Of a stretch of DNA of 64,000 bases, positions 1 to 64,000 are shown piece after piece. A program made the position numbers and the translations under genes. This stretch comes from Qipengyuania mesophila (GTDB lineage Bacteria > Pseudomonadota > Alphaproteobacteria > Sphingomonadales > Sphingomonadaceae). Below the pieces are notes generated by a model. That model was given only the letters and a program-made list of their open reading frames with translations, did not search any database and was not told where the DNA came from. Where the stretch lies: positions 901,501-965,500 of the forward strand of contig NZ_JAIGNU010000001.1 of the NCBI RefSeq assembly GCF_019711655.1. Direction: 5' to 3'. Within the stretch, counting starts at the first letter, position 1. Each line of letters starts with the position of its first letter.

Positions 1-220
1 CATCCCGCTCGAAACGCTCCAGCGCGCCTTCCAGAACATCTACGATACCATGGACGAGGTCGACAATTTCAAGCTGCGCGCTCTCGACAGCATGAAGCAG
101 ACGGTCACTCTGCTCAGCAGCGAGGTCGAAAAGTCGAAGGGCTATATCGCTCGCGCCGAGGGCCAGTCGCAGGCGCAAAAGCAGGTTTCCGAATCGAGCC
201 TGCTGAGCATCGAGGGCTGA
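1..220 (+). CDS. Toxic anion resistance protein, TelA family (3' end only)
   Basis: This is the C-terminal 72 residues of a gene that begins left of the window; the reading frame starts at base 2 and stops with TGA at 218-220. The segment is helical and rich in Glu and Gln, with LQRAFQNIYDTMDEVD, LDSMKQTV and EVEKSKGYIARAE. This is the pattern I associate with the end of the TelA/KlaA/TerC-neighbour family (toxic anion resistance, PF05816). Family members are cytosolic coiled-coil proteins of poorly known biochemical role. The downstream XpaC-like gene starts 11 bases later, a pairing known for TelA homologues in Firmicutes and supportive of the call. Confidence 0.75.
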   Translation, partial: IPLETLQRAFQNIYDTMDEVDNFKLRALDSMKQTVTLLSSEVEKSKGYIARAEGQSQAQKQVSESSLLSIEG

Positions 221-230
221 GGGTAACCGC

Positions 231-989
231 GTGAACGACCTCACCCGAGACAGCGACCGCATCCTCGCCGAGAGCAAAGCGCTCGTGCGCGACAACCGCG
301 AAGGCGGTCGTCATCGCCGTGCGCCCTCCATCGGGGCGGGCTCGGCCAAGGTGAAGCGCGAGCATCTGATGAAGAAGGTCCGCAACGTGGCAATCGCGCT
401 GTTCGCGTTATGGGTCGGCATGGGGGTACTCGGCATCATTGTCGACGGAATCGGCTTCGTCGGGATCATGGCGCTGGTCGTGGCCAGCGTGGTCGCGATC
501 GGCGTCCTCGGGAATTATCCGAAGATGCGCACCCCCAGGCGCGCCGACATCAACAAAGGCAATGTCCAGCAGATGGTAAGCCGGACCGAACTGTGGCTCG
601 AAGCGCAGCGCCCCGCCCTGCCCGCGCCCGCCGCCAGGATCGTCGGCGACATGGGCGTTCAACTCGATGCGCTCGGCCTGCAACTCGAAGGCCTCGACCA
701 AGACCATCCGAAGGCGCGCGAGGTGCGCAGCCTGGTGGGCGAGCAGCTGCCAGAGATGATCGACAGCTACCGCCGCATCCCGGCGCATCTGCGCAAGGAA
801 GAGCGTGCCGGTTCGACCCCCGATCAGCAACTCACCGACAGTCTCGACAAGATCAGCGGCGAGATCGATTCGATCACGCGCCAGCTCGCCGAAGGCTCGC
901 TCGACGACCTGGCGATCAAGCATCGCTATCTCGACTACAAATTCGGCAGTGGCGCCGAAACCAGTCCGCAACTGGAGCACAAGAGCTGA
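231..989 (+). CDS. XpaC-like membrane protein, putative partner of TelA
   Basis: 252 residues from a GTG start; a GAGGG ribosome site overlaps the stop of the upstream telA-like gene seven bases before it, which decides the start. Residues about 51-92 contain two hydrophobic segments (VAIALFALWVGMGVLGIIV and IMALVVASVVAIGVLG), followed by a cytosolic helical domain containing LEAQRPALPAPA and repeated LDxL patterns. The architecture of two N-terminal membrane spans plus a soluble helical domain, together with adjacency to telA, fits the XpaC (5-bromo-4-chloroindolyl phosphate hydrolysis) family. That name reflects an old plate phenotype, not a demonstrated enzyme, so function is open. The stop overlaps the next start (TGATG). 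Confidence 0.55.
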   Translation: MNDLTRDSDRILAESKALVRDNREGGRHRRAPSIGAGSAKVKREHLMKKVRNVAIALFALWVGMGVLGIIVDGIGFVGIMALVVASVVAIGVLGNYPKMRTPRRADINKGNVQQMVSRTELWLEAQRPALPAPAARIVGDMGVQLDALGLQLEGLDQDHPKAREVRSLVGEQLPEMIDSYRRIPAHLRKEERAGSTPDQQLTDSLDKISGEIDSITRQLAEGSLDDLAIKHRYLDYKFGSGAETSPQLEHKS

Positions 990-1291
990 TGCGCGTTCCC
1001 ATTCCCCACGATCTCGAAAAGGAAGAGGTGCGTCGCCGCCTCCGCGAGCACAGCCACGAGATCGGCCAGTTCGTTCCGGGAGGGCTCGCCGACGTGACCA
1101 CACATTGGCCCAATGAGGATCGCATGGATCTGTCGGTCAGGGCCATCGGCCAGGGCGTCGACGGGTGCGTTCTTGTCGAGGATGGACAGGTCGTGTTCGA
1201 GGTGAACCTGCCGCCGGCGCTGTCCTTCGTCGAGCCGATGGTCGCCGGCGCGATCCGCCAGCAGGGCCAGAAGCTGATCGCCAAAAAGTAG
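989..1291 (+). CDS. Polyhydroxyalkanoic acid system family protein (PHA_gran_rgn-like)
   Basis: 100 residues, ATG overlapping the stop of the preceding gene by one base, so the two are translationally coupled. The N-terminus is basic and helical (HDLEKEEVRRRLREHS) and the C-terminal half holds the pattern GVDGCVLVEDGQVVFEVNLP followed by a hydrophobic helix and QKLIAK. This resembles the small PHA granule-region family (PF09650), whose members are often found in proteobacteria with or without phasins. No other polyhydroxyalkanoate gene lies in the window, so a role in granule biology is not shown here. A long frame continues upstream of this ATG but overlaps the XpaC-like gene and has no protein-like features. 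Confidence 0.6.
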   Translation: MRVPIPHDLEKEEVRRRLREHSHEIGQFVPGGLADVTTHWPNEDRMDLSVRAIGQGVDGCVLVEDGQVVFEVNLPPALSFVEPMVAGAIRQQGQKLIAKK

Positions 1292-1440
1292 GTCAGCGCT
1301 ACCCGCTGGCAAGAGAATTTCCTGTTTCAGGAACGAACTCGCGCTTGGGGCGCTGGAAAGGGAAGTACGCCGTCGGTGGGGCCGATCGGCGGACATTCGG
1401 CCTTCCGAGGCAGGACGGTAGGGAAAGCGAGGCCGAACGA

Positions 1441-2001
1441 ATGCCGGCAGACGATGGGGTGGGTCGCACCATCCGGAATTATCTCAGGAGCGAGACCTCG
1501 GCAGAACACACCCGGCTTGACGAGCGGCTTGGCGCGCTCGTAACCGGCGACGTCGAGGACTACGCCGCATTCCTCGCCATTCAGTATCGCGCCCGGAAGG
1601 GTATCGAGCGTTGGCTGGAACAGCATTGCATTGCAAATGCGCCTCCGCCGCAAACCGGGCTGATTGCGCGCGACCTGGGCGAGCTTGGCCACCCGCTTCC
1701 CTTCGACACGCCCGACTTTGTCGCCGCTGATGAGGCACAGAGCCTCGGCATTTGTTGGGTGCTCGCTGGCTCGGCGCTCGGCAACCGGGCCATCCTTGCG
1801 CGGATGGCCAAGCTGGATGCGTCGCGGCCAGTGGCCTTCCTGTCGGATTCCGCGATGGGGGATTACTGGCGCGGGCTGCTTCCGACGCTGCAGCGCCCGA
1901 ATGCGGAGAGCGACATGCGCGGCCCGCGCGATGGCGCGCGGGCCGCTTTTGCCCATTTCAACGCGGTGGCTGCAGAGAGCCTCGCCCTCGAGGCAGCGTG
2001 A
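1441..2001 (+). CDS. bphO: Biliverdin-producing heme oxygenase
   Basis: 186 residues. It cleaves heme to biliverdin IX-alpha, CO and Fe2+ in the cytosol. The N-terminus carries the family pattern LRSETSAEHTRLDERLG, in which His23 is the expected proximal heme ligand, and the distal helix region includes GICWVLAGSALGNRAI, matching the Gly-rich distal helix of bacterial heme oxygenases. The stop TGA shares one base with the ATG of the bacteriophytochrome gene, so chromophore synthesis and apoprotein are made together. The upstream gap of 149 bases (1292-1440) should hold the promoter; I see no convincing consensus in it. Confidence 0.9.
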   Translation: MPADDGVGRTIRNYLRSETSAEHTRLDERLGALVTGDVEDYAAFLAIQYRARKGIERWLEQHCIANAPPPQTGLIARDLGELGHPLPFDTPDFVAADEAQSLGICWVLAGSALGNRAILARMAKLDASRPVAFLSDSAMGDYWRGLLPTLQRPNAESDMRGPRDGARAAFAHFNAVAAESLALEAA

Positions 2002-4544
2002 TGCAGCCGCACGACGTCAACCTCACCAATTGTGATCGCGAACCGATCCACCAACTCGGTCGGATCCAGGATTTCGGCGCGCTGATCGCGGTCAATTCCG
2101 ATTGGTTCGTTTCGCATCGTTCGACCAACCTCGAGGATATCCTTGGTGAGGGCCGCGATCTCCAGCTCGGTGACGGGCTCGACGGATTCTTTGCGCCGGT
2201 CGCGTTGTCGGAGCTGCGCAGTTCCGCTGCGACCCTCGGTATCGATGACCAGGTCGAGCGCATGTTCGGCATGCAATTGTTTGGCACCGACGAACTGTTC
2301 GATTGCGCTCTGCATACCTCGGGCCCGAACACGATCATCGAGATCGAACGCCACGTTGCGGGCGATCTCAACCGGCAGCTCGGCAATCTGCGGCCGATCA
2401 TGACCCGGCTCGAGAAGCGCACCGACGTGGAAAGCCTGGTCGGAGAGGCCGCCCGCCAACTGCGACATGCGCTCAAGATCGACCGGGTGATGGTCTATCG
2501 CTTCCACGACGACCTGTCGGGCGAGGTCATTGCCGAAGCCGCGCGCGAGGATCTCGAGAAATTCTACGGCCTGCGCTATCCCAAGACCGACATCCCGGTC
2601 CAGGCCCGCGCGCTCTATCTGCGCAACCGGTTCCGTATCATCGCCGATGTCGAGGCTGAGCCGGTGCCGATCGAGCCAGAGGTTTCGTTGACCGGAGAGC
2701 CGCTCGACCTCAGCATGAGCTCGCTGCGGGCGGTCTCGCCGATCCATATCGAATATCTCAAGAACATGGGCGTGGGCGCCTCGCTGTCGATCTCGATCAT
2801 CGTCGGCGGGAAGCTCTGGGGGCTGTTCGCCTGCCACCACTACGGCCCCAAGCTGCTGCCCTATTCGAGCCGGACGGCAGCCGAGCTGTTCTCGGACTAC
2901 TTCTCGCTCATGCTCGACCGGACCATGGCCCGCGAGGCATCCGAACGGAAGGAGCGCGCACGCGAGATCCATACCAGGCTGATGCGCGACATTGCCGGGG
3001 GTGCCCCGCTTCCGAGCAGCCTGCCGATGATCGAACCGGTCATCCAGCAGGTGATACCGCACGACGGGGCGAGCATCTTCGTCGACGGCGTCTACGATGC
3101 GCGCGGGGCAGCGCCCAACGAGGAGGAATTCCGCGCCATAATCCCCAATCTCAAGGGTGGAGCGACAAGCCGGATCCTAGCCAGCGAATCCATCTCCGAC
3201 CACCTGCCCCTGGCGGAACGCTTTGCCGATCGCGCAGCCGGCGCGCTGGTCATTCCGGTGTCGCGCACTCCGCGGGATTATCTGATCCTCTGGCGCAAGC
3301 CGCTGGTGCGTACGGTGACATGGGCGGGCAATCCCGAGAAACCGGTCGAGACCGGTCCGAATGGGGACCGGCTGACGCCGCGCAAGAGCTTCGAAGCGTG
3401 GCAGGAGACGGTCGAGGGTCGGGCCGAGAGCTGGTCCCCCGCCGAGCTCGACATCGCCGAAAGCCTGCGTGTCACTCTGCTCGAGATCATCCTGCGCCTC
3501 ACCGACGAGGCAGTAACCGAACGCAGCAAGGCGCAGCGTCAGCAGGAACTGCTGATCGCCGAGCTCAATCACCGCGTGCGCAACATCCTCAACCTGATCC
3601 GCGGATTGATAAGCCAATCGAAGGGCGACGCGCGCGACATCGAAAGCTTCGTCGACATCGTCGGCGGGCGCATCTCGTCGCTCGCCTCGGCGCATGACAA
3701 CATCACGCGTGGAAACTGGTCGTCCGCGCCCTTCTCCGAACTGCTGGAGACAGAAGCGGATGCCTATCTCGCGGGGAAGAAGGACCGGCTCGACCTCTCG
3801 GGCCCCGAGGCGATGATCGCACCCGAAGCCTATACCGTGCTTGCCCTCGTCATCCACGAGATGATCACCAATTCGGCAAAATACGGATCGCTCAGCGATC
3901 AGGCGGGGAGGCTGGCCGTCGAAGTCAGCGAGAATCCGGAAGGCAATTTCTGCCTCGACTGGCGCGAAACCGGCGGTCCGCCGGTCAAGCCACCCAAGCG
4001 CCGCGGGTTCGGCAGCGCGATTATCGAGCGTTCTATCCCTTACGAATTGGGCGGGACGGCCGAGATCGACTATCGCCTGGAAGGCGTCGTCGCTCGATTT
4101 TGCATTCCGGGACGCAATGTCGAATGGGGCACGCGCGAGGGCGAAGGCTTCACCGCCCTCAAGAAACGGAAGGAAGGCCATTTGGAAAACCCGCCCGCGA
4201 GTGTCCTGCTGGTCGAGGACAGCATGATCATCGCACTCGACGCCGAGGACTGTCTCAAGGAGTTGGGGGTCGAGACGGTGCGTACCGAGAGCTCGGTCGT
4301 GGCGGCACTCGATGCTCTGTCGAAGACGCGCCCTGCCCTCGCCATTCTCGACTACAATCTCGGCAAGGAAAACAGCGAGCCGGTGGCCGAGAGACTCCGC
4401 GAGATGGGCGTGCCCTTCTGGCTCGCGACGGGCTATGGCGAGATGGCCGACCGGCTCGAAAGGCTCGGCGCTCTCGGCCTGCTCACCAAGCCCTATGGCA
4501 AGGACGAGCTCGAGCAGGTCCTGGCGAGCTACACCCCGGAATAA
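2001..4544 (+). CDS. bphP: Bacteriophytochrome with HWE histidine kinase and C-terminal receiver domain
   Basis: 847 residues: PAS (about 10-120), GAF (140-305), PHY (325-500), HWE-type kinase (515-705), receiver (733-847). Cys11 is placed as the biliverdin-linking Cys of BphPs. The GAF domain has PKTDIP with Asp197 and SPIHIEYLKNMGV with His249; the PHY tongue has PRKSF at 460-464. The kinase has ELNHRVRN with phospho-acceptor His524, an N-box with HEMITN and WRE at 654-656, which are the H and WxE that name HWE kinases. The receiver has acidic residues 739-740, phospho-acceptor Asp784 and Lys830. Red/far-red light should control phosphotransfer, perhaps internally to Asp784. A separate output regulator is not in the window. 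The gene is coupled to bphO. Confidence 0.95.
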   Translation: MQPHDVNLTNCDREPIHQLGRIQDFGALIAVNSDWFVSHRSTNLEDILGEGRDLQLGDGLDGFFAPVALSELRSSAATLGIDDQVERMFGMQLFGTDELFDCALHTSGPNTIIEIERHVAGDLNRQLGNLRPIMTRLEKRTDVESLVGEAARQLRHALKIDRVMVYRFHDDLSGEVIAEAAREDLEKFYGLRYPKTDIPVQARALYLRNRFRIIADVEAEPVPIEPEVSLTGEPLDLSMSSLRAVSPIHIEYLKNMGVGASLSISIIVGGKLWGLFACHHYGPKLLPYSSRTAAELFSDYFSLMLDRTMAREASERKERAREIHTRLMRDIAGGAPLPSSLPMIEPVIQQVIPHDGASIFVDGVYDARGAAPNEEEFRAIIPNLKGGATSRILASESISDHLPLAERFADRAAGALVIPVSRTPRDYLILWRKPLVRTVTWAGNPEKPVETGPNGDRLTPRKSFEAWQETVEGRAESWSPAELDIAESLRVTLLEIILRLTDEAVTERSKAQRQQELLIAELNHRVRNILNLIRGLISQSKGDARDIESFVDIVGGRISSLASAHDNITRGNWSSAPFSELLETEADAYLAGKKDRLDLSGPEAMIAPEAYTVLALVIHEMITNSAKYGSLSDQAGRLAVEVSENPEGNFCLDWRETGGPPVKPPKRRGFGSAIIERSIPYELGGTAEIDYRLEGVVARFCIPGRNVEWGTREGEGFTALKKRKEGHLENPPASVLLVEDSMIIALDAEDCLKELGVETVRTESSVVAALDALSKTRPALAILDYNLGKENSEPVAERLREMGVPFWLATGYGEMADRLERLGALGLLTKPYGKDELEQVLASYTPE

Positions 4545-4565
4545 GCCGGCGCAGGCAAGGCGCGA

Positions 4566-5288
4566 TCAGTTGAAGAAGCGCTGCTGATAATAGAAGGTCG
4601 CCGCGACCGGCGTACCGCGGCTATCACGCGCGGGCTCGAAACGGATCTGCTCGTAAGCCAGCCGGCACACCACGGCATCGGTTTCCGGGAACGGGCTGGG
4701 ACGATAGACGCTGCACCCTGTCACCCGCCCCGCGGCGGAGACCGACAGCTTGACGATTACCGACTTGCCGATCCGCACCTGCCGCCCGCCCGGCGGCACC
4801 GGAAAGGCGCTCGCATCGGTGATCGCCTGCACCAACACCGGCTTGGTCGCTGCCCCGCCGCCTTGGCCGCCGCCACCCTCTCCGCTCCCGGTACCCTCCC
4901 CCTGCCCGGAACGGCCGGTTCCCTGACCCTGGTCGGTGGCCCCGGCACTGTTCGCGGTTCCGGTGGACGAGGCGCGCGGCGCGGGGGGATCCTCGCGCAT
5001 CCGGCGCTTGGGCTCGGGCGCAGTCACCGCGTCGGGTACCGCTTCGCGACCCGGATCGCCCTGCGCGCCCTCGGGTTCGGGAGCGGTCGGCTCTGGTTCG
5101 TCTTCGGGAGCGGAGACGGTGACGGTGAAGGCCGACACGACTGTGCGCTCGACACCCGCCACCGCACTCGGCGCGAGTGCCCGGACGAGGACGTAGAACA
5201 GGGCGATATGGATCAGCACGATGAGCGCGAGCACCCATGGGTTGGGCCGCGGTTTCGTCTGGCTGTAACGGGTGACCTGCTGATCCAT
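4566..5288 (-). CDS. tonB: Energy transducer TonB family protein
   Basis: 240 residues. A short cytosolic N-terminus is followed by one membrane span (about 17-39, WVLALIVLIHIALFYVLVRAL), a Pro/Glu-rich then Gly-rich periplasmic linker (about 60-150) and a C-terminal TonB-type domain (about 150-240) with VRIGKSVIVKLSVSAAGRVT, a conserved-type Cys pair and a final YYQQRFF. It should transmit proton-motive force to outer-membrane receptors. It lies directly downstream of a TonB-dependent receptor on the same strand, with terminator-like hairpins between them. exbB and exbD are not in the window. The glycine-rich linker is low-complexity but not otherwise unusual. Confidence 0.88.
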   Translation of the reverse strand: MDQQVTRYSQTKPRPNPWVLALIVLIHIALFYVLVRALAPSAVAGVERTVVSAFTVTVSAPEDEPEPTAPEPEGAQGDPGREAVPDAVTAPEPKRRMREDPPAPRASSTGTANSAGATDQGQGTGRSGQGEGTGSGEGGGGQGGGAATKPVLVQAITDASAFPVPPGGRQVRIGKSVIVKLSVSAAGRVTGCSVYRPSPFPETDAVVCRLAYEQIRFEPARDSRGTPVAATFYYQQRFFN

Positions 5289-5349
5289 TCCGGTTCAACG
5301 GGAATCCACGCCTGCCTGTTCCGGTGGGTCGGTCGGAAGACATGAAAGA

Positions 5350-5412
5350 GGGCGGCCCTCAGCGAAGAGGACCGCCCCTAGGTTGATCACGTTCCGGAGT
5401 CTCCTCCGGAAC
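5350..5412 (-). terminator. Tandem hairpins downstream of the TonB-dependent receptor
   Basis: Two hairpins lie between the receptor stop (5422) and tonB. The first in transcription order is an 8-bp perfect inverted repeat, 5391-5398 and 5405-5412, with a 6-base loop. The second pairs 5350-5360 with 5367-5377 (one mismatch) and is followed on the minus strand by CTCTTTC. The second has the stem plus short pyrimidine tail of an intrinsic terminator; the first may protect the receptor mRNA 3' end. The tonB gene would then need its own promoter or read-through. Confidence 0.6.
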
Positions 5413-5421
5413 TTCTTATGA

Positions 5422-7896
5422 TCAGAAGCCCCAGACGAGCGACGCGGTGATCGCGCGCGGCGGGCCGATGTTCACGAAACCGCCCGAGGTCGTCAGGCCG
5501 GTCGAAGCCGAGCCGATGTAGACCTCGTCGAAGAGGTTAGTGATGTTGACCTGGAAGTAGGCCTTGTCGAAGTCTTCGTCGAAGTAACCCAGCGACAGGC
5601 GCGCATCGAGATCGGCAACGGTGTAACCCGGAAGCTCGACCGTGTTGATGTCGTTGAGGTAACGCATGCCCGTACGCTTGACTTGCGCACCAAGTTCGAC
5701 CGGTCCGAGATCGGCCTGGACGCGGGCACCGAGGGTGTACTTCGGGGCACCGGCTTCGCGCTTGCCTGCGGTTTCGGCGAACGAGGTCGCACCCGTCTGG
5801 ACGTCGTCCTTGATGTCCGACTTCAGGTACGAACCGAAGAGGTAGATCAGGAACGGGTCGGCCGGCTTCCACGAGATGCTGCCGTCGATGCCATACTTGT
5901 CGACAGTACCGAGGTTGCGGGTAACCGTGCGGTCGAGAACCGGATCGTAGGCCGATGCGAGACGGTTGTTGTAGCGGTTGAACCAACCCGAAACCTGGGC
6001 CTGGATGTTGCCGCTCTGGTAACGCAGACCAAGGTCGAACGAGTCCGACGTTTCCGGGGTCGGCGCGACACCGGCCAGCAGCGAACCGTAGAGAGTGTCC
6101 GTTCCCGGAACCGACAGGTTCTTGGCGTAGCTTGCGAAGACGCTGGCATCACCAAAGGTGTAGGTGAGACCGACGTTCGGAAGCAGCTTGTCGTACTTGT
6201 ACTTCGCCGAAGTCGGAGCGAGGTAGCCAGGGTTGGCAGCAACATAGTCTGCAATGTCGGTGGCACCGTTGATGCAGTTCACGTTGCCCGAGGTGTCGGT
6301 CGTCACGCAGTACTGGTTGAGGTCGCGGGTGAAGAACGGCGCGCGAACACCGATCTGGGCCACGAGGTCGCCGAACTCGCCACGGTACTCGGCCGAAACC
6401 TGGTTGAGCGTAGCGTAGGAGAGACGGTCACGCTTCTGCGGGGCAACACCGTTGATGTCGAGCAGCGGGTCGTTGATCGGGAAGACGTCGAACGGCTCGC
6501 CGTTGAGCTGCAGGCTGCCTGCCGTACCGGTCTGGCGGTGACGCGCGCGGTCGAAGGTGTAGGCCAGACGCACGCGGTTGTTGTCGTCGATGTCGTAGAT
6601 CAGGTTGGCGATCACGCCATAGCGACGGGTCTGCGTGTGGCTGGGCGACAGGATGTTGACGTAATCCAGCGTATCGCCGTCACCGTTGAGGTCGACGCCA
6701 CCGAAGAAGTAGTACTGCGTCGAGCGGCTGTTGCGCTGCGGGTTACGCGGATCGGTCTGGAAGATGCCGCCGGTGTAACCATCGGGCGAGAAGCCTTCGA
6801 AGCCGATCGAGGTGCCGCCGCCATTGGCCTTCACGTACTGGAAGCTCGGATCGACCGTCAGGGTCAGCGAGTCGCCAAGAGTGAAGCGCGAGTTGCCGCG
6901 GATGTTGCCGGTGTTCGACGGATTGTAACGACGCTCGAACGGAGTGCCGCAGCTATTGTACTCGTCCTGAACGCCCGCTTGCGGGACGTCGACCGTGCAC
7001 GGCGTGCCGTCGAACAGATCGTAGAAGCGATCTTCCGGTTCCTGAATCGAGTAGGTTTCGATCCCGCCGAAGAAGGCCGGCGAGCCGTTGAAATTGTTGC
7101 GGTTCTGGTTGTAGTGACCGGCGATCGAAACGAAGTCGCCATTGTCGCCCAGCGGCTGGAAGATCTTGGCGTTGTACTGCTGCTTGTCGACGCCGCCGTA
7201 GTTCGAGAAGACCGAATCGTTCTCGGTGCGCGAGGCGGTGAAGTAGGCCTTGAGGCCGCCAGCGGTGATTTCGCCGGTCTCGATCTTGCCGAAGAAGCGA
7301 TACATCATGCGGTCGCCCGGATTGCCGCGCGCGATGATGTTGCCGTAGGTCATGCTGGTCAGCACGCCGAATTCGTCGTCGGGAACCTTCGAACGGATGT
7401 TGATGGTGCCGCCGGCGGCCGAAGCGGTCGGGCTGTCGACGTCGGTCGAGCCGAGGCTGACGGTCGCATACTCGATGATTTCGGGGTCGAGCATCTGGTT
7501 GGTGTACAGCGCGTAGTTACCCGAGTCGTTCAGCGGAACGCCGTCGAAGGTCTGCGAGATACGGTCCGACGAGAAGCCGCGGATGGTGAAGCTGCCACCC
7601 AGCGAACCGAAGGGGTCGTTGTTGGTAAAACTGACGCCCGGGACAAGGTTCAGCGTGTCGTTGATGGTCTGGCCGGGGTTCTGGCGGCTGATCAGCTCGG
7701 AGCCGATCTGGACCTTCGCCTTGGGCGATTCGGGAATATCGACACCGCCGACATCGGTCGAGCGGGCGCCCGAAACGATGATGACGTTTTCGTTGTCGAA
7801 GTCGGCCGAACCGGTCGACTGTGCGGCGGCCGGAGCAGCGACCATCGCGCTGGCGGTGCTGACCACCGAGGCGGCCAAGAGGTATTTGAACTTCAT
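5422..7896 (-). CDS. TonB-dependent outer-membrane receptor
   Basis: 824 residues from the ATG at 7896. That start is chosen because it begins a signal peptide (MKFKYLLAASVVSTASAMVA, then APAAAQ) and has a GAAGGGATC ribosome site; the frame runs open further upstream without such features. The plug domain (about 35-170) shows SGARSTDVGG, TINDTLNLVPGVSF, FTIRGF and AAGGTINIRSK. The rest is a 22-strand beta-barrel pattern with many alternating aromatic residues, ending ITASLVWGF with a terminal Phe, as expected for BAM insertion. The ligand (siderophore, oligosaccharide or vitamin) cannot be told from sequence. TonB is encoded just downstream. Confidence 0.9.
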   Translation of the reverse strand: MKFKYLLAASVVSTASAMVAAPAAAQSTGSADFDNENVIIVSGARSTDVGGVDIPESPKAKVQIGSELISRQNPGQTINDTLNLVPGVSFTNNDPFGSLGGSFTIRGFSSDRISQTFDGVPLNDSGNYALYTNQMLDPEIIEYATVSLGSTDVDSPTASAAGGTINIRSKVPDDEFGVLTSMTYGNIIARGNPGDRMMYRFFGKIETGEITAGGLKAYFTASRTENDSVFSNYGGVDKQQYNAKIFQPLGDNGDFVSIAGHYNQNRNNFNGSPAFFGGIETYSIQEPEDRFYDLFDGTPCTVDVPQAGVQDEYNSCGTPFERRYNPSNTGNIRGNSRFTLGDSLTLTVDPSFQYVKANGGGTSIGFEGFSPDGYTGGIFQTDPRNPQRNSRSTQYYFFGGVDLNGDGDTLDYVNILSPSHTQTRRYGVIANLIYDIDDNNRVRLAYTFDRARHRQTGTAGSLQLNGEPFDVFPINDPLLDINGVAPQKRDRLSYATLNQVSAEYRGEFGDLVAQIGVRAPFFTRDLNQYCVTTDTSGNVNCINGATDIADYVAANPGYLAPTSAKYKYDKLLPNVGLTYTFGDASVFASYAKNLSVPGTDTLYGSLLAGVAPTPETSDSFDLGLRYQSGNIQAQVSGWFNRYNNRLASAYDPVLDRTVTRNLGTVDKYGIDGSISWKPADPFLIYLFGSYLKSDIKDDVQTGATSFAETAGKREAGAPKYTLGARVQADLGPVELGAQVKRTGMRYLNDINTVELPGYTVADLDARLSLGYFDEDFDKAYFQVNITNLFDEVYIGSASTGLTTSGGFVNIGPPRAITASLVWGF

Positions 7897-8146
7897 CGAG
7901 ATGATCCCTTCGGTCTCGTTAAAGGTTGCCTGGAATTGGAGAGCCCACTCCCAATGGCGGGAGGACGCTGAGCCCAAGCGACCTTTTTGTGACAAGATCA
8001 AGACGTATGTTGCAGGCGCGAGACGCACCTGCAGCGAACACAAGAAAGTTGCTGTTTTTTAGGAGAAAATTTGCGTTGCAAAATAGCAACTAGTCCGAAA
8101 AATCGGGTCCCGCGCACGAAACCCGATCTATCGGCGTCGTCGATCG
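7897..8146 (-). promoter_or_regulatory. Upstream region of the TonB-dependent receptor with a spaced inverted repeat
   Basis: This 250-base gap is visibly A/T-richer around 8041-8100. It holds an inverted repeat of AGTTGCT (8047-8053) and AGCAACT (8085-8091) separated by 31 bases, with a further GTTGCA at 8075-8080. The arms are candidate regulator half-sites about 150 bases before the receptor ATG. The same hexamers occur before the HxlR/CC_3452 pair at 59632-59689. No Fur-box-like 19-mer was recognised. Promoter assignment is inference. Confidence 0.35.
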
Positions 8147-9088
8147 TCAGGCGAGGTTGATTTCGCGCAGCCGCTGGAGAAGGAAATCGTGGCTGCTGAT
8201 CGGCGCCGGATGATCCTCGGGGTGTGCGGGATCGATGCAGGAGGGAAGCGTCTCGATCACGTAGTCGGGCCGGAAGTGAAGGAAGAAGGGCATCGAATAA
8301 CGCGCACGATAAGCCGCCTCGCCGCGCGGGTTGACCACGCGATGCTGGGTCGACTTGAGGCGATGGTTGGTCAGACGGTCGAGCATATCACCGATATTGA
8401 CCACCAGCGCCCCTTCGGGCGGCGCCACCGCCTTCCACTCACCCTGCGCGGTCAGCAGTTCGAGACCGGCCTCTTCCGCGCCGAGCAGCAGGGTGATGGT
8501 GTTGATGTCGCCATGCGCGGCAGCGCGGATCGCGCCTTCGGCCTCCTGGCCCTCGAGCGGCGGGTAGCGCAGCAGGCGCATGACCGAATTGCCGTCTTCG
8601 ACTGTAGGCGCGAAGAAATCGCGATCGAGACCGAGGTGGAGCGCGATGCCTTCGAGCACCCGGCTACCGGCGGTTTCGAATGCAGAATAGAGCTCGGAGA
8701 AGATCTCGCGGAAGCCTTCGACTTCGCTCGGCCAGACATTGTCGGCCATATATTCGGCGAGCGGGTGGCCTTCGGGAAGTTCACGTCCGACGTGCCAGAA
8801 TTCCTTGAGATCGTGGACCTTGGCGTCTTTGGCCTTCTCCGTCCCGAAGGGCGTGTAGCCGCGGGCACCGCCGCCGCCGGGGATGTGATAGGCCTTCTTG
8901 ACCTCGTCGGGCAGCGCGAAGAAGGTCTTCGCCAGCGTCTCCGCGCGGTCGATCAGCTCCTGCGGAATGCCGTGGTCGCGGATGACGGCAAAGCCGTATT
9001 CCTCGAAGCTGCGGCCCAGCTCGTCGGCAATGCTCTCAAGCGGCTGTGCCAGCGACACAACCGCAATATCGGTGTTCGAATCGGTCAT
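8147..9088 (-). CDS. Isopenicillin N synthase-like Fe(II)/2-oxoglutarate oxygenase
   Basis: 313 residues, ATG at 9088 preceded by AAAGGGCG. The N-terminal DIOX_N-like domain has GFAVIRDHGIP, and the C-terminal jelly-roll carries the iron triad His192-x-Asp194 (AAHGDIN) and His249 (STQHRVVNP), with Arg263-Tyr-Ser265 as the co-substrate carboxylate clamp. All catalytic residues are present, so this should be an active cytosolic non-heme oxygenase. Bacterial members of this family act on diverse small molecules, and the substrate is not predictable. The next gene upstream on the same strand is a nucleoside transporter whose stop lies 14 bases away, suggesting one transcript. Confidence 0.9.
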   Translation of the reverse strand: MTDSNTDIAVVSLAQPLESIADELGRSFEEYGFAVIRDHGIPQELIDRAETLAKTFFALPDEVKKAYHIPGGGGARGYTPFGTEKAKDAKVHDLKEFWHVGRELPEGHPLAEYMADNVWPSEVEGFREIFSELYSAFETAGSRVLEGIALHLGLDRDFFAPTVEDGNSVMRLLRYPPLEGQEAEGAIRAAAHGDINTITLLLGAEEAGLELLTAQGEWKAVAPPEGALVVNIGDMLDRLTNHRLKSTQHRVVNPRGEAAYRARYSMPFFLHFRPDYVIETLPSCIDPAHPEDHPAPISSHDFLLQRLREINLA

Positions 9089-9102
9089 AATGGGTGCGCC
9101 CT

Positions 9103-10449
9103 TTAGTACGGGAGGAAGAGTCCCGCCAGCGCCGCGCTCATCAGATTGGCGAGGCTGCCCGCGGCCAGCGCGCGGATACCCAGCTTGGCGATCACAGGTC
9201 TTTGATTTGGCGCAAGTCCGCCGGTGACGGCCATCTGGATGGCGATCGAGCTGAAATTGGCGAAGCCGCACAGCGCGAAGGTGATGATCGCGCGGCTGCG
9301 GTCGGACAGTGTGCTCGCATCCATGGCACCGAGATCGATGAAGGCGACGAATTCGTTGAGCACGATCTTGGTGCCGAACAACCCGCCCGCCGCACCCGCC
9401 TGCTCCCAGGGAATGCCGATCAGATACATCACCGGCGCGAAGACGAAGCCGAGCAGCTGCTGGAAGCTGATATCCGGATAGCCGAACCAGCCGCCGATGC
9501 CGCCGAGGATGCCGTTGGCGAGAGCGACGAGCGCGACGAAAACCATCACCATGGCGCCGACGGCTACCGCCAGCCTGATGCCGGTCTGCGTGCCCTGCGC
9601 GGCGGCCTCGATCACATTGGCGGGGCGATGCCCTTCCTCGAAGGTCTCGGCGACCTCGACCTCATGCGGCTTGCCGCTCTCGGTCAGCGCCGCCGGCCCC
9701 TCCGCACTGATGCGCGAAGTCGGCAAGACGATCTCTCCTTCGGGATCGATCCCGGCCATCTCAGCTGCATCTCGGGCCAAAAGGCTCTCGTCGTCGGGCA
9801 TGATGATCTTGGCCATCAGGATCCCGCCTGGTGCCGACATGAACGCGGCTGCGAGCAGGAAAGGGACCGCCTCGGCCCCGATGAAGCTGGCATAGGCGGC
9901 GAGAATGGTCCCCGCGACGCCCGCCATGCCCACGCTCATCAGCGTAAACAGCCGGCTCGGCGTCAGCGCGGCGAGATAGGGCCGCACCACCAGCGGGCTT
10001 TCGGACTGCCCGACGAAGATGTTCGCTGCGCTGCCCAGTGCCTCGACCTTGCTAATGCCGGTGATCCAGCCGATCGCCCCGCCGACCCAGCGCACCAGCC
10101 GCTGCATGATGCCCCAGTGATAGAGGATCGAAACGATCGCCGCGAAGAACACGATCACCGGCAGTGCGGCGATGACGAAAGTGTTGGTGAAGGGATTGGC
10201 ATCCATTGGCCCGAAGACCGATTCGATGCCGACTCTCGAATAGGAAAGCAGCGCGATCACTCCGCTTGAGAGCGCCTGGATCAGCTCGACGCCCCACGGG
10301 GTGCGCAGCACCAGAAGTGCCATCAGTGCCTGCAGCGCGAAGGCTGCACCGACCACGCGCAGCTTGATGCGGCGCTTGCCGGTCGACAGCAGGAAGGCAA
10401 TCAGCAAGATCGCCAGCACGCCGACGAGATTGATCAGGATGGGCGGCAT
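9103..10449 (-). CDS. nupC: NupC-family concentrative nucleoside transporter
   Basis: 448 residues with about ten hydrophobic membrane segments. Family signatures include the N-terminal span pair, LPVIVFFAAIVSILYHWGIMQ, the substrate/ion site region GQSESPLVVRPYL and GTKIVLNEFVAF, and the C-terminal CGFANFSSIAIQMAVTGGLAP. It should import nucleosides with H+ or Na+ across the inner membrane. A hydrophilic insert of about 70 residues (about 230-285, with DPEGEIVLPTSRI) between spans is longer than in E. coli NupC, as in CNT members from other alphaproteobacteria. It is co-directional with the downstream oxygenase and divergent from yhhQ. Confidence 0.92.
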   Translation of the reverse strand: MPPILINLVGVLAILLIAFLLSTGKRRIKLRVVGAAFALQALMALLVLRTPWGVELIQALSSGVIALLSYSRVGIESVFGPMDANPFTNTFVIAALPVIVFFAAIVSILYHWGIMQRLVRWVGGAIGWITGISKVEALGSAANIFVGQSESPLVVRPYLAALTPSRLFTLMSVGMAGVAGTILAAYASFIGAEAVPFLLAAAFMSAPGGILMAKIIMPDDESLLARDAAEMAGIDPEGEIVLPTSRISAEGPAALTESGKPHEVEVAETFEEGHRPANVIEAAAQGTQTGIRLAVAVGAMVMVFVALVALANGILGGIGGWFGYPDISFQQLLGFVFAPVMYLIGIPWEQAGAAGGLFGTKIVLNEFVAFIDLGAMDASTLSDRSRAIITFALCGFANFSSIAIQMAVTGGLAPNQRPVIAKLGIRALAAGSLANLMSAALAGLFLPY

Positions 10450-10575
10450 CGGCTTCCCTTCGGAGGCTACAAGTTGCGGATGAAATCAGCCGCTGTCTTG
10501 CTTGCGCCGCCCCATTAGTCAATTTTCACCGCAAGCCGACGGCCCAGCCGTCCCCGAATTGTACGAGACCGATCC

Positions 10576-11259
10576 ATGACACAACCCGCCAACGAGACCC
10601 GGCTCGCCGCCGCAGCCATGCCGCTGGGCCTGTTCGTATACACGCTGCTCTATGGCGGAATGACCGTTCTGGCGGGCGTGCTGGCCTACAAACAGGTGCA
10701 ACTCTGGCCGACCGAACTGGCGGTCGAGTCGGGCATTTTCGCCTTTCTGCTGCTGGTGGTGATCTCGAGCACGCTTGCCCAGCTCTACGGCGAAAAGATT
10801 GCCAACCGGATGGTCTGGTTCGGCTTCGTGCCGCTGCTCGTCGCCTCACTGCTGATGCAGCTCGTGCTCAAGCTGCCCGCCTCGGTCGAGATGGTCGAAT
10901 TCCGCGGCGAGGACCTCGCCGCATTCGAGCATGTCCATGCGACGCTGTGGCGCGTGTGGATGGCGGGCCCTGCCGCCTATATCGTCTCGCTGCTGCTCAA
11001 TGTGTGGATCTTCTCGCGGCTGCGAGGATCGTCCGACGGCGCCTCGACGCTGTCGCTGATGGCGCGCGGCGCAATTGCCTCGGCGCTGAGCCAGGCGATC
11101 GATTCGGTGATCTTCATCACGCTCGCCTTCTATGGCCAGTTCGACATCACCAATCTGCTGATCGGCCAGGTCATCGCCAAGGTCGCGCTGAGCTTGGTGC
11201 TGGTACCGTTCCTGATCACCGGCGGGGTCGCAATCGCCCGCTGGCTCGACCGGCGCTAG
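10576..11259 (+). CDS. yhhQ: Queuosine precursor transporter, YhhQ/VUT family (DUF165)
   Basis: 227 residues with six hydrophobic segments; LVVISSTLAQLYGEKIANR, LNVWIFSRLRG and the characteristic SQAIDSVIFITLAFYG identify the VUT family. Known members import queuosine precursors (preQ0/preQ1) for tRNA modification. The 126-base divergent gap to nupC was inspected for a preQ1 riboswitch and none was recognised. The stop overlaps the stop of the convergent DUF421 gene by four bases (11256-11259). Confidence 0.92.
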   Translation: MTQPANETRLAAAAMPLGLFVYTLLYGGMTVLAGVLAYKQVQLWPTELAVESGIFAFLLLVVISSTLAQLYGEKIANRMVWFGFVPLLVASLLMQLVLKLPASVEMVEFRGEDLAAFEHVHATLWRVWMAGPAAYIVSLLLNVWIFSRLRGSSDGASTLSLMARGAIASALSQAIDSVIFITLAFYGQFDITNLLIGQVIAKVALSLVLVPFLITGGVAIARWLDRR

Positions 11260-11771
11260 AGCTCCTTTACGTTTTCGATCACGATCTCGTCGAGACCATC
11301 GCCGTGCAGCACCGAGACGTCGCCGGTAGTCTCGAGCACGACCGCGCGCACGCACGACAGGTCGAGCGCATTGGCCTCGCGCAGTTTGGCGATGAGATCA
11401 CTTTTCGCCACGCGGGTCTTGTCGAGCGCATCGTCGAGGAACTTGCCGTCGCGCATGAGGAAGACCGGCTCGTTTTGCATGACATCTTCCGCGGCGTCTG
11501 AAGCCTTGCGGATCCGCGCCGCGAGGAACTGGACGAGGAACAGCCCCCCCATCGCCATCAGTGTCTGCCCGAACTCCTTCCAGTCGCTCGCCTGCGCCGC
11601 GCCGGCGACGAGGCTGCCCAGGGCCACGGTCATGACGAAATCGAAATTCGTCATCTTCGACAGCGAGCGCAGCCCGTTGATGCGGATCAGCAGCACGATC
11701 CAGACGATCGCGGCAGCGGACAGAAGCACGCCGCGGAGGGCGATATCGAGCCAGGTGTTGTCGACGAACAT
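11256..11771 (-). CDS. DUF421 (YetF-like) membrane protein
   Basis: 171 residues. Three N-terminal membrane segments (about 8-85) contain the family signature RINGLRSLSKMTNFDFVMTVALGS, followed by a small cytosolic beta-alpha domain with NEPVFLMRDGKFLDDAL and LREANALDLSCVRAVVLETTGDVSV. This is the typical DUF421/YetF architecture, and the length is short but complete. Members are uncharacterised; some affect spore-coat or stress phenotypes in Bacillus. It is convergent with yhhQ, with a four-base overlap of stops. Confidence 0.88.
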   Translation of the reverse strand: MFVDNTWLDIALRGVLLSAAAIVWIVLLIRINGLRSLSKMTNFDFVMTVALGSLVAGAAQASDWKEFGQTLMAMGGLFLVQFLAARIRKASDAAEDVMQNEPVFLMRDGKFLDDALDKTRVAKSDLIAKLREANALDLSCVRAVVLETTGDVSVLHGDGLDEIVIENVKEL

Positions 11772-11821
11772 GGGGCATCAACGCACGAGCACCGCGCGTC
11801 TTTCCCAGGCGAGCTTCTGGT

Positions 11822-12667
11822 CTAGCGCTTCAGGCGCTCCGCATGCCAAGCGACATGCTCGGCGAGGAAGGTCGAGATGAAGTAGTAGGAATGGTCGTAA
11901 CCCGGCTGCATGCGGATTTCGCCGGGGATGCCGGCGCTTTCGCAGGCTTGGACCAGGAGCTCTGTCTTGAGCTGGTCCTCGAGGAAATTGTCTCCCGTGC
12001 CCTGATCGACGAGCAGCCCGTCGATCCGCGCGCCGTCCTCGATCAGCGCGCAGGCGTCGTATTCACGCCACGCCTCGCGGTCGGTGCCGAGATAGCCGCC
12101 CAGCGCCTTTTCACCCCACGGACAATTGAGCGGGCTGACGATCGGCGAGAAGGCACTGACCGAGCGGAACCGGTCGGGGTTGCGCAACCCCACGGTGAGC
12201 GCGCCATGTCCACCCATCGAATGGCCGGTGATGCCCTGCCTGTCCATGTCGACTGGGAAGTGCTCCGCCAGCAGCGCGGGCAATTCCTGCTCGACATAGT
12301 TGCGCATACGGAAATGCTTGGCCCAGGGCGCCTGCGTCGCATCGACGTAGAAGCCCGCACCCTGCCCGAAATCATAGGCCTCGTGGTCGGGCACGTCCTC
12401 GCCGCGGGGAGAGGTGTCGGGAGCGACGAAGATCACCCCGTGCTCGGCGCAGGCGGCGCGATACTCGCCCTTTTCGGTGACGTTCGCATGCGTGCAGGTG
12501 AGGCCCGAGAGGAACCACAGCACGGGCAGCCTGGCGCCCTCCGCATGCTCGGGCACGAAGACCGAGAAGATCATCTCCGTGCCGGTGCTGGACGAGGCGT
12601 GGCGATAGACGCCCTGCACGCCGCCGTGGCTGCGATGCTCCTCGACCGTCTCCAGCGCCACTGCCAT
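11822..12667 (-). CDS. fghA: S-formylglutathione hydrolase
   Basis: 281 residues, alpha/beta hydrolase fold. The nucleophile elbow GHSMGGHGAL, LSGLTCTHANVTEKG (oxyanion region), the acid in LLVDQGTGDNFL and the catalytic His in YDHSYYFISTF are all present. It hydrolyses S-formylglutathione to formate and glutathione, the second step of formaldehyde detoxification. The first step enzyme (adhC) is encoded at 14036-15148 in the same operon, with the scoAB pair between them. The frame runs open into scoB upstream, but the ATG at 12667 gives the family-length protein. Confidence 0.95.
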   Translation of the reverse strand: MAVALETVEEHRSHGGVQGVYRHASSSTGTEMIFSVFVPEHAEGARLPVLWFLSGLTCTHANVTEKGEYRAACAEHGVIFVAPDTSPRGEDVPDHEAYDFGQGAGFYVDATQAPWAKHFRMRNYVEQELPALLAEHFPVDMDRQGITGHSMGGHGALTVGLRNPDRFRSVSAFSPIVSPLNCPWGEKALGGYLGTDREAWREYDACALIEDGARIDGLLVDQGTGDNFLEDQLKTELLVQACESAGIPGEIRMQPGYDHSYYFISTFLAEHVAWHAERLKR

Positions 12668-12669
12668 GT

Positions 12670-13311
12670 TCAGAGCGCGATCTCGTAGGCAGCGGTGGTC
12701 TTTTCGGCCACCTCCTCGGTCGTCACGCCCGGTGCCAGCTCGATCAAGCGGAACGGGCTGTCGTGGTCGGGGCGGTGGAACACTGCGAGATCGGTGATGA
12801 TCATGTCGACCACGTTCTGTCCCGTCAGCGGCAGCGTGCATTCGGGGATGAACTTGGGGCTGCCGTCCTTGGCGGTGTGTTCCATCACCACGATGATCTT
12901 CTTCACGCCGGCGACGAGGTCCATGGCGCCGCCCATGCCCTTGATCATCTTGCCCGGGATCATCCAGTTGGCGATGTCGCCATTCTGCGCGACTTCCATG
13001 GCGCCGAGCACGGTCAGGTCGATATGTCCGCCCCGGATCATCGCGAAGCTCGCCGCGCTGTCGAAATAGGCGCTGTGCGGCAGTTCGCTGATGGTCTGCT
13101 TGCCCGCGTTGATCAGGTCGGCGTCGACCTCGTCGGGATAGGGAAACGGCCCGATGCCGAGCATGCCGTTCTCGCTCTGCAGCGTGACATGCATGCCTTC
13201 TGGAATGTGGTTGGCGACCAACGTCGGGATGCCGATGCCGAGATTGACGTAATAGCCGTCTTCCAGCTCCTTGGCCGCGCGGGCGGCCATCTGGTTGCGA
13301 TCCCAGCTCAT
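12670..13311 (-). CDS. scoB: 3-oxoacid CoA-transferase subunit B
   Basis: 213 residues. Type I CoA-transferase beta subunit with the catalytic Glu47 in the signature [10 protein letters not shown], and [14 protein letters not shown]. With ScoA it moves CoA from succinyl-CoA to acetoacetate or another 3-oxoacid. The ATG shares one base with the scoA stop, so the subunits are coupled, and only two bases separate it from fghA. Confidence 0.95.
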
Positions 13312-14035
13312 TATGCCGCCTCCCTTTCGCGGGTCGTCGTGAATTCGATCTTCTTGTCGTAGGGCGCGCCAACGATCATCCGCTGGACGTAGACGCCCGG
13401 CAGGTGGATGCAGTCGGGATCGAGGCTGCCGGTGGGCACGATCTCTTCCACCTCGACCACGCAGACCTTGCCGCAGGTCGCGGCGGGCAGGTTGAAATTG
13501 CGCGCGGTCTTGCGGAACACGAGGTTACCCGTCTCGTCGGCCTTCCACGCCTTGACGATGGCGAGGTCGGCGAAGATGCCGCGTTCGAGGATGTAGGTCT
13601 CCATAACCCCGTCTCGATTGGCGAACTCCTTGTGCTCCTTGCCTTCGGCGACCTGCGTGCCGACGCCCGTCTTGGTATAGAAGCCGGGAATGCCCGCGCC
13701 GCCCGCGCGCATGCGCTCGGCGAGCGTGCCCTGCGGGCAGAACTCGACCTCGAGCTCGCCGGACAAGAACTGGCGTTCGAATTCCTTGTTCTCGCCGACA
13801 TAGGAAGAGATCATCTTCTTCACCTGCTGCGTGCGCAACAGCATGCCGATGCCTTCGTTGTCGATCCCGGCATTGTTGCTGGCGAAGGTCAGGCCCTTCA
13901 CGCCGCTGTCGCGGATCGCGGTGAGCAGGCGCTCGGGAATGCCGCAGAGGCCGAAACCGCCGCTGGCGATCAACATGTCGTCGCGCAGCACGCCTTCGAG
14001 CGCGGCGGCGGCATCGGGATAGAGTTTGCCCGCCA

Positions 14036-14036
<1 letters not shown>
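13311..14036 (-). CDS. scoA: 3-oxoacid CoA-transferase subunit A
   Basis: 241 residues. CoA-transferase alpha subunit with the CoA-binding glycine motif [21 protein letters not shown] and the GxGTxxAE-like segment [15 protein letters not shown]. It forms a heterotetramer with ScoB. Its ATG overlaps the adhC stop by one base (14036). Ketone-body or 3-oxoacid use is the known role of SCOT; how this relates to the flanking formaldehyde genes is not obvious from sequence. Confidence 0.95.
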
Positions 14037-15148
<1,112 letters not shown>

Positions 15149-15204
15149 GGGCAATGCTCCGGACGGTGGGTGCCGGCGCACCGGCCTCGGGGCGAAAAAG
15201 GTGG

Positions 15205-15281
<77 letters not shown>

Positions 15282-15343
15282 ACCACGGCGTGCCACCTAG
15301 GGGCGCCGTCGCGGGTGGTCAAGCGGCTGTTGCGGCTATCCCG

Positions 15344-15838
15344 TCATGCACGCCGTTCGGCCCGCCGCCACAGCTGGCGCACGGTCAATCGCGTCACCGG
15401 ATCGTGCCAGTGCGGGGCGATCTGCGCAGCCGGACGGAGCACGAAATCGCGCTCGCGGAATGCCGGGTGCGGGATCGCCAGCTCCGGCGAATGCCACGCC
15501 CCGCCGCTCCACAGCACGATGTCGAGATCGAGCGTGCGCGAGCGCCAGCGCTGCCCCCGCCGCTCGCGTCCAAACGCCTGCTCGATCGCCTTGAGGCTTT
15601 CCAGCGTCTCGGGCGGATCGAGATCTCCCGCGATCAGCGCGGCGCCATTGGCATAGCGGCGCAGAGATGGACCGAGCGGTCGGCTGTCGATCCAGCGCGA
15701 GACTGCCTCGACCTGCCAGCCCTCTTCCGCCAGCGCCGCGACCGCCGCATCGAGCACCGCGCGCGGGTTTCCCACGCCCGGCAGCCGCCGGTTCGAGCCC
15801 AGTGCGATCAGGTAGCGATGCGTGCTTGCCTCGGTCAT
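15344..15838 (-). CDS. folK: 2-amino-4-hydroxy-6-hydroxymethyldihydropteridine diphosphokinase (HPPK)
   Basis: 164 residues. N-terminal YLIALGSN and the family signature RWRSRTLDLDIVLW, containing the two Mg-binding Asp, then IPHPAFRERDFVLRP. It transfers pyrophosphate from ATP to 6-hydroxymethyl-dihydropterin in folate biosynthesis. No other fol gene is adjacent. It is divergent from the secreted peptidase at 15890 with a 51-base gap, so promoters must overlap. Confidence 0.94.
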   Translation of the reverse strand: MTEASTHRYLIALGSNRRLPGVGNPRAVLDAAVAALAEEGWQVEAVSRWIDSRPLGPSLRRYANGAALIAGDLDPPETLESLKAIEQAFGRERRGQRWRSRTLDLDIVLWSGGAWHSPELAIPHPAFRERDFVLRPAAQIAPHWHDPVTRLTVRQLWRRAERRA

Positions 15839-15889
15839 GCCCCCGCCCTAGCCTCCGCACGACAAACAGCCAAACGGGAGCGGCGGGGC

Positions 15890-17311
15890 ATGAAGGTGAA
15901 GGCAATTCTGCTGGCGGGTGCGCTGGCGATAACGGGACAGGCAGCGGCGCAGGATACCGCGACGCGAGACCTCACCCCGCACGAGCAGCGCGTACGCGAC
16001 ATCTACCGCGACATCATCGCTTTCCGCAGCGCCGCAGGTCAGGAACAGGTCGACGACGAAGTCGCCTATCTCAAGGGGCGGCTGGCCGAGGCGGGTTTCG
16101 CCGAGGAAGACCTGATGGTCACCGACTACGACAGCAATGGCAATGCCACGCAGGGGTTGATCGTGCGCTATCGCGGCGACGGCTCCTCGGGCGAGAAGCC
16201 GATCGTCCTGCTCGCGCATATGGATGTGGTCGACGCGCTGCCCGAAGACTGGGAGCGCGATCCCTTCACGCTGGTCGAGGAGGACGGCTATTTCTTCGGT
16301 CGCGGGACGCAGGACAACAAATACGGTGTCGCCAATCTCACCGGCACCTTCATCCGGCTGAAGGAGGAAGGCTGGATGCCCAACCGCGATCTCTATCTCG
16401 CCTTCTCGGGCGACGAAGAGACCGGGATGATCTCGACCCGCGCGCAGGCCAAGTGGGTCGCCGAGAATGTCGACCCGGCCTATGTCCTCAATTCGGATGC
16501 GGGAGGGATCGGGCTCGCCGATGATTTCTCGCCCATCGCGCAGCAGGTCCAGCTGGCCGAAAAGACCTATGTCACCTTCGACATCACTGCGGCCAATCCG
16601 GGCGGCCATTCCTCGCGCCCGCGCCCCGACAATGCGATCTACGATCTCGCCGCAGCGCTGACGCGGATCTCACAGCATGCCTTTCCGGTGCGCGAGAGCG
16701 AGCTGACGCGCAGCTATTTCGCCGCCATGGGCCAGAGCATTCCCGGAGAGCTCGGCGCGGCGATGCGCGCCTTTGCCGCCGATCCCGCCGATGCTGCGGC
16801 TATCGCGACGATCAGCGCCGATCCGGGCTTCGTCGGCACGCTGCGCACGACCTGCGTCGCGACAATGCTGAAGGCCGGCCATGCCGAGAACGCCCTGCCG
16901 CAATCGGCCACAGCCACGGTCAATTGCCGCGTCTTCCCCGGCGAGGGGGTCGAGAGCGTTAAGGCCGCGCTCGAACAGGCGATCGGCAATGAGGCGATCA
17001 GCGTGACGCAGCGCGCCGAGGCGACCGAAAGCGCCATGAGCAGCTTCCCCGATGAGGTCCGCGAGGCGCTCGCCAAATCGCTGGCCGCGCGCTTCGGCAG
17101 GCCCATCCCTATGGTCCCGACGATGTCCTCTGGCGGGACCGACGGCATGCATTACCGGGCGCTGGGCTATGACACCATCGCCATCGGCGCGGGCGCCAGC
17201 CGCTCGCAGGATATCTACGCCCACGGGCTCAACGAGCGTATGCGGGTCGACGCCTTCTATGCCGGGCTCGACCACTGGAGCATCGTGCTCAAGGAACTGG
17301 CCGGAGACTAG
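15890..17311 (+). CDS. Secreted M20/M25/M40-family metallopeptidase
   Basis: 473 residues. Signal peptide MKVKAILLAGALAITGQAAA, then the mature enzyme. Zinc-site motifs LLAHMDVVDA (His plus Asp), RGTQDNKYG (bridging Asp) and SGDEETGM (catalytic Glu plus Glu ligand) are present, with AANPGGHSSRP beginning the dimerisation lid and DGMHYRALGYDT near the C-terminal His. It should be a periplasmic di-zinc amino- or carboxypeptidase/amidase. The upstream frame is open but overlaps folK, and the ATG at 15890 uniquely yields the signal peptide. It converges with the next gene with a four-base overlap. Confidence 0.92.
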   Translation: MKVKAILLAGALAITGQAAAQDTATRDLTPHEQRVRDIYRDIIAFRSAAGQEQVDDEVAYLKGRLAEAGFAEEDLMVTDYDSNGNATQGLIVRYRGDGSSGEKPIVLLAHMDVVDALPEDWERDPFTLVEEDGYFFGRGTQDNKYGVANLTGTFIRLKEEGWMPNRDLYLAFSGDEETGMISTRAQAKWVAENVDPAYVLNSDAGGIGLADDFSPIAQQVQLAEKTYVTFDITAANPGGHSSRPRPDNAIYDLAAALTRISQHAFPVRESELTRSYFAAMGQSIPGELGAAMRAFAADPADAAAIATISADPGFVGTLRTTCVATMLKAGHAENALPQSATATVNCRVFPGEGVESVKAALEQAIGNEAISVTQRAEATESAMSSFPDEVREALAKSLAARFGRPIPMVPTMSSGGTDGMHYRALGYDTIAIGAGASRSQDIYAHGLNERMRVDAFYAGLDHWSIVLKELAGD

Positions 17312-17727
17312 AATATCTCGTTGGGCGCCGGTCGGACGATGAAGGCGCCCAGCGATAGCTGGCGTTTGCGCGCCAGGAAGCCGCTGGTTTCCATGCCGTA
17401 GGGGGCGAAGACGTTCGCGGAGTAATTGGTCGCGCGCAGCTGCACTTCGACCATGTCTTCGGTCTGGCGGTGGACGACGATCGCGGCAGCGGCGACCAGC
17501 CCTTCGGCAATGCGCGACCGCAGCACTTCGGCGAACCGGTCTAGCACGGTCTGCTGGCCGTCGATGGCACCGCTCTCGAGCACGGCGACATTCTGGATCG
17601 AGCCGGTCACGCGCAGCTCGAACAGCAGCGGGAAGAAGGTCCCGTCCTTCTCGATCCGGGCGACTGCCGCCTCGAGCGCGGCGGTAAAGAGGGCGTCGAG
17701 CTGGTTCTGATCGATGCCCCCTGCCAA
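17308..17727 (-). CDS. Conserved hypothetical protein (TTG start)
   Basis: 139 residues if translation starts at TTG 17727, two bases after the aguB stop and about ten bases after a GAGGA ribosome site inside the end of aguB. No ATG precedes the conserved-looking sequence. The protein is a soluble alpha/beta type with AALEAAVARIEKDGTFFPLLFEL, VLDRFAEVLRSRIAEGLVAAAAIVVHRQ and VEVQLRATNYSANVFAPY. I do not recognise a named family. Position and spacing suggest it is co-transcribed with aguB. Its stop overlaps the peptidase stop on the other strand. Confidence 0.7.
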   Translation of the reverse strand: MAGGIDQNQLDALFTAALEAAVARIEKDGTFFPLLFELRVTGSIQNVAVLESGAIDGQQTVLDRFAEVLRSRIAEGLVAAAAIVVHRQTEDMVEVQLRATNYSANVFAPYGMETSGFLARKRQLSLGAFIVRPAPNEIF

Positions 17728-17729
17728 GC

Positions 17730-18593
17730 TCAGAAATCCTCGGCGATGCGCCCGTAGAGCTGCGGCCGGCGATCGCGGAAGAAGCCCATCCCCGCGCGGT
17801 GCTTGGCCGCGCGGTCGAGATCGAGCGTCGCGATCAGCGCGCCGCTGTCCGAGGCGCCGAATTCCTCGGTCAGGTCGCCCCATTCGTCCGAGATGAAGCT
17901 GTGCCCGTAGAAGCTCTGCTGCCGGTCGGCCGGCCCTTCATGGCCGATCCGGTTGGCGGCGCAGACGGGCATGCAGTTCGACACCGCATGGCCGATCATC
18001 GCGCGGCGCCACATGCGGCTGGTGTCGAGATCGGCGTCATAGGGCTCGGAGCCGATCGCGGTCGGATAGAACAGCACTTCGGCGCCCTGCAAAGCCATCA
18101 CGCGCGCGCATTCGGGGTACCACTGGTCCCAGCAGATACCGACGCCGATGCGCGCGCCGAAGACATCCCATACCTTGAACCCGTCGTTGCCCGGGCGGAA
18201 GTAGTACTTCTCTTCGTAGCCCGGACCGTCGGGAATGTGGCTCTTGCGATAGGTGCCCATCAGTTCGCCATCGGGTCCGACCATGGCGAGCGTGTTGTAG
18301 TAGTGGTGTCCGTCGCGCTCGAAGAAGCTGGTCGGTATCGCCACGCCGAGCTTCTTCGCGAGGTCCTGCATCGCCTGCACACTCGGGCTGTCGGCTGTCG
18401 GGTGCGCCAAAGAGAAGAGGTCCTCCTCCTCCTCGCGGCAGAAGTATTCGCCCGCGAAGAGTTCGGGCGGCAGGATGACCTGCGCACCCTTCCCGGCAGC
18501 CTCTTCGACGAGTGCGGAAACGGCCGCGATATTGTCCGCCGCCTCCTTGCGGGCGAGCGACAGCTGCAGAACGGCTACGGTCAGGTCTCTCAT
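17730..18593 (-). CDS. aguB: N-carbamoylputrescine amidase
   Basis: 287 residues, nitrilase superfamily branch 11. The catalytic triad is Glu44 (LPPELFAGEYF), Lys117 (YRKSHIPDGPGY) and Cys154 (GVGICWDQWYPE), and the segment FYPTAIGSEP is characteristic of this branch. It converts N-carbamoylputrescine to putrescine, CO2 and NH3 in the arginine decarboxylase/agmatine route. The usual partner agmatine deiminase (aguA) is not in the window. A TTG-start gene follows within two bases. Confidence 0.93.
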   Translation of the reverse strand: MRDLTVAVLQLSLARKEAADNIAAVSALVEEAAGKGAQVILPPELFAGEYFCREEEEDLFSLAHPTADSPSVQAMQDLAKKLGVAIPTSFFERDGHHYYNTLAMVGPDGELMGTYRKSHIPDGPGYEEKYYFRPGNDGFKVWDVFGARIGVGICWDQWYPECARVMALQGAEVLFYPTAIGSEPYDADLDTSRMWRRAMIGHAVSNCMPVCAANRIGHEGPADRQQSFYGHSFISDEWGDLTEEFGASDSGALIATLDLDRAAKHRAGMGFFRDRRPQLYGRIAEDF

Positions 18594-18603
18594 GCGCTCC
18601 GCA

Positions 18604-19368
18604 CTATTTCTCCCGCAGGGCGAAGTCCACCTGGATATAGACGTCGCTGCGCGTGGTCCCGACCATCATCGAGGGCGAGCCCTGTTCGGGCATGGGCATG
18701 CTGACGGGCGGCGGAGGCGGCGCCACCGCCTGCGTCCGGATCGCCGCGCTTTCGTTCATTGCATCGGCGCCGCGCAACCAGGTCTGGCCCTGCTGCCCCC
18801 CGGCGTCGCGGATGTAGAGCACCCGGCTTACTTCCATTCCCGCGGCTTCGGCATAGACCTCGGCCCGCTTCCGCGCCGCCTTGTAAGCGTCGGCATAGGC
18901 GAGGTTGGCGGTCGCCTCGGGATCGGTCATCGACAGGTTCGGGCCCGACACGATGTTGGCCCCGGCTTCGGTGACCGCGGTCACCGCAGCACCGGCCCTG
19001 GCCGGATCGCGCATCGTCACCTCGACGACGTTGCCGGCCTGGAACTGGCCCTTGCGGTCGCCCCAGTTGATTCGCTGGACGCTGACCGCGCGGGTCTGGA
19101 TGTCCTTTTCCTCGACGCCCAGTTCGCGCAGCGCCACGACGATCTCGGCGATCTTGTCCTGATTGGCCTTGCTCGCTTCCCTGGCCGATCGGGCCCAGGT
19201 TTCGACTCCCGCCTGGAACTGGGCGCGGTCGGGGCGGCTTTCGGCCTGCCCACTGGCGCTGACCGAGAGCAGCGTCTCGCCGTGGTCGACCCCGCGCGCC
19301 TCGTCGGCACGGTCGGTGCAGGCCGCGAGCGCGAGCGGCGCGACGAGAAGGAGATAGACAGGTTTCAT
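18604..19368 (-). CDS. SIMPL (DUF541) domain lipoprotein
   Basis: 254 residues with lipobox LALAAC, Cys16 being the expected lipidated residue. The SIMPL domain (about 30-225) shows LLSVSASGQAESRPDRAQFQAGVE and AYKAARKRAEVYAEAAGME, typical of YggE/BP26-type proteins that assemble into periplasmic or outer-membrane ring oligomers and are linked to oxidative and heat stress in E. coli. The ribosome site GAGGGA and the bases up to one before the ATG form the 3' arm of a long hairpin (19370-19412), suggesting control of initiation. It is followed 10 bases later by the aguB start. Confidence 0.88.
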   Translation of the reverse strand: MKPVYLLLVAPLALAACTDRADEARGVDHGETLLSVSASGQAESRPDRAQFQAGVETWARSAREASKANQDKIAEIVVALRELGVEEKDIQTRAVSVQRINWGDRKGQFQAGNVVEVTMRDPARAGAAVTAVTEAGANIVSGPNLSMTDPEATANLAYADAYKAARKRAEVYAEAAGMEVSRVLYIRDAGGQQGQTWLRGADAMNESAAIRTQAVAPPPPPVSMPMPEQGSPSMMVGTTRSDVYIQVDFALREK

Positions 19369-19369
19369 C

Positions 19370-19412
19370 GAGCATTCCCTCTATGTGATAGTGTTACATC
19401 GAGGGAATGCTC
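19370..19412 (-). promoter_or_regulatory. Hairpin sequestering the SIMPL ribosome-binding site
   Basis: Perfect 12-bp inverted repeat 19370-19381 / 19401-19412 (GAGCATTCCCTC and its complement), one internal mismatch, then four more pairs (ATGT/ACAT, 19396-19399 and 19383-19386) and a 9-base loop. On the minus strand the 3' arm contains GAGGGA at a normal distance from the ATG, and the arm ends one base before that ATG. If transcribed, the RNA hairpin would hide the ribosome site; as DNA it could instead be an operator. Function is inference. Confidence 0.7.
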
Positions 19413-19439
19413 ACCGGGGCATGAACGCTGGCTGACGGA

Positions 19440-20357
19440 TCAGCGCTTGCGGAAGAGCAGCGTCATCCGGTCGGATTCGCCCAGATCGCGCGTGCGCGCG
19501 TCCATGGCATCGTCTCCGCTCAGGCCGGGAGGCATCACCCAGACGCCGCCTTCCCAGTTCGCCGGATCGCGCGGATTGGAATTGATCGTGCTGCTGTCGA
19601 CGAGTTCGAACCCGTGCGCGCGCATCAGCGCGATGACATCCGTTTCGCGCAGATAGCCGTTCCCGCCCAGCGTGTAATCGGCGGGAGCACTCTCCTTGGC
19701 GCGATGCTGGACGATGCCGACCATCCCGTCGGGTTTGAGCAGGCCGCGGATGCGCGAGAGTTCTGTGTACATCGCGCCGGAGCGGAGCAGATTGTGCATC
19801 TCGCGGAAGATCAGCACGCGATCAACCTGGCCCTTCAGTTCCTCCGGCAGGTCCTGCGAGCCATAGACCGCCATCGGCGCGCCGGTCAGGCCCCATCCGG
19901 GCGCGGCTTCGCGGAACTTCCCCGGAAGGCCGCCGAAATAGGTCTCGAACCGCTCTGCGTCGGCGGCGGCGGGATCGGGGGTGAGGCCGATGTAGAGGCC
20001 CTGCGAACCGAGATAGGGGACGAGTACACGCGTGTACCAGCCGCTCGCCGGCATGTAGTCGACCACGGTCTGGCCGGGCTGAACCCGGAAGAAGCCGAGC
20101 GTTTCGGCGGGGTGACGCCACTCGTCGCGTGCCCGGTCCTCGTTGCGGGTCGGGGCGGCAAGCACCTGGTCCATCGACACCGGGGCGACGACGGGCGCCG
20201 CTGCATCGTCGGGTTGGGCCTGTTCGTCGGGTCCCAGGATGACATCGAGAATGCGGCCGAGCACCTGGCGGGTCGAATTGCCCTCCTGCGCGACAGCGGG
20301 TGTTGCCATGGTGGCAAGCGCTGCGCCAGCCAACGCGGCGGTAATCGATCTACGCAT
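19440..20357 (-). CDS. Predicted methyltransferase with signal peptide (COG4798-like)
   Basis: 305 residues from the ATG at 20357, with GGGGAGAAATCA before it. Residues 1-24 (MRRSITAALAGAALATMA, then TPAVA) form a clean Sec signal peptide. The mature part has DEWRHPAETLGFFRVQPGQTVVDYMPASGWYTRVL, which matches the SAM-binding strand-loop of a predicted class I methyltransferase family found in alphaproteobacteria, and later RIRGLLKPDGMVGIVQHR. An exported SAM enzyme is puzzling because SAM is cytosolic. The protein may bind another nucleotide-like ligand or be a non-catalytic relative. It is monocistronic on the minus strand, divergent from msrA. Confidence 0.8.
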   Translation of the reverse strand: MRRSITAALAGAALATMATPAVAQEGNSTRQVLGRILDVILGPDEQAQPDDAAAPVVAPVSMDQVLAAPTRNEDRARDEWRHPAETLGFFRVQPGQTVVDYMPASGWYTRVLVPYLGSQGLYIGLTPDPAAADAERFETYFGGLPGKFREAAPGWGLTGAPMAVYGSQDLPEELKGQVDRVLIFREMHNLLRSGAMYTELSRIRGLLKPDGMVGIVQHRAKESAPADYTLGGNGYLRETDVIALMRAHGFELVDSSTINSNPRDPANWEGGVWVMPPGLSGDDAMDARTRDLGESDRMTLLFRKR

Positions 20358-20460
20358 TGATTTCTCCCCTGTTTGTACCCTGACAGCAATAGTTGCGCGG
20401 GCACGCATGACAAGGACGAAGCGGCTCCCTATCTGTTCCGCGCAAAGGAGATCGAGTGAC

Positions 20461-20997
20461 ATGGCTAAACAGCAGGCGATCGTTGCCGGCGGGTGCTTCT
20501 GGTGCACCGAGGCGGTGATGAAGGACGTGATCGGCGTCGACGGCGTCGAGAGCGGCTATATCGGCGGGCACAAGGCGCACCCGACCTACAAGGAGGTCTG
20601 CACCGGCGACACCGGCCATGCTGAGGGCGTGCGCGTGACCTTCGACGACGAGCGGATCAGCCTCGCCCAGCTCTACGACGTCTTCATGGGCACGCACGAT
20701 CCGACCCAGTTGAACCGGCAGGGCAACGACGTCGGCACGCAATACCGCAGCGCGATCTTCCCGCTCGAAGGGCAGGAAGCGGAGGCGAAGGCCGCCATCG
20801 CGCGCTGGAACGACGAGCATCCGGGTCAGGAAGCGGTGACCACCGTCGAAACCGGCGAATGGTATCCGGCCGAGGATTACCACCAGGAGTATTGGGAAGG
20901 CGAAGGCCAGCGCAATCCCTACTGCCTCGCGGTCATCCCTCCCAAGCTGATGAAGCTGCGCAAGAGCTTCCAGAAATACCTCAAGGACGACGCCTGA
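20461..20997 (+). CDS. msrA: Peptide-methionine (S)-S-oxide reductase MsrA
   Basis: 178 residues. The catalytic Cys12 lies in GGCFWCTEAV, and GVxxVxSGYIGG, GHAEGVRVTFDD and HDPTQLNRQGNDVGTQYRS are conserved MsrA blocks. It reduces the S-epimer of methionine sulfoxide in proteins using thioredoxin. There is no signal peptide, so it acts in the cytosol. A ribosome site AAGGAGAT precedes the ATG. The R-epimer enzyme MsrB is encoded separately at 37035-37436. Confidence 0.97.
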   Translation: MAKQQAIVAGGCFWCTEAVMKDVIGVDGVESGYIGGHKAHPTYKEVCTGDTGHAEGVRVTFDDERISLAQLYDVFMGTHDPTQLNRQGNDVGTQYRSAIFPLEGQEAEAKAAIARWNDEHPGQEAVTTVETGEWYPAEDYHQEYWEGEGQRNPYCLAVIPPKLMKLRKSFQKYLKDDA

Positions 20998-21038
20998 TTC
21001 GGCTTCCGCCGGTGCAGGAGAGGGGAAGGATTTCCCCT

Positions 21039-21060
21039 CGACAGTCCATGCACATGGACC
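21039..21060. repeat. Palindromic element after msrA
   Basis: In the 218-base gap 20998-21215, GTCCATG (21045-21051) and CATGGAC (21054-21060) form a 7-bp inverted repeat around CA. The 16-mer starting at 21039 (CGACAGTCCATGCACA) recurs with one extra G at 39850 after dnaA. It has no T tract, so terminator status is doubtful. The rest of the gap shows nothing I can name. Confidence 0.35.
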
Positions 21061-21215
21061 GCCTGTTACACGGTCCATTGCGAAAAAAGAGCCGGGCCCG
21101 CACGCAACCTCCTGATGGAGAGGCAGCGGGTGTGCGGATCGACCATGCGGCATGGCGCAAATATCGCACGGCGGTGCCATTGTAGGAAAGCGCGTGCTCT
21201 GCAATTCTCGCGCGC

Positions 21216-22046
21216 ATGCCGGGAGCACACCGCAAGGCCTTCACATCCGACCATGTCGTCCATGGCGACGGCAGGGTCGAGTTCGCCTGTTCGCAGGACA
21301 CGCAGGCCTGGCCGTGGACGGCGATCGGCCCGCACCATCCCGGCGCGATCCAGGCGGCGAGCTACTGGCTGAGCGTCGAAAGCGCCATGGCGCTGGGCGG
21401 CTGGGACCCGGACAAATGGTCCGCGCTGACCTGGACCCGCTGGGCCTGTGGCGATCCGGGGGTCGGCCGCATGGCGAGGGGGCGTTACGAGCGCGTGCGG
21501 ATCGAGGGGAAGGAAAGCTTCTCGGTCCATCTCTTCGATGCAGAGGATGCGCTCGTCTGTCGCCTCGACGGGCGCGGCGTGGTGTTCCGCACGCGCGATT
21601 TCGAAAAGTGGCGCAGCGAGGCGAAGGGGGCGTCGGCTAAGATCGCGTCGGCCAACTTTGACTATGCCGATCCCGAAGTGCTCGGCCTCGACGACGGCGA
21701 ATTCGCCTTCCTCGGCCCACTCGACGGAGCCCGGGCGACCGGCCTGCTCGATGCCGAGAACGCCATGCCACCCGCCCATCCCTGGCTCGACGGTTCGGGC
21801 GACCATGTGAACTCGGCGCACCTTGCCGAGGTCGCCCGGCAGTTCGTCAGCCTGCTGCGCGGCGGCGCCCCCTTCCGCGTGACCAAGGCCGAGATGCGCT
21901 TCGATCGCTATGTCGAACTGGGCGTGCCGTTCGAGATCGAACGGACAGGTGGCGAGAACGACTTCGTCTCGATGCAATTGCGTCAGTCTGGCCGAGACTG
22001 CACGCGGATCGACTATCGAATAGAACCAAGACCGCCAAATAGTTGA
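21216..22046 (+). CDS. Hypothetical protein, possibly hotdog-fold
   Basis: 276 residues with no signal peptide or membrane segment. I do not recognise the family. The N-terminal part has VEFACSQDTQAWPWTAIGPHHPGAIQAAS, the middle is Asp/Glu-rich, and the C-terminus (about 215-276) has FRVTKAEMRFDRYVELGVPFEIER and FVSMQLRQSGRDCTRIDY. That beta-rich tail looks like the end of acyl-dehydratase or thioesterase hotdog domains, but this is only a visual impression. It is a free-standing gene downstream of msrA after a 218-base gap. Confidence 0.65.
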   Translation: MPGAHRKAFTSDHVVHGDGRVEFACSQDTQAWPWTAIGPHHPGAIQAASYWLSVESAMALGGWDPDKWSALTWTRWACGDPGVGRMARGRYERVRIEGKESFSVHLFDAEDALVCRLDGRGVVFRTRDFEKWRSEAKGASAKIASANFDYADPEVLGLDDGEFAFLGPLDGARATGLLDAENAMPPAHPWLDGSGDHVNSAHLAEVARQFVSLLRGGAPFRVTKAEMRFDRYVELGVPFEIERTGGENDFVSMQLRQSGRDCTRIDYRIEPRPPNS

Positions 22047-22120
22047 AGTCGGTCCGGAAAAATGGCTTGTAATCGCGGCCCTACTTGTCAAGAACAGAAG
22101 TTCAAACGGGGGGTCGTTCC

Positions 22121-23638
22121 ATGAAAATCATCTTTGCCGCCGCACTGCTGTGGGCAAGTTCGCTATCTGCACAGGAAACCGCGGAAGCGGAACAGTTCTA
22201 TGACGCGGAATCGAAGAGTGGCGAGGAGTTGAAGGCGAAGGTCGGGGACAAGGACGATCCCTGGCTCGAACGACCCTGCGAGCTCGGCGTGCCACTATTC
22301 GGAGAGCTGGCAAGGCGCTTGCCCGAAAACCCGTTCTTCATTCGTGGTGAACTCTTGTCGGGCGCGTTCTGCGACGATGTCGAGGGCGAATACGAAGCAG
22401 GGCTCGTCAAGCTCAAGCAGCTAGAAAACCACTGGCCCGAGAACGACTTCAGCAATCTCGGCTTCTATTTCGCATTCCGCTCCAATGATGCGACCGAATA
22501 TCTTTCGCGCCTGCGCGCGCTCGACGACAAGCAACTCAGCGAGTTCGATCCAGAACGATTCTGGCAGGGCGCGAGGATGATCAACACTCAGGGCGCGAGT
22601 GACGCCTTCGACGACCTGATGCTCGAATGGATCGACAGCCGTCGCTTGAGCATTCTCCCCGCCGACCTTCAAGGTGGGGTGTCGAGAAACGCGCTTGAGG
22701 CAGCGATCAGACAGGGTCGTACCGATATGGCCCCGCAGCTGCTGGCGACGATCCGATATCCGTCGACTTACGTCGACCTCCTCGCCAGCCGCAAGTACGA
22801 ACCGGTCTGGCCGCTCGTGGCCGAACGCGCCGGCCCTCATCTCGACCGGATCACCGACGAATATGCATTCTGGGCGCTGGGCCGGCTGGAAAACCATTCC
22901 GAGGATCGCGACCGCTTCTCCGACGCGGCGCATGCCCTGCACTTTGCCGGCCGGTTCGAGGAAGCGATCGCGCTCGCCCAGCAATGGCGAGAGCGCGAAG
23001 GGGCCATGGAGTCGATCGAAGAAGGGGACGGCTGGGCCCTGAACATCGAAGCCTACGCGAACGACGCGCTTGGTCGCCGCAAGAAGGCAGACGCGATATT
23101 CGACCAACTCGCCGAGCTCGATCCCGAAGAGCATCCGTGGGTGGTCAATTTCGTGATCAATCGCGCCTCACGCCTGGTCGGGCAGGAACGGTGGGAGGAA
23201 GGGCTCGAGGCTGCCGGGCTGGCCCGCACAGTCGCGGCGAAGTGGGGATCCCCCTATGCCCGCATGATCGTGGCACGCGATCATGTCTGCGCCCTGATGG
23301 CCCTTGGCCGGAGCGATGAGATCGCCCCCGACCTCGCCTATCTGCGCGAGAACGCGGCAGAGTTCTACCCGCTCGCCGCACAAGCCCTGCAATGTGCCGG
23401 CGCGCCAGGCGAAGCGACCGCGTTGCTTCTCGAAGGCATCCGCGACGAGCGGTACCGCGCGGGGGTGGTCAGTGCCCTGCAACCGAGCGCCTTCGACTTG
23501 TTCTATACACCCTCGCAGCTGCCGGAGCAGCGGGACCTGCTCGACACGAGTGCCGAACTGAGAGCCGCCTTCGAACGATATGCACGGCTCGTGCCCGAGG
23601 AATTCATCCCGACGGCTTCGATCCGCGCCAAACGCTGA
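22121..23638 (+). CDS. Secreted TPR-like hypothetical protein
   Basis: 505 residues. Signal peptide MKIIFAAALLWASSLSA then QET; the ATG at 22121 is set by it. The mature protein is almost wholly helical, with repeated alanine/leucine helix pairs such as AAHALHFAGRFEEAIALAQQWRERE, NDALGRRKKADAIFDQLAELDPEEHPW and EGLEAAGLARTVAAKWGSPYARM, which read as degenerate tetratricopeptide repeats. No catalytic motif is seen. It is probably a periplasmic scaffold or binding protein. The stop touches the rsmB stop on the opposite strand (23638/23639). Confidence 0.75.
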   Translation: MKIIFAAALLWASSLSAQETAEAEQFYDAESKSGEELKAKVGDKDDPWLERPCELGVPLFGELARRLPENPFFIRGELLSGAFCDDVEGEYEAGLVKLKQLENHWPENDFSNLGFYFAFRSNDATEYLSRLRALDDKQLSEFDPERFWQGARMINTQGASDAFDDLMLEWIDSRRLSILPADLQGGVSRNALEAAIRQGRTDMAPQLLATIRYPSTYVDLLASRKYEPVWPLVAERAGPHLDRITDEYAFWALGRLENHSEDRDRFSDAAHALHFAGRFEEAIALAQQWREREGAMESIEEGDGWALNIEAYANDALGRRKKADAIFDQLAELDPEEHPWVVNFVINRASRLVGQERWEEGLEAAGLARTVAAKWGSPYARMIVARDHVCALMALGRSDEIAPDLAYLRENAAEFYPLAAQALQCAGAPGEATALLLEGIRDERYRAGVVSALQPSAFDLFYTPSQLPEQRDLLDTSAELRAAFERYARLVPEEFIPTASIRAKR

Positions 23639-24886
23639 TTATCCGGCTGCGGGCTCCTTCTTCCAGCGCGCGATGAAGAAGCCGTCGAGCCCACCCGGTT
23701 CGGCGAGCATGCCGGGGTCGGTGCGCAGCCAGCCCTCGGGCGTGGGGGCGAGGCCCTGCGGCAGTTCGCCGGGCAGGACCGGCGCGACGGGAAGCTCGAT
23801 GGCAGCGGCCTGGTCCTCGCCCTCTTCGCGCTCCAGCGAGCAGGTGGCGTAGACCAGGGTCCCGCCGGGCTTCAGCCAACCAGCCGCGCGTTCAAGCAGC
23901 GCCGCCTGCAGCTCGGCCATGTCCTCTATCTGGCGCGCGCCGATGCGGTGGAGCACGTCGGGATGGCGGCGTGCGGTGCCCGTGGCGGTACAGGGCGCGT
24001 CGAGCAGGATCGCATCGAACTGGTGTTTCGGCTCCCATTTGAGAGCGTCGGCGCGGACCGTTCCGGCCTTCAATCCTGTACGTTTGAGATTGGCCTTGAG
24101 CAGGTCGAGGCGGCGCTTGGAAATGTCGAGCGCGGTGACTTGCCAGCCCTGCGCAGCCAATTGCAGCGTCTTGCCGCCGGGCGCGGCGCAGAGGTCGAGC
24201 ACGTGGCGTCCCTCGCCTGGTCCCAGCAGGCGCGCGGGCAGCGAAGCCGCGAGATCCTGTACCCACCAAGCACCCTCGACGAATCCCGGCAGCGTCTCGA
24301 CATTCGCGCCGCGCGGCAGGCGCAGGTGGCCTTGCATCAGGCTATCGGCGGAGAGCTGGACCTGCCAGTGCTCGGTTTCGGACGGGTCGCGGAGCGTGAG
24401 ATCGAGCGGCGGCGGTTCGGCGAGGCCCGCGGCGATCACCGGAGCATGACCGCCCCAGCGCGCCGCGACCTCGGCCGGCAGGTTCGGCACCTCGGGCAGC
24501 GCAACCTCGCGCTTCGTCAGTGTCGAGAACACGCCATGCGCAAGTCTGCGCGGACCACCCGCGAGCAGGTCGAGCCCGGTCGCAACCACCGCATGCGGCG
24601 GCGTGCCGAGGCGCAGCCATTGCGCCAGCATCATCCGCAGTACCTGCCGCGCCTTGGCATCGGCGGGCAGCGGCTTCCTCGTCGCGCTATCGATCAGTGC
24701 ATCGAGATCGACCAGCCAGCGCAATACCTCGCTGGCGATGGCGCGGGCGAGCGCCTTGTCCTCGAACTTGCGCACGTCCTTGGTCGCACCGGCGAAGCCG
24801 ATGTCGAGCGTCTCGCCGCGGCGGAGGACCGCATCGAGCAGGCGCAGCGCCGCCCGGCGCGCGTGGATACCTTGGGGTTGGGCCAT
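23639..24886 (-). CDS. rsmB: RsmB/NOP-family 16S rRNA m5C methyltransferase
   Basis: 415 residues. An N-terminal NusB-like helical domain (about 1-140; ARRAALRLLDAVLRRGETL, RAIASEVLRWL) is followed by the SAM domain with VLDLCAAPGGKTLQLAAQG, DISKRRLDLLKANLKR, the DAPCTATGTARRHPD motif IV and the catalytic TCSLEREEGEDQ motif VI. Both Cys of the m5C mechanism are present. The expected target is C967 of 16S rRNA, by homology with E. coli RsmB. It lies divergent from the small SDHAF4 gene 57 bases away. Confidence 0.93.
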   Translation of the reverse strand: MAQPQGIHARRAALRLLDAVLRRGETLDIGFAGATKDVRKFEDKALARAIASEVLRWLVDLDALIDSATRKPLPADAKARQVLRMMLAQWLRLGTPPHAVVATGLDLLAGGPRRLAHGVFSTLTKREVALPEVPNLPAEVAARWGGHAPVIAAGLAEPPPLDLTLRDPSETEHWQVQLSADSLMQGHLRLPRGANVETLPGFVEGAWWVQDLAASLPARLLGPGEGRHVLDLCAAPGGKTLQLAAQGWQVTALDISKRRLDLLKANLKRTGLKAGTVRADALKWEPKHQFDAILLDAPCTATGTARRHPDVLHRIGARQIEDMAELQAALLERAAGWLKPGGTLVYATCSLEREEGEDQAAAIELPVAPVLPGELPQGLAPTPEGWLRTDPGMLAEPGGLDGFFIARWKKEPAAG

Positions 24887-24943
24887 TGGCCGCGCGCCTT
24901 ACCCGCCCTTGCGCAAAGCCGCCAGCGCCATCATCTTGGCTGC

Positions 24944-25102
24944 ATGACCGAGCGCGCGACCAAACGCCCCCAGGGCTTCGACAAGCCTTCGCATTGGACC
25001 AACGATCCTCCGCCCGAGCCGAGGAAGAGCGAGGACGAGGAAGAACTCAGCCCGACCCGCTACGGCGACTGGGTGAGGGACGGCATCGCGGTGGATTTCT
25101 AG
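24944..25102 (+). CDS. SDHAF4-like succinate dehydrogenase assembly factor (DUF1674)
   Basis: 52 residues, MTERATKRPQGFDKPSHW with the diagnostic C-terminus PTRYGDWVRDGIAVDF. This signature is the DUF1674/SDHAF4 motif. The eukaryotic member binds flavinated SdhA and promotes complex II assembly, and alphaproteobacteria are the source lineage of that family. Many longer frames overlap this locus, but only this one has the family motif. No sdh genes are nearby in the window. Confidence 0.88.
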   Translation: MTERATKRPQGFDKPSHWTNDPPPEPRKSEDEEELSPTRYGDWVRDGIAVDF

Positions 25103-25134
25103 GCGAGTCCTGTTTGCGCCCTCAAACGCCGGGC

Positions 25135-25152
25135 GCCGCACATCCGTGCGGC
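25135..25152. terminator. GC-rich hairpin between convergent genes
   Basis: GCCGCAC (25135-25141) and GTGCGGC (25146-25152) form a perfect 7-bp stem with a 4-base loop, in the gap between the SDHAF4 stop (25102) and the P450 stop (25215). No T run follows on either strand, so it may act in 3'-end protection or bidirectional termination; this is inference. Confidence 0.4.
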
Positions 25153-25214
25153 TTGGCTTCCTCGCATAGGCTCGGGCGACCGGTCGGCCTTGCCTCACCT
25201 TCGGTTCGGTCTTT

Positions 25215-26615
25215 CTAGAGCGGCTTGAGCGCGATCTTCAGCCCGTCCCTGGGCTTGGGGATCGGCCAGGCCTGCCATTCGGGATCGCCGTCGACCAGCT
25301 CGACCCGGTAGCGCGGCAGGAGCTGCGCCATCAGGATCTTCACCTGCATGTAGGCGAAGTGCAGGCCGAGGCACATATGCGCGCCGCCGCCGAAAGGGAC
25401 CCAGGCGTATTTGTGCCGCGCCTTCACCTTGTCGGGGGTGAAGCGCAGCGGATCGAACTTTTCGGGCTCGTCCCAATATTCGTCGCTGTGGTGGGTCCAG
25501 TGGATGTTGATGCCGACCGGCGTGCCCGCGGGAATCCGATAGCCGCCGAATTCGAAATCGCGCAGCGCGCGGCGCGGCATCGAGGGCACCGGCGGGATGA
25601 AGCGCAAGGCCTCCTTGAAAGCCATTTCGGTGAGCTCGAGCTTGCCGAGGTCCTCATAGGCGAGATCGCGCGGCTTGCCCTGTGAATCGGCGCCGCCGGT
25701 GACCGCGTCGACCTCGTCGCGCAGCCTTTCCTGCCACTCGGGATGCTTGGCGAGCAGCCACAGCAGCGAGGTGGCGGAGGAGGTGATGGTGTCGTGCGCC
25801 GCCATCATCAGGAAGTTCATGTGATCGACCACCTCGTCGACCGGCATCAGGCTACCGTCGTCATATTCGGCGGTGGCGAACTGGCTGAACATGTCCTGCC
25901 CGCCGCCCTCGGCGCGGCGGCGATGCGTTTCCTGCGTGAAATAGTCGACCAGGAAGGCGCGCCCGTCGACGCCCTTTTTCATCTGGGTGAAGGGCAGCGG
26001 CTTGCGCACCGGGGCGACGCTGGCCTGGACCATGTCGACGAAGGCGCGGTTGATCTTGTCCGCCTCGGGCCCCCAGGGGATGCCGATGAAACTGTCCGCG
26101 GCGAGGTCGAGCGTCAGTGCCTTGATCGCCGGATAGAAGCGCATCTCGCCCGCGCCCCATTGCTCGACCTGCCGGGCGATCCCGCGGTTGAGCGCGTCGG
26201 CATAGTGCCGCATCGGGCCCGGCTTGAAGGCGATCGACAGCGCGCGGCGGTCGGCGCGGTGATGGTCGAAATCCATCAGCATCAGCCCGCGCGGGAAGAG
26301 CTGGTCGAGGATCGGCCCCCAGCCCTGTTCGGAGGAGAACAGCTTCTCGCGGTCGAACAGCACGAGCTCGTTGGCATCGGCGCCGATCAGGGCGACGTTC
26401 CAGCCGCCGAAGGCCCGGTTCTTGTAGACCTTGCCGTATTTCTCGACCATCGCCCTGGCCATGCCATGCGGATCGGCGAGCATCCTGAAAGTGTTGCCGA
26501 CCAGCGGCCAGCCCTTCTCGCCCGGGATATGCGCCAGCGCATCCGCGTCGGGATTGCCCTCGGTCCAGTGGGTGGGCAAGGTTTCGGTCGGCTGGTGGGC
26601 GGCAAGCGTGGCCAT
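25215..26615 (-). CDS. Cytochrome P450
   Basis: 466 residues. The proline-rich hinge [13 protein letters not shown] is near the N-terminus. The I-helix oxygen-activation motif AAHDT is at 272-276, ExxR is Glu335-Arg338, and the heme loop [10 protein letters not shown] has ligand Cys415. No membrane anchor is present, so it is soluble and needs ferredoxin or another electron donor, which is not encoded here. Substrate is unknown; the PxxGN start and [12 protein letters not shown] resemble class E-type or CYP26/120-like P450s more than P450cam. The ATG at 26615 has AGGAG, and a perfect palindrome sits 16 bases upstream. It follows ferrochelatase on the same strand after 38 bases. Confidence 0.93.
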
Positions 26616-26630
26616 CGGTAGCTCCTGACA

Positions 26631-26648
26631 ACTTACCGCAGTGTAAGT
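26631..26648 (-). promoter_or_regulatory. Candidate TetR-type operator before the P450 gene
   Basis: ACTTAC-CGCAGT-GTAAGT is a perfect inverted repeat with 6-bp arms and a 6-base centre, 16 bases before the P450 ATG and just upstream of its ribosome site. The size and sequence style resemble TetR/AcrR-family operators. It fills nearly half of the 38-base gap after hemH. No TetR gene is in the window, so the regulator would act in trans. Confidence 0.55.
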
Positions 26649-26653
26649 AATTC

Positions 26654-27682
26654 CTAGCCCGGAATCCAGCCTGCCAATTCGCGCCGCAGAAGCGTCTCCA
26701 GCATCGCGAGGCCGGCGTCCGATGTGTTGAGGCAGGACAGTGCGGCGAAATGCTCGCCCCCTGCCTCGGTGAACTGCTCGCGGCCCTGGATCGCCAGCTC
26801 CTCGAGCGTCTCGAGGCAGTCGGCAGAAAAGCCCGGCGCGGCGATGGCCAGGCGTTTCGTGCCGGCCTTTGCTTCCTCCTCGATCACCGCATCGGTCGCC
26901 GGCTCGAGCCATTTGGCGCGGCCGAAGCGCGACTGGAAGCTGGTGCGCAGCCGCAGACCGGGGCGCGCAAGCCTTTCCTCGACCAGCCGCGCGGTCTTGC
27001 GGCAGTGGCAATGGTAGGGATCGCCGAGATGCAGCGTGCGCTCGGGCATGCCGTGGAAGCTCAGCAGCAGCAGCTCGGGGGTGAAGCTAAGCGCATCGAG
27101 CTGGCGCGCGAGATCCTCCGCCAGCGCGTCGATATAGGCGGGGTCGTCGTGATATTGCGGCAGCGTGCGCAGCGCGGGTTGCCAACGCATTGTCCGCAGC
27201 TTGTCCGCAGCCTTGTCCACAACGGTGGCGGTCGTCGCCGCGCTGTATTGCGGGTAGAGCGGGGCGAGCAGGATGCGCTCGCACCCGGCGTCCATCAGTG
27301 TCTGGATCCGCTCGGGGATCGACGGTGTGCCATAGCGCATCGCCCAGTCGACCATGACCTCGGTCCCGAGACGCGCCTGCATCGCCTCGGCCTGCGCGCG
27401 CGTGATCGCCGCCAGCGGCGAGCCCTGCTCGGTCCACACCTGGCTGTAGGCATGCGCGCTTTGCTTCGGGCGCGTATTGAGGATGATGCCGCGCAGGATC
27501 GGCTGCCACAGCAGCGGCGGCAGTTCGACCACCCGGCGATCCGACAGGAATTCGGCGAGATAGCGCTTCACCGGCCCCGGCTCGGGCGCGTCGGGCGTGC
27601 CGAGATTGACGATCAGCACGCCGACGCGCCCCGATGCCACTAGTGGGTGGTCGGTCGGTGGATTCTGCGTCTGCCAGGTCAT
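26654..27682 (-). CDS. hemH: Ferrochelatase
   Basis: 342 residues. N-terminal VGVLIVNLGTPDAPEPGPVKRYLAEFLSDRRVV is the family start, LLLSFHGMPERT holds the metal-site His, and RLAIAAPGFSADCLETLEEL carries the conserved catalytic-region Glu. It inserts Fe2+ into protoporphyrin IX as the last step of protoheme synthesis. The ATG overlaps the stop of the molybdenum hydroxylase gene (ATGA). Heme is used by the P450 encoded next and is the substrate of BphO elsewhere in the window. Confidence 0.95.
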   Translation of the reverse strand: MTWQTQNPPTDHPLVASGRVGVLIVNLGTPDAPEPGPVKRYLAEFLSDRRVVELPPLLWQPILRGIILNTRPKQSAHAYSQVWTEQGSPLAAITRAQAEAMQARLGTEVMVDWAMRYGTPSIPERIQTLMDAGCERILLAPLYPQYSAATTATVVDKAADKLRTMRWQPALRTLPQYHDDPAYIDALAEDLARQLDALSFTPELLLLSFHGMPERTLHLGDPYHCHCRKTARLVEERLARPGLRLRTSFQSRFGRAKWLEPATDAVIEEEAKAGTKRLAIAAPGFSADCLETLEELAIQGREQFTEAGGEHFAALSCLNTSDAGLAMLETLLRRELAGWIPG

Positions 27683-29976
27683 AGGCCCTCCGAAAGCAAT
27701 GGCAGGCGGCGAAAGCGCACGCCGGTGGCAGAGTAAAGAGCATTCGCGATTGCCGGCGCGGCGACGGCCACTCCGAGCTCTCCAGGATCGCAAGGCTCTG
27801 CCTCGCTCGGGAGGAATTCGATCACCATCTCGGGACAGTCGGCGAGCGTCGGCAGCGACAGGCCGGCCAGCGTGTTGGGTACGGGCTTGCCGTCTTCGTA
27901 AGCGATACTCGATCCGGTCGCGAGCGAAAGGCCGAAGATCAGCCCGCCCTCGATCTGCTGACGCGCGATGTCGTGATTGACGATCCGTCCGATATCGACC
28001 GCTGCATGCAGTTTTGTCACGCGCACCCCGCCCTCGGCCAGCGTCGCCTGCGCAACACAGGCGATCCTCCCGCCATCGTCGCGGGACCCGACACGAACCA
28101 TCGCGAGGCCCTGCCCGGTCCCACGGCGGCCACCGTCCCAGCCTGCCAGCCGCGTCGCGCGACGCAGGCAATCGGCCATGCGTGGGCTCTTGCCGAGCAT
28201 TTCCATGCGATAGAGGAAGGGGTCTCGACCGGCGCGCTCGGCCAGTTCGTCGATGAAGCTCTCGATGAAGAAGGCGGTGTAGGCCAGGGCATTGCCGCGC
28301 AGCCGCCCGCTCGGGATGGGTATGCTCACGGGTACGTGATCGATCGCCACATTGGCGATGGCATAGGGTGGTACCGCGCCCTCGCAGGCGAGCGCATCGG
28401 CGCCGCCCGCGGCATGCTCGATCGCCGCCTGCGGTGTCTTGTTGTCGAACAGGCGGAGGCCAAATTCGCGCATGGCTGACGGCATGGCCAGCCGCGCGCG
28501 CCAAGCCGCGATCCGCCCGCCACTCGCCGGTTCGAAACCCGCTTCCAGCCGGGCGCTGATCGCCGGGCGTACCGGGAGCGACTGGAATTCCTGGACGCGC
28601 GGCCAGGTCAGCTGGACCGGTCGCCCGACCTCGCTGGCGATCTGCGCCACCTCGATCGCATGACGCCGTTCGAGCCGAGCGTCGAAGCTGCCGCCCGCCG
28701 CGGTGGGATAGAGCACCACGTCTTGCGGCGCGATGCCAATCGCCTTGGCCGCCGCGCGGCGCGTCAGTTCGGGTGCCTGCGCCGCGATCCACAGCTCCAG
28801 CTTGCCGCCGTCGAAACGCGCGGTGGCAGAGGCGGTCTCGATCGTGGCATGGACGGCCGGGGCGACCGCATAGTCCTGGGCATAGTCGGGCCGCGCAAGC
28901 AGGTCGTCGGCATCGCCTTCATCGACAATGCGTTCGGCCTCGCCCTCGTCGAGTGCCGCGTCGAGCGCCTGCAGTGCTCCGGCGCTCTCGACCACCTTCG
29001 GGCCGACAAAGGTCGGGCGCATCGCCTTGAGCGCCTGTTCGGCGATCCACCAGCTTTCCCCCACCGCGGCGAGGTAGCGGCGCGATTTCACTACCGCGAC
29101 GAGCCCGTTCAGCCCGGCGACCGCTGCGGCATCGAAACGGGCAAGGTCGGGCTGGCCCAGGGGCCCGTGGCGGATCGAAGCATAGACCATGTTCGGCAGG
29201 CGGATGTCGGCGGCGAACAGGAAACTGCCGTCGACCTTGGCCGGCAGGTCGAGCCGCGGAAAGGCCGGCGCGAGTTCTGCCGCCGCGGGGGACGCCTCTT
29301 CGCTCGCCGGCACGACTCTCAACGGCGGCGGGTCGGGCGGATCGAGCTCGGCAGCCTCTTCGACCAGAGCCCCGAAGCCAAGTTGACGGTCGCCATGGCG
29401 GACCAGCCCCTGCTCGACCTCGCATTCCTCCCAATCAACCTCCCAGCGCGCCGCGGCCGCCATCGCCAGCAGCGCGCGCGCGCTCGCCGCCGCTTCGCGC
29501 ATCGGCGTCTCGTAGGCGACGAGCGAGGTGCCGTCGGCGGTGGCCGCGAAGGCATTCGAACGGGCGAAACTTTCCGCCAGCCGGCTATCCGGATCACCCG
29601 CCAGAGCCGGAAGACGCGACCATAGCGGGGCCCATTTCGCGGCCAGCGGGATGTTGGCGTAGAGACCGGCTGGGGGCACCGGTTCGACGCCGACCTGGCG
29701 CCAGTCGGCACCCAGTTCGACTGCCGCGACCTGCGCGAGCACGGTGGTCACCCCCTGCCCCATCTCGAGCTGCGGTACCGCCACCGTCACCACGCCGTCG
29801 GTCCCGATGGTGATCCAGCCGCCGAAATCGCGATCGTTCGGCCCCGGCGCGAGCGGGCTGGCATAATGGCGCGGCCAGAGCCACCAGGCGACCGCGAGGC
29901 CGCCACCGACCGCCGCGCCCGCGATGATCTGGCGCCGCGTGACGGGAAGCTGGTCTAGCTGTTCTCGCCAATCCAT
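27679..29976 (-). CDS. Xanthine dehydrogenase-family molybdopterin-binding large subunit (IorB-like), TAT-exported
   Basis: 765 residues. N-terminal twin-arginine motif PVTRRQIIAGAAVGGGLAVAW predicts Tat export. Domains follow the isoquinoline 1-oxidoreductase beta-subunit layout, with VPQLEMGQGVTTVLAQVAAVELG (Mo-cofactor region), FLFAADIRLPNMVYASI, and late GLAMVRVGSRDD plus GVAVAAPAIANALYSATG. Such enzymes normally need a small [2Fe-2S] subunit (IorA-like), which is absent beside it. It overlaps mrp upstream by 22 bases and hemH downstream by four. Substrate is unknown; periplasmic aldehyde or N-heterocycle oxidation is the family range. Confidence 0.85.
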   Translation of the reverse strand: MDWREQLDQLPVTRRQIIAGAAVGGGLAVAWWLWPRHYASPLAPGPNDRDFGGWITIGTDGVVTVAVPQLEMGQGVTTVLAQVAAVELGADWRQVGVEPVPPAGLYANIPLAAKWAPLWSRLPALAGDPDSRLAESFARSNAFAATADGTSLVAYETPMREAAASARALLAMAAAARWEVDWEECEVEQGLVRHGDRQLGFGALVEEAAELDPPDPPPLRVVPASEEASPAAAELAPAFPRLDLPAKVDGSFLFAADIRLPNMVYASIRHGPLGQPDLARFDAAAVAGLNGLVAVVKSRRYLAAVGESWWIAEQALKAMRPTFVGPKVVESAGALQALDAALDEGEAERIVDEGDADDLLARPDYAQDYAVAPAVHATIETASATARFDGGKLELWIAAQAPELTRRAAAKAIGIAPQDVVLYPTAAGGSFDARLERRHAIEVAQIASEVGRPVQLTWPRVQEFQSLPVRPAISARLEAGFEPASGGRIAAWRARLAMPSAMREFGLRLFDNKTPQAAIEHAAGGADALACEGAVPPYAIANVAIDHVPVSIPIPSGRLRGNALAYTAFFIESFIDELAERAGRDPFLYRMEMLGKSPRMADCLRRATRLAGWDGGRRGTGQGLAMVRVGSRDDGGRIACVAQATLAEGGVRVTKLHAAVDIGRIVNHDIARQQIEGGLIFGLSLATGSSIAYEDGKPVPNTLAGLSLPTLADCPEMVIEFLPSEAEPCDPGELGVAVAAPAIANALYSATGVRFRRLPLLSEGL

Positions 29977-30917
29977 GCGTCGACCTTGGCGGCGATTTCG
30001 TGGAAAGGCGAGCCCAGCGCGCCCTCATCCGCGGCGGGCGGTTTGCCCCTGTCGCTCCCCTCGCGGATGGCGAGGTCGAGGGGAATGCGCCCGAGGAAGG
30101 GCAGATCGAGACGCGCGGCGGCCGTTTCCACTCCGCCCTTGCCGAAGGGGTCCGACAGCTCGCCGCAATGCGGGCAGGCATAGCCCGCCATGTTCTCGAC
30201 CAGACCGATCACCGGCACGCCCGCCTGATCGAACAATTGCCCCGCACGCGCAGCATCGATCAGCGCGAGATCCTGCGGCGTCGAGACCAGGACCGCGCCG
30301 ATGGGCTTGAAGCGCTGGAGCATGGTCAGCTGGACGTCGCCCGTCCCCGGCGGGAGGTCGACCAGCAGCGTGTCGACGTCGCCCCAATGCGCATCGACCA
30401 GTTGCGACAGCGCATTGCCCGCCATCGGACCGCGCCAGGCGAGCGCACGTCCCGGTTCGACCAGATGGCCCATCGACAGGACCGGGATGCCGAAAGCACT
30501 CTCGACCGGGACGAGTTTCTCGTCGCGCGCGACCGGTTTGCTGCCCTGATTGCCGAGGATGACTGGCTGCGAGGGGCCGTAGATGTCGGCATCGACCAGC
30601 CCGACCTTGCGCCCGCGACCGGCCAGCGCGATCGCGAGGTTGGCGGTCAGGGTCGACTTGCCGACCCCGCCCTTGCCGCTGCCGACCGCGATCAGCCGGC
30701 GCTGCACGCGCTCGGCGGTCATCGCCACATGGACCTGCGAAATCTCGTCGCGCGCCGAAAGGATATCGGTCACCGCGCGTTCGATTTCGGCGCGCTCGCT
30801 GTCGCCGAGACCCGCCGCATCGATCACGGCGATGGCCCGGCCCTCCTTCACGGTGAGCGCGGAAACGCGGGCGGCGATGCTGGCGGGCAGAAGCGATTTC
30901 GGATCGATCGAACTCAT
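29955..30917 (-). CDS. mrp: Mrp/NBP35-family Fe-S cluster carrier ATPase (ApbC)
   Basis: 320 residues. A short N-terminal MIP18-like region (about 1-80) is followed by the deviant Walker A GSGKGGVGKSTLTANLA, switch motifs LVDADIYGPSQP and LLVDLPPGTGDVQL, and the cluster-binding CPHC in GYACPHCGELSDPFGKGG. It delivers [4Fe-4S] or [2Fe-2S] clusters to target enzymes in the cytosol. The next gene is a molybdenum hydroxylase that begins inside the 3' end of mrp, so Mrp could help mature Fe-S partners; this is inference. It is divergent from hflK. Confidence 0.95.
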   Translation of the reverse strand: MSSIDPKSLLPASIAARVSALTVKEGRAIAVIDAAGLGDSERAEIERAVTDILSARDEISQVHVAMTAERVQRRLIAVGSGKGGVGKSTLTANLAIALAGRGRKVGLVDADIYGPSQPVILGNQGSKPVARDEKLVPVESAFGIPVLSMGHLVEPGRALAWRGPMAGNALSQLVDAHWGDVDTLLVDLPPGTGDVQLTMLQRFKPIGAVLVSTPQDLALIDAARAGQLFDQAGVPVIGLVENMAGYACPHCGELSDPFGKGGVETAAARLDLPFLGRIPLDLAIREGSDRGKPPAADEGALGSPFHEIAAKVDAWIGENS

Positions 30918-30993
30918 GGGGCGCGCTGCTGTAGCATCGAAAAGCGCGCGGCAACCCCTGTTTTTCCGAAGAACGACACCTATAAGGGATGAC

Positions 30994-32148
30994 ATGAGAA
31001 TTTTCGACGGGTTCGGACAGAGGATATCGCTGGCGATGGCGGGCAAGAAAAGCCCCTGGGGCGGCTCGGGCAATGACGGCGAGGGCGACAAGCCCGGCAG
31101 TTCTGAGAGCGGTGACAAGCCCAAGGGCCCGCGTAACCCCTGGCTGCCGCCGGGTGGCGGTGACGGCGGGCGCCGCGCGCCCAATATCGAGGACATCTTC
31201 AAGAGCCGCGGCCCCGAAGGCCCGCGCCGCAGCGGCGGCGGCGGACCGGGCGGTCCCGGTTTCCGCTTTCCGCAGCGCCCCGGCGGCAAGAGCTGGTTCC
31301 CGGTTGCATTGGCAGGAATCGTCGTCTTCGGCCTGTTCGCGTCGAGCGTCCATCTGGTCGAGGCGCAGGAAAAGGCGGTGGTCAAAACGCTCGGCAATTT
31401 CACCCGGACGATGGAGCCGGGCCTCAATTTCTCCGCGCCCTTCCCGATCGAGACGGTCGATGTGGAAGACGTCGAAGGCGTGCGCACCGTCCGTATTCCT
31501 GGCAGCAACAGCCAGGCCAAGCTGATCCTGACGGGCGACCAGAACCTGGTCGACCTCAGCTATATCGTGCGGTGGAACATCAAGGATCTGGCGGGCTTCA
31601 AGTTCCGTGTGGTCGACCCTATCGAGACGGTCAACGACGCCGCTGAAGCCGCCATGCGCGCATCTGTAGCCGAGACCGAGCTCGACGAGACCTTCTCGGG
31701 CCAGGGCCGCGCGGCGATCGAACTGGACGTGCGCGAACGGATGCAGCGCACGCTCGACGGCTATCAGGCGGGCATCCGCGTGCTTGGTGTCGAGATCGAG
31801 AAGGCCGACCCGCCGGCGCAGGTGGTCGACGCCTTCCGCGACGTCCAGGTGGCCGAACAGAACGCCGATGCGGCGCGCAACCAGGCGCGCGGCTATGCCC
31901 AGCAGGTGCTGGCTCAGGCCGAGGGCGAGGCCGAGGCTTTCGACAAGGTCTACGAACAGTACCGCCTGGCGCCGCAGGTGACGCGCCAGCGGCTCTATTA
32001 CGAAACCATGGAGCGCGTCCTGAGCCAGACCGACAAGACTATCGTCGAGACCAACAACGTGACCCCCTATCTCCCGCTGCCGGAAATCAAGCGTCGGGCG
32101 CAAAGGAGCGCTCCCGCGACCACAGTGACCGCGCCGGAGGGCCAGTGA
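30994..32148 (+). CDS. hflK: FtsH protease activity modulator HflK
   Basis: 384 residues. A Gly/Pro-rich cytosolic tail (about 20-98), one membrane span (about 102-122, WFPVALAGIVVFGLFASSVHL) and the SPFH domain with VVKTLGNFTRTMEPGLNFSAPFP, then a coiled coil AAEAAMRASVAETELDE... and QAEGEAEAFDKVYEQY. With HflC it forms the periplasmic cage around FtsH. AAGGGA lies seven bases before the ATG; a second Met at residue 15 is an alternative start. It is followed after one base by hflC. Confidence 0.95.
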   Translation: MRIFDGFGQRISLAMAGKKSPWGGSGNDGEGDKPGSSESGDKPKGPRNPWLPPGGGDGGRRAPNIEDIFKSRGPEGPRRSGGGGPGGPGFRFPQRPGGKSWFPVALAGIVVFGLFASSVHLVEAQEKAVVKTLGNFTRTMEPGLNFSAPFPIETVDVEDVEGVRTVRIPGSNSQAKLILTGDQNLVDLSYIVRWNIKDLAGFKFRVVDPIETVNDAAEAAMRASVAETELDETFSGQGRAAIELDVRERMQRTLDGYQAGIRVLGVEIEKADPPAQVVDAFRDVQVAEQNADAARNQARGYAQQVLAQAEGEAEAFDKVYEQYRLAPQVTRQRLYYETMERVLSQTDKTIVETNNVTPYLPLPEIKRRAQRSAPATTVTAPEGQ

Positions 32149-32149
32149 G

Positions 32150-32983
32150 ATGAGCGATTTTCTGCAGAAGTACCGCACCGCGGTGATCGCGCTCGCCGTG
32201 GCAGTGATCGGTTTCATGATGAGCGCCTTCGTCGTGCCCGAGGAAGAGCAGGTGGTGATCATCCGCACCGGCAATCCCGTCGGCACGGTCAACACGCCGG
32301 ATGGCAAGACCGGTGCCGGCCTCTATTTCCGCGTGCCGTTGATCGAGAGCGTCAATCGCGTCGAGAAGCGCCTGCTCGATCTTGAAATGAAGGACGAGGA
32401 AGTCCTGTCGGCCGACCAGCAGCGCCTGCTGGTCAATGCCTATGCCCGCTTCCGGATCACCGATCCGGTGCGCATGGTCGAACGCGCCGGCTCGACCGAT
32501 GGCGTGCGCAACGCGCTCGAGCCGATCCTCAATTCGGTGCTGCGCCAGGAACTCGGCCGGCGCACATTCCAGGCCATGTTGACCGCCGAACGCGGCAATG
32601 CGCTGGCCAATGTCCGGGCCAACCTCGACCGCCAGGCGCGCCAGTACGGTGCCGAGGTGGTCGATGTGAAGATCATGCGCACCGACCTGCCCGAGGCGCC
32701 GCTGCAATCGGCCTTCCGGCGGATGGAATCGGACCGCGAGCGCGAGGCGCGCACGATCCGCGCACAGGGCGGCCGCGACGCTCGCATCATCCGCGCCGAG
32801 GCCGACGCCCAGGCCGCCAAGATCTATGCCGACAGCTTCGGCAAGGACGCCGAGTTCTACGATTTCTACCGCGCGATGCAGAGCTATGACGCGACCTTCT
32901 CCAACGCCGAGAACAGTTCGGAGAGCAGCATCATCCTGTCGCCGGACAACGAATATCTGCGACAGTTCCGCGGGCGGCGTTGA
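32150..32983 (+). CDS. hflC: Protease modulator HflC
   Basis: 277 residues. An N-terminal span (about 9-29, TAVIALAVAVIGFMMSAFVV) leads into the SPFH domain with EEEQVVIIRTGNPVG, GAGLYFRVPLIESVNRVEKR and ILNSVLRQELGRRTF, then the helical region EREARTIRAQGGRDARIIRAEADAQAAKIYADSF. It is the partner of HflK in regulating FtsH membrane proteolysis and lies in one operon with it. A GC-rich inverted repeat (33027-33033 / 33042-33048) lies downstream before degP. Confidence 0.95.
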   Translation: MSDFLQKYRTAVIALAVAVIGFMMSAFVVPEEEQVVIIRTGNPVGTVNTPDGKTGAGLYFRVPLIESVNRVEKRLLDLEMKDEEVLSADQQRLLVNAYARFRITDPVRMVERAGSTDGVRNALEPILNSVLRQELGRRTFQAMLTAERGNALANVRANLDRQARQYGAEVVDVKIMRTDLPEAPLQSAFRRMESDREREARTIRAQGGRDARIIRAEADAQAAKIYADSFGKDAEFYDFYRAMQSYDATFSNAENSSESSIILSPDNEYLRQFRGRR

Positions 32984-33125
32984 TCGTTCGTCGAGCTGGC
33001 GCCGTGCCGTTCAATCGGCATTCAGCGGCGGGCGAGACAGTGCCCGCCTGACCGCAGGGCAAATGGCGTGCTAGCGATTAGCCTGACCAGGAGCCCGGCC
33101 AAGTAGAGAAGAGGACGAAAAGGAC

Positions 33126-34670
33126 GTGAAGCCCGTGCGATACGCATATTCCGTGACGAGTGCGCTGCTGGTGGGCGGCGCCGCCATCTCGCTTGCGACC
33201 GGCTATCCGGCCGGCGCCCAGGTCGCCCAGAACGACGACAGCCACATGGAGCGCGTCGTTCCGCGCGCCGGCGCACCGGCCAGCTTCGCCGATCTCACCG
33301 CGCAATTGCAGCCGGCGGTGGTCAATATCTCCACCCGCCAGCGGATCGAAGTTGCCAACAACGGGGGCAATCCCTTCGCCGGGACCCCGTTCGAAGGGCT
33401 TTTCGGTCGTCGCGGCGGCGGCCAGCAGCAGGAGCCGCAGTTCCGCGAGGGCCAGTCGCTCGGCAGCGGATTCATCATCTCGGCCGACGGCTACATCGTC
33501 ACCAACAACCACGTCGTCAGCCCGACGGGACGCGGGACGGTGGAGGAAATCACCGTCACCATGCCGGACGGGACCGACTATCCCGCCGAGCTCGTCGGGA
33601 CCGATGCGCAGAGCGACCTCGCGGTGCTCAAGATCAGCCGCCGCGCAGCCTTCCCCTTCGTCGAGTTCGGCGACAGCGCCCAGACACGCCCGGGCGACTG
33701 GGTGGTCGCGATCGGCAATCCCTTCGGCCTCGGCGGCACGGTGACCTCGGGCATCGTCTCGGCGGTCTATCGCAACACCGGCCAGGGCGGCGCCTACGAC
33801 CGCTACATCCAGACCGACGCGGCGATCAACCGCGGCAATTCGGGCGGTCCGCTGTTCGACATGCAGGGCAATGTCATCGGCATCAACAACGCCATTTTCT
33901 CGCCATCGGGCGGCAGCGTGGGCATCGGCTTCGCCATCCCCGCCGAAATCGCCGCTCCGATCGTGCAGAAGCTGCGCGACGGGGTCGAGATCGAGCGCGG
34001 CTATCTCGGCGTACAGATTCAGCCGGTCTCCGACGACCTCGCCGATTCGCTCGGCGTGGCTCAGAATCGCGGCGAATTCATCCAGTCGGTCCAGCCGGGC
34101 GAACCGGCCGACAAGGCGGGCATCCGCGCGGGCGACATCGTCACCAAGGTCAACGGCCAGGATGTCACCCCCGACCAGACGCTGTCCTATCTCGTTGCCA
34201 ACATCGCGCCCGGCAAGACCATCCCGGTCGAGCTGATCCGCGACGGCGAGAGCCGACGGGTCAACGTCACGGTCGGCAAGCGCCCGAGCGAGGAAGAACT
34301 GCGCCAGCAGCAGCAGTTCAACCCCGATGCCGAAGACGAGGATCCGATGGAGCCGGACGAGAACGCGGTGATCGAGCAGAAGCTCGGCCTGCAGGTCCTG
34401 CCCCTGACGCCGCAGATCGCCCGCCAGCTCGGAGCTGGCGAAGACACGAAGGGTCTCGTCGTTGCGGGCGTCGACCAGAACGCCGACGCGGCGCGCAAGG
34501 GCCTGCAGCGCGGCGACATCATCCTCACCGCGAACTATCGCGCAGTGACCACGCTCGACGATCTCGAGAACACGATCCGTACCGCGCAGGGCGAAAACCG
34601 CGAGGCAGTGCTGCTGCGGGTCCAGCGGCGCGGTCGCCCGCCGGCCTATGTCGCCGTTCGGCTGCGCTGA
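33126..34670 (+). CDS. degP: Do/DegP-family periplasmic serine endopeptidase
   Basis: 514 residues with an N-terminal signal sequence (about 1-32, ending GYPAGAQ). The catalytic triad is His129 (VTNNHVV), Asp164 (QSDLAVLKI) and Ser239 (RGNSGGPLF), followed by PDZ1 (about 285-385) and a second PDZ (about 415-510, with GVDQNADAARKGLQRGDIIL). A Gln/Gly-rich LA-loop insert lies around 95-108. It degrades or chaperones misfolded envelope proteins. Its position after hflKC makes a block of membrane and envelope quality-control genes. A strong terminator follows. Confidence 0.96.
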   Translation: MKPVRYAYSVTSALLVGGAAISLATGYPAGAQVAQNDDSHMERVVPRAGAPASFADLTAQLQPAVVNISTRQRIEVANNGGNPFAGTPFEGLFGRRGGGQQQEPQFREGQSLGSGFIISADGYIVTNNHVVSPTGRGTVEEITVTMPDGTDYPAELVGTDAQSDLAVLKISRRAAFPFVEFGDSAQTRPGDWVVAIGNPFGLGGTVTSGIVSAVYRNTGQGGAYDRYIQTDAAINRGNSGGPLFDMQGNVIGINNAIFSPSGGSVGIGFAIPAEIAAPIVQKLRDGVEIERGYLGVQIQPVSDDLADSLGVAQNRGEFIQSVQPGEPADKAGIRAGDIVTKVNGQDVTPDQTLSYLVANIAPGKTIPVELIRDGESRRVNVTVGKRPSEEELRQQQQFNPDAEDEDPMEPDENAVIEQKLGLQVLPLTPQIARQLGAGEDTKGLVVAGVDQNADAARKGLQRGDIILTANYRAVTTLDDLENTIRTAQGENREAVLLRVQRRGRPPAYVAVRLR

Positions 34671-34697
34671 TAGCCAACTGGACATAGTGGATAGAGA

Positions 34698-34736
34698 AGG
34701 GACGGCTTCCTCGATGCGAGGGAGCCGCCCTTTTCC
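34698..34736 (+). terminator. Intrinsic terminator after degP
   Basis: Stem from 34698-34714 pairs with 34717-34732 around a 3-base loop (GGGACGGCTTCCTCG against CGAGGGAGCCGCCC, one bulged A and one G-T), followed by TTTT. It lies 28 bases after the degP stop and between convergent degP and mrcA. Confidence 0.85.
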
Positions 34737-34748
34737 ATTGCAGGTTCG

Positions 34749-36932
34749 CTATTCGATCGGTCGGGAGGTCGGCCGCGGAGTGGGCTGCGGCCGCGGTTCG
34801 CGCCGCGCGCCGGTCGCCTCGTTGAGGAAGTCGTCGCCGACCGCCTGCGGCGCGCCATCGGCACCGCGCGGGGCGGGTGGCGGAACCCGCTGGCCGTTGG
34901 GGCCCGGCGGAGGCGCCCGGCCGGGATCGAGTGTGCGATCGAACTCGTCGCCGAAGGGATCCTGGCGCTGCCGGTCGGACGTGCCCGGCTCGATCAGATT
35001 GCCCTGCTCGTCGATGAAATAGTAATCCTCGGGGTCACCGAGCATGTACTCGTCGTCGGGCTCCAGTTGCCATTCCGGAAGCTGCAGGTCGGTGTCGAAT
35101 TCCTCCACGGGGCGATCCTTCACCGCATAGCGCATGTAGGCGGCGAAGGCGCGCGCCGGGGCGGTACCGCCGGCAAGTCCGCCGACGCGGGCATTGTCGT
35201 CGCGCCCCATCCACACGCCGGTGGTGATGCCCGACGAAAAGCCGACGAAATAGCCATCCTTGTTCGAGCTGGTGGTGCCGGTCTTGCCCGCCACCGGGCG
35301 CCCGATCTGCGCTGCGCGACCCGTCCCCGTGGCGACTGCCGTCTGCAGCAGATCGGTGATCCCGGCGGCGACGTAATCGGGGACCAGCTGCGCGCTGCGC
35401 GCCTGTTCGTGCTGGTAGAGCAGGTCGCCCTCCGCTGTTTCGACCTTCAGGATGCCGTAGGGTTCGACCGAATTGCCGCCCGCCGACACCGCTGCGAAGG
35501 CGCGGGTCATGTCGATCAGCCGGACCTCGTTCGACCCCAGCACCATGGCGGGATAGGTGTTGATCTCGGTGCTGATGCCGAAGCGCCGCGCCATCGACGC
35601 GACCGTACCGAATCCCACCTCGTTGCCGAGCTGCGCCGCGACGGTGTTGATCGAATAAGCGAAAGCGGTTCTCAGATCGATCTCGCCGACGTTGCGTCCG
35701 GAGGAATTGCGCGGGCTCCAGCCATTGATCGTCACCGGCGTATCGACCACGCGATCGTCGGGCGTATAACCCGCCTCGAGCGCGGCGAGATAGACGAACA
35801 GCTTCCACGCCGAGCCGGGCTGGCGCAGCGCATCGGTGGCACGATTGTAGTTGGTTTGGACATAATCGGTGCCGCCGACGAGCGCGAGCACGGCGCCGTC
35901 GCGGTCCATGCTGACCAGCGCGCCCTGCGCGCCCTTGGGCGTGTTCGACTTGATCGACGCGGTCGCCGCGCGCTGCATGCCGACGTCGAGCGTGGTCCAG
36001 ACCTCGATCGGCTCGGTCGTGTCGGGCAACAGCAGGTCGAGCTGCGGAAGCGCCCAGTCGGTGAAGTAGCGGACCGAATTCTGACCCGATTCCTCCTTCA
36101 GCTTCACCGCACTTGGATCGACGGTGACGTCCGGCGCAATCCGGCCCTGCTCCTTCATCAGCCGCAGCACGACGCTGGCGCGGCCGACCGCGGCATCGAC
36201 ATCGGCGGTAGGCGAATAACGACTCGGTGCTTTGACGAGGCCGGCGATGATCGCCGCCTCGGCGACCGACAGCTCGTTGGCGGGATGGCTGAAGAACTTC
36301 CGGCTGGCCGAATCGATGCCATAGGCCCCGCCGCCGAAATAGACCTTGTTGAGATAGAGCTCGAGGATCTGTTCCTTGGAGAACTTCGCCTCCAGCGCCA
36401 TCGCCAGCACCGCCTCGCGCAGCTTGCGATCGAGCGAGCGGTTGTTGTTGAGGAAGACGTTGCGCGCAAGCTGCTGGGTGATGGTCGAAGTCCCGCCGAC
36501 GCGCTCGCGCGAGCCCGTGATCCCTTCGATGATCGCCCCGCCGGTACGCCAGGGATCGATGCCGAGATGCGAGTAGAACCGCCGGTCCTCGACCGAGACC
36601 ATCGCATCCTTCATCAATTGCGGGATTTCATCGGCATCCAACCATTTGCCAAAGCTCGGTCCAAGCTCGACGATCTCGGTCCCGTCGCGCGCGCGCACGA
36701 CGATAGTCTGCCCGGTCTGCGTTGCTTTGAGCTGGTAGTAATTGGGCATCGAACGCGCCGCGAAGGCGACAGCGAGACCCAGGAACAGCGCCGCCAGCAG
36801 CGCGAAGGCCCCGCCCCAGATGACCAGGCGGCGGGTCCACAGCTTGAGGCGGCTTTGCGGTGTGTCCGCAGCGGCCCGTTGAGCGCGCTCCTGGCGCGTC
36901 GAGCGCTTGCGGCGACTCCCTCTCTTATCCAT
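34749..36932 (-). CDS. mrcA: Penicillin-binding protein 1A (bifunctional transglycosylase/transpeptidase)
   Basis: 727 residues. A basic N-terminus and one membrane span (about 36-58) precede the GT51 domain with catalytic Glu115 ([14 protein letters not shown]), then [13 protein letters not shown]. The transpeptidase domain has SxxK at Ser374-Lys377 (QPGSAWK), SxN at 427-429 (YSINT) and KTG at 550-552. It polymerises and crosslinks peptidoglycan in the periplasm. The C-terminal 60 residues are low-complexity Pro/Gly/Arg ([16 protein letters not shown]) and probably disordered. It is monocistronic, with a 102-base gap from msrB. Confidence 0.95.
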
Positions 36933-37034
36933 ATTTTACGCAGGCATCCTTGTTGTTCGCCGCCCTATAGTTGCCACAATCTTGCATGGCGAGGTCTAAC
37001 GCGGCGTGAACGCCGCACTGCGCATCACACCCGA

Positions 37035-37436
37035 TCAATCCTCGGGCTCGAAGTCGAGCGCCGCGGAATTGATGCAATAGCGCAGCCCCCCGCGATCGGG
37101 TGGCCCGTCGGGGAATACGTGGCCCAGGTGACCGCCGCAATTGGCGCAGGTTACCTCGGTGCGGATCATGCCGTGCGAGGTGTCGCGATGCTCGTCGACG
37201 GCCTCGCCCTCGGCGGGTGCGGTGAACGCCGGCCAGCCGCAGCCGCTGTTGTACTTGGCGTCGCTCTCGAACAACTTCTGCCCGCAGCCGGCGCAGTAAT
37301 ACTCGCCCTCGGCGTAATGCTTGTCGTACCGGCCGGTAAAGGCCCGCTCGGTGCCCGCCTCGCGGAGCACGTGATACTGTTCGGGCGTGAGCTTCTCGCG
37401 CCATTCGGCATCGCTCAGTTCGGGCTTGTCGGGCAA
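37035..37436 (-). CDS. msrB: Peptide-methionine (R)-S-oxide reductase MsrB
   Basis: 133 residues from a TTG start at 37436, preceded by AGGAAAGGA; no ATG or GTG gives a sensible N-terminus, and longer versions of the frame run antisense through rpsT. Zinc ligands Cys48, 51, 97, 100; catalytic Cys121 in RYCINSAAL; His103 and His106 in GGHLGHVF; substrate motif GCGWPAF. It reduces the R-epimer of protein methionine sulfoxide. The absence of a signal peptide makes it cytosolic. Confidence 0.93.
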
Positions 37437-37634
37437 AGCTTGTCCTTTCCTGTCACGCCCCCATATAGCGGCAACCGGAGCCAGTGCCCACGGTTCCGCC
37501 AGCGAGCGACGATTTGCTTGACGATTCGGGAGGGCGCCGCTAAGTGCGCCGCTTTCCGGCGGCCCGTGCCGCCCTTTCGCACGCATTGTACAAGATTTCC
37601 GCCGCGCACGCCGTGCGGCCTGACGAGGACAGAC

Positions 37635-37895
37635 ATGGCCAATACGCCGCAAGCCAAGAAGCGCATCCGCCGCAACGAGAAGCGCGCCGAAATCAACGGC
37701 GCCCGCATGAGCCGCATCCGCAACTTCCTCAAGAAGGTGGAAGTCGCGATCGAAGGCGGCGACAAGGATAGCGCCCAGGCTGCGCTCAAGACCGCCCAGC
37801 CCGAACTGGCTCGCGGTGTCGCTCGCGGCGTGCTGCACAAGAACACTGCAGCGCGCAAGATGAGCCGCCTGACGAAGCGCGTCTCCGCTCTCTGA
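37635..37895 (+). CDS. rpsT: 30S ribosomal protein S20
   Basis: 86 residues, [27 protein letters not shown]..., ending [12 protein letters not shown], which is the standard bS20 helical bundle that binds 16S rRNA. It is upstream of dnaA, an arrangement common in alphaproteobacteria, and is separated from dnaA by a terminator. Confidence 0.98.
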
Positions 37896-37931
37896 TCTCA
37901 CGCCGGTCGCAGACCGGTCTGACCATCATGC

Positions 37932-37965
37932 AAGGGGCTGCCGGTCGAACCGGCGGCCCCTTTGT
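37932..37965 (+). terminator. Intrinsic terminator after rpsT
   Basis: AAGGGGCTGCCGGT (37932-37945) pairs with ACCGGCGGCCCCTT (37949-37962), with one G-T and a 3-base loop, followed by TTGTCGT. It separates rpsT from the dnaA promoter region. Confidence 0.8.
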
Positions 37966-38335
37966 CGTATTCCAGTTGCGTTCCGATACCGACCCGAAAT
38001 GGCGGCGTAACATAAACCCAAGGAATCCCGCGATTCGCGAGGTCAAATTGGGTGAATTTAAATGAATCCATAGGCTTGAACGGGGGCCTGCGGCTTACAC
38101 CCGAGTCAACAACTATATTTCATATTTTTTGCAGTTATCCCCCTTGCGACTCATCCGGCGGGCGACTTACACAATCGATCTCAGCCCGAGACGGGACAGC
38201 TTGGGCTCTTGGACATTCGATGATTGGGGACCTCTGGGGAACGCCGTTTTCCGGAGTGGGCGGAGCTGTGCCCGGCCTTACCAGTGATGAAAAAAATTAG
38301 CGTCGGGATCGTGAACCGGCCGGGGGTGATTGTGA
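37966..38335 (+). promoter_or_regulatory. dnaA upstream region with five GANTC sites
   Basis: This is the gene-free stretch between the rpsT terminator and dnaA. It holds five GANTC motifs within 130 bases (38023, 38032, 38064, 38103, 38148), A/T-rich tracts at 38041-38070 and 38108-38136, and one DnaA-box-like TTATCCCCC at 38135-38143. GANTC is the CcrM methylation site, known to influence dnaA transcription in Caulobacter. Promoter position is not certain. With a single weak DnaA box it does not look like oriC. Confidence 0.6.
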
Positions 38336-39796
38336 ATGCGTAGAATGACAGACAGCGGCGCGCAGAAGGCACAGGACGATTTGATGGAAGATCAGGAAGC
38401 GGTGAACCTCGCAGCGGACTGGGCTGACATCAGCCAGGGCCTGCGGAAAGATCTCGGTCACCAGCTTCACAGCCAATGGATCAAGCCGATCCAGGTCGGC
38501 GGGATCGACAAGTCCACCGGCACGCTCGACCTGTTCCTCCCGACAGAATTCAGCGCCAACTGGGTCAAGGACCGCTTCGCCGACCGGCTGAGCCTGGCGT
38601 GGAAGATCGCCCGCAGCGAGGTGCGCGACGTGCGCATCCAGGTGCACCCCGGCCGCCGCCAGGTCGCCGACCTGCGCCTGCACTCCGACGGACGCCGCCC
38701 GGCCAATGACGGTGCCGACACCTCGATGATGGCGATCGGCGCAGACACGCTCGGCGACACCGGTTTCACCAGCTCGGTCGGTCTCGACCCGAGCCTGACC
38801 TTCGCCGCCTTCATCACCGGCGAAGCCAATGTGCTCGCCTTCAACGCCGCGCAGCGCATGGGCGCGACCGAGAAGCCGCAATTCTCGCCGCTCTACCTCA
38901 AGGCCGCGACCGGCCAGGGCAAGACGCATCTGCTCCACGCGATCGGCCACAGCTTCCTGCAGGCGCATCCGCGCAGCCGCATCTTCTACTGCAGCGCCGA
39001 GCGCTTCATGGTCGAATTCGTCCAGGCGCTGAAGGCCAACCAGATGCTCGAGTTCAAGGCTCGCCTGCGCAGCTTCGACCTGCTGCTGGTCGACGACATC
39101 CAGTTCATCATCGGCAAGGCGTCGGCGCAGGAAGAACTCCTTTACACGATCGACGCGCTGCTGGCCGAGGGCAAGCGGCTGGTCTTCGCCGCCGACCGTG
39201 CGCCGCAGGCGCTCGACGGAGTCGAACCGCGCCTCCTCTCGCGCCTGTCGATGGGCCTCGTCGCCGACATCCAGGCGGCGGATATCGAACTGCGCAAGAA
39301 GATCCTCACCTCCAAGCTGGCGCGCTTCGCCCCGCTCGAAGTGCCCGGCGACGTGCTCGAATTCCTCGCTCGCACGATCACGCGCAACGTTCGCGAGCTG
39401 GTCGGCGGCCTCAACAAGCTGATCGCCTATGCCCAGCTGACGGGGCAGGAAGTCTCGCTGCAACTGGCCGAGGAACAGCTCACCGACATCCTATCGGCCA
39501 ACCGCCGCCGGATCACGATCGACGAGATCCAGCGCACCGTGTGCCAGTTCTACCGCATCGACCGCAGCGAGATGAGCAGCAAGCGCCGCGCGCGTGCCGT
39601 CGTCCGCCCGCGCCAGGTGGCGATGTACCTCTCGAAGGTCCTGACCCCGCGCAGCTATCCCGAGATCGGGCGCAAGTTCGGCGGGCGCGACCATTCGACC
39701 GTGATCCACGCGGTCCGCCTGATCGAGGACCTGCGCCAGCGCGACGCCGACATGGACGGCGATGTGCGCAGCCTGTTGAGACAGCTCGAAAGCTGA
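38336..39796 (+). CDS. dnaA: Chromosomal replication initiator protein DnaA
   Basis: 486 residues. Domain I (about 25-100), a variable linker, then AAA+ domain III with Walker A at 190-197 reading AATGQGKT, Walker B LLLVDDIQF (Asp253-254) and sensor segments, then domain IV with the DnaA signature GRKFGGRDHSTVIHA. It binds DnaA boxes and opens oriC in its ATP form. The first Gly of the usual GxxxxGKT Walker A is Ala here. A second ATG three codons in (38345) is an equally possible start. Confidence 0.96.
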   Translation: MRRMTDSGAQKAQDDLMEDQEAVNLAADWADISQGLRKDLGHQLHSQWIKPIQVGGIDKSTGTLDLFLPTEFSANWVKDRFADRLSLAWKIARSEVRDVRIQVHPGRRQVADLRLHSDGRRPANDGADTSMMAIGADTLGDTGFTSSVGLDPSLTFAAFITGEANVLAFNAAQRMGATEKPQFSPLYLKAATGQGKTHLLHAIGHSFLQAHPRSRIFYCSAERFMVEFVQALKANQMLEFKARLRSFDLLLVDDIQFIIGKASAQEELLYTIDALLAEGKRLVFAADRAPQALDGVEPRLLSRLSMGLVADIQAADIELRKKILTSKLARFAPLEVPGDVLEFLARTITRNVRELVGGLNKLIAYAQLTGQEVSLQLAEEQLTDILSANRRRITIDEIQRTVCQFYRIDRSEMSSKRRARAVVRPRQVAMYLSKVLTPRSYPEIGRKFGGRDHSTVIHAVRLIEDLRQRDADMDGDVRSLLRQLES

Positions 39797-39849
39797 CGGG
39801 AAAACTCCGCAGCCCTTCGGGTCCGCTCCACAATCCATTCACCGCCCGC

Positions 39850-39875
39850 CGACAGGTCCATGCACAGACCTGTCG
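39850..39875 (+). repeat. Hairpin after dnaA sharing a core with the msrA-downstream palindrome
   Basis: CGACAGGT (39850-39857) and ACCTGTCG (39868-39875) form a perfect 8-bp stem with a 10-base loop. The stretch CGACAGGTCCATGCACA matches 21039-21054 apart from one G. It lies 53 bases after the dnaA stop and may act in dnaA 3'-end formation; there is no T tract. Confidence 0.4.
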
Positions 39876-39911
39876 ACAGGCGGCGTGCGAGGCGTCAAAG
39901 AGCCTCGCGTC

Positions 39912-40343
39912 ATGCACAAACTCCAAAACCCGCCACGCAGCGATGTGGCGCTGCCCCCTTCCTTCGGCGCCGCGCTGCTGCGCGGGGCGCGCTGCCGCTG
40001 CCCGCGCTGCGGCGAGGGCCGGCTGTTCCGCGCATGGCTCAAGCCGGTCGATACCTGTCCGGTCTGCGCGCTCGACATCTCGGGGCAGCGGGCGGACGAT
40101 TTCCCCGCCTATGTCTCGATCTTCGTTACCGGCCACCTGCTCGCCCCGGTGCTGATCATGCTGGTCAGTGATTTCGCGTTGTCGACCATGGCGATCATCG
40201 CCATCATCCTGCCGCTCGCCGTGATCTTCATGCTGCTGACGCTGCAGCCCGCCAAGGGCGGCGTGATCGCGCTGCAATGGTGGCACGGCATGCACGGCTT
40301 CCGCCGCGAACGCCTGTCCCAAAGCGGGGACGGGACCGAATGA
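39912..40343 (+). CDS. DUF983 membrane protein
   Basis: 143 residues from the ATG at 39912; a GTG nine codons upstream is possible. A zinc-ribbon-like head has two CxxC pairs (CRCPRCGEGRLF and DTCPVCALDIS), followed by two membrane segments (about 80-125, including MAIIAIILPLAVIFMLLTLQP) and a short tail. This is the DUF983 architecture, common beside cytochrome oxidase genes in alphaproteobacteria, though not here. Function is unknown. Its stop overlaps the moeB start (ATGA). Confidence 0.88.
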   Translation: MHKLQNPPRSDVALPPSFGAALLRGARCRCPRCGEGRLFRAWLKPVDTCPVCALDISGQRADDFPAYVSIFVTGHLLAPVLIMLVSDFALSTMAIIAIILPLAVIFMLLTLQPAKGGVIALQWWHGMHGFRRERLSQSGDGTE

Positions 40344-41113
40344 GCCTCGAGCCCGAGCGCCTCGAACGCTTCGCGCGCCACATCGTGCTGCCCGAAATCG
40401 GTGGTGCGGGGCAGGTCGCGCTGGCGGGCAAGCATCTGGTGCTGGTCGGCCTCGGCGGGATCGGCAGCCCCGCGCTGCAATATCTCGCGGGCGCGGGAAT
40501 CGGGAAGCTGACGCTGGTCGACGACGACCGCGTCGATGCGAGCAACCTCCAGCGCCAGACGCTCTACAACAGCCGCGACGTCGGCCATGGCAAGGCGGTG
40601 ATCGCCAAGCGCTGGGTGACCGGTTTCGACCCCGCGCTAGACGTCGCGATCAGCGACCGGCGGATCACCGCCGAGAATGCGCACGAGCTGGTAGTGGGAG
40701 CCGATCTGGTGCTCGACGGGACCGACAATTTCGCCACCCGCCTCGCGGTCTCCGATGCCTGCGTGGCCGAACGTGTCCCGCTGCTCTCGGCTGCGGTGGG
40801 GCGCTTCCAGGGACAGGTCGGTGCGTTCGCCGGGCACTTACCCGACCAGGCATGCTACCGCTGCTTCGTCGGCGACGCTTTCGATGCCGAGGATTGCGAT
40901 ACCTGCGCCGAAGATGGCATGCTCGGCGCGATGGCGGGCTGGGTCGCGACCTTCGCCGCGCTCCAAGCGGTGCGCATCCTGTTGAAGGACGTCAGCGCGC
41001 TGGGCGAGGCCGACTGGGGCCGCGTCCACCTGCTCGACGGCCTCGCTCCGGCCATGCGCAGCTTCACCATCGCCAAGGACCCGGAGTGCCGGGCCTGCGG
41101 GTCAGCCGGCTAG
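40340..41113 (+). CDS. moeB: MoeB/ThiF-family adenylyltransferase
   Basis: 257 residues. E1-like fold with LVLVGLGGIGSPALQYLAGAG (nucleotide-binding Rossmann motif), LVDDDRVDASNLQRQTLY, DGTDNFATR, and a zinc site of two CxxC pairs (CYRC and CDTC). It activates the C-terminal Gly of a ubiquitin-like sulfur carrier (MoaD or ThiS) by adenylation. The stand-alone form without a rhodanese domain suggests MoeB of molybdopterin synthesis, which would serve the Mo hydroxylase at 27679-29976, but the ThiS role cannot be excluded. It starts inside the DUF983 stop and overlaps the sirtuin stop. Confidence 0.88.
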   Translation: MSLEPERLERFARHIVLPEIGGAGQVALAGKHLVLVGLGGIGSPALQYLAGAGIGKLTLVDDDRVDASNLQRQTLYNSRDVGHGKAVIAKRWVTGFDPALDVAISDRRITAENAHELVVGADLVLDGTDNFATRLAVSDACVAERVPLLSAAVGRFQGQVGAFAGHLPDQACYRCFVGDAFDAEDCDTCAEDGMLGAMAGWVATFAALQAVRILLKDVSALGEADWGRVHLLDGLAPAMRSFTIAKDPECRACGSAG

Positions 41114-41803
41114 GACCTCGTCGACCCACTGAGGCACGATTTGCGTTGCCGGGCCGTGGCGCGAGTCGTGGAACCAGCGCGAGCCCATGCTCGCCTCCAA
41201 ATTGAGCTCGAGCGTGCGGACGCGCAGCGAGCGCGCATCCTGGACGAAGCCCGCGGCGGGATAGACCGCGCCCGAGGTGCCGATCGAGACGAACAGATCC
41301 GCCTGCCGCAGCGCGGCATAGATGCGGTCCATCTCGTAAGGCATCTCGCCGAACCAGACGACGTCGGGGCGCAGCGCGGGCGTGCCGCAGACGGGGCATC
41401 CGGGGCGGTCGATCAGCGTGCCGGTCCAGCGCGAGCGCGTGTCGCAGGCGGTGCACCAGGCATTGAGGTGCGTGCCGTGCATGTGCAGCACGCGGCTGGC
41501 CCCGGCCCGCTCGTGCAGATCGTCGACATTCTGCGTGACGATCAGCAAATCGCCGTCCCACGCGGCATCGAGCCGGGCGAGCGCCTCGTGCGCGGCATTG
41601 GGCTCTTTCGTCTGGATCGCCTCGCGCCGCTGGTCGTAGAAGCGCAGCACGAGGTCAGGATCGCGCGCGAAAGCCTCGGGCGTGGCGACGTCCTCCACCC
41701 TGTGCCGTTCCCACAGGCCCCCGGCGTCGCGGAAGGTGTCGATCCCGCTTTCGGCGGAAATCCCCGCCCCGGTGAGGATCACGATGTTGCGCATCTCGCT
41801 CAT
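41102..41803 (-). CDS. cobB: NAD-dependent protein deacylase, sirtuin class III
   Basis: 233 residues. NAD-binding GAGISAESGIDTFRD, TQNVDDLHERAG and catalytic His109 in HMHG; zinc Cys117, 120, 136, 139. Tyr56 and Arg59 (FYDQRR) are the acyl-pocket residues that mark SIRT5/CobB-type desuccinylases. It should remove succinyl and acetyl groups from lysines in the cytosol. It is convergent with moeB, overlapping by 12 bases, and divergent from dapB. Confidence 0.93.
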   Translation of the reverse strand: MSEMRNIVILTGAGISAESGIDTFRDAGGLWERHRVEDVATPEAFARDPDLVLRFYDQRREAIQTKEPNAAHEALARLDAAWDGDLLIVTQNVDDLHERAGASRVLHMHGTHLNAWCTACDTRSRWTGTLIDRPGCPVCGTPALRPDVVWFGEMPYEMDRIYAALRQADLFVSIGTSGAVYPAAGFVQDARSLRVRTLELNLEASMGSRWFHDSRHGPATQIVPQWVDEVLAG

Positions 41804-41873
41804 TTGCCTTCAAGTAGCGATGCGGTAGGGCATGTCAAAGACCGGCAGGGATCGCAGCCGGCAGGGAGACAGA

Positions 41874-42602
41874 ATGGCGCGGATCGGGATAATCGGCAGC
41901 GAGGGCGCCATGGGTCACGCCCTCGCCCAAGTGATCGCCGCTACAGGGCACGAATTGTCGGGCGGCATCGACCGCGGCGGCTGTGCCGAGAAGCTGGCCG
42001 ATGCGAGCGAGGTACTGGTCGATTTCAGCGCCCCCGCCGCGCTCTGCACCAATCTTCACGCGGCGATCGGCGCGGGCATCCCGATCGTCGTCGGCACCAC
42101 CGGGCTCGAGGAGAAGCATCACCGCGCGATCGATGAGGCGGCGCGCGTGGTCCCCGTGCTGCAGACAGGCAATACCTCGCTCGGCGTGACATTGCTCGCG
42201 CATCTGGTGCGCGAGGCCGCGGCGCGTCTCGGCCCCGAGTGGGACATCGAGATCCTCGAGATGCACCACCGCCGCAAGGTAGATGCCCCGAGCGGCACCG
42301 CGCTGCTGCTGGGCGAAGCGGCGGCAAAGGGGCGCGGGATCGATCTCGCCGACAAGTCCGAACGCGGACGCGACGGCCATACCGGCGCGCGCAAGGAGGG
42401 CGCTATCGGCTTCGCCAGCCTGCGCGGCGGGACGGTGGCGGGCGAGCACAGCGTCATCCTGGCGGGCGAGGACGAGCGCATCACGCTGTCGCACAGCGCC
42501 GAAAACCGCAGCATCTTCGCACGCGGCGCGGTGCGCGCGGCCGAGTGGCTGGTCGGCAAGCCCGCAGGACGTTACACGATGGACGAGGTGCTGGGGCTGT
42601 GA
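41874..42602 (+). CDS. dapB: 4-hydroxy-tetrahydrodipicolinate reductase
   Basis: 242 residues. N-terminal Rossmann motif ARIGIIGSEGAMGHAL, VDFSAPAA, VVGTTGL and the signature EMHHRRKVDAPSGTA with the substrate/catalytic His pair and Lys. It produces tetrahydrodipicolinate on the lysine/meso-DAP route. The start at 41874 gives the family N-terminus. The GTG of the next gene overlaps its stop (GTGA). DapE, from the same pathway, is encoded at 46408-47544. Confidence 0.95.
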   Translation: MARIGIIGSEGAMGHALAQVIAATGHELSGGIDRGGCAEKLADASEVLVDFSAPAALCTNLHAAIGAGIPIVVGTTGLEEKHHRAIDEAARVVPVLQTGNTSLGVTLLAHLVREAAARLGPEWDIEILEMHHRRKVDAPSGTALLLGEAAAKGRGIDLADKSERGRDGHTGARKEGAIGFASLRGGTVAGEHSVILAGEDERITLSHSAENRSIFARGAVRAAEWLVGKPAGRYTMDEVLGL

Positions 42603-43132
42603 CCGCGCTGTCCGCCGCGACCTGCCGCTGGCACGAAGAGGGCGGCGGCGAAGCGACGGCGCAGCGATGCATCGCCTTTATCGAGGGCGTCGGCATCCCG
42701 GTGCGTGCGCGGGGCAAAGGCGAGCCGATGACCCAGCCCATCGAGGGGCTGGCGATCAGCAATGGCGCCATCGTGATCGATCCCGAAGTGCCGCTGTGGC
42801 CGGGCGACGTGCTCCACGAGGCGGGCCATATCGCGGTGACCGAGGCGGAGCGCCGCGCCACGCTGTGCAACCTCGAACCCGATCGTGGCGAGGAGCTGAT
42901 GGCCATCGCCTGGTCCTATGCCGCGGCGCGGCAATGCGATCTGAACCTGCGCCAGCTGTTCCATCCGGAAGGCTACAAGGGCGGCTATGAATTCGCGGCT
43001 ACTTGCTATGCAACCGGCCAGTTCATCGGCGCCGACGGGCTCGCCGAGCTCGGCATGACGATGATCGACCTGCGCAGCGCGCTGGCGGCGGGCGCGCCGA
43101 CCTATCCCAACATGATCCGCTGGTTGCGCTGA
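42599..43132 (+). CDS. Conserved hypothetical protein with an HEAGH motif, coupled to dapB
   Basis: 177 residues from a GTG that overlaps the dapB stop by four bases, so translation is coupled. The sequence has IAFIEGVGIPVRARGKG, a segment predicted as beta strands, then PGDVLHEAGHIAV, an HExxH zinc-type motif, and later LNLRQLFHPEGYKGGYEF. There is no signal peptide. A small cytosolic metallohydrolase is possible from the HEAGH motif, but I cannot place the family, and the third ligand is not clear. It has no relation to DAP synthesis that I can see beyond coupling. Confidence 0.75.
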   Translation: MTALSAATCRWHEEGGGEATAQRCIAFIEGVGIPVRARGKGEPMTQPIEGLAISNGAIVIDPEVPLWPGDVLHEAGHIAVTEAERRATLCNLEPDRGEELMAIAWSYAAARQCDLNLRQLFHPEGYKGGYEFAATCYATGQFIGADGLAELGMTMIDLRSALAAGAPTYPNMIRWLR

Positions 43133-43185
43133 GACGCTTCGCCGCATAGCCTGAGGCCGGGGAACCGGTAGGTTGGGGACAGCGA

Positions 43186-44046
43186 GTGGCGGGACTGCGC
43201 AAGACATTGCACGACCAGCTCTTCGTCGGGGCGCATCCCGACGGGCGGCTGACGCTGCTCAACCGCCTGCTGATCCTCGTCATCGTCGCCGCCGTCATCT
43301 CCGCCGCGCTCTCCACCGAGCCGACGCTGCCGCCGCAATGGCACCGCGGGCTGGTGCTGGGCGAGCTCGTATTCGGGGCGATCTTCCTGCTCGAATATTG
43401 CGCGCGCATCTATGCCGCGGCGGAGGAGCCGGGTGACGCAAGCAACTGGGCCAAGCGCTGGGCCTTCATCCGCTCGCCGCTCGGGCTGATCGACCTCTTC
43501 GTGGTCGTCTCCACTCTGCTTCCGCTGGTCACCGCCGACGCCGCCATGCTGCGTACGATCCGCCTGCTGCGCGTCTTCGCGGTGATGAAGTTCGGCCGCT
43601 TCAGCCGCGCGATCAAGGAGGTGTGGGGCGCCATCGCCGACCGCGCCGACGACCTGATCGTGACCGTCGCGCTGGCCTTCGTCTTCGTGCTGGTCGGCGC
43701 GACCGCGCTCTACATGATCGAGGGGCATATCCAGCCCGAGGTCTTCGGCTCGATTCCGCGCGCGCTGTGGTGGGCGGTGATCACGCTGACCACGGTCGGC
43801 TATGGCGATGCCTATCCGGTGACCGCGCTGGGCAAGGTCTTCGGCAGTATCCTGGCGCTGTCGGGCATCGCCTTCGTCGCCATGCCGACCGGGATCATCG
43901 CCTCGGCCTTTTCGGAAGCGATGCAGCGCCGCCGCGACCAGAAGATCGAGGAGATGCGCGCGCACCTTGCCAGACTCGACGAGATCGACGAGGCGGTCGA
44001 AGCCAAGCTCGCCGCACTCGAGAGGACAAGCAAGCCGCACCCATGA
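43186..44046 (+). CDS. Six-transmembrane voltage-gated potassium channel subunit
   Basis: 286 residues from GTG 43186 with GGGGAC upstream. S1-S6 are visible as hydrophobic segments, the S4-like MLRTIRLLRVFAVMKFGRFSRA has Arg every third or fourth residue, and the pore loop has the K+ selectivity filter TTVGYGD. The C-terminus is a short Arg/Glu-rich helix. Tetrameric inner-membrane K+ channel (KvAP/Kch-like). Its stop overlaps the nth start (ATGA). Confidence 0.93.
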   Translation: MAGLRKTLHDQLFVGAHPDGRLTLLNRLLILVIVAAVISAALSTEPTLPPQWHRGLVLGELVFGAIFLLEYCARIYAAAEEPGDASNWAKRWAFIRSPLGLIDLFVVVSTLLPLVTADAAMLRTIRLLRVFAVMKFGRFSRAIKEVWGAIADRADDLIVTVALAFVFVLVGATALYMIEGHIQPEVFGSIPRALWWAVITLTTVGYGDAYPVTALGKVFGSILALSGIAFVAMPTGIIASAFSEAMQRRRDQKIEEMRAHLARLDEIDEAVEAKLAALERTSKPHP

Positions 44047-44693
44047 CCAAGGACCAGATTTTCGAATTCTTCCGCCGGCTGGCGGAGGACAATCCCGCGC
44101 CCGAAACCGAGCTCGAATACGGCAATGCCTACCAGCTGGTGGTGGCGGTCGCGCTGAGCGCGCAGGCCACCGATGTGGGGGTCAACAAGGCCACCAGGGC
44201 GCTGTTTCGCGAGGTCCAAACGCCCGCACAAATGATTCAATTGGGCGAGGATGGGCTGAAGGAGCACATCAAGACGATCGGCCTGTTCAATTCCAAGGCC
44301 AAGAACGTCATCGCGCTCAGCCAGATCCTGGTCGACGAATACGACGGCGAGGTGCCCGACAGCCGCGAGGAGCTGGTCAAGCTGCCCGGCGTCGGCCGCA
44401 AGACCGCCAATGTCGTGCTCAACTGCTGGTTCGGGCAGGAGACATTCGCGGTCGACACGCATATCTTCCGCGTGGGAAATCGCACCGGGCTTGCCAAGGG
44501 CAAGACGCCCGAGCAGGTCGAGGCGAAGCTGGAAAAGCGCGTCCCCCAGCCTTTCCGCCTCGGCGCGCATCACTGGCTGATCCTGCATGGCCGCTATGTG
44601 TGCAAGGCGCGCACGCCCGAGTGCTGGCGGTGCCCGGTGGTAGACTTGTGCAGCTACCGGAAGAAGATGCTGGAGAAGCCGAAGGGGCGGTGA
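44043..44693 (+). CDS. nth: Endonuclease III
   Basis: 216 residues. Helix-hairpin-helix LPGVGRKTANVVL with catalytic Lys120, catalytic Asp138 (VDTHIFRV), and the [4Fe-4S] loop Cys187-x6-Cys194-x2-Cys197-x5-Cys203. It removes oxidised pyrimidines from DNA by glycosylase plus AP-lyase action. It is coupled to the potassium channel gene by a four-base overlap, which looks like chance packing rather than shared function. Confidence 0.96.
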   Translation: MTKDQIFEFFRRLAEDNPAPETELEYGNAYQLVVAVALSAQATDVGVNKATRALFREVQTPAQMIQLGEDGLKEHIKTIGLFNSKAKNVIALSQILVDEYDGEVPDSREELVKLPGVGRKTANVVLNCWFGQETFAVDTHIFRVGNRTGLAKGKTPEQVEAKLEKRVPQPFRLGAHHWLILHGRYVCKARTPECWRCPVVDLCSYRKKMLEKPKGR

Positions 44694-44694
44694 A

Positions 44695-45000
44695 TCAGAA
44701 GCAGCCGTACTGGCATGCGAGCGCAATCATGAATCCCAATATCGCCGCTCCGCCGACGGGCACGTACAAGGCCGTCAGAACCGCCTTGGTCCATCGTCGG
44801 ACTGGAATAATTTCGATGCCAATGAGGCCTGGTAAGAAATACGCGATGAAAATCAAAAGCGACGGAACTCTAGCAGAGCTATCGTAGTCTGGTGGACCGC
44901 TCTGCAAATAGACGATGGCGAATGGAACCACCAACGCGAGAAGCGCTCCCACGAACCAACGTTCTCGGCGAAATCTCGTAGGATAATCCTGATCAAACAT
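44695..45000 (-). CDS. Small three-span membrane protein, atypical base composition
   Basis: 101 residues with three hydrophobic segments (about 16-33, 49-65 and 72-95) and a final CQYGCF. By my count G+C over 44701-45000 is about 53%, well below the roughly two-thirds of neighbouring genes. Its ATG lies eight bases inside the symporter 3' end. I do not recognise the family. The low GC suggests recent acquisition or relaxed selection; the overlapping start supports real translation but the call is moderate. Confidence 0.55.
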   Translation of the reverse strand: MFDQDYPTRFRRERWFVGALLALVVPFAIVYLQSGPPDYDSSARVPSLLIFIAYFLPGLIGIEIIPVRRWTKAVLTALYVPVGGAAILGFMIALACQYGCF

Positions 45001-46231
45001 CGTCCGCCGAGATCATCTCGGCGGTATCGATCTCGCCGGTCATCACCGCCACCGTCGTCGCCACCGCGGCGTCGCCGCTGACATTGGTGGTGGTGCGCAT
45101 CATGTCCATGATCCGGTCCACCCCGGCGACGAAGGCGATCGTTTCGAGCGGGACGCCGACCGCGCCGAAGACCAGCGCCATCATGATGAGCCCTGCGCCC
45201 GGAATGCCCGCCGCGCCGACCGCGCCGAGCGTGGCGAGGATCGAGATCAGGAAATACTGCCCGAGCGACAGGTCCACTCCGAAGATCTGCGCCCCGAACA
45301 AAGTGGCGAGGCCGAGATACATCGCGGTGCCGTTCATGTTTATCGTCGCGCCGAGGCTGATGACGAAGCTCGCCACCGAATTCGAGACGCCGAGATTGCG
45401 CTCGGCACAGCGCAGCGTCACGGGCAGCGTCGCGTTGGAGCTGGCGGTCGAATAGCTCACCGCCATCGCATCGATGATACCGCGGAAGAAGTCGCGCACC
45501 GGCAGCCTGGCGAGGAATTTTATCATCGCCGAATACATCACGAAGATGATCAGCAGGCAGCCCGCATAGTTGAGCGCAACCAGCTTCGACAGCGCGATCA
45601 GCGCGTCGATGCCCAGAGTGCCCGCGACCCAGGCCATAAGCGCGAAGACGCCGAACGGTGTCAGCTCCATCACGATCATGGTGACCTTCTGCATGATCAC
45701 GGCGCCGCTATCGAAGACCTTCTGGACGGGCTCGCCCTCTTCCTTGGCCATCAATATGCCGATGCCCACCAGCATGGAGAAGACGATCAGCGGCAGCACC
45801 GCGACGTCGGCCATCACCTGCACCGGGCTTTCGGGCACGATCGAGAGGATCATGTCGACCGCGGTGGTGGGGTTTGGTTCGGGCGTGGCGCCCATCTGGA
45901 TCGCGCTGGTATCGACTCCCGCCCCCGGCTGCACGAAGGTGCCGAGCGCGAGGCCGAGCCAGACCGCGATCTGGCCGGTGACGACGAAGAGCAGCATCGC
46001 CCTGCCCCCGACCGCGCCGAGTTTCCTGAGATCGCCGATCGCCGCGACACCCGAGACGAGGCTGAAGAAGATCAGCGGGACGACCAGCATCTTGATCGAC
46101 TTGATGAAGAAATCGCCGATCCACTTGATGCTTTCGGCCTCGGGGCCCCAGGCCCAGCCGGTGAGCACGCCAAGGATGAGCGCGGTGATGACGCGCTGCC
46201 ACAGCGGAATTTCGAACCAGGTTTTCAGCAT
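44993..46231 (-). CDS. Dicarboxylate/amino acid:cation symporter (DAACS/GltP type)
   Basis: 412 residues from the ATG at 46231. Eight spans and two re-entrant loops: HP1 with YSTASSNATLPVTLRCAERNLGV, then GATINMNGTAMYLG (TM7), HP2 GAAGIPGAGLIM, and TM8 VDRIMDMMRTTTNVSGDA with the substrate-binding Asp and Asn. It imports glutamate, aspartate or C4-dicarboxylates with H+ or Na+; the RCAERN segment is glutamate-carrier-like. An unusual acidic tail DTAEMISADDV ends it. Confidence 0.93.
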   Translation of the reverse strand: MLKTWFEIPLWQRVITALILGVLTGWAWGPEAESIKWIGDFFIKSIKMLVVPLIFFSLVSGVAAIGDLRKLGAVGGRAMLLFVVTGQIAVWLGLALGTFVQPGAGVDTSAIQMGATPEPNPTTAVDMILSIVPESPVQVMADVAVLPLIVFSMLVGIGILMAKEEGEPVQKVFDSGAVIMQKVTMIVMELTPFGVFALMAWVAGTLGIDALIALSKLVALNYAGCLLIIFVMYSAMIKFLARLPVRDFFRGIIDAMAVSYSTASSNATLPVTLRCAERNLGVSNSVASFVISLGATINMNGTAMYLGLATLFGAQIFGVDLSLGQYFLISILATLGAVGAAGIPGAGLIMMALVFGAVGVPLETIAFVAGVDRIMDMMRTTTNVSGDAAVATTVAVMTGEIDTAEMISADDV

Positions 46232-46311
46232 GCGGTGTCGTCTCCCTCGTTGGCGCATGGCTAGGGCAGTCGGCGCGAGTTGGGAAGGTCCACCTGCGTC
46301 AAACTCACAGC

Positions 46312-46398
46312 GTCGCCCCGGCCCCCGAGCCGGGGCCGTGCTTTCTTGCCGCTATGAGCCAGGCACAGGAAAGCACTGGCCCGGATCGAGTCCGGGCC
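46312..46398. repeat. Bilobed palindromic intergenic element (REP/BIME-like)
   Basis: Three nested stems: GCCCCGGC/GCCGGGGC (46315-46322 / 46329-46336), GTGCTTTC/GAAAGCAC (46338-46345 / 46369-46376) and GGCCCGGA/TCCGGGCC (46378-46385 / 46391-46398). Two GC hairpins flank a longer central stem, giving a cruciform. It lies between dapE and the symporter, both on minus. I know similar CCGGGATC-type palindromes as dispersed repeats in sphingomonads; copy number cannot be checked here. Confidence 0.65.
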
Positions 46399-46407
46399 GA
46401 CGGAAGG

Positions 46408-47544
46408 TCAGGTGATGAGGCAATCGCGGGCAATCCGCGCGTAGATGCGGCTTAGCGTCGAAAGGTCCTCGATGGCCACCGCCTCATCGCGCTTGTGCAT
46501 GGTTGCGTTGCACAGGCCGAATTCGATCACCGGGCAGACGGCGCGCAGGAAACGCGCGTCGGAGGTGCCGCCGGTGGTCGAGGGTTCGGGGTCGAGCCCG
46601 GTCTCCGCCTTCACTGCCGCGGCGATGATGCCCGAGAACTCGCCCGGCGGCGTCAGGAAGGGCTCGCCCGAGACGATCGGCAGGGCCGAGCCGCCGTGCT
46701 TTTCGGCGATCGCGATGACCTTGTCCGACAGCGAGGCGCCCGAGTGGCAATCGTTGAAGCGGATCGAGATGCGCGCCTTCGCCTTCTCGGGAATGACGTT
46801 GTGCGCCGGGTTGCCGACCTCGATCTCGGTAATCTCGAGGTTCGAGGGCTGGAACCAGTCGGTGCCCTCGTCGAGCACCAGCGCGTCGAGCTCGGCGAGC
46901 ATGGCCACCAGCTTGGGGATCGGATTGTCGGCGAGGTGCGGATAGGCGACGTGGCCCTGCGTGCCCTCGACCTCGAGCCAGATATTGACCGAGCCGCGGC
47001 GGCCGATTTTCATCATGTCGCCGAGGCGGTGGACGCTGGTCGGCTCGCCGACGAGGCACAAATCGGGCCGGTGACCGTGTTCGCGCATGAAGTCGATCAG
47101 CGCGCGCGTGCCGTGAAGCGCGGGGCCTTCCTCGTCGCCAGTGATGATGAAGCTCACCGTCCCGGCATCCTCCGGCACATCCGCCACCGCATCGACCATG
47201 CAGGCGATCGATCCCTTCATGTCGACCGCGCCGCGCCCATAGAGCAACTCGCCGCGTTCTTCGGGATCGAAGGGCTCGGAAGCCCAGCCGCCGCCCGGCG
47301 GGACCACGTCGAGATGTCCTGCGAAGGCGAAATGCTTCGATCCCTCGGGTCCGCGCCGGATCGCGAAGAGATTCTCGACCGGCTCTTCAGGCGTGCCCTT
47401 CTCGCCCTCGCCGCGCGTGAAGCGCGTGACCTCGAAGCCGAGCGGGGCGAGCATCGCCTCCATTGCGTCGAACACCGGCCCCCTGGCCGGGGTGATGCTT
47501 TCGGCAGCCATCAGCCGCTTGGCGAGATCGAGAACATCGGTCAT
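46408..47544 (-). CDS. dapE: Succinyl-diaminopimelate desuccinylase
   Basis: 378 residues, M20 di-zinc fold. FAGHLDVVPPG (His ligand plus catalytic Asp), GRGAVDMKGSIACM (bridging Asp), TGDEEGPALHGT (catalytic Glu), a central dimerisation domain with GTQGHVAYPHLADNP and RFNDCHS, and the DapE-specific GGTSDARFL and final FGLCNATMHKRDE. It forms LL-diaminopimelate and succinate, on the same pathway as DapB. The start at 47544 is set by family length. It is divergent from the cupin gene. Confidence 0.95.
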   Translation of the reverse strand: MTDVLDLAKRLMAAESITPARGPVFDAMEAMLAPLGFEVTRFTRGEGEKGTPEEPVENLFAIRRGPEGSKHFAFAGHLDVVPPGGGWASEPFDPEERGELLYGRGAVDMKGSIACMVDAVADVPEDAGTVSFIITGDEEGPALHGTRALIDFMREHGHRPDLCLVGEPTSVHRLGDMMKIGRRGSVNIWLEVEGTQGHVAYPHLADNPIPKLVAMLAELDALVLDEGTDWFQPSNLEITEIEVGNPAHNVIPEKAKARISIRFNDCHSGASLSDKVIAIAEKHGGSALPIVSGEPFLTPPGEFSGIIAAAVKAETGLDPEPSTTGGTSDARFLRAVCPVIEFGLCNATMHKRDEAVAIEDLSTLSRIYARIARDCLIT

Positions 47545-47573
47545 TCTGCACCCGCTAGCAGGAGTGCGCGACA

Positions 47574-48041
47574 ATGCCCAAGCTCGATCTCGACGCCATC
47601 CCCCAGACCAATACGACCGGCTATCCCGCGCCCTTCGATGCCGAGGTAGAGGGACGCTGGTATCGCCGCCTCGCGCCCGCGGCGGGGCTCACGCAAATGG
47701 GGGCGAGCCATGTGACGCTGAAGCCGGGTGCCTATTCCTCGCAGCGCCACTGGCACCGGCTCGAGGACGAGCTGCTGGTGATGATCGCGGGCGAGGCGGT
47801 GCTGATCGAAGACGGCGGCGAAACCGTAGTCCGCGCCGGCGACGTGCTGGCTTGGGCGGCGGGGGTCGAGAACGGCCACCGGCTGCACAACCGATCGGAC
47901 GAGGATTGCGTCTTCGTGGCGATCAGCGCGGGCGATGCGGACCGGGATTCGGGCGAATATCCCGATATCGACATGGTCTTCGATCCCGACGGCTACGCGC
48001 GCAAGGACGGCACACGCTACCCGACCGATCGCATTCCCTAA
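47574..48041 (+). CDS. Cupin-domain protein
   Basis: 155 residues. A cupin 2 barrel (about 50-120) with motif 1 SSQRHWHRLEDELLVMIAGEAV (two His and a Glu in the expected spacing) and motif 2 GDVLAWAAGVENGHRLHN. Metal ligands appear intact, so it may bind Fe, Mn or Ni. Such sphingomonad cupins are often annotated as possible sugar isomerase or dioxygenase relatives without proof. The last four bases overlap the S1/P1 nuclease stop. Confidence 0.85.
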   Translation: MPKLDLDAIPQTNTTGYPAPFDAEVEGRWYRRLAPAAGLTQMGASHVTLKPGAYSSQRHWHRLEDELLVMIAGEAVLIEDGGETVVRAGDVLAWAAGVENGHRLHNRSDEDCVFVAISAGDADRDSGEYPDIDMVFDPDGYARKDGTRYPTDRIP

Positions 48042-48937
48042 TTCGCCTCGGGCTCGGGCAGCGGCCCCGGCTCGAAGGCGCGGTCGAGATATTCGGCCAT
48101 GCGCAGGCCCGCCTGCAGCACGCGGCGCCGCGCGATCGGCGCCGAGCGCACGATCAGTTCCTGCGACAGCGCGGTCTCGCGCGGCAGCTCGCCTTCGCAG
48201 GGATCGCAGCCGAAGGTTTCGGGATAGACGAAGCTGCGCGCGATCTCCCAGCTCTCGCGGCCCCAGTCGGCGGCATGGCCGCCCGCCAGCTCGGCGCGTT
48301 CTGCCGCCGAATAGCGGCGCGCGATGGGCGGGTCGCCGCTGATCGCGCGCTCGGCGAGCGGGCCGTCCCAGATCCAGTGGAGATTGAGGCCCGGCACGAT
48401 GCCGTAGTCGGCCTTGCGGTCGTTGCCGCCGCGATCGTCGAGATCGCCCGAGTGGAGCGGCATGTGGATGTCGCCGATGAAATGGACGAGGAAGGCGAGC
48501 GCCTCGACACGGACATTGTCGGGCAGGCTCTCGTCGGCAAGAATTCGCTCGTTGCGCTCGATCTGTGCGCTGACGCAATTGAGCCCCGAGCAGTTCTTGC
48601 GGGCGTCGTAGTCCTCGGTCACCGGCTCGGTCTGGTAATGCCACGCGAAGGTATGGCCCCAGCGCCAATATTGCCCGCGCAGGCAGTCGGGCCAGACGGC
48701 GGCGTCCTCGAGCGTGGCGAGCGCGCAATCGGGCGTGCCGAGCATGGGCGAAGCCTTGAGCAGGCGCGCGATCCTGGCCCGCGTGTCGGGGCGCACGTTC
48801 TCGAGCGCGATATCGGCGGTGACCGTATGCGCGTAGAAGCCCCAGGCCTGCGCCTGCGCGGGAAGCAGCAATGTTGCGAGCGCGGCGAGCGCCGCCAGTG
48901 CGTTCAGGCGATGGTTTCGTATTGTTCGATGACCCAT
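48038..48937 (-). CDS. Secreted S1/P1-type zinc nuclease
   Basis: 299 residues. Signal peptide of about 31 residues ending PAQAQA, so the mature protein begins with Trp32, the N-terminal zinc ligand of this family (WGFYAHTVTADIA, with His37). Further zinc-site blocks are FLVHFIGDIHMPLHSG and NDRKADYG, and LNLHWIWDGPL. It cleaves single-stranded nucleic acid, 3'-nucleotides or both in the periplasm or medium. The start lies 34 bases inside the GST 3' end. Confidence 0.9.
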   Translation of the reverse strand: MGHRTIRNHRLNALAALAALATLLLPAQAQAWGFYAHTVTADIALENVRPDTRARIARLLKASPMLGTPDCALATLEDAAVWPDCLRGQYWRWGHTFAWHYQTEPVTEDYDARKNCSGLNCVSAQIERNERILADESLPDNVRVEALAFLVHFIGDIHMPLHSGDLDDRGGNDRKADYGIVPGLNLHWIWDGPLAERAISGDPPIARRYSAAERAELAGGHAADWGRESWEIARSFVYPETFGCDPCEGELPRETALSQELIVRSAPIARRRVLQAGLRMAEYLDRAFEPGPLPEPEAN

Positions 48938-49566
48938 TCTTCGTTTTCCGATGCCTCGATCCAGGTCTGCAGCCACTCGTGCTCCCACACCGCCTGCATA
49001 TAGGCGGCGGCAAAGCCGGGGACCGGGATCTGATAGCTGATGAAGCGTGACACGACGGGGGCAAAGAACACGTCCGCCGCGCCGAAAGTGCCGAACAGGA
49101 AGGGGCCGCCGCTGCCGAAGCGGCTGCGTGCCTCCGCCCACAGGCCGAGAATGCGGAGAATGTCGCCGCGGCAGGCCTCGCTCGCTTCGAAACCGTCGAA
49201 GCGCTTGCGCACGTTCATCGGGCATTCGCTGCGCAGCGCCTGGTAGGAGGAGTGCATTTCCGCGACCATCGAGCGCGCCATGCCGCGTGCCACCGGGTCC
49301 TTGGGCCAGAAGCGGTCCCTACCGACCTTGTCGGCGAGATATTCGAGAATCGCGAGACTGTCCCACACCACCGCCTCCTCGTCCCACAGGATCGGCACCT
49401 TGCCCGAGGAAGGCTGCGTGCCGCCGTCGTTCGACTTGAGCTCGTCCCACGCCTCGCCGAACATCGGCACGGTGATCTCCTCGAACGAGACCCCCGACTG
49501 CTTGGCCGCGAGCCAGCCGCGCAGCGACCAGCTCGAATAGTTCTTGTTGCCGATGATCAGTTTCAT
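48904..49566 (-). CDS. Glutathione S-transferase family protein
   Basis: 220 residues. Thioredoxin-fold N-domain with KLIIGNKNYSSWSLRGWLAAKQSG, GKVPILWDEEAVVWDSLAILEYLADK (the cis-Pro and GSH-binding Asp-Ser), and a C-terminal helical domain. The Ser in NYSSWSLR is likely catalytic. It conjugates or reduces with glutathione in the cytosol. Its downstream partner on the same transcript is a secreted nuclease. Confidence 0.92.
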   Translation of the reverse strand: MKLIIGNKNYSSWSLRGWLAAKQSGVSFEEITVPMFGEAWDELKSNDGGTQPSSGKVPILWDEEAVVWDSLAILEYLADKVGRDRFWPKDPVARGMARSMVAEMHSSYQALRSECPMNVRKRFDGFEASEACRGDILRILGLWAEARSRFGSGGPFLFGTFGAADVFFAPVVSRFISYQIPVPGFAAAYMQAVWEHEWLQTWIEASENEEWVIEQYETIA

Positions 49567-49670
49567 GCCCGTGCCCACCTTTCGTGGGGCGCGGTAGAGG
49601 TTCAGCTTGGCGCTGTCGAGGCTGAACGGAGAGGCTAGGCGACGAACGACGGCTGGGCTAGACCAACGCC

Positions 49671-50090
49671 ATGAGCCTGCGCCCCTTCCACCTCGCCTTT
49701 CCCGTCGACGACCTTGCCAAGGCCCGCGCGTTCTATGGCGAGGCGATGGGCTGCCGCGAGGGCCGCTCTTCCGACGAATGGATCGACTTCGATTTCTATG
49801 GCCACCAGATCGTCGCGCATCTCGCGCCGGGCCAGGCGGGTGACCGGGCAGCCAACCATGTCGACGGCCACGGCGTGCCGGTACCGCATTTCGGCATCGT
49901 GCTGGCGCTGGAGGACTGGCAGGAGCTCGCCGAGCGGCTGACTGCGGCGGGCGTCGAATTCGCGATTCCGCCGACCATCCGGTTCAAGGGGCAGCCCGGC
50001 GAACAGGCGACGATGTTCTTCCGCGATCCCAGCGGCAATGCGCTGGAGATGAAGGCATTTGCCGATGACGCGATGCTATTTGCGACCTGA
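49671..50090 (+). CDS. VOC (glyoxalase/dioxygenase) family protein
   Basis: 139 residues, two beta-alpha-beta-beta-beta modules: [24 protein letters not shown] and [23 protein letters not shown], ending [15 protein letters not shown]. His, His and Glu are placed as metal ligands. Substrate is unknown. It converges with the second VOC gene 3 bases away, so these are neighbours but not one operon. Confidence 0.88.
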
Positions 50091-50093
50091 AGT

Positions 50094-50480
50094 TCAGTCG
50101 ACGACAGGGATGCCCGGCGGAGTATGGGTTATCTCGAAGCGGATGCCGTCCGGGTCCTTCATGAACAATGCGGTCGCGCCGCGCAGGTGCTGAATCTCGG
50201 GTACTTCGAAACCCGCCTCGGCCATCTGCTCGCGCACCATCTCGACCGTTGCGACATCGGGTGCCGCGAAACCGAGGTGGTTCATACCAGGTCCGTAGCG
50301 CTCGTAGTCGCTCGTATTTCCTTTGGCCTGCATGAACTGGAAGAAGAATCCTTCGCCATCGGTCCAGACGTGATCCTTGGGTTTGGAGAACCCGAGCAGC
50401 GGCAGAAGCGCATCATAATAGGGCATGCTCGCGCTCAGCGACCGCACCAGAACGGTGACGTGATCGATCTTCAGACTCAT
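50094..50480 (-). CDS. VOC family protein
   Basis: 128 residues from the ATG at 50480, preceded by AGAAGGAAATTG. KIDHVTVLVRSLSASMPYYDALLPLLGF, GPGMNHLGFAAPDVATVEMV and FMKDPDGIRFEITHTPPG give the VOC pattern with three candidate metal ligands. It could be a lyase or glyoxalase. It is followed by engB in reverse order on the same strand, 10 bases away. Confidence 0.88.
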   Translation of the reverse strand: MSLKIDHVTVLVRSLSASMPYYDALLPLLGFSKPKDHVWTDGEGFFFQFMQAKGNTSDYERYGPGMNHLGFAAPDVATVEMVREQMAEAGFEVPEIQHLRGATALFMKDPDGIRFEITHTPPGIPVVD

Positions 50481-50490
50481 CAATTTCCTT

Positions 50491-51147
50491 CTAAACCCCC
50501 GCGTCCCCCAGCACCGCCGCGCGCAGTTCGCCGATGCCCATGCCCTTTTCCGCGCTGGTGACGTGGATTTCAGGATAGGCGGCGACGTGCTTGCGTGCCT
50601 CGGCCTCGGTCGCCTCGATGACCTTGGCGAGCTCGCTCGCCTTCATCTTGTCGGCCTTGGTCAGCACGACGCGGTAGCCCACGGCCGCCTCGTCGAGCAT
50701 CTTCATCATCTCGCGGTCGACGTCCTTGGGACCGTGGCGCCCGTCGACCAGCACCAGCGTGCGCGCCAGCACGGGGCGGCCGCGGAGGTAGGTCTTCACG
50801 AGGGTCTTCCACTTCTCGACGACCTTCACCGGAGCCTTGGCGAAGCCGTAGCCGGGCATGTCGACGAGGCGGAACAGCGTCGGGTCGCCGACCTCGAAGA
50901 AGTTGAGTTCCTGCGTGCGGCCCGGCGTCACCGAGGCGCGCGCGATCGCCTTGCGCCCGGTGAGCGCGTTGAGGAGCGAGCTCTTGCCGACGTTCGAACG
51001 TCCGCAAAAGGCGATCTCGGGCACGGTCGGTTCGGGCAGGAACTTGAGCTGCGGGGCCGAGAGGAGGAAATCCACCCGCCCCGAGAACAGTCTGTTCGCC
51101 CGCCGCTCGAGCTCGGCCCGTGCGGCGGCTTCTTCCTCGGTCATCAT
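50491..51147 (-). CDS. engB: Ribosome biogenesis GTPase EngB (YsxC/YihA)
   Basis: 218 residues. G1 GRSNVGKSSLLNALTG, G2 TPGRTQ, G3 DMPGYGFA, G4 TKADK, G5 SAEKG. It assembles the 50S subunit and is usually essential. The ATG overlaps the yidC stop (ATGA), so it is the fifth gene of the rpmH-rnpA-yidD-yidC-engB cluster. Confidence 0.96.
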   Translation of the reverse strand: MMTEEEAAARAELERRANRLFSGRVDFLLSAPQLKFLPEPTVPEIAFCGRSNVGKSSLLNALTGRKAIARASVTPGRTQELNFFEVGDPTLFRLVDMPGYGFAKAPVKVVEKWKTLVKTYLRGRPVLARTLVLVDGRHGPKDVDREMMKMLDEAAVGYRVVLTKADKMKASELAKVIEATEAEARKHVAAYPEIHVTSAEKGMGIGELRAAVLGDAGV

Positions 51148-52940
51148 CCGGCCTTCGCCGCGGCTTCGGCCGCCTTCTTCGCCTTCTCTTCCTCGATCAT
51201 CGCGCGCATCTGCGGATGCTTCGAATAGAGATATTTCTGCTGCGCCAGCGTGAGCACGTTGGAGGTCACCCAGTAGAGCAGCAGGCCCGCGGCAAACGGC
51301 GCCATGACGAACATCAGGATCCACGGCATGATGTTGAAGATCTGCTGCTGCATCGGGTCCATCGCGCTGGGGTTGAGCTTGAAGGTCAGCCACATGGTGA
51401 AGCCGAGCATGACGGCGAGCACGCCGAGACCGAAGACGATCATCAGGAACTGCGGCACCTGGATGCCGACCAGCGACAGCGCATTGGCGAGGTTGGCCGG
51501 ATCGGGCGCGGCGAGGTCCTTGATCCACAGGAATTCGCGGTGGCGCATCTCTATGCCGAGCACGAGCACCTTGTAGAGCGCAAAGAAGACCGGGATCTGC
51601 AGCAGCATGGGCAGGCAGCCCGCGACCGGGTTGACCTTCTCGGTCTTGTACAGCTCCATGATCTTCTGCTGCTGGAGCTGCTTGTCGTCCTTGTGCTTCT
51701 CCTGGATGGCCTTCATCTTCGGCTGGATCGCCTTCATCGAAGCCATGCTCGCGAAGCCCTTCTGGGCGACCGGGAACATCGCCCCGCGCACGATCAGCGT
51801 CAGGATCATGATCGCAATGCCGAAATTGCCGACCAGTTCGTAGATATTGCGGAGCAGCCAGAGGAACGGCTTTTCGAACCAGCGGAACCAGCCCCAGTCG
51901 ATCGCGAGACCGAATTTCTGCAGACCCGCATCTTCATAGCTGTCGAGCACCACGCTTTCCTTGGCCCCGGCGTAGAGGCGCGAGGTGCGCGTCATCGCCT
52001 GGCCCGGCGCGATGGTTTCGGGCTGGTAGATCATGTCGGCGCGATAGGTCTCGTCGCCCAGCGCACGGAAGGTGGTCTCGGGCGCGGTCGCATCCTGCGG
52101 GACCAATGCGGCGAGCCAGTAGATGTCGGTGAAGCCTGCCCAGCTGGTACGGCCTTCGGGGGTGACCCGGCCCGCCTCGTCGACATCGTCGTAATCGACA
52201 TCGTAATCGGCCGCGTCGCCGAACACGCCGATCGGGCCCGAATGCGCGATCCACAGGTCCTGGCTGGCGGTGCGGCTAGTGCGGTTGACGAGGCCGAAGG
52301 GCTGGAGGACGACCGGGTTGGCGCCGGTGTTCGCGACCGACTGGGTCGCAGTGAACATGTAATTGTCGTCGATCGCATAGCGGATGCGGAAGACCAGGCC
52401 TTCGCCATTGTCCCAGCTCAGCGTCACCGGCGTGGTGACGGTCAGCGCCTTGCCGTCGGCCTGCCACAGCGTGTCGGGGCCGGGAACCTTGAGGTTCGAA
52501 CCGACCCAGCCGAACTGCGCGAATTGCTGCGCCGGCGTGCCGTTGGGCGAAAACAGGCGGACCGGCTGGCTGTCCTTGCCGGTGCCTTCCATGTGATCCT
52601 TGAGCACGACGTCGTCGAGCACGCCACCCTTGAGGTTGATCGAGCCGGCGACGCGCGGGCCGTCGATCGGCAGGCGGTCGGCGCTGGCGAGCGCGGTCTT
52701 CAGGTCGGCCTTTTCGAGCGCCCGCAGTTCGGGATCGACGAGCCCGCCGGTGCGCGTGTGCTGGGTCGCCTCGGCCTGGGACGCATCGTCGGCAGTCGCC
52801 GCCTGCTCGGTCGGCGTGTCGACCTTGCCCGCGGCCGGCGCATCGGGCTGCGGGTAGAAATAGTCCATCGCCGAGTTCCAGCCCACCAGCAGCAGGAAGG
52901 AGAGCGCTATAGCGACGATCAAATTGCGATGGTTGTCCAA
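51144..52940 (-). CDS. yidC: Membrane protein insertase YidC
   Basis: 598 residues. First span at about 6-23 (LIVAIALSFLLLVGWNSAM), a linker and large periplasmic beta-sandwich domain (about 70-350), then the conserved five-span insertase core (about 375-575) with RGAMFPVAQKGFASMASMKAIQPKMKAIQEKHKDD and CLPMLLQIPVFFALYKVL. The positively charged residue of the hydrophilic groove falls in the RGAMFP segment. It ends in a Lys/Ala tail EEKAKKAAEAAAKAG. It inserts and folds inner-membrane proteins with or without Sec. Confidence 0.96.
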   Translation of the reverse strand: MDNHRNLIVAIALSFLLLVGWNSAMDYFYPQPDAPAAGKVDTPTEQAATADDASQAEATQHTRTGGLVDPELRALEKADLKTALASADRLPIDGPRVAGSINLKGGVLDDVVLKDHMEGTGKDSQPVRLFSPNGTPAQQFAQFGWVGSNLKVPGPDTLWQADGKALTVTTPVTLSWDNGEGLVFRIRYAIDDNYMFTATQSVANTGANPVVLQPFGLVNRTSRTASQDLWIAHSGPIGVFGDAADYDVDYDDVDEAGRVTPEGRTSWAGFTDIYWLAALVPQDATAPETTFRALGDETYRADMIYQPETIAPGQAMTRTSRLYAGAKESVVLDSYEDAGLQKFGLAIDWGWFRWFEKPFLWLLRNIYELVGNFGIAIMILTLIVRGAMFPVAQKGFASMASMKAIQPKMKAIQEKHKDDKQLQQQKIMELYKTEKVNPVAGCLPMLLQIPVFFALYKVLVLGIEMRHREFLWIKDLAAPDPANLANALSLVGIQVPQFLMIVFGLGVLAVMLGFTMWLTFKLNPSAMDPMQQQIFNIMPWILMFVMAPFAAGLLLYWVTSNVLTLAQQKYLYSKHPQMRAMIEEEKAKKAAEAAAKAG

Positions 52941-53008
52941 GGTCGGTCCCGTCTTTGTCCGGTCGAAATCATGAATGTGGGGTGGTGTCTTAGCCTGTCA
53001 AGACAGCA

Positions 53009-53218
53009 CTAGGGCACCGGGTCGTGGCCGTGGCCGCCCCAGGGTTGGCAGCGCATTATACGCTTGAGCGCCATCCATCCACCCTTGATCGCGCCGTATT
53101 TTCCTAGCGCCTCGATGGCGTATTGGCTGCACGAGGGGTGATAGCGGCAGGTGGGCGGCAGGATCCGGCTCGGGCCGAGCTGCCACAGGCGCGCGATCCA
53201 GATCAGCGGATACTTCAT
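53009..53218 (-). CDS. yidD: Membrane protein insertion efficiency factor YidD
   Basis: 69 residues. Amphipathic N-terminus [13 protein letters not shown] and the family signature [22 protein letters not shown], then [17 protein letters not shown] peripheral inner-membrane factor for YidC-dependent insertion. Its ATG overlaps the rnpA stop (ATGA). Confidence 0.95.
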
Positions 53219-53598
53219 GCGCGCCGGCTCCGCTGGTGGCGCGGGTTGCGCGGTCGGTCGCCCTTGCCCTGGGCTGCACGCGAAAGCGCGGCGGCAAGTT
53301 CTGCGCGCAGCAGCGCGAAATCGCGCTCCACCCCGCCGTCACGGCCGATCAGGATATGGTCGTGATCGGGCAGACCCGCTTCGGGCAGGGCCGCCCACAG
53401 CAATTCGCGGAAGCGCCGCTTCATGCGGTTGCGCACCACGGCATTGCCGATCTTCTTGGTCACGGTGATGCCGTAGCGCTTGCCCTTCCCGTCATTGGGC
53501 CGGGCGAGCAGCACGAAGCCCGGGCGCGCCACGCGCAGCCCGCGATTCGCCGCGAGGAAATCGCTGCGCTTGCGGATCACGGAGAGCGAAGGGTGCAT
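53215..53598 (-). CDS. rnpA: Ribonuclease P protein component
   Basis: 127 residues from the ATG at 53598. [28 protein letters not shown] and the signature [23 protein letters not shown] (RNR motif). It binds RNase P RNA for tRNA 5' maturation. A longer open frame upstream overlaps rpmH antisense and lacks support. A terminator-like hairpin lies just before its ATG. Confidence 0.93.
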
Positions 53599-53613
53599 GG
53601 ATGGCAGATACGC

Positions 53614-53638
53614 AAAACGGGCCCCCATTGGGAGCCCG
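53614..53638 (-). terminator. Terminator/attenuator between rpmH and rnpA
   Basis: 53618-53626 pairs with 53630-53638 (one C-A mismatch) around ATT, and on the minus strand is followed by TTTTGCG. It lies 16 bases before the rnpA ATG and would reduce read-through from rpmH into rnpA. Confidence 0.7.
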
Positions 53639-53686
53639 CTTGCATCGTCGTGATTGTCGCCGTGCCGCCAGGCCCGGCGGATCACA

Positions 53687-53821
53687 TTACGCGCAGAGCT
53701 TCTTGCGGCCACGGGCGCGGCGGGCGCGCAGGACCTTGCGGCCACCGGGGGTAGCCTTGCGAGCGAAGAAACCGTGGCGGCGGGCGCGCACGAGGTTCGA
53801 GGGCTGGAATGTCCGCTTCAT
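53687..53821 (-). CDS. rpmH: 50S ribosomal protein L34
   Basis: 44 residues, [22 protein letters not shown]..., ending GRKKLCA. This is the standard bL34 protein, and it heads the classic rpmH-rnpA-yidD-yidC cluster. The gene is too short to stand out by length but the sequence is unmistakable. Confidence 0.97.
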
Positions 53822-53942
53822 CGGATCGTCCTTACAAAAATTGGTTGGCTGCCGGCACACACGAATCGCGCCAACAAAAAGGGCCGCCCCTGCGAGCGAC
53901 CGCCTTACAGGGCCGCGCGCCTAGGCGAATGTGCCTTGCCCG

Positions 53943-54830
53943 TCAAGAAAAAGTGACGTTGGCATAGGCGAGCGTCGGGGCCGGCTTCGCCACGCTGCGG
54001 CGCGCGGGAGTCTTGGCCTGCTGCGGACGGCCCGACCAGCGGCGCATGTCGTTCGCCGCGAGCCACAGCGCCCGGCGGTGCGGCACCGAATTGGTGAAGT
54101 CGTAGAAGGCGCGGGCCTGCTCGGCGGTCATGCCCATCTCGCGGTAATAGTCGAGATACTGGCGGTTTTCGGGCGCATCCATGGAAAAGTCGGCAGCCTC
54201 GCGGCCATAGGGGTCCATCCAGCTGTGCACGGCGAATTCGGCGCCCTCGGCAATGTCGCGTTCGACGCCGGCGAGGAAGAGTTCGACCGCACCCGAACGG
54301 ACCGAGCCGATCGCGGGGACATGGGTGACGAGACCCGCGTCGCGGATCATCCGGCCGACCCTGAGGTTGGCGCGGTCGTCCTGCGTCCCGGGGCATTCGA
54401 CCATGTCGAGCTGCTCGAGGGCGGGGAAATCGCGCAGCATCGCGCGGAAGTAACCCGGGGTCGAGGCATCGGTTTCGCCGACCAGCGCGACGCGGCGTTC
54501 GTCGATCACGCGGAACGGGCCGTATTGCGCGATGCCGCGGTTGTAATCGCGGAAACGGCGGTCGATGAAGGGCGGCGCCTTCCACACCGGCAGCGCGGCC
54601 GGCTGATAGGTCTGCGGGCGGACCGCGGCCAGTTCCTGGCGCTCTTCCAGCGGCATCGCCGGACGCACCGCGGCGGTGGGTGCGACCTTGCGCCCCTGGT
54701 GCGTCTGCTGGACCACCGGGTTCGACACATAGACGACCGGAAGGCTGACCATCGTCAGCGACTGGGCGGAGGCCGGGACCGCGATCAGCGCGGCGAAAGC
54801 GGAGATGAGGAGGGCTGCGATTCTGGACAT
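53943..54830 (-). CDS. Exported ClpP/crotonase-like protein (COG3904-like, tentative)
   Basis: 295 residues. Signal peptide MSRIAALLISAFAALIAVPASA. The central part has VECPGTQDDRANLRVGRMIRDAGLVTHVPAIGSVRSGAVELFLAGVERDIAEGAEFAVHSW. I read it as the glycine loop, helix and catalytic-Ser region of periplasmic ClpP-fold proteins (Ser in SVRSGAVE, His in AVHSW). A following YLDYYREMGMTAEQARAFYDFT is typical of this sphingomonad group. Protease activity is inference, and the family name should be checked. It is divergent from comM. Confidence 0.6.
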   Translation of the reverse strand: MSRIAALLISAFAALIAVPASAQSLTMVSLPVVYVSNPVVQQTHQGRKVAPTAAVRPAMPLEERQELAAVRPQTYQPAALPVWKAPPFIDRRFRDYNRGIAQYGPFRVIDERRVALVGETDASTPGYFRAMLRDFPALEQLDMVECPGTQDDRANLRVGRMIRDAGLVTHVPAIGSVRSGAVELFLAGVERDIAEGAEFAVHSWMDPYGREAADFSMDAPENRQYLDYYREMGMTAEQARAFYDFTNSVPHRRALWLAANDMRRWSGRPQQAKTPARRSVAKPAPTLAYANVTFS

Positions 54831-55012
54831 GGCAGGTTTTTGCCGCCCCACCGCTTTCCAGCCGCTCAAGACCTATGGCTAACCCGCTGTTAAGCATAAT
54901 TCTTCAGCTCCGATCCGGAGGTGCTTTGCCCTCGACAAGCCGGGCCTTTCGCGCCATCGTCTAGGCGCGAACACGGAGGCGGGGGTTAACGCTGGTCGCA
55001 CTGGTCAAAACC

Positions 55013-56500
55013 GTGGCCTATCTGGGGCTCGAAGCGCGCGGCGTCGAAGTGCAGTGTTCTGTCGCGCCCGGCCTGCCCAAGTTCAACATCGTCGGCCTGG
55101 CCGACAAGGCGGTGGGCGAAAGCAAGGAACGGGTACGCGCCGCGCTCGCCAGCATGGGGCTCGCGCTGCCGCCCAAGCGGATCACCATCAACCTCTCGCC
55201 GGCCGACCTGCCCAAGGAAGGTTCGCATTACGACCTCCCGATCGCGCTGGCGCTGCTCGCGGCGATGGGTGTGACCGACGCCGAACAGCTGGGCGACTGG
55301 ATCGCGGTGGGCGAATTGGCGCTCGATGCGCGGATCGTCCCCTCGCCCGGCGTGCTGCTGGCGGCGATCCATGCCGGTGCGGAGGATCTCGGGCTGATCT
55401 GCCCAAGGGCGCAGGGCGCCGAGGCGCGCTGGGCGAGCGAGGTGCCGGTCTGCGCCGCACCCGACCTTGCCAGCCTGCTCAACCACCTCAAGGGCACGCA
55501 GCGCTTGCCCGATCCCGAGCCGGGCGTGGTCGAGAGCGAGGCGTCGGGCGGCGATCTCAAGCAGGTCAAGGGACAGGAAACCGCCAAGCGCGCGTTGGAG
55601 ATCGCCGCTGCGGGCGCGCACAATTTGCTGATGATCGGGCCGCCAGGCGCGGGAAAGTCGCTGCTCGCCAGCTGCCTGCCGGGCATCCTGCCGCCGCTCT
55701 CGCCCGCCGAGGCGCTCGAGGTCAGCATGGTGCAATCGGTCGCCGGCACGCTCGAGGAAGGCCGCATCAGCCGCACCCGCCCGTTTCGCGCGCCGCATCA
55801 TTCCGCGAGCATGGCGGCGCTCACCGGCGGCGGGCTGCGCGTGAAGCCGGGCGAAGTCAGCCTCGCGCATCTGGGCGTGCTGTTCCTCGACGAACTGCCC
55901 GAATTCCAGCGCGCGGTGCTCGATTCGCTGCGCCAGCCGCTCGAAACGGGCAAGGTCGACGTCGCGCGCGCCAATGCGCATGTGACCTTTCCCGCCAATG
56001 TCCAGCTGGTGGCGGCGATGAACCCGTGCCGCTGCGGCCATCTGGGCGACGCCGCGCTCGCCTGCAGTCGCGCGCCGCGCTGCGCTGCCGATTACCAGAG
56101 CAAGGTCTCGGGTCCGATGCTCGACCGGATCGACCTGCATGTCGAAGTCGACCCGGTCTGCGCCGCCGACCTCGCCCTGCCCCCGCCCGCCGAGGGCAGC
56201 GAGCAGGTCGCGGCGCGCGTCGCCAGGGCGCGTCGGCGCCAGACCGACCGCTCGGAGACTACGGGCGCGCGGACCAATGCCGAGCTCGACGGCGATGCGC
56301 TGGAGGAATTCGCGACACCCGACGAGGCGGGCCGCCAGCTGCTGATGCAGGCCGCCACCGCGATGCGGCTTTCGGCGAGGAGTTATACGCGGATGCTGCG
56401 CGTCGCGCGGACGATCGCCGATCTCGCGGGAGTCGAGCAGGTCGGCCGTATGCATATCGCCGAAGCGCTGAGCTATCGCAGGCAGCCGCCAAGATCTTGA
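55013..56500 (+). CDS. comM: YifB/ComM-family Mg-chelatase-like AAA+ ATPase
   Basis: 495 residues from GTG 55013. A ribosomal S5/Lon-like N-terminal domain (PGLPKFNIVGLADKAVGESKERV), then the AAA+ core with Walker A GPPGAGKSLLA, LFLDELPEF (Walker B), and NPCRCGHLGD zinc-like motif, and a Mg-chelatase C-terminal domain with SGPMLDRIDLHVEV. ComM helicases promote branch migration in natural transformation. The frame is open upstream to a CTG at 54992, just after GGGGG, and homologues have about seven more residues (VALVKT), so true initiation may be non-canonical. Confidence 0.9.
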   Translation: MAYLGLEARGVEVQCSVAPGLPKFNIVGLADKAVGESKERVRAALASMGLALPPKRITINLSPADLPKEGSHYDLPIALALLAAMGVTDAEQLGDWIAVGELALDARIVPSPGVLLAAIHAGAEDLGLICPRAQGAEARWASEVPVCAAPDLASLLNHLKGTQRLPDPEPGVVESEASGGDLKQVKGQETAKRALEIAAAGAHNLLMIGPPGAGKSLLASCLPGILPPLSPAEALEVSMVQSVAGTLEEGRISRTRPFRAPHHSASMAALTGGGLRVKPGEVSLAHLGVLFLDELPEFQRAVLDSLRQPLETGKVDVARANAHVTFPANVQLVAAMNPCRCGHLGDAALACSRAPRCAADYQSKVSGPMLDRIDLHVEVDPVCAADLALPPPAEGSEQVAARVARARRRQTDRSETTGARTNAELDGDALEEFATPDEAGRQLLMQAATAMRLSARSYTRMLRVARTIADLAGVEQVGRMHIAEALSYRRQPPRS

Positions 56501-56586
56501 TCCCTCAATCTTTGCCGCAATACACTGTTCTCTAACATTCTACGTCACAGCGGGATCGTCACCAATACAATGCATCGAGGGTCACC

Positions 56587-57489
56587 ATGCTGATACGTTC
56601 GTCAATTTTCACAGCCTTGTCTGCGGCAACTGTCGCCGCCAGCAGCCCAGCGAGCGCGACGACCTATGCAACACAGAAGTTCGAGTGCCCAGTCGGGGGC
56701 GAGAAATTCAAAGCAGATGTGGTCTTGAGCAACATCACCTTCGGCCAAAGGGCCGATGGAAAGCCCTACAGTCCGCTCCCGGTGCCACCCATCGTTGAAT
56801 GTCCGGAAAATGGCCTCCTTCTGATCGACGAAGAATTTAGCGATGCGGATTTGCTTGTTCTCGGAAACGCAGTCCATTCCGAAGAATATCAGGCCATGAG
56901 GGGGACGGAGACCCCGCATTTCCGTGCTTTCTGGCTGAAGAAGCAACTCGGACGAGATCCTACCTCGCAACTGAGTTCGCTATTGCAGGCGACTTGGGAA
57001 ACCGATGAAAACTACGATCGGAAGGTCCGGTATCAGGCGAGGTTCATCGCGGAAGCAACGGGCTGGAAAGCCAGCGGGGACGATCAGGAGGCATGGTTCT
57101 GGTTTAACGTTCGAGCCGTTAATGCCCTGCGTGAACTGGGCTATTTCACCAAGGCGGAAGAGCACCTGAAACTTGTAGCCTTGCCCGAAAACCTTCCTGA
57201 GTCTCCCGAGGCAGCCCAGAACGGCAAGGAATTCATCGATCGCTTGAGTGCTTTGCTGAAGGACAAGAACCCGCTGGCCGAGCCTGCCAACCTGGTTCCC
57301 TCCGAAGTTGCGATGTTTCGATGCGTCGATCCGCAACCTCCTCTGACACCCGCCGAAACGTCGGTGTGCGCGCAAGAGAATATCCAGAATCTCATTCGCG
57401 AGTTTGAATTCAAGCCGAAAGGCGGCAAGATGTTGCAAGGCGCAACTGCAGTGAGGGCGGCGAACACCGAACTTCGGAAGCAAGACTAG
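56587..57489 (+). CDS. Secreted hypothetical protein, A/T-shifted
   Basis: 300 residues. Signal peptide MLIRSSIFTALSAATVAASSPASA. The mature N-terminus FECPVGGEKFKADVVLSN has a CPxGGxKF motif like the start of DUF2225-type proteins, and the middle is helical with FNVRAVNALRELGYFTKAEEHLKL, perhaps TPR-like. Late Cys pairs occur (FRCVDPQ and VCAQEN). G+C is about 56% over 56641-56940 by my count, lower than neighbours. Function is unknown. Confidence 0.65.
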   Translation: MLIRSSIFTALSAATVAASSPASATTYATQKFECPVGGEKFKADVVLSNITFGQRADGKPYSPLPVPPIVECPENGLLLIDEEFSDADLLVLGNAVHSEEYQAMRGTETPHFRAFWLKKQLGRDPTSQLSSLLQATWETDENYDRKVRYQARFIAEATGWKASGDDQEAWFWFNVRAVNALRELGYFTKAEEHLKLVALPENLPESPEAAQNGKEFIDRLSALLKDKNPLAEPANLVPSEVAMFRCVDPQPPLTPAETSVCAQENIQNLIREFEFKPKGGKMLQGATAVRAANTELRKQD

Positions 57490-57511
57490 CCCAAACGAGC
57501 GTACAGGCTCC

Positions 57512-57862
57512 TCAGTCGGCCTCGCTCAGGTCGAGATTCAGCTTGACCGTTTCGTGCTCGGCCTCGCCCTCGAACTTCTTGAGGAAGTCCTCGATCGGCA
57601 CCTGCTGCCCCTTGTCGACCAGCGGAGTGGCCTCGCCACCGAGGCCGCCGCGCATCTCGTCGGGGGTCATGCGGACATGGACATAGGGGACCCAGACCTC
57701 GCCGAATTCGGCCTGCTGGTACCACACGTCGAGGATATCGTAGGAGGCCCACTGCCCGCTCGGTTCGCGCAGCCGGATGCCCTCGCCGATGCGCGGCACG
57801 GTCAGCGCCTTGATGCGATGCACGCTCTGGTGCGTTTCGTTCTGGACTTCGATTTCGATCAC
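57512..57862 (-). CDS. Conserved hypothetical small protein (GTG start)
   Basis: 116 residues from GTG 57862; an ATG 29 codons upstream is possible but its extension is Ser/Thr/Arg-rich and unlikely. The protein is beta-rich (VIEIEVQNETHQSVHRIKALTVPRIGEGIRL, YDILDVWYQQAEFGEVWVPYVHVR), with an acidic C-terminus ending NLDLSEAD. No family is recognised. It converges with the preceding secreted protein after 22 bases. Confidence 0.6.
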   Translation of the reverse strand: MIEIEVQNETHQSVHRIKALTVPRIGEGIRLREPSGQWASYDILDVWYQQAEFGEVWVPYVHVRMTPDEMRGGLGGEATPLVDKGQQVPIEDFLKKFEGEAEHETVKLNLDLSEAD

Positions 57863-58100
57863 TAGGCAGGTCCGGCGGAAAGCGGTGGAATCGGTGGTGC
57901 ATGCGCTTATCGCAGCGACGGGTTGAGATCGTTTTAACGATGACGTCACGGGGCCACGGGGTCGTTACGGCAGATCGGGCGCGCAGGCGCCGCTTGTCAC
58001 GGTAGCGGAAATCGCCCATGCGGGCCGGTGTGGGGCATGCATCGAAAACCGGCCATGCCGGTGGACCGCCGAGACTCAACCGCAAATTCTCCATCCAGCC

Positions 58101-58934
58101 GTGACCGCCCCCGCCAATCCGCCCACCCATCCGGTCGCCGCGCTGCGCCAGCGCTATGCCGAGCTGCCCCCCGGCGTGCGCGACCGGCTGCCGGCGATCG
58201 TGCTCACGGTGGTTATCGAAGTGCTGCTGGTGCTGGCGCTGATGTCGCTCGGTTCGGTGAAGCGCGAGATCGTGGCGATGACCGATACGCTGGTCGCCTT
58301 CACCACCCCTGCGGCGAAGGAGGAGGCGGAGGCCGAGGATACGCCTGCCCCCGCGCCTGCCGAACAGTCGCAAGCGGTCGAGACCGAGCCGACGCCGCTG
58401 CAGCCGCAACCGGCAGCAGAGGCGTCGCGCCAACCGCTGTCACCGCCGCTCCCGGCTCCGCGACCGATCCTGCGCAACAGCTTCTCGCTCGAAAGCGTGC
58501 CGCAGACCGCTCCGCCCGCGCCCGGGGCCAAGCCGCAGGCCTATGGCCCCGCCTTCACGCCCTCGGTCGGCGACACGCCGCGAATCGCGGGCAGCGGCCC
58601 GCATGGCGAGCCGCTCTACGCCGCGCGCTGGTACCGCCGCCCCTATGACGACGAACTGGCGGGCTATCTCTCGACCACGCAGGGACCCGGCTGGGGGCTG
58701 ATCGATTGCCGTACCGTGGCCGACTATCGCGTAGAGGATTGCGAGGTGGTGGCCGAATCGCCGCAGGGATCGGGCATCGGCAAGGCGGTCCAGGCGGCGG
58801 CGTGGCAGTTCAAGGTTCGCCCCCCGCAACGCGGCGGACGCCCGATGGTCGGCGAGTGGGTGCGAATCCGGATCTATTACGAGATCGATCCGGGCGAGGC
58901 GGCGCGGCAACGGTTCCGGTTTGGCAGCGACTAG
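58101..58934 (+). CDS. TonB-like energy transducer
   Basis: 277 residues from GTG 58101. One membrane span (about 30-50, IVLTVVIEVLLVLALMSLG), an Ala/Pro/Glu-rich periplasmic linker (about 70-130) and a C-terminal domain with YLSTTQGPGWGLIDCRTVADYRVEDCEVVAESPQGSGIGKAVQAAAWQFKVRPPQ. The pattern resembles the TonB C-terminal fold (two Cys, GWG, VRPP) but is divergent. It may couple to a receptor elsewhere in the genome. No exbBD or receptor is adjacent. Confidence 0.75.
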   Translation: MTAPANPPTHPVAALRQRYAELPPGVRDRLPAIVLTVVIEVLLVLALMSLGSVKREIVAMTDTLVAFTTPAAKEEAEAEDTPAPAPAEQSQAVETEPTPLQPQPAAEASRQPLSPPLPAPRPILRNSFSLESVPQTAPPAPGAKPQAYGPAFTPSVGDTPRIAGSGPHGEPLYAARWYRRPYDDELAGYLSTTQGPGWGLIDCRTVADYRVEDCEVVAESPQGSGIGKAVQAAAWQFKVRPPQRGGRPMVGEWVRIRIYYEIDPGEAARQRFRFGSD

Positions 58935-58959
58935 GCGGCCGTACCCTCCCTGCCGCGTG

Positions 58960-59514
58960 TCAGGCTGCGCTCTGCGCCTTGCGCATGCTGGCGATGTCGA
59001 TCACCTGGCCGCGCTCGATCGCAGCACCGGCTTCGGCCTTGCTGCCGTCGGCGCGAATGCCGAGGCGGTCGCGCTCGACGAGGTAGAGATCTGCCGGGCC
59101 GAGAATGCGTCCGTCATGGCTGAGGATCGAGGTCGGGCCGATCGGCAGGCGATCGCGTTCGTCGACCAGGACCGGATTTTCCACAACTTCGGCACCGTAT
59201 TTCTGGCCCCACTGGCGCAGCGCGACCATCGCGGGGAGCAAATCGAATCCCTTGTCGGTCAGCCGATATTCGATCTTGCGCTTGTCGTCGGCGCAGGGAT
59301 CGCGCTTGAGAATGCCGTGGCTGACCAGCTTGGCGAGCCGGTTGGAGAGGATGTTGCGGGCAATGCCGAGCTCGCTGAGGAATTCCTCGAAATGATGCAA
59401 GCCATTGAAACTGGCTCGCAAAATCATGAAGGACCATCGCTCGCCCATGACTTCGAGCGCTTGCGGCAGGCCGCATTCGGTCAGTTCGCGGAGCGGTTCG
59501 CGGAGGTCACCCAT
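58960..59514 (-). CDS. HxlR-family transcriptional regulator
   Basis: 184 residues from the ATG at 59514. Winged helix with CGLPQALEVMGERWSFMILRASFNGLHHFEEFLSELGIARNILSNRLAKLVSHGILKR and ADDKRKIEYRLTDKG, the HxlR pattern. It has a long C-terminal extension (about 110-184) beyond the DNA-binding domain, as in some sphingomonad members. Most HxlR proteins sense redox or electrophiles through Cys; here Cys is in ECGLP and PCADD. It is divergent from the CC_3452 gene and probably binds the repeats between them. Confidence 0.88.
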   Translation of the reverse strand: MGDLREPLRELTECGLPQALEVMGERWSFMILRASFNGLHHFEEFLSELGIARNILSNRLAKLVSHGILKRDPCADDKRKIEYRLTDKGFDLLPAMVALRQWGQKYGAEVVENPVLVDERDRLPIGPTSILSHDGRILGPADLYLVERDRLGIRADGSKAEAGAAIERGQVIDIASMRKAQSAA

Positions 59515-59631
59515 AAAATCAGTCCTCTTTCGGCAACCTATCCTCTCTAGCGCAAAAACGGCGTTTGCCAAATTTTTCAAAATATGGGTTGCATCGCGAA
59601 ACTCATCATCCTAGAGGGTTTCGCAGCATTA

Positions 59632-59689
59632 AGTTGCGATTTGCAACTGAATTGCAGAAACCTCAATCTCCGTTGAGATAATTGCAACT
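59632..59689. promoter_or_regulatory. Inverted and direct repeats between hxlR and the CC_3452 gene
   Basis: AGTTGC (59632-59637) and GCAACT (59643-59648) form a perfect 6-bp palindrome around GATTT, and TTGCAACT recurs at 59682-59689 with a CTCAA/TTGAG dyad between (59662-59666 / 59673-59677). They lie in the divergent A/T-rich gap and are plausible HxlR operator sites. The same half-sites occur at 8047-8091. Confidence 0.45.
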
Positions 59690-59704
59690 CGGAAGGACTC
59701 CCCC

Positions 59705-60046
59705 ATGACCTCCATCCTCTCCCGCGCAAGCCATGTCGGCGTCTTCGCCGCTGCCCTCGCCTACACCGGCCTGACCTTCGGCGCCCTCGCACCGACCGCC
59801 GCCGAAGCCAAGTCGAACGGCTATTTCTACACCGTCGAGCTGGCCCAGCCGGTCGACGCGCCGACCACCACCGTCGCCGGTGGCGTCGCCTGGGCCTGCA
59901 AGGGCACCACCTGCGTCGCCAACAAGGGCAGCTCGCGCCCGCTGCGCATGTGCCGCGAACTGCAGCGCGAGCACGGCGCGATCACCGCTTTCACCGCCAA
60001 TGAAGAAGCGCTCGACGCCGACAAGCTGGCGCAGTGCAACGGCTGA
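59705..60046 (+). CDS. CC_3452-family secreted protein
   Basis: 113 residues. Signal segment MTSILSRASHVGVFAAALAYTGLTFG then GALAPTAAEA. The mature part has YFYTVELAQPVDAPTT, VAGGVAWACKGTTCVANKGSSRPLRMCRELQREHGAITAF and DADKLAQCNG. This is the CC_3452 family found in Caulobacter and sphingomonads, a small four-Cys periplasmic protein of unknown role. It is divergent from hxlR and is followed by a strong terminator. Confidence 0.85.
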   Translation: MTSILSRASHVGVFAAALAYTGLTFGALAPTAAEAKSNGYFYTVELAQPVDAPTTTVAGGVAWACKGTTCVANKGSSRPLRMCRELQREHGAITAFTANEEALDADKLAQCNG

Positions 60047-60088
60047 TCACAGATCACCCCCACCCCTCTCCATCGGGTGGCTGACTAC

Positions 60089-60121
60089 GGGCTCCGGCGA
60101 ACCATCGCCGGGGCCCTTTTT
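60089..60121 (+). terminator. Intrinsic terminator after the CC_3452 gene
   Basis: GGGCTCCGGCG (60089-60099) pairs with CGCCGGGGCCC (60106-60116), followed by TTTTT. A canonical stem plus T tract 43 bases after the stop. Confidence 0.88.
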
Positions 60122-60122
60122 C

Positions 60123-60728
60123 TTAGATGAGACCCCGGTCCGCGAGATCGGCCTCGAGCCCTTCGGCCCCGGCGAAATGGTGGACATGCCAGCCGCGCGC
60201 CGCCGCCGCGTCCGCATTGGCGCGGTTGTCGTCGATGAACAGCATCGCCGAAGCGGGCAGGCCGAAGCGCCGCTCGGCCAGCGCGAAGATCGCCGGATCG
60301 GGCTTGGCCAACTTCTCCTCGCCCGACACCACGATGTCGCGGAAGCGGTCAAAGATCGGCGCAGTCGGGCGGAAGCCGGCCCAGAATTCGGCCCCGAAAT
60401 TGGTGATCGCGAAGAGCGGAACCCCCGCTTCGTCGAGCCGCTCCACCAGCGCAAGGCTGCCCGGCACGGGCCCGGGAACGGTTTCGTTGAAGCGCGTCGC
60501 ATAGGCGCGAATCTCGGTTTCGAAGTCGGGATAGAGCGCGATGCGCTCGGGCACCATGGCAGCCAGCGGCCGTCCGCGATCATGCTCGAAGTGCCATTCC
60601 TCGGTCACGACCTCGCCGAGCAGCTTCTCCAGCCGCGCCTCGTCGGCGACGATCTTCGCGAAGAGGTGCCGGAGCTGCCACTGGTAGAGGACGCGGCCCA
60701 CGTCGAACACGACGGCTTCGATGGTCAT
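60123..60728 (-). CDS. HAD-family hydrolase, YihX-like
   Basis: 201 residues. Motif I is VVFDVG, with nucleophile Asp9 but Gly in place of the second Asp, as in YihX/alpha-glucose-1-phosphatase and epoxide-hydrolase-type HADs. Motif II ITNFG, motif III Lys in EEKLAKPDPAIF and motif IV FIDDNRANA. It likely hydrolyses a phosphorylated metabolite in the cytosol. Free-standing, with terminators on both sides. Confidence 0.88.
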   Translation of the reverse strand: MTIEAVVFDVGRVLYQWQLRHLFAKIVADEARLEKLLGEVVTEEWHFEHDRGRPLAAMVPERIALYPDFETEIRAYATRFNETVPGPVPGSLALVERLDEAGVPLFAITNFGAEFWAGFRPTAPIFDRFRDIVVSGEEKLAKPDPAIFALAERRFGLPASAMLFIDDNRANADAAAARGWHVHHFAGAEGLEADLADRGLI

Positions 60729-60802
60729 CGGTATGTCCTCGCCGACCGGGCGGCGGCAGATGCTGCGTTACACGGCACCACTGCGCATGCCCCAAACACG
60801 AA

Positions 60803-60832
60803 CGGCCCGCACTCCTCGTCGGAGCCGGGCCG
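60803..60832 (-). terminator. Terminator hairpin after rpmJ
   Basis: CGGCCCG and CTCC (60803-60815) pair with GGAG and CGGGCCG (60821-60832), with small internal irregularity, and the minus-strand sequence continues TTCGTGTTT. It ends the rpmJ transcript and precedes the HAD gene. Confidence 0.65.
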
Positions 60833-60873
60833 GTCGAACAACGCTTCCGCCCGCAAGCGAGCGGAGCCGCGAA

Positions 60874-60999
60874 TTAGCCCTGGCGGGCCTTGAAGCGACG
60901 GTTGGTCTTGTTGATGACGTAGGTGCGCCCGCGGCGGCGGATGACGCGGCAATCGCGATGGCGGCCCTTGAGCGACTTGAGGCTGTTGCGAATCTTCAT
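60874..60999 (-). CDS. rpmJ: 50S ribosomal protein L36, zinc-free type
   Basis: 41 residues, [29 protein letters not shown]..., with [12 protein letters not shown] at the end. It lacks the CxxC zinc ribbon of type C+ L36 (one Cys only, in RDCRV), so it is the C- paralogue common in alphaproteobacteria. The start at 60999 gives the conserved N-terminus. Confidence 0.95.
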
Positions 61000-61152
61000 G
61001 GTGTCTCTCGTCAAATAAATACGCGCCGGAAATGGGGTCCCGACGCGCGAAATCAAGCGCGCCGTTAACTGCCCCGGGGGATTCGGTCAAGGACAGAGTG
61101 AGTCTTTGCCGGGTGCGCCGACGACGTCCGTCGCCGACTTTCGGCTGCACCG

Positions 61153-61229
61153 CCCCACTCCCCCACCCGGCCACCCATAGAATACCGTATAGAATACCGT
61201 GCCGTGGGTGGCCGGGTGGGGGAAGTGGG
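61153..61229. repeat. Long perfect inverted repeat with tandem-repeat loop
   Basis: An 18-base arm at 61160-61177 is exactly complementary to 61205-61222, extending to about 24 pairs with one bulge (61153-61177 / 61205-61229). The 27-base loop contains two tandem copies of the 12-mer ATAGAATACCGT (61177-61188 and 61189-61200). The arms are C/G-only-rich and the loop A/T-rich. It lies in the gap between rpmJ and the HIT gene. Origin and function are unknown. Confidence 0.75.
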
Positions 61230-61240
61230 CCGGTGCCGAA

Positions 61241-61262
61241 GGTCAGGACGGAGGTCCTGACC
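61241..61262. terminator. Perfect 9-bp hairpin after the HIT gene
   Basis: GGTCAGGAC (61241-61249) and GTCCTGACC (61254-61262) with loop GGAG, 23 bases after the stop of the last gene of the his operon. There is no T tract, so it may stop RNase or act with the adjacent large inverted repeat. Confidence 0.5.
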
Positions 61263-61285
61263 GCACGCAGCAAATAGCTCGCCTC

Positions 61286-61669
61286 TTACCCACGCTTCCA
61301 GATCATCGGGCCGAGCGGCTGCCCGCCGAAGATGTGGACGTGAAGATGCGGCACTTCCTGCCCGCCGTGCATGCCCACATTGGCCATCATCCGGTAACCG
61401 GGTTCGACCAGCCCCTTGTCGCGCGCGACCTTGCCCACCGCGCGGACGAAGCCGGCGATCTCCTCCGCGCTTCCCCGCGCGCTGAAATCGTCCCAGCTGA
61501 CATAGCGCCCCTTGGGCACCACCAGCGTGTGCACCTCGGCCTGCGGGTTGATGTCCTCGAAGGCATAGGCCCATTCGTCCTCATAGACCCTGGTCGAAGG
61601 AATTTCGCCGCGCAGGATCTTCGCGAAGATGTTGTCGTCGTCATAGGGCAGCGTCGGATCGATCGGCAT
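61286..61669 (-). CDS. HIT-family nucleotide-binding protein
   Basis: 127 residues. NIFAKILRGEIPSTRVYEDEWAYAFEDINPQAEVHTLVVPKG and the histidine triad VPHLHVHIFGGQ. Hint-type purine nucleoside phosphoramidase fold. Last gene of the his operon, one base after hisE. Confidence 0.94.
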   Translation of the reverse strand: MPIDPTLPYDDDNIFAKILRGEIPSTRVYEDEWAYAFEDINPQAEVHTLVVPKGRYVSWDDFSARGSAEEIAGFVRAVGKVARDKGLVEPGYRMMANVGMHGGQEVPHLHVHIFGGQPLGPMIWKRG

Positions 61670-61984
61670 CTACTGGGTCCTCCCGGCTTTTTCCTCGAGC
61701 CCCGATGTCCCCTCGCGCCGGTCGAGCTCGGCCAGCACCTCGGCGAAGGGGATGTCGCGCGCATCGAGCGCCACGAGCAGGTGGAAGAGAATGTCCGCCG
61801 CCTCGCCCGTGAGTTCGGCTTCGCTACCCGAGAGCGTGGCTATCGCGGCTTCGACCCCTTCCTCGCCCAGCTTGCGCGCGATCTGCGGCAGGCCCTTGGC
61901 GTGGAGGGTGGCGACATAGCTTTGCGAAGGGTCGGCCCGGCGCCGCTCGGCGATGGTCCTCTCGAGGCGGGATAGCGTGTCCAT
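61670..61984 (-). CDS. hisE: Phosphoribosyl-ATP diphosphatase
   Basis: 104 residues, MazG-like all-alpha fold with SRLERTIAERRRADPSQSYVATLHAKGLPQIARKLGEEGVEAAIA and EAADILFHLLVALDARDI; acidic Mg ligands in EEGVE and EAAD. Second step of histidine synthesis. In the his operon after a 33-base gap from the microprotein gene. Confidence 0.95.
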   Translation of the reverse strand: MDTLSRLERTIAERRRADPSQSYVATLHAKGLPQIARKLGEEGVEAAIATLSGSEAELTGEAADILFHLLVALDARDIPFAEVLAELDRREGTSGLEEKAGRTQ

Positions 61985-62017
61985 GGCCCGCGCTATGCAC
62001 GGGGCCCGCGCACAGCG

Positions 62018-62179
62018 TCAATCTCCGTTGCGGCTCACCAGGAAGCGGCCGATCAATACGCCCGCCAGTCCGACCGCGACCAGCGTCAGCGCGCTCGGCT
62101 CGACCAGCCTCGCGGCAATGCCCGCCGGGCCGCCGAGATCCGCGAATTGCGCGGCCAGGGAGATGAACTGGCTGCTCAT
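62018..62179 (-). CDS. 53-residue membrane microprotein in the his operon
   Basis: MSSQFISLAAQFADLGGPAG... with a C-terminal hydrophobic span LTLVAVGLAGVLIGRFLVS and RNGD at the end. A preceding VEPSA plus glycine-rich span and basic residue recalls a PEP-CTERM signal in miniature, but it is short and without a passenger, so a tail-anchored membrane peptide is more likely. It lies between hisF and hisE on the same strand with the same composition. No homologue recognised. Confidence 0.6.
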   Translation of the reverse strand: MSSQFISLAAQFADLGGPAGIAARLVEPSALTLVAVGLAGVLIGRFLVSRNGD

Positions 62180-62247
62180 GGACGCTGCTTATCATTTGAC
62201 GGGAGATGCCGCATGAACGGCGAGCGTGCCGTCCCGTGGCGAGACGG

Positions 62248-63018
62248 TCAGCCGCGCGCGGGCAGGCCCGCCGCGCGCAGGGCGGCATGCGCCTCGGCGA
62301 TGGTGTGCTCGCCGAAATGGAAGATCGAGGCGGCAAGCACCGCGCTGGCATGGCCGCGCGTCACCCCTTCGACGAGGTGGTCGAGCGAACCGACCCCGCC
62401 GCTGGCGATGACCGGCACCGAAACCGCGTCGGCGATCGCGCGGGTCAGTTCGACGTCGTAACCCGCCTTGGTGCCGTCGCCGTCCATCGAGGTGACGAGC
62501 AATTCGCCCGCCCCCAGCTCCGCAAGGCGGATGGCATGTTCGACCGCGTCGATCCCGGTCGGCTTGCGCCCGCCATGCGTGTAGATTTCCCAGCCGCGCG
62601 CCTGCCCGCTGGTCGAGGCGCGCGCGTCGACGCTGGCGACGACGCACTGGCTGCCGAACTTCTCGGCAATCTCGCGCACCAGTTCGGGTCGCGACACGGC
62701 GGCCGAATTGACCGCCACCTTGTCCGCACCCGCGAGCAGCAGCGCGCGGGCGTCCTCGACGCTGCGCACCCCGCCGCCGACGGTCAGCGGCATGAAACAG
62801 ACCTTGGCGGTGCGCTCGACCATGTCGAGCAGTGTCCCGCGCCCTTCGTGGCTCGCCGAAATGTCGAGGAAGCAGAGCTCGTCCGCCCCGGCGGCGTCAT
62901 AGGCCTTGGCCTGCTCGACCGGATCGCCCGCATCCTTGAGATCGATGAAATTGACGCCCTTGACCACGCGCCCGTCGCGCACGTCGAGGCAGGGGATGAC
63001 GCGGATACGGACGGTCAT
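62248..63018 (-). CDS. hisF: Imidazole glycerol phosphate synthase subunit HisF
   Basis: 256 residues, (beta/alpha)8 barrel. Catalytic Asp11 ([14 protein letters not shown]) and Asp130 ([10 protein letters not shown]); phosphate motifs LTVGGGVRS and [12 protein letters not shown]. With HisH it forms IGP and AICAR. The ATG overlaps the stop of the small membrane-protein gene (ATGA). HisH is not in the window. Confidence 0.96.
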
Positions 63019-63245
63019 CGGGTCACCATCACGACTGCCCCTATGAAATACCAGCTGACGAAAAGGAAAAGGAGGATATCGATGCCGACCATCAGCCAGT
63101 ATTTTCGCGCATTTCCGGACCGCGCATAGGTGAAGCGCCCCCACCCAGCCTCAAGATTCTTGAAATCGCGGACAAGGACGCGGCCCTGACCCAGCCAGAG
63201 GGCGACGATGAAGGCGCCATAAATGATTGCCAGCGCCTTGCTCAC
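63015..63245 (-). CDS. Small two-span membrane protein between hisA and hisF
   Basis: 76 residues, two hydrophobic segments (about 5-22 and 50-72, with [24 protein letters not shown]) separated by a basic loop ([29 protein letters not shown]). Both ends overlap neighbours by four bases (ATGA), so it is made with hisA and hisF. I do not recognise the family. A role in histidine synthesis is not evident. Confidence 0.75.
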
Positions 63246-63970
63246 GCCCGTGCCGCCACGCGCAGCGCCGCGGCCAGATCGAGGCGGCCATCGTAGAGCG
63301 CGCGCCCGGTGATCACACCTTCGATCCCCTGAGGTGCGAATTGCGCCAGGAGGTCGATATCGATCAGGCCCTTGACCCCGCCGCTGGCGATCACCGGTAT
63401 GTCCACCTGCCGCGCCAGCCCCACAGTGGCATCGATATTGACCCCCGTGAGCAGCCCGTCGCGGCCGATGTCGGTGAACAGCAGCGCGGCAACGCCCGCA
63501 TCCTCGAACCGCCGGGCAAGGTCGATCACCGGCACGTCTGAGACCTCCGCCCAGCCCTCGGTCGCGACCATGCCGTCGCGCGCATCGACCGCGACCACCA
63601 CGGCGCCGGGGTGCTCGCGCGCCATGTCCTTGACGAATTCGGGGTCCTTGAGCGCGGCGGAGCCCATCACCACGCGGGCGACGCCTGCCGCGAACCAGCC
63701 CTCGACATCGGCGCGCGTGCGGATGCCGCCGCCGAGCTGGACCCGACCAGGAAAGGCCGCGACGATAGCCTCGACCGCGCCGCGATTCTGCGCCTCGCCT
63801 TTGAACGATCCGTCGAGATCGACGACGTGGAGATGCGTCGCCCCGGCCTCGGCGAACTGCCGTGCCTGCGCCGCCGGATCGTCACCATAGACGGTCGCGC
63901 GGTCCATATCGCCTTCGGCGAGGCGCACCACCGCGCCGGCCTTGAGATCGATCGCGGGAAATACGATCAC
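63242..63970 (-). CDS. hisA: 1-(5-phosphoribosyl)-5-[(5-phosphoribosylamino)methylideneamino]imidazole-4-carboxamide isomerase
   Basis: 242 residues from GTG 63970, chosen because it overlaps an upstream stop (GTGA) and has GGAG nine bases before; a GTG at 63979 would add three residues. (beta/alpha)8 barrel with acid-base Asp in FPAIDLKAG and AVDARDG, LGGGIRTRADVEGW and VIASGGVKG. Fourth step of histidine synthesis (Amadori rearrangement). Confidence 0.95.
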   Translation of the reverse strand: MIVFPAIDLKAGAVVRLAEGDMDRATVYGDDPAAQARQFAEAGATHLHVVDLDGSFKGEAQNRGAVEAIVAAFPGRVQLGGGIRTRADVEGWFAAGVARVVMGSAALKDPEFVKDMAREHPGAVVVAVDARDGMVATEGWAEVSDVPVIDLARRFEDAGVAALLFTDIGRDGLLTGVNIDATVGLARQVDIPVIASGGVKGLIDIDLLAQFAPQGIEGVITGRALYDGRLDLAAALRVAARA

Positions 63971-64000
63971 GGCTTCCACTCCAGAAACTTGCTCATCAGG
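63967..64000 (-). CDS. 3' end of an unidentified gene upstream of hisA
   Basis: The minus frame reads LMSKFLEWKP then TGA at 63967-63969, overlapping the hisA GTG by four bases. The gene enters from beyond the right edge. In related genomes other his genes often sit here, but ten residues are too few to identify it. Confidence 0.4.
   Translation of the reverse strand, partial: LMSKFLEWKP

Follow-up and report, generated by a model that had tools for sequence, protein, structure and literature searches.

The inverted repeat that immediately precedes the SIMPL lipoprotein gene of Qipengyuania mesophila is a palindrome of two layers, in which the outer arms are conserved as structure and the core as sequence. 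The hairpin is conserved upstream of SIMPL in Qipengyuania. Its outer arms are placed where they would bury the ribosome site in RNA, and its core has the form of a DNA operator, with Zur among the candidate regulators.

The palindrome occupies positions 19370..19412 of the window (the whole stretch of 64,000 nucleotides that was analysed), with the minus strand as mRNA strand. The SIMPL (DUF541) open reading frame follows on the same strand (18604..19368) and matches PF04402 at 4.9e-36. A lipobox-like LALAAC could be read by eye in its product, in line with the SIMPL lipoprotein of the initial annotation; the NCBIfam model NF008299 ‘oxidative stress defense protein’ scored 36.6 bits, under its cut-off of 249. 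Downstream of SIMPL lies a carbon-nitrogen hydrolase gene (17730..18593, minus strand; PF00795, 1.5e-51). Upstream, a co-directional open reading frame (19440..20357, minus strand, start picked by eye) is a possible source of read-through; it returned no Pfam or NCBIfam family at E 0.001, and we take it to be methyltransferase-like. Also near SIMPL, and divergent from this upstream gene, is msrA, for a peptide methionine sulfoxide reductase (20458-20997).

Folded as mRNA, 19370-19412 shows GAGCATTCCCTC, one mismatch, 4 further pairs and a 9-nt loop, with 12 pairs ahead of the mismatch, just as described earlier from inspection. The 5' outer arm, or anti-SD strand (19400..19412, minus strand), forms the covarying pairs at d = 9-16. 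The core dyad ATGTRAYANTRTYACAT (19383..19399), 17 bp long and conserved as sequence, is a Zur-box-like candidate operator. The 3' outer arm (19370..19382, minus strand), assigned by covariation and position, carries the ribosome site: a Shine-Dalgarno-like GAGGGA, paired within the hairpin, lies at 19376..19381 on the minus strand, and one base separates the end of the hairpin from the ATG at 19368-19366, again as first reported. The minus-strand fold of 106 nt reached -31 kcal/mol (z -2.33), and 4 of 200 shuffles were equally good. For the plus strand, 66 nt folded at -31.9 kcal/mol (z -4.75; 0 of 200 shuffles), with G-T pairs lengthening the top. A listing of inverted repeats in the window (arm length >= 14 nt, spacing <= 60 nt, exact 9-base seed) gave 16, of which this hairpin is the most complementary (17-nt arms, 94%), and it is conservation in relatives that places it far beyond chance. 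Elsewhere in the window, an inverted repeat at 61152-61230 has 26-nt arms that are 88% complementary and spaced 27 nt apart.

A SIMPL gene was found in 31 of 60 genomes of the genus (E <= 1e-50). A gap-free alignment with the repeat at its centre took in 33 leaders, 30 from the genus and three from other genera; outside this set stand genome G019 (its core is far upstream), one locus with a decayed SIMPL (L026), duplicates of the same leader and distant relatives. A wider table held 57 leaders after removal of 28 duplicate or near-duplicate loci and of those whose best core fell below 13/17. In one leader (L013) the SIMPL start codon is CTG, while its sister L015 has ATG.

Across the alignment, the eight outer arm pairs were paired in 93.9% of 264 cells, as compared to 66.4 +/- 1.8% in shuffled and at most 63.3% in slid controls. 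Double changes filled 75 cells against 21.3 +/- 4.4 in shuffles, none of 500 of which reached the observed value. Changes occurred on both sides at each of the eight pairs, so that the comparison of close relatives suggested at the outset found the pairing kept and compensatory changes at 8/8 outer pairs. On a maximum-likelihood tree of SIMPL proteins, we counted at least 49 Watson-Crick pair-type changes in the eight arm pairs and 7 in core pairs d3-8. The arms thus covary across the 33 leaders and yet have no common sequence. On the mRNA strand, G-T cells outnumbered A-C cells (20 vs 4; 17 vs 4 as events); allowing for composition makes this excess weak (events, p 0.055; cells, p 0.022), so that as proof of RNA it is only suggestive. 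Two leaders, L007 and L017, keep the core and lack in-register arms (2/8 and 3/8 pairs).

The core behaves differently. Its inner eight positions are nearly fixed (TGT..A...T..CA, with some exceptions) and show no covariation, and pairing within it is no better than in shuffles, of which 224 of 500 were equally high. Position d2 is an unpaired C-A in 18 of the 33 leaders, and yet has a pyrimidine on the left and a purine on the right in all 33; such symmetry despite mispairing fits a protein reading double-stranded DNA rather than a stem. In the window and most leaders the core reads GTRA-N5-TYAC, an odd-centred palindrome. A core score of 16 or 17/17 was found in none of 2160 shuffled leaders, the template itself having been taken from the leaders that were shuffled. 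The initial annotation had offered ribosome-site masking and a dyad operator as alternatives; each has found support, masking in the arms and the operator in the core, so that what fell is the choice between them, and each seems to apply to its own part of the palindrome.

The position of the ribosome site is well kept among relatives. The start codon lies 21-25 nt from the repeat centre in 31/33 leaders (19 and 30 nt in the remaining two). A match of 4-5 bases to AAGGAGGTGA stands 10-14 bases 5' of the start in 25/33 leaders, and the other eight have a G run without the 4-base match. Hairpin stability ranges from -15.7 to -28.9 kcal/mol in 30/33 leaders. With both arms present, predicted SD exposure does not exceed 0.01 at any temperature between 20 and 55 C in 28/33 leaders; the exceptions are L007, L017, L018, L118 and, slightly, L121, where exposure is almost flat with temperature. 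For a message beginning 6 nt past the centre, the median predicted exposure is 0.33. For a lock of the phage T4 gene e type, prediction and covariation support an SD paired in the longer transcript, and we consider it probable that RNA pairing masks the SIMPL ribosome site.

Temperature gating, as first proposed for this hairpin, was rejected: a message with both arms is predicted to stay shut at any ordinary temperature, and so does not behave as a simple thermometer. Compared with the RNA thermometers ROSE and fourU, in so far as the excerpted descriptions of these go, the SIMPL hairpin likewise sits over a ribosome site, but is very stable, has no predicted opening up to 55 C and has no Rfam match. 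Ligand gating, also raised earlier, found no support, as Rfam covariance models searched over 17000-21500 at E <= 1 gave nothing at the hairpin; the lone match, ilvB-OMG at 17184-17380 (14.9 bits vs 95.9), was elsewhere and at chance level. In one relative (L086), a long hairpin encloses the core 83 nt before the start, away from the ribosome site. Among relatives with a distant core or none, 4 of 8 leaders had unrelated hairpins near the SD with z < -2.5, which is suggestive only.

Scanned across the family (397 genomes), the exact core pattern turned up in 37 and the reversed pattern in none. The context of the exact core is known for 31 of the 37 (26 loci that were read, plus the window, G025, G069, G083 and G208, with six sites left out). 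The core stands before SIMPL (six), vWA/YfbK-like (six), beta-propeller (two), DUF4349 (two) and DUF4139/4140-like genes (one, weak and sub-cut-off), and before MerC-type genes (nine), TonB receptors (three), TonB (one) and one other gene; one or two members per group were checked with Pfam, and the rest were named by likeness of frame or neighbours. The nine MerC-type loci rest on Pfam (one), frame likeness (four), ctaA on the other side (two), and sequence likeness together with a Fur-family gene (two). For the Fur-family gene that follows these last two, the best NCBIfam model was Zur (63.8 and 63.3 bits against a cut-off of 167), and for the one TonB receptor tested, truncated at the end of its locus, it was ZnuD (258.9; cut-off 950). 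The same core thus lies at the promoters of zinc-homeostasis-type genes of the family (MerC-type, ZnuD-like and TonB), the names being partly sub-cut-off. These Zur and ZnuD matches beside the core point to zinc, with scores that lie below the NCBIfam cut-offs. In L081 and L093, the core lies between SIMPL and a divergent msrA.

The core also resembles published Zur sites, with which it shares a GTNA-N5-TNAC frame (PMC4176598; PMC5387054). As far as the consulted parts of these reports extend, the Zur motif of Proteobacteria is GTTA-5N-TAAC, and GTAA works as a half in Caulobacter (PMC4176598); Paracoccus Zur sites tested by gel shift include GTAACGTAATAACAT and kin (GTAAC..AACAT) (PMC5387054); and Zur palindromes are of a 7-1-7 type (PMC6103462). 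The SIMPL core is alike in its odd-centred palindrome and frame, and in that the same 17-mer pattern stands at the family's MerC-type and ZnuD-like promoters. It differs from the sites in these excerpts (PMC4176598; PMC6103462; PMC5387054) in that the third base of the half is mostly A/G, where the common frame has T, and in being nested in a hairpin, having SIMPL as its target and being the single such site found in the genome. A search of the literature that covered few subscription journals recognised no publication on the SIMPL leader or on Zur control of SIMPL. From E. coli, the znuA-znuC gap, within which we take the Zur site to lie, contains GTGTGATATTATAACAT, a 15/17 match to the core pattern that 2 of 2000 shuffles equalled.

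The small number of core sites counts against Zur, whose regulon should have more sites than were found. In the window's own genome there was no second core within three mismatches, except three in apparent coding frames. Among the 60 genus genomes, two other core patterns gave only SIMPL leaders and one chance-like coding site, the looser pattern hitting 15 SIMPL leaders besides that site. No Zur regulon with such boxes thus shows up in the genus, though these patterns would miss GTTA-type boxes. None of the 397 genomes had two exact cores, so that no genome showed the exact core at both zinc genes and SIMPL. These absences, including that of a zinc-type site within three mismatches in the window's genome, speak for a regulator other than Zur at the core. 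Such a regulator would serve an envelope set of SIMPL, YfbK/vWA, beta-propeller, DUF4349 and DUF4139/4140-like genes, which make up 17 of the 31 known contexts. It has against it that the same 17-mer pattern occurs before MerC-type and ZnuD-like genes of the family, and that the pattern matches Zur sites of other Proteobacteria, as the excerpted reports give them. We regard a non-Zur regulator as a serious minority possibility, and on sequence grounds give Zur itself an even chance of being the regulator at the SIMPL core.

Upstream of the palindrome we identified a direct-repeat box, TCAGCCAGCGTTCA (TCA-N8-TCA; 19422..19435, minus strand), which may be an activator site. It ends 22-23 nt before the core in 28/33 leaders, where it was placed via its TTCA/TTAA half, the other half and the spacing not being used for placing. 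The box pattern occurs at 11 places in the genome and the reversed pattern at 6, so the box is not specific on its own. Similar boxes were seen by eye before core-bearing vWA-type genes (L223, L236-L238 and L242). About 12 nt separate the box from the 5' arm, and no convincing -10 element was found between them; so short a gap favours a promoter whose transcript omits the 5' arm. If the box serves a promoter, transcription would start inside the palindrome and SIMPL's own message would lack the 5' arm, in which case the hairpin would silence upstream read-through only. Five relatives have the core farther out, 83-89 nt before SIMPL, and in several of these it stands 5' of the box; there it could act differently.

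We infer from this geometry a start inside the palindrome, and propose a model in which the core would be a 17-bp Zur-type DNA operator for a zinc-loaded Zur dimer, over or beside the SIMPL promoter, while the arms would pair only as RNA, burying the ribosome site. Transcripts reading through from the upstream gene would hold both arms, fold and stay untranslated; those from SIMPL's own promoter would start inside the palindrome, past the 5' arm, and expose the site. Production of SIMPL would then require its own operator to be unoccupied, with low zinc as the predicted condition. Zur binding, the start position, the occurrence of read-through and the block to translation are all steps that we infer. 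This full model, in which an RNA lock on read-through encloses a Zur-type operator, we put at somewhat short of an even chance. That one inverted repeat is both the DNA operator of a zinc repressor and a ribosome-site lock in read-through RNA is a more tentative proposition still, and on the unlikely side. If true, a gene in an operon-like array would answer only to its own zinc-controlled promoter, and SIMPL/YggE-type proteins would join the zinc-starvation response. Both operators and hairpins over ribosome sites are familiar, and here evolution alone separates the two layers. Such an arrangement, if right, would illustrate how a gene amid an operon-like array can be shielded from the genes around it, and would offer zinc as a physiological signal that could be tested for the puzzling SIMPL family.

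Parts of this design have precedents, as far as the available sections of the reports describe them. The lysozyme gene e of phage T4 has its ribosome site hidden in early transcripts that read through, and late promoters omit the 5' strand (PMC3014915). The SIMPL leader is alike in that its SD is buried by a 5' strand which an internal start would omit, and in that relatives have similar leaders. It differs in belonging to a bacterial chromosomal gene, in its putative internal promoter, in a core like the operator of a dimer and in strong compensatory evolution. Caulobacter Zur represses from sites that overlap the promoter elements or lie between them, and activates from one located 5' of the -35 (PMC4176598).

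The hairpin might instead act as a translational switch within SIMPL's own message, transcribed from a promoter upstream of it and opened by a protein, small RNA, helicase or ligand, with the conserved hairpin top as the RNA recognition site. The pairing and its position over the SD, the conserved top and the 20 to 4 excess of G-T over A-C cells would all suit such a switch. We nevertheless think it unlikely, recognition site included, since the symmetric core occurs without arms at other promoters and far upstream of SIMPL in the five relatives mentioned above, since d2 keeps its pyrimidine/purine symmetry as for double-stranded DNA even where it is unpaired, and since the direct-repeat box leaves so little room for a promoter before the 5' arm.

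Returning to the read-through lock, the arms are a feature of SIMPL and not of its neighbour. The upstream gene is present in 58 of the 60 genus genomes, and its end, read by eye in genomes without SIMPL, carried the element in 0 of 12 cases. This argues against an intrinsic terminator of the upstream gene, or an attenuator of SIMPL, as does the window's hairpin, which has no T tract (longest run 1); a T run of at least 4 does follow the stem directly in 12/33 leaders (at least 5 in 4/33), and we consider a terminator or attenuator improbable. A scar-like remnant of the SIMPL end (GTGGACTTCGCG-like) was seen by eye in L160, L162, L163, L169 and L180, and a deletion in L172 takes the repeat and the SIMPL start from just past the direct-repeat box. 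SIMPL has seemingly been lost more than once within the genus. The upstream-gene end in L163 carries an unrelated GC-rich inverted repeat, also read by eye.

A DNA dyad operator alone, with the arms as extended operator or cruciform, would account for a core that behaves as an operator and is very doubtful for the arms, which covary without a common sequence and at 25 non-SIMPL cores pair at just 1-6 of 8 positions (mean 3.4). A SIMPL locus found by its core and lying outside the alignment (L224) has 8/8 arm pairs, AGGAG in the 3' arm and its ATG 22 nt from the centre. A further SIMPL locus, L210, has 7/8 arm pairs and is not independent, because the search that found it used R1, a model for which the 33 leaders were the training set. 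Among the 57 tabled leaders, every one of the 32 with at least 7/8 arm pairs has the co-directional upstream gene, as do L224 and L210. The rule that arms imply the upstream gene runs one way, since arms are missing from five leaders (L090, L097, L130, L131 and L133) that have both the upstream gene and a core close to the start. Where the upstream gene is not adjacent (L081, L128, L112 and L136), a core-like site lies near SIMPL and arms are absent. A mobile, REP-like repeat was rejected, as the full element occurs at one place in the genome; elsewhere in it, the arm is found only singly and with a mismatch and the core only with three mismatches. No plasmid homologues were found.

When scanned against the 60 genus genomes, R1 recovered the SIMPL leader of every SIMPL-bearing genome but G019 (30 of 31), by construction since these 30 built it. 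It was unmatched in 28 of the 29 genomes without SIMPL, and had a weak match elsewhere in the 29th (G022). A wider hairpin regulon, considered from four non-SIMPL places that were read by eye, was rejected: L196 is a T-tailed terminator, and L197 and L199 lie in apparent coding frames. The fourth, L198, is the weak match in G022 (E 0.005), where a GTGTCACTATGACAT hairpin stands between MucR-like and Fur-like genes. In the family scan, R1 had matches in 22 of 298 genomes, from which 13 further loci were read, L215, L217 and L221 excepted. Besides L210, three of these (L207, L213 and L220) led to a core at other genes, and L204, L205, L209, L211, L212, L214, L216, L218 and L219 were set aside by eye as terminator-like, coding or other genes. 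At L205 (about 1501-1561, genome G287), a long hairpin CTATCCCCTCCATGTTATG...CATAACATGGAGGGGATAG, again read by eye, is followed by the ATG of a hydrolase-like gene, its ribosome site being buried. The hairpin has ATGTTAT/ATAACAT halves that are spaced wider, and is possibly the same trick at a different gene.
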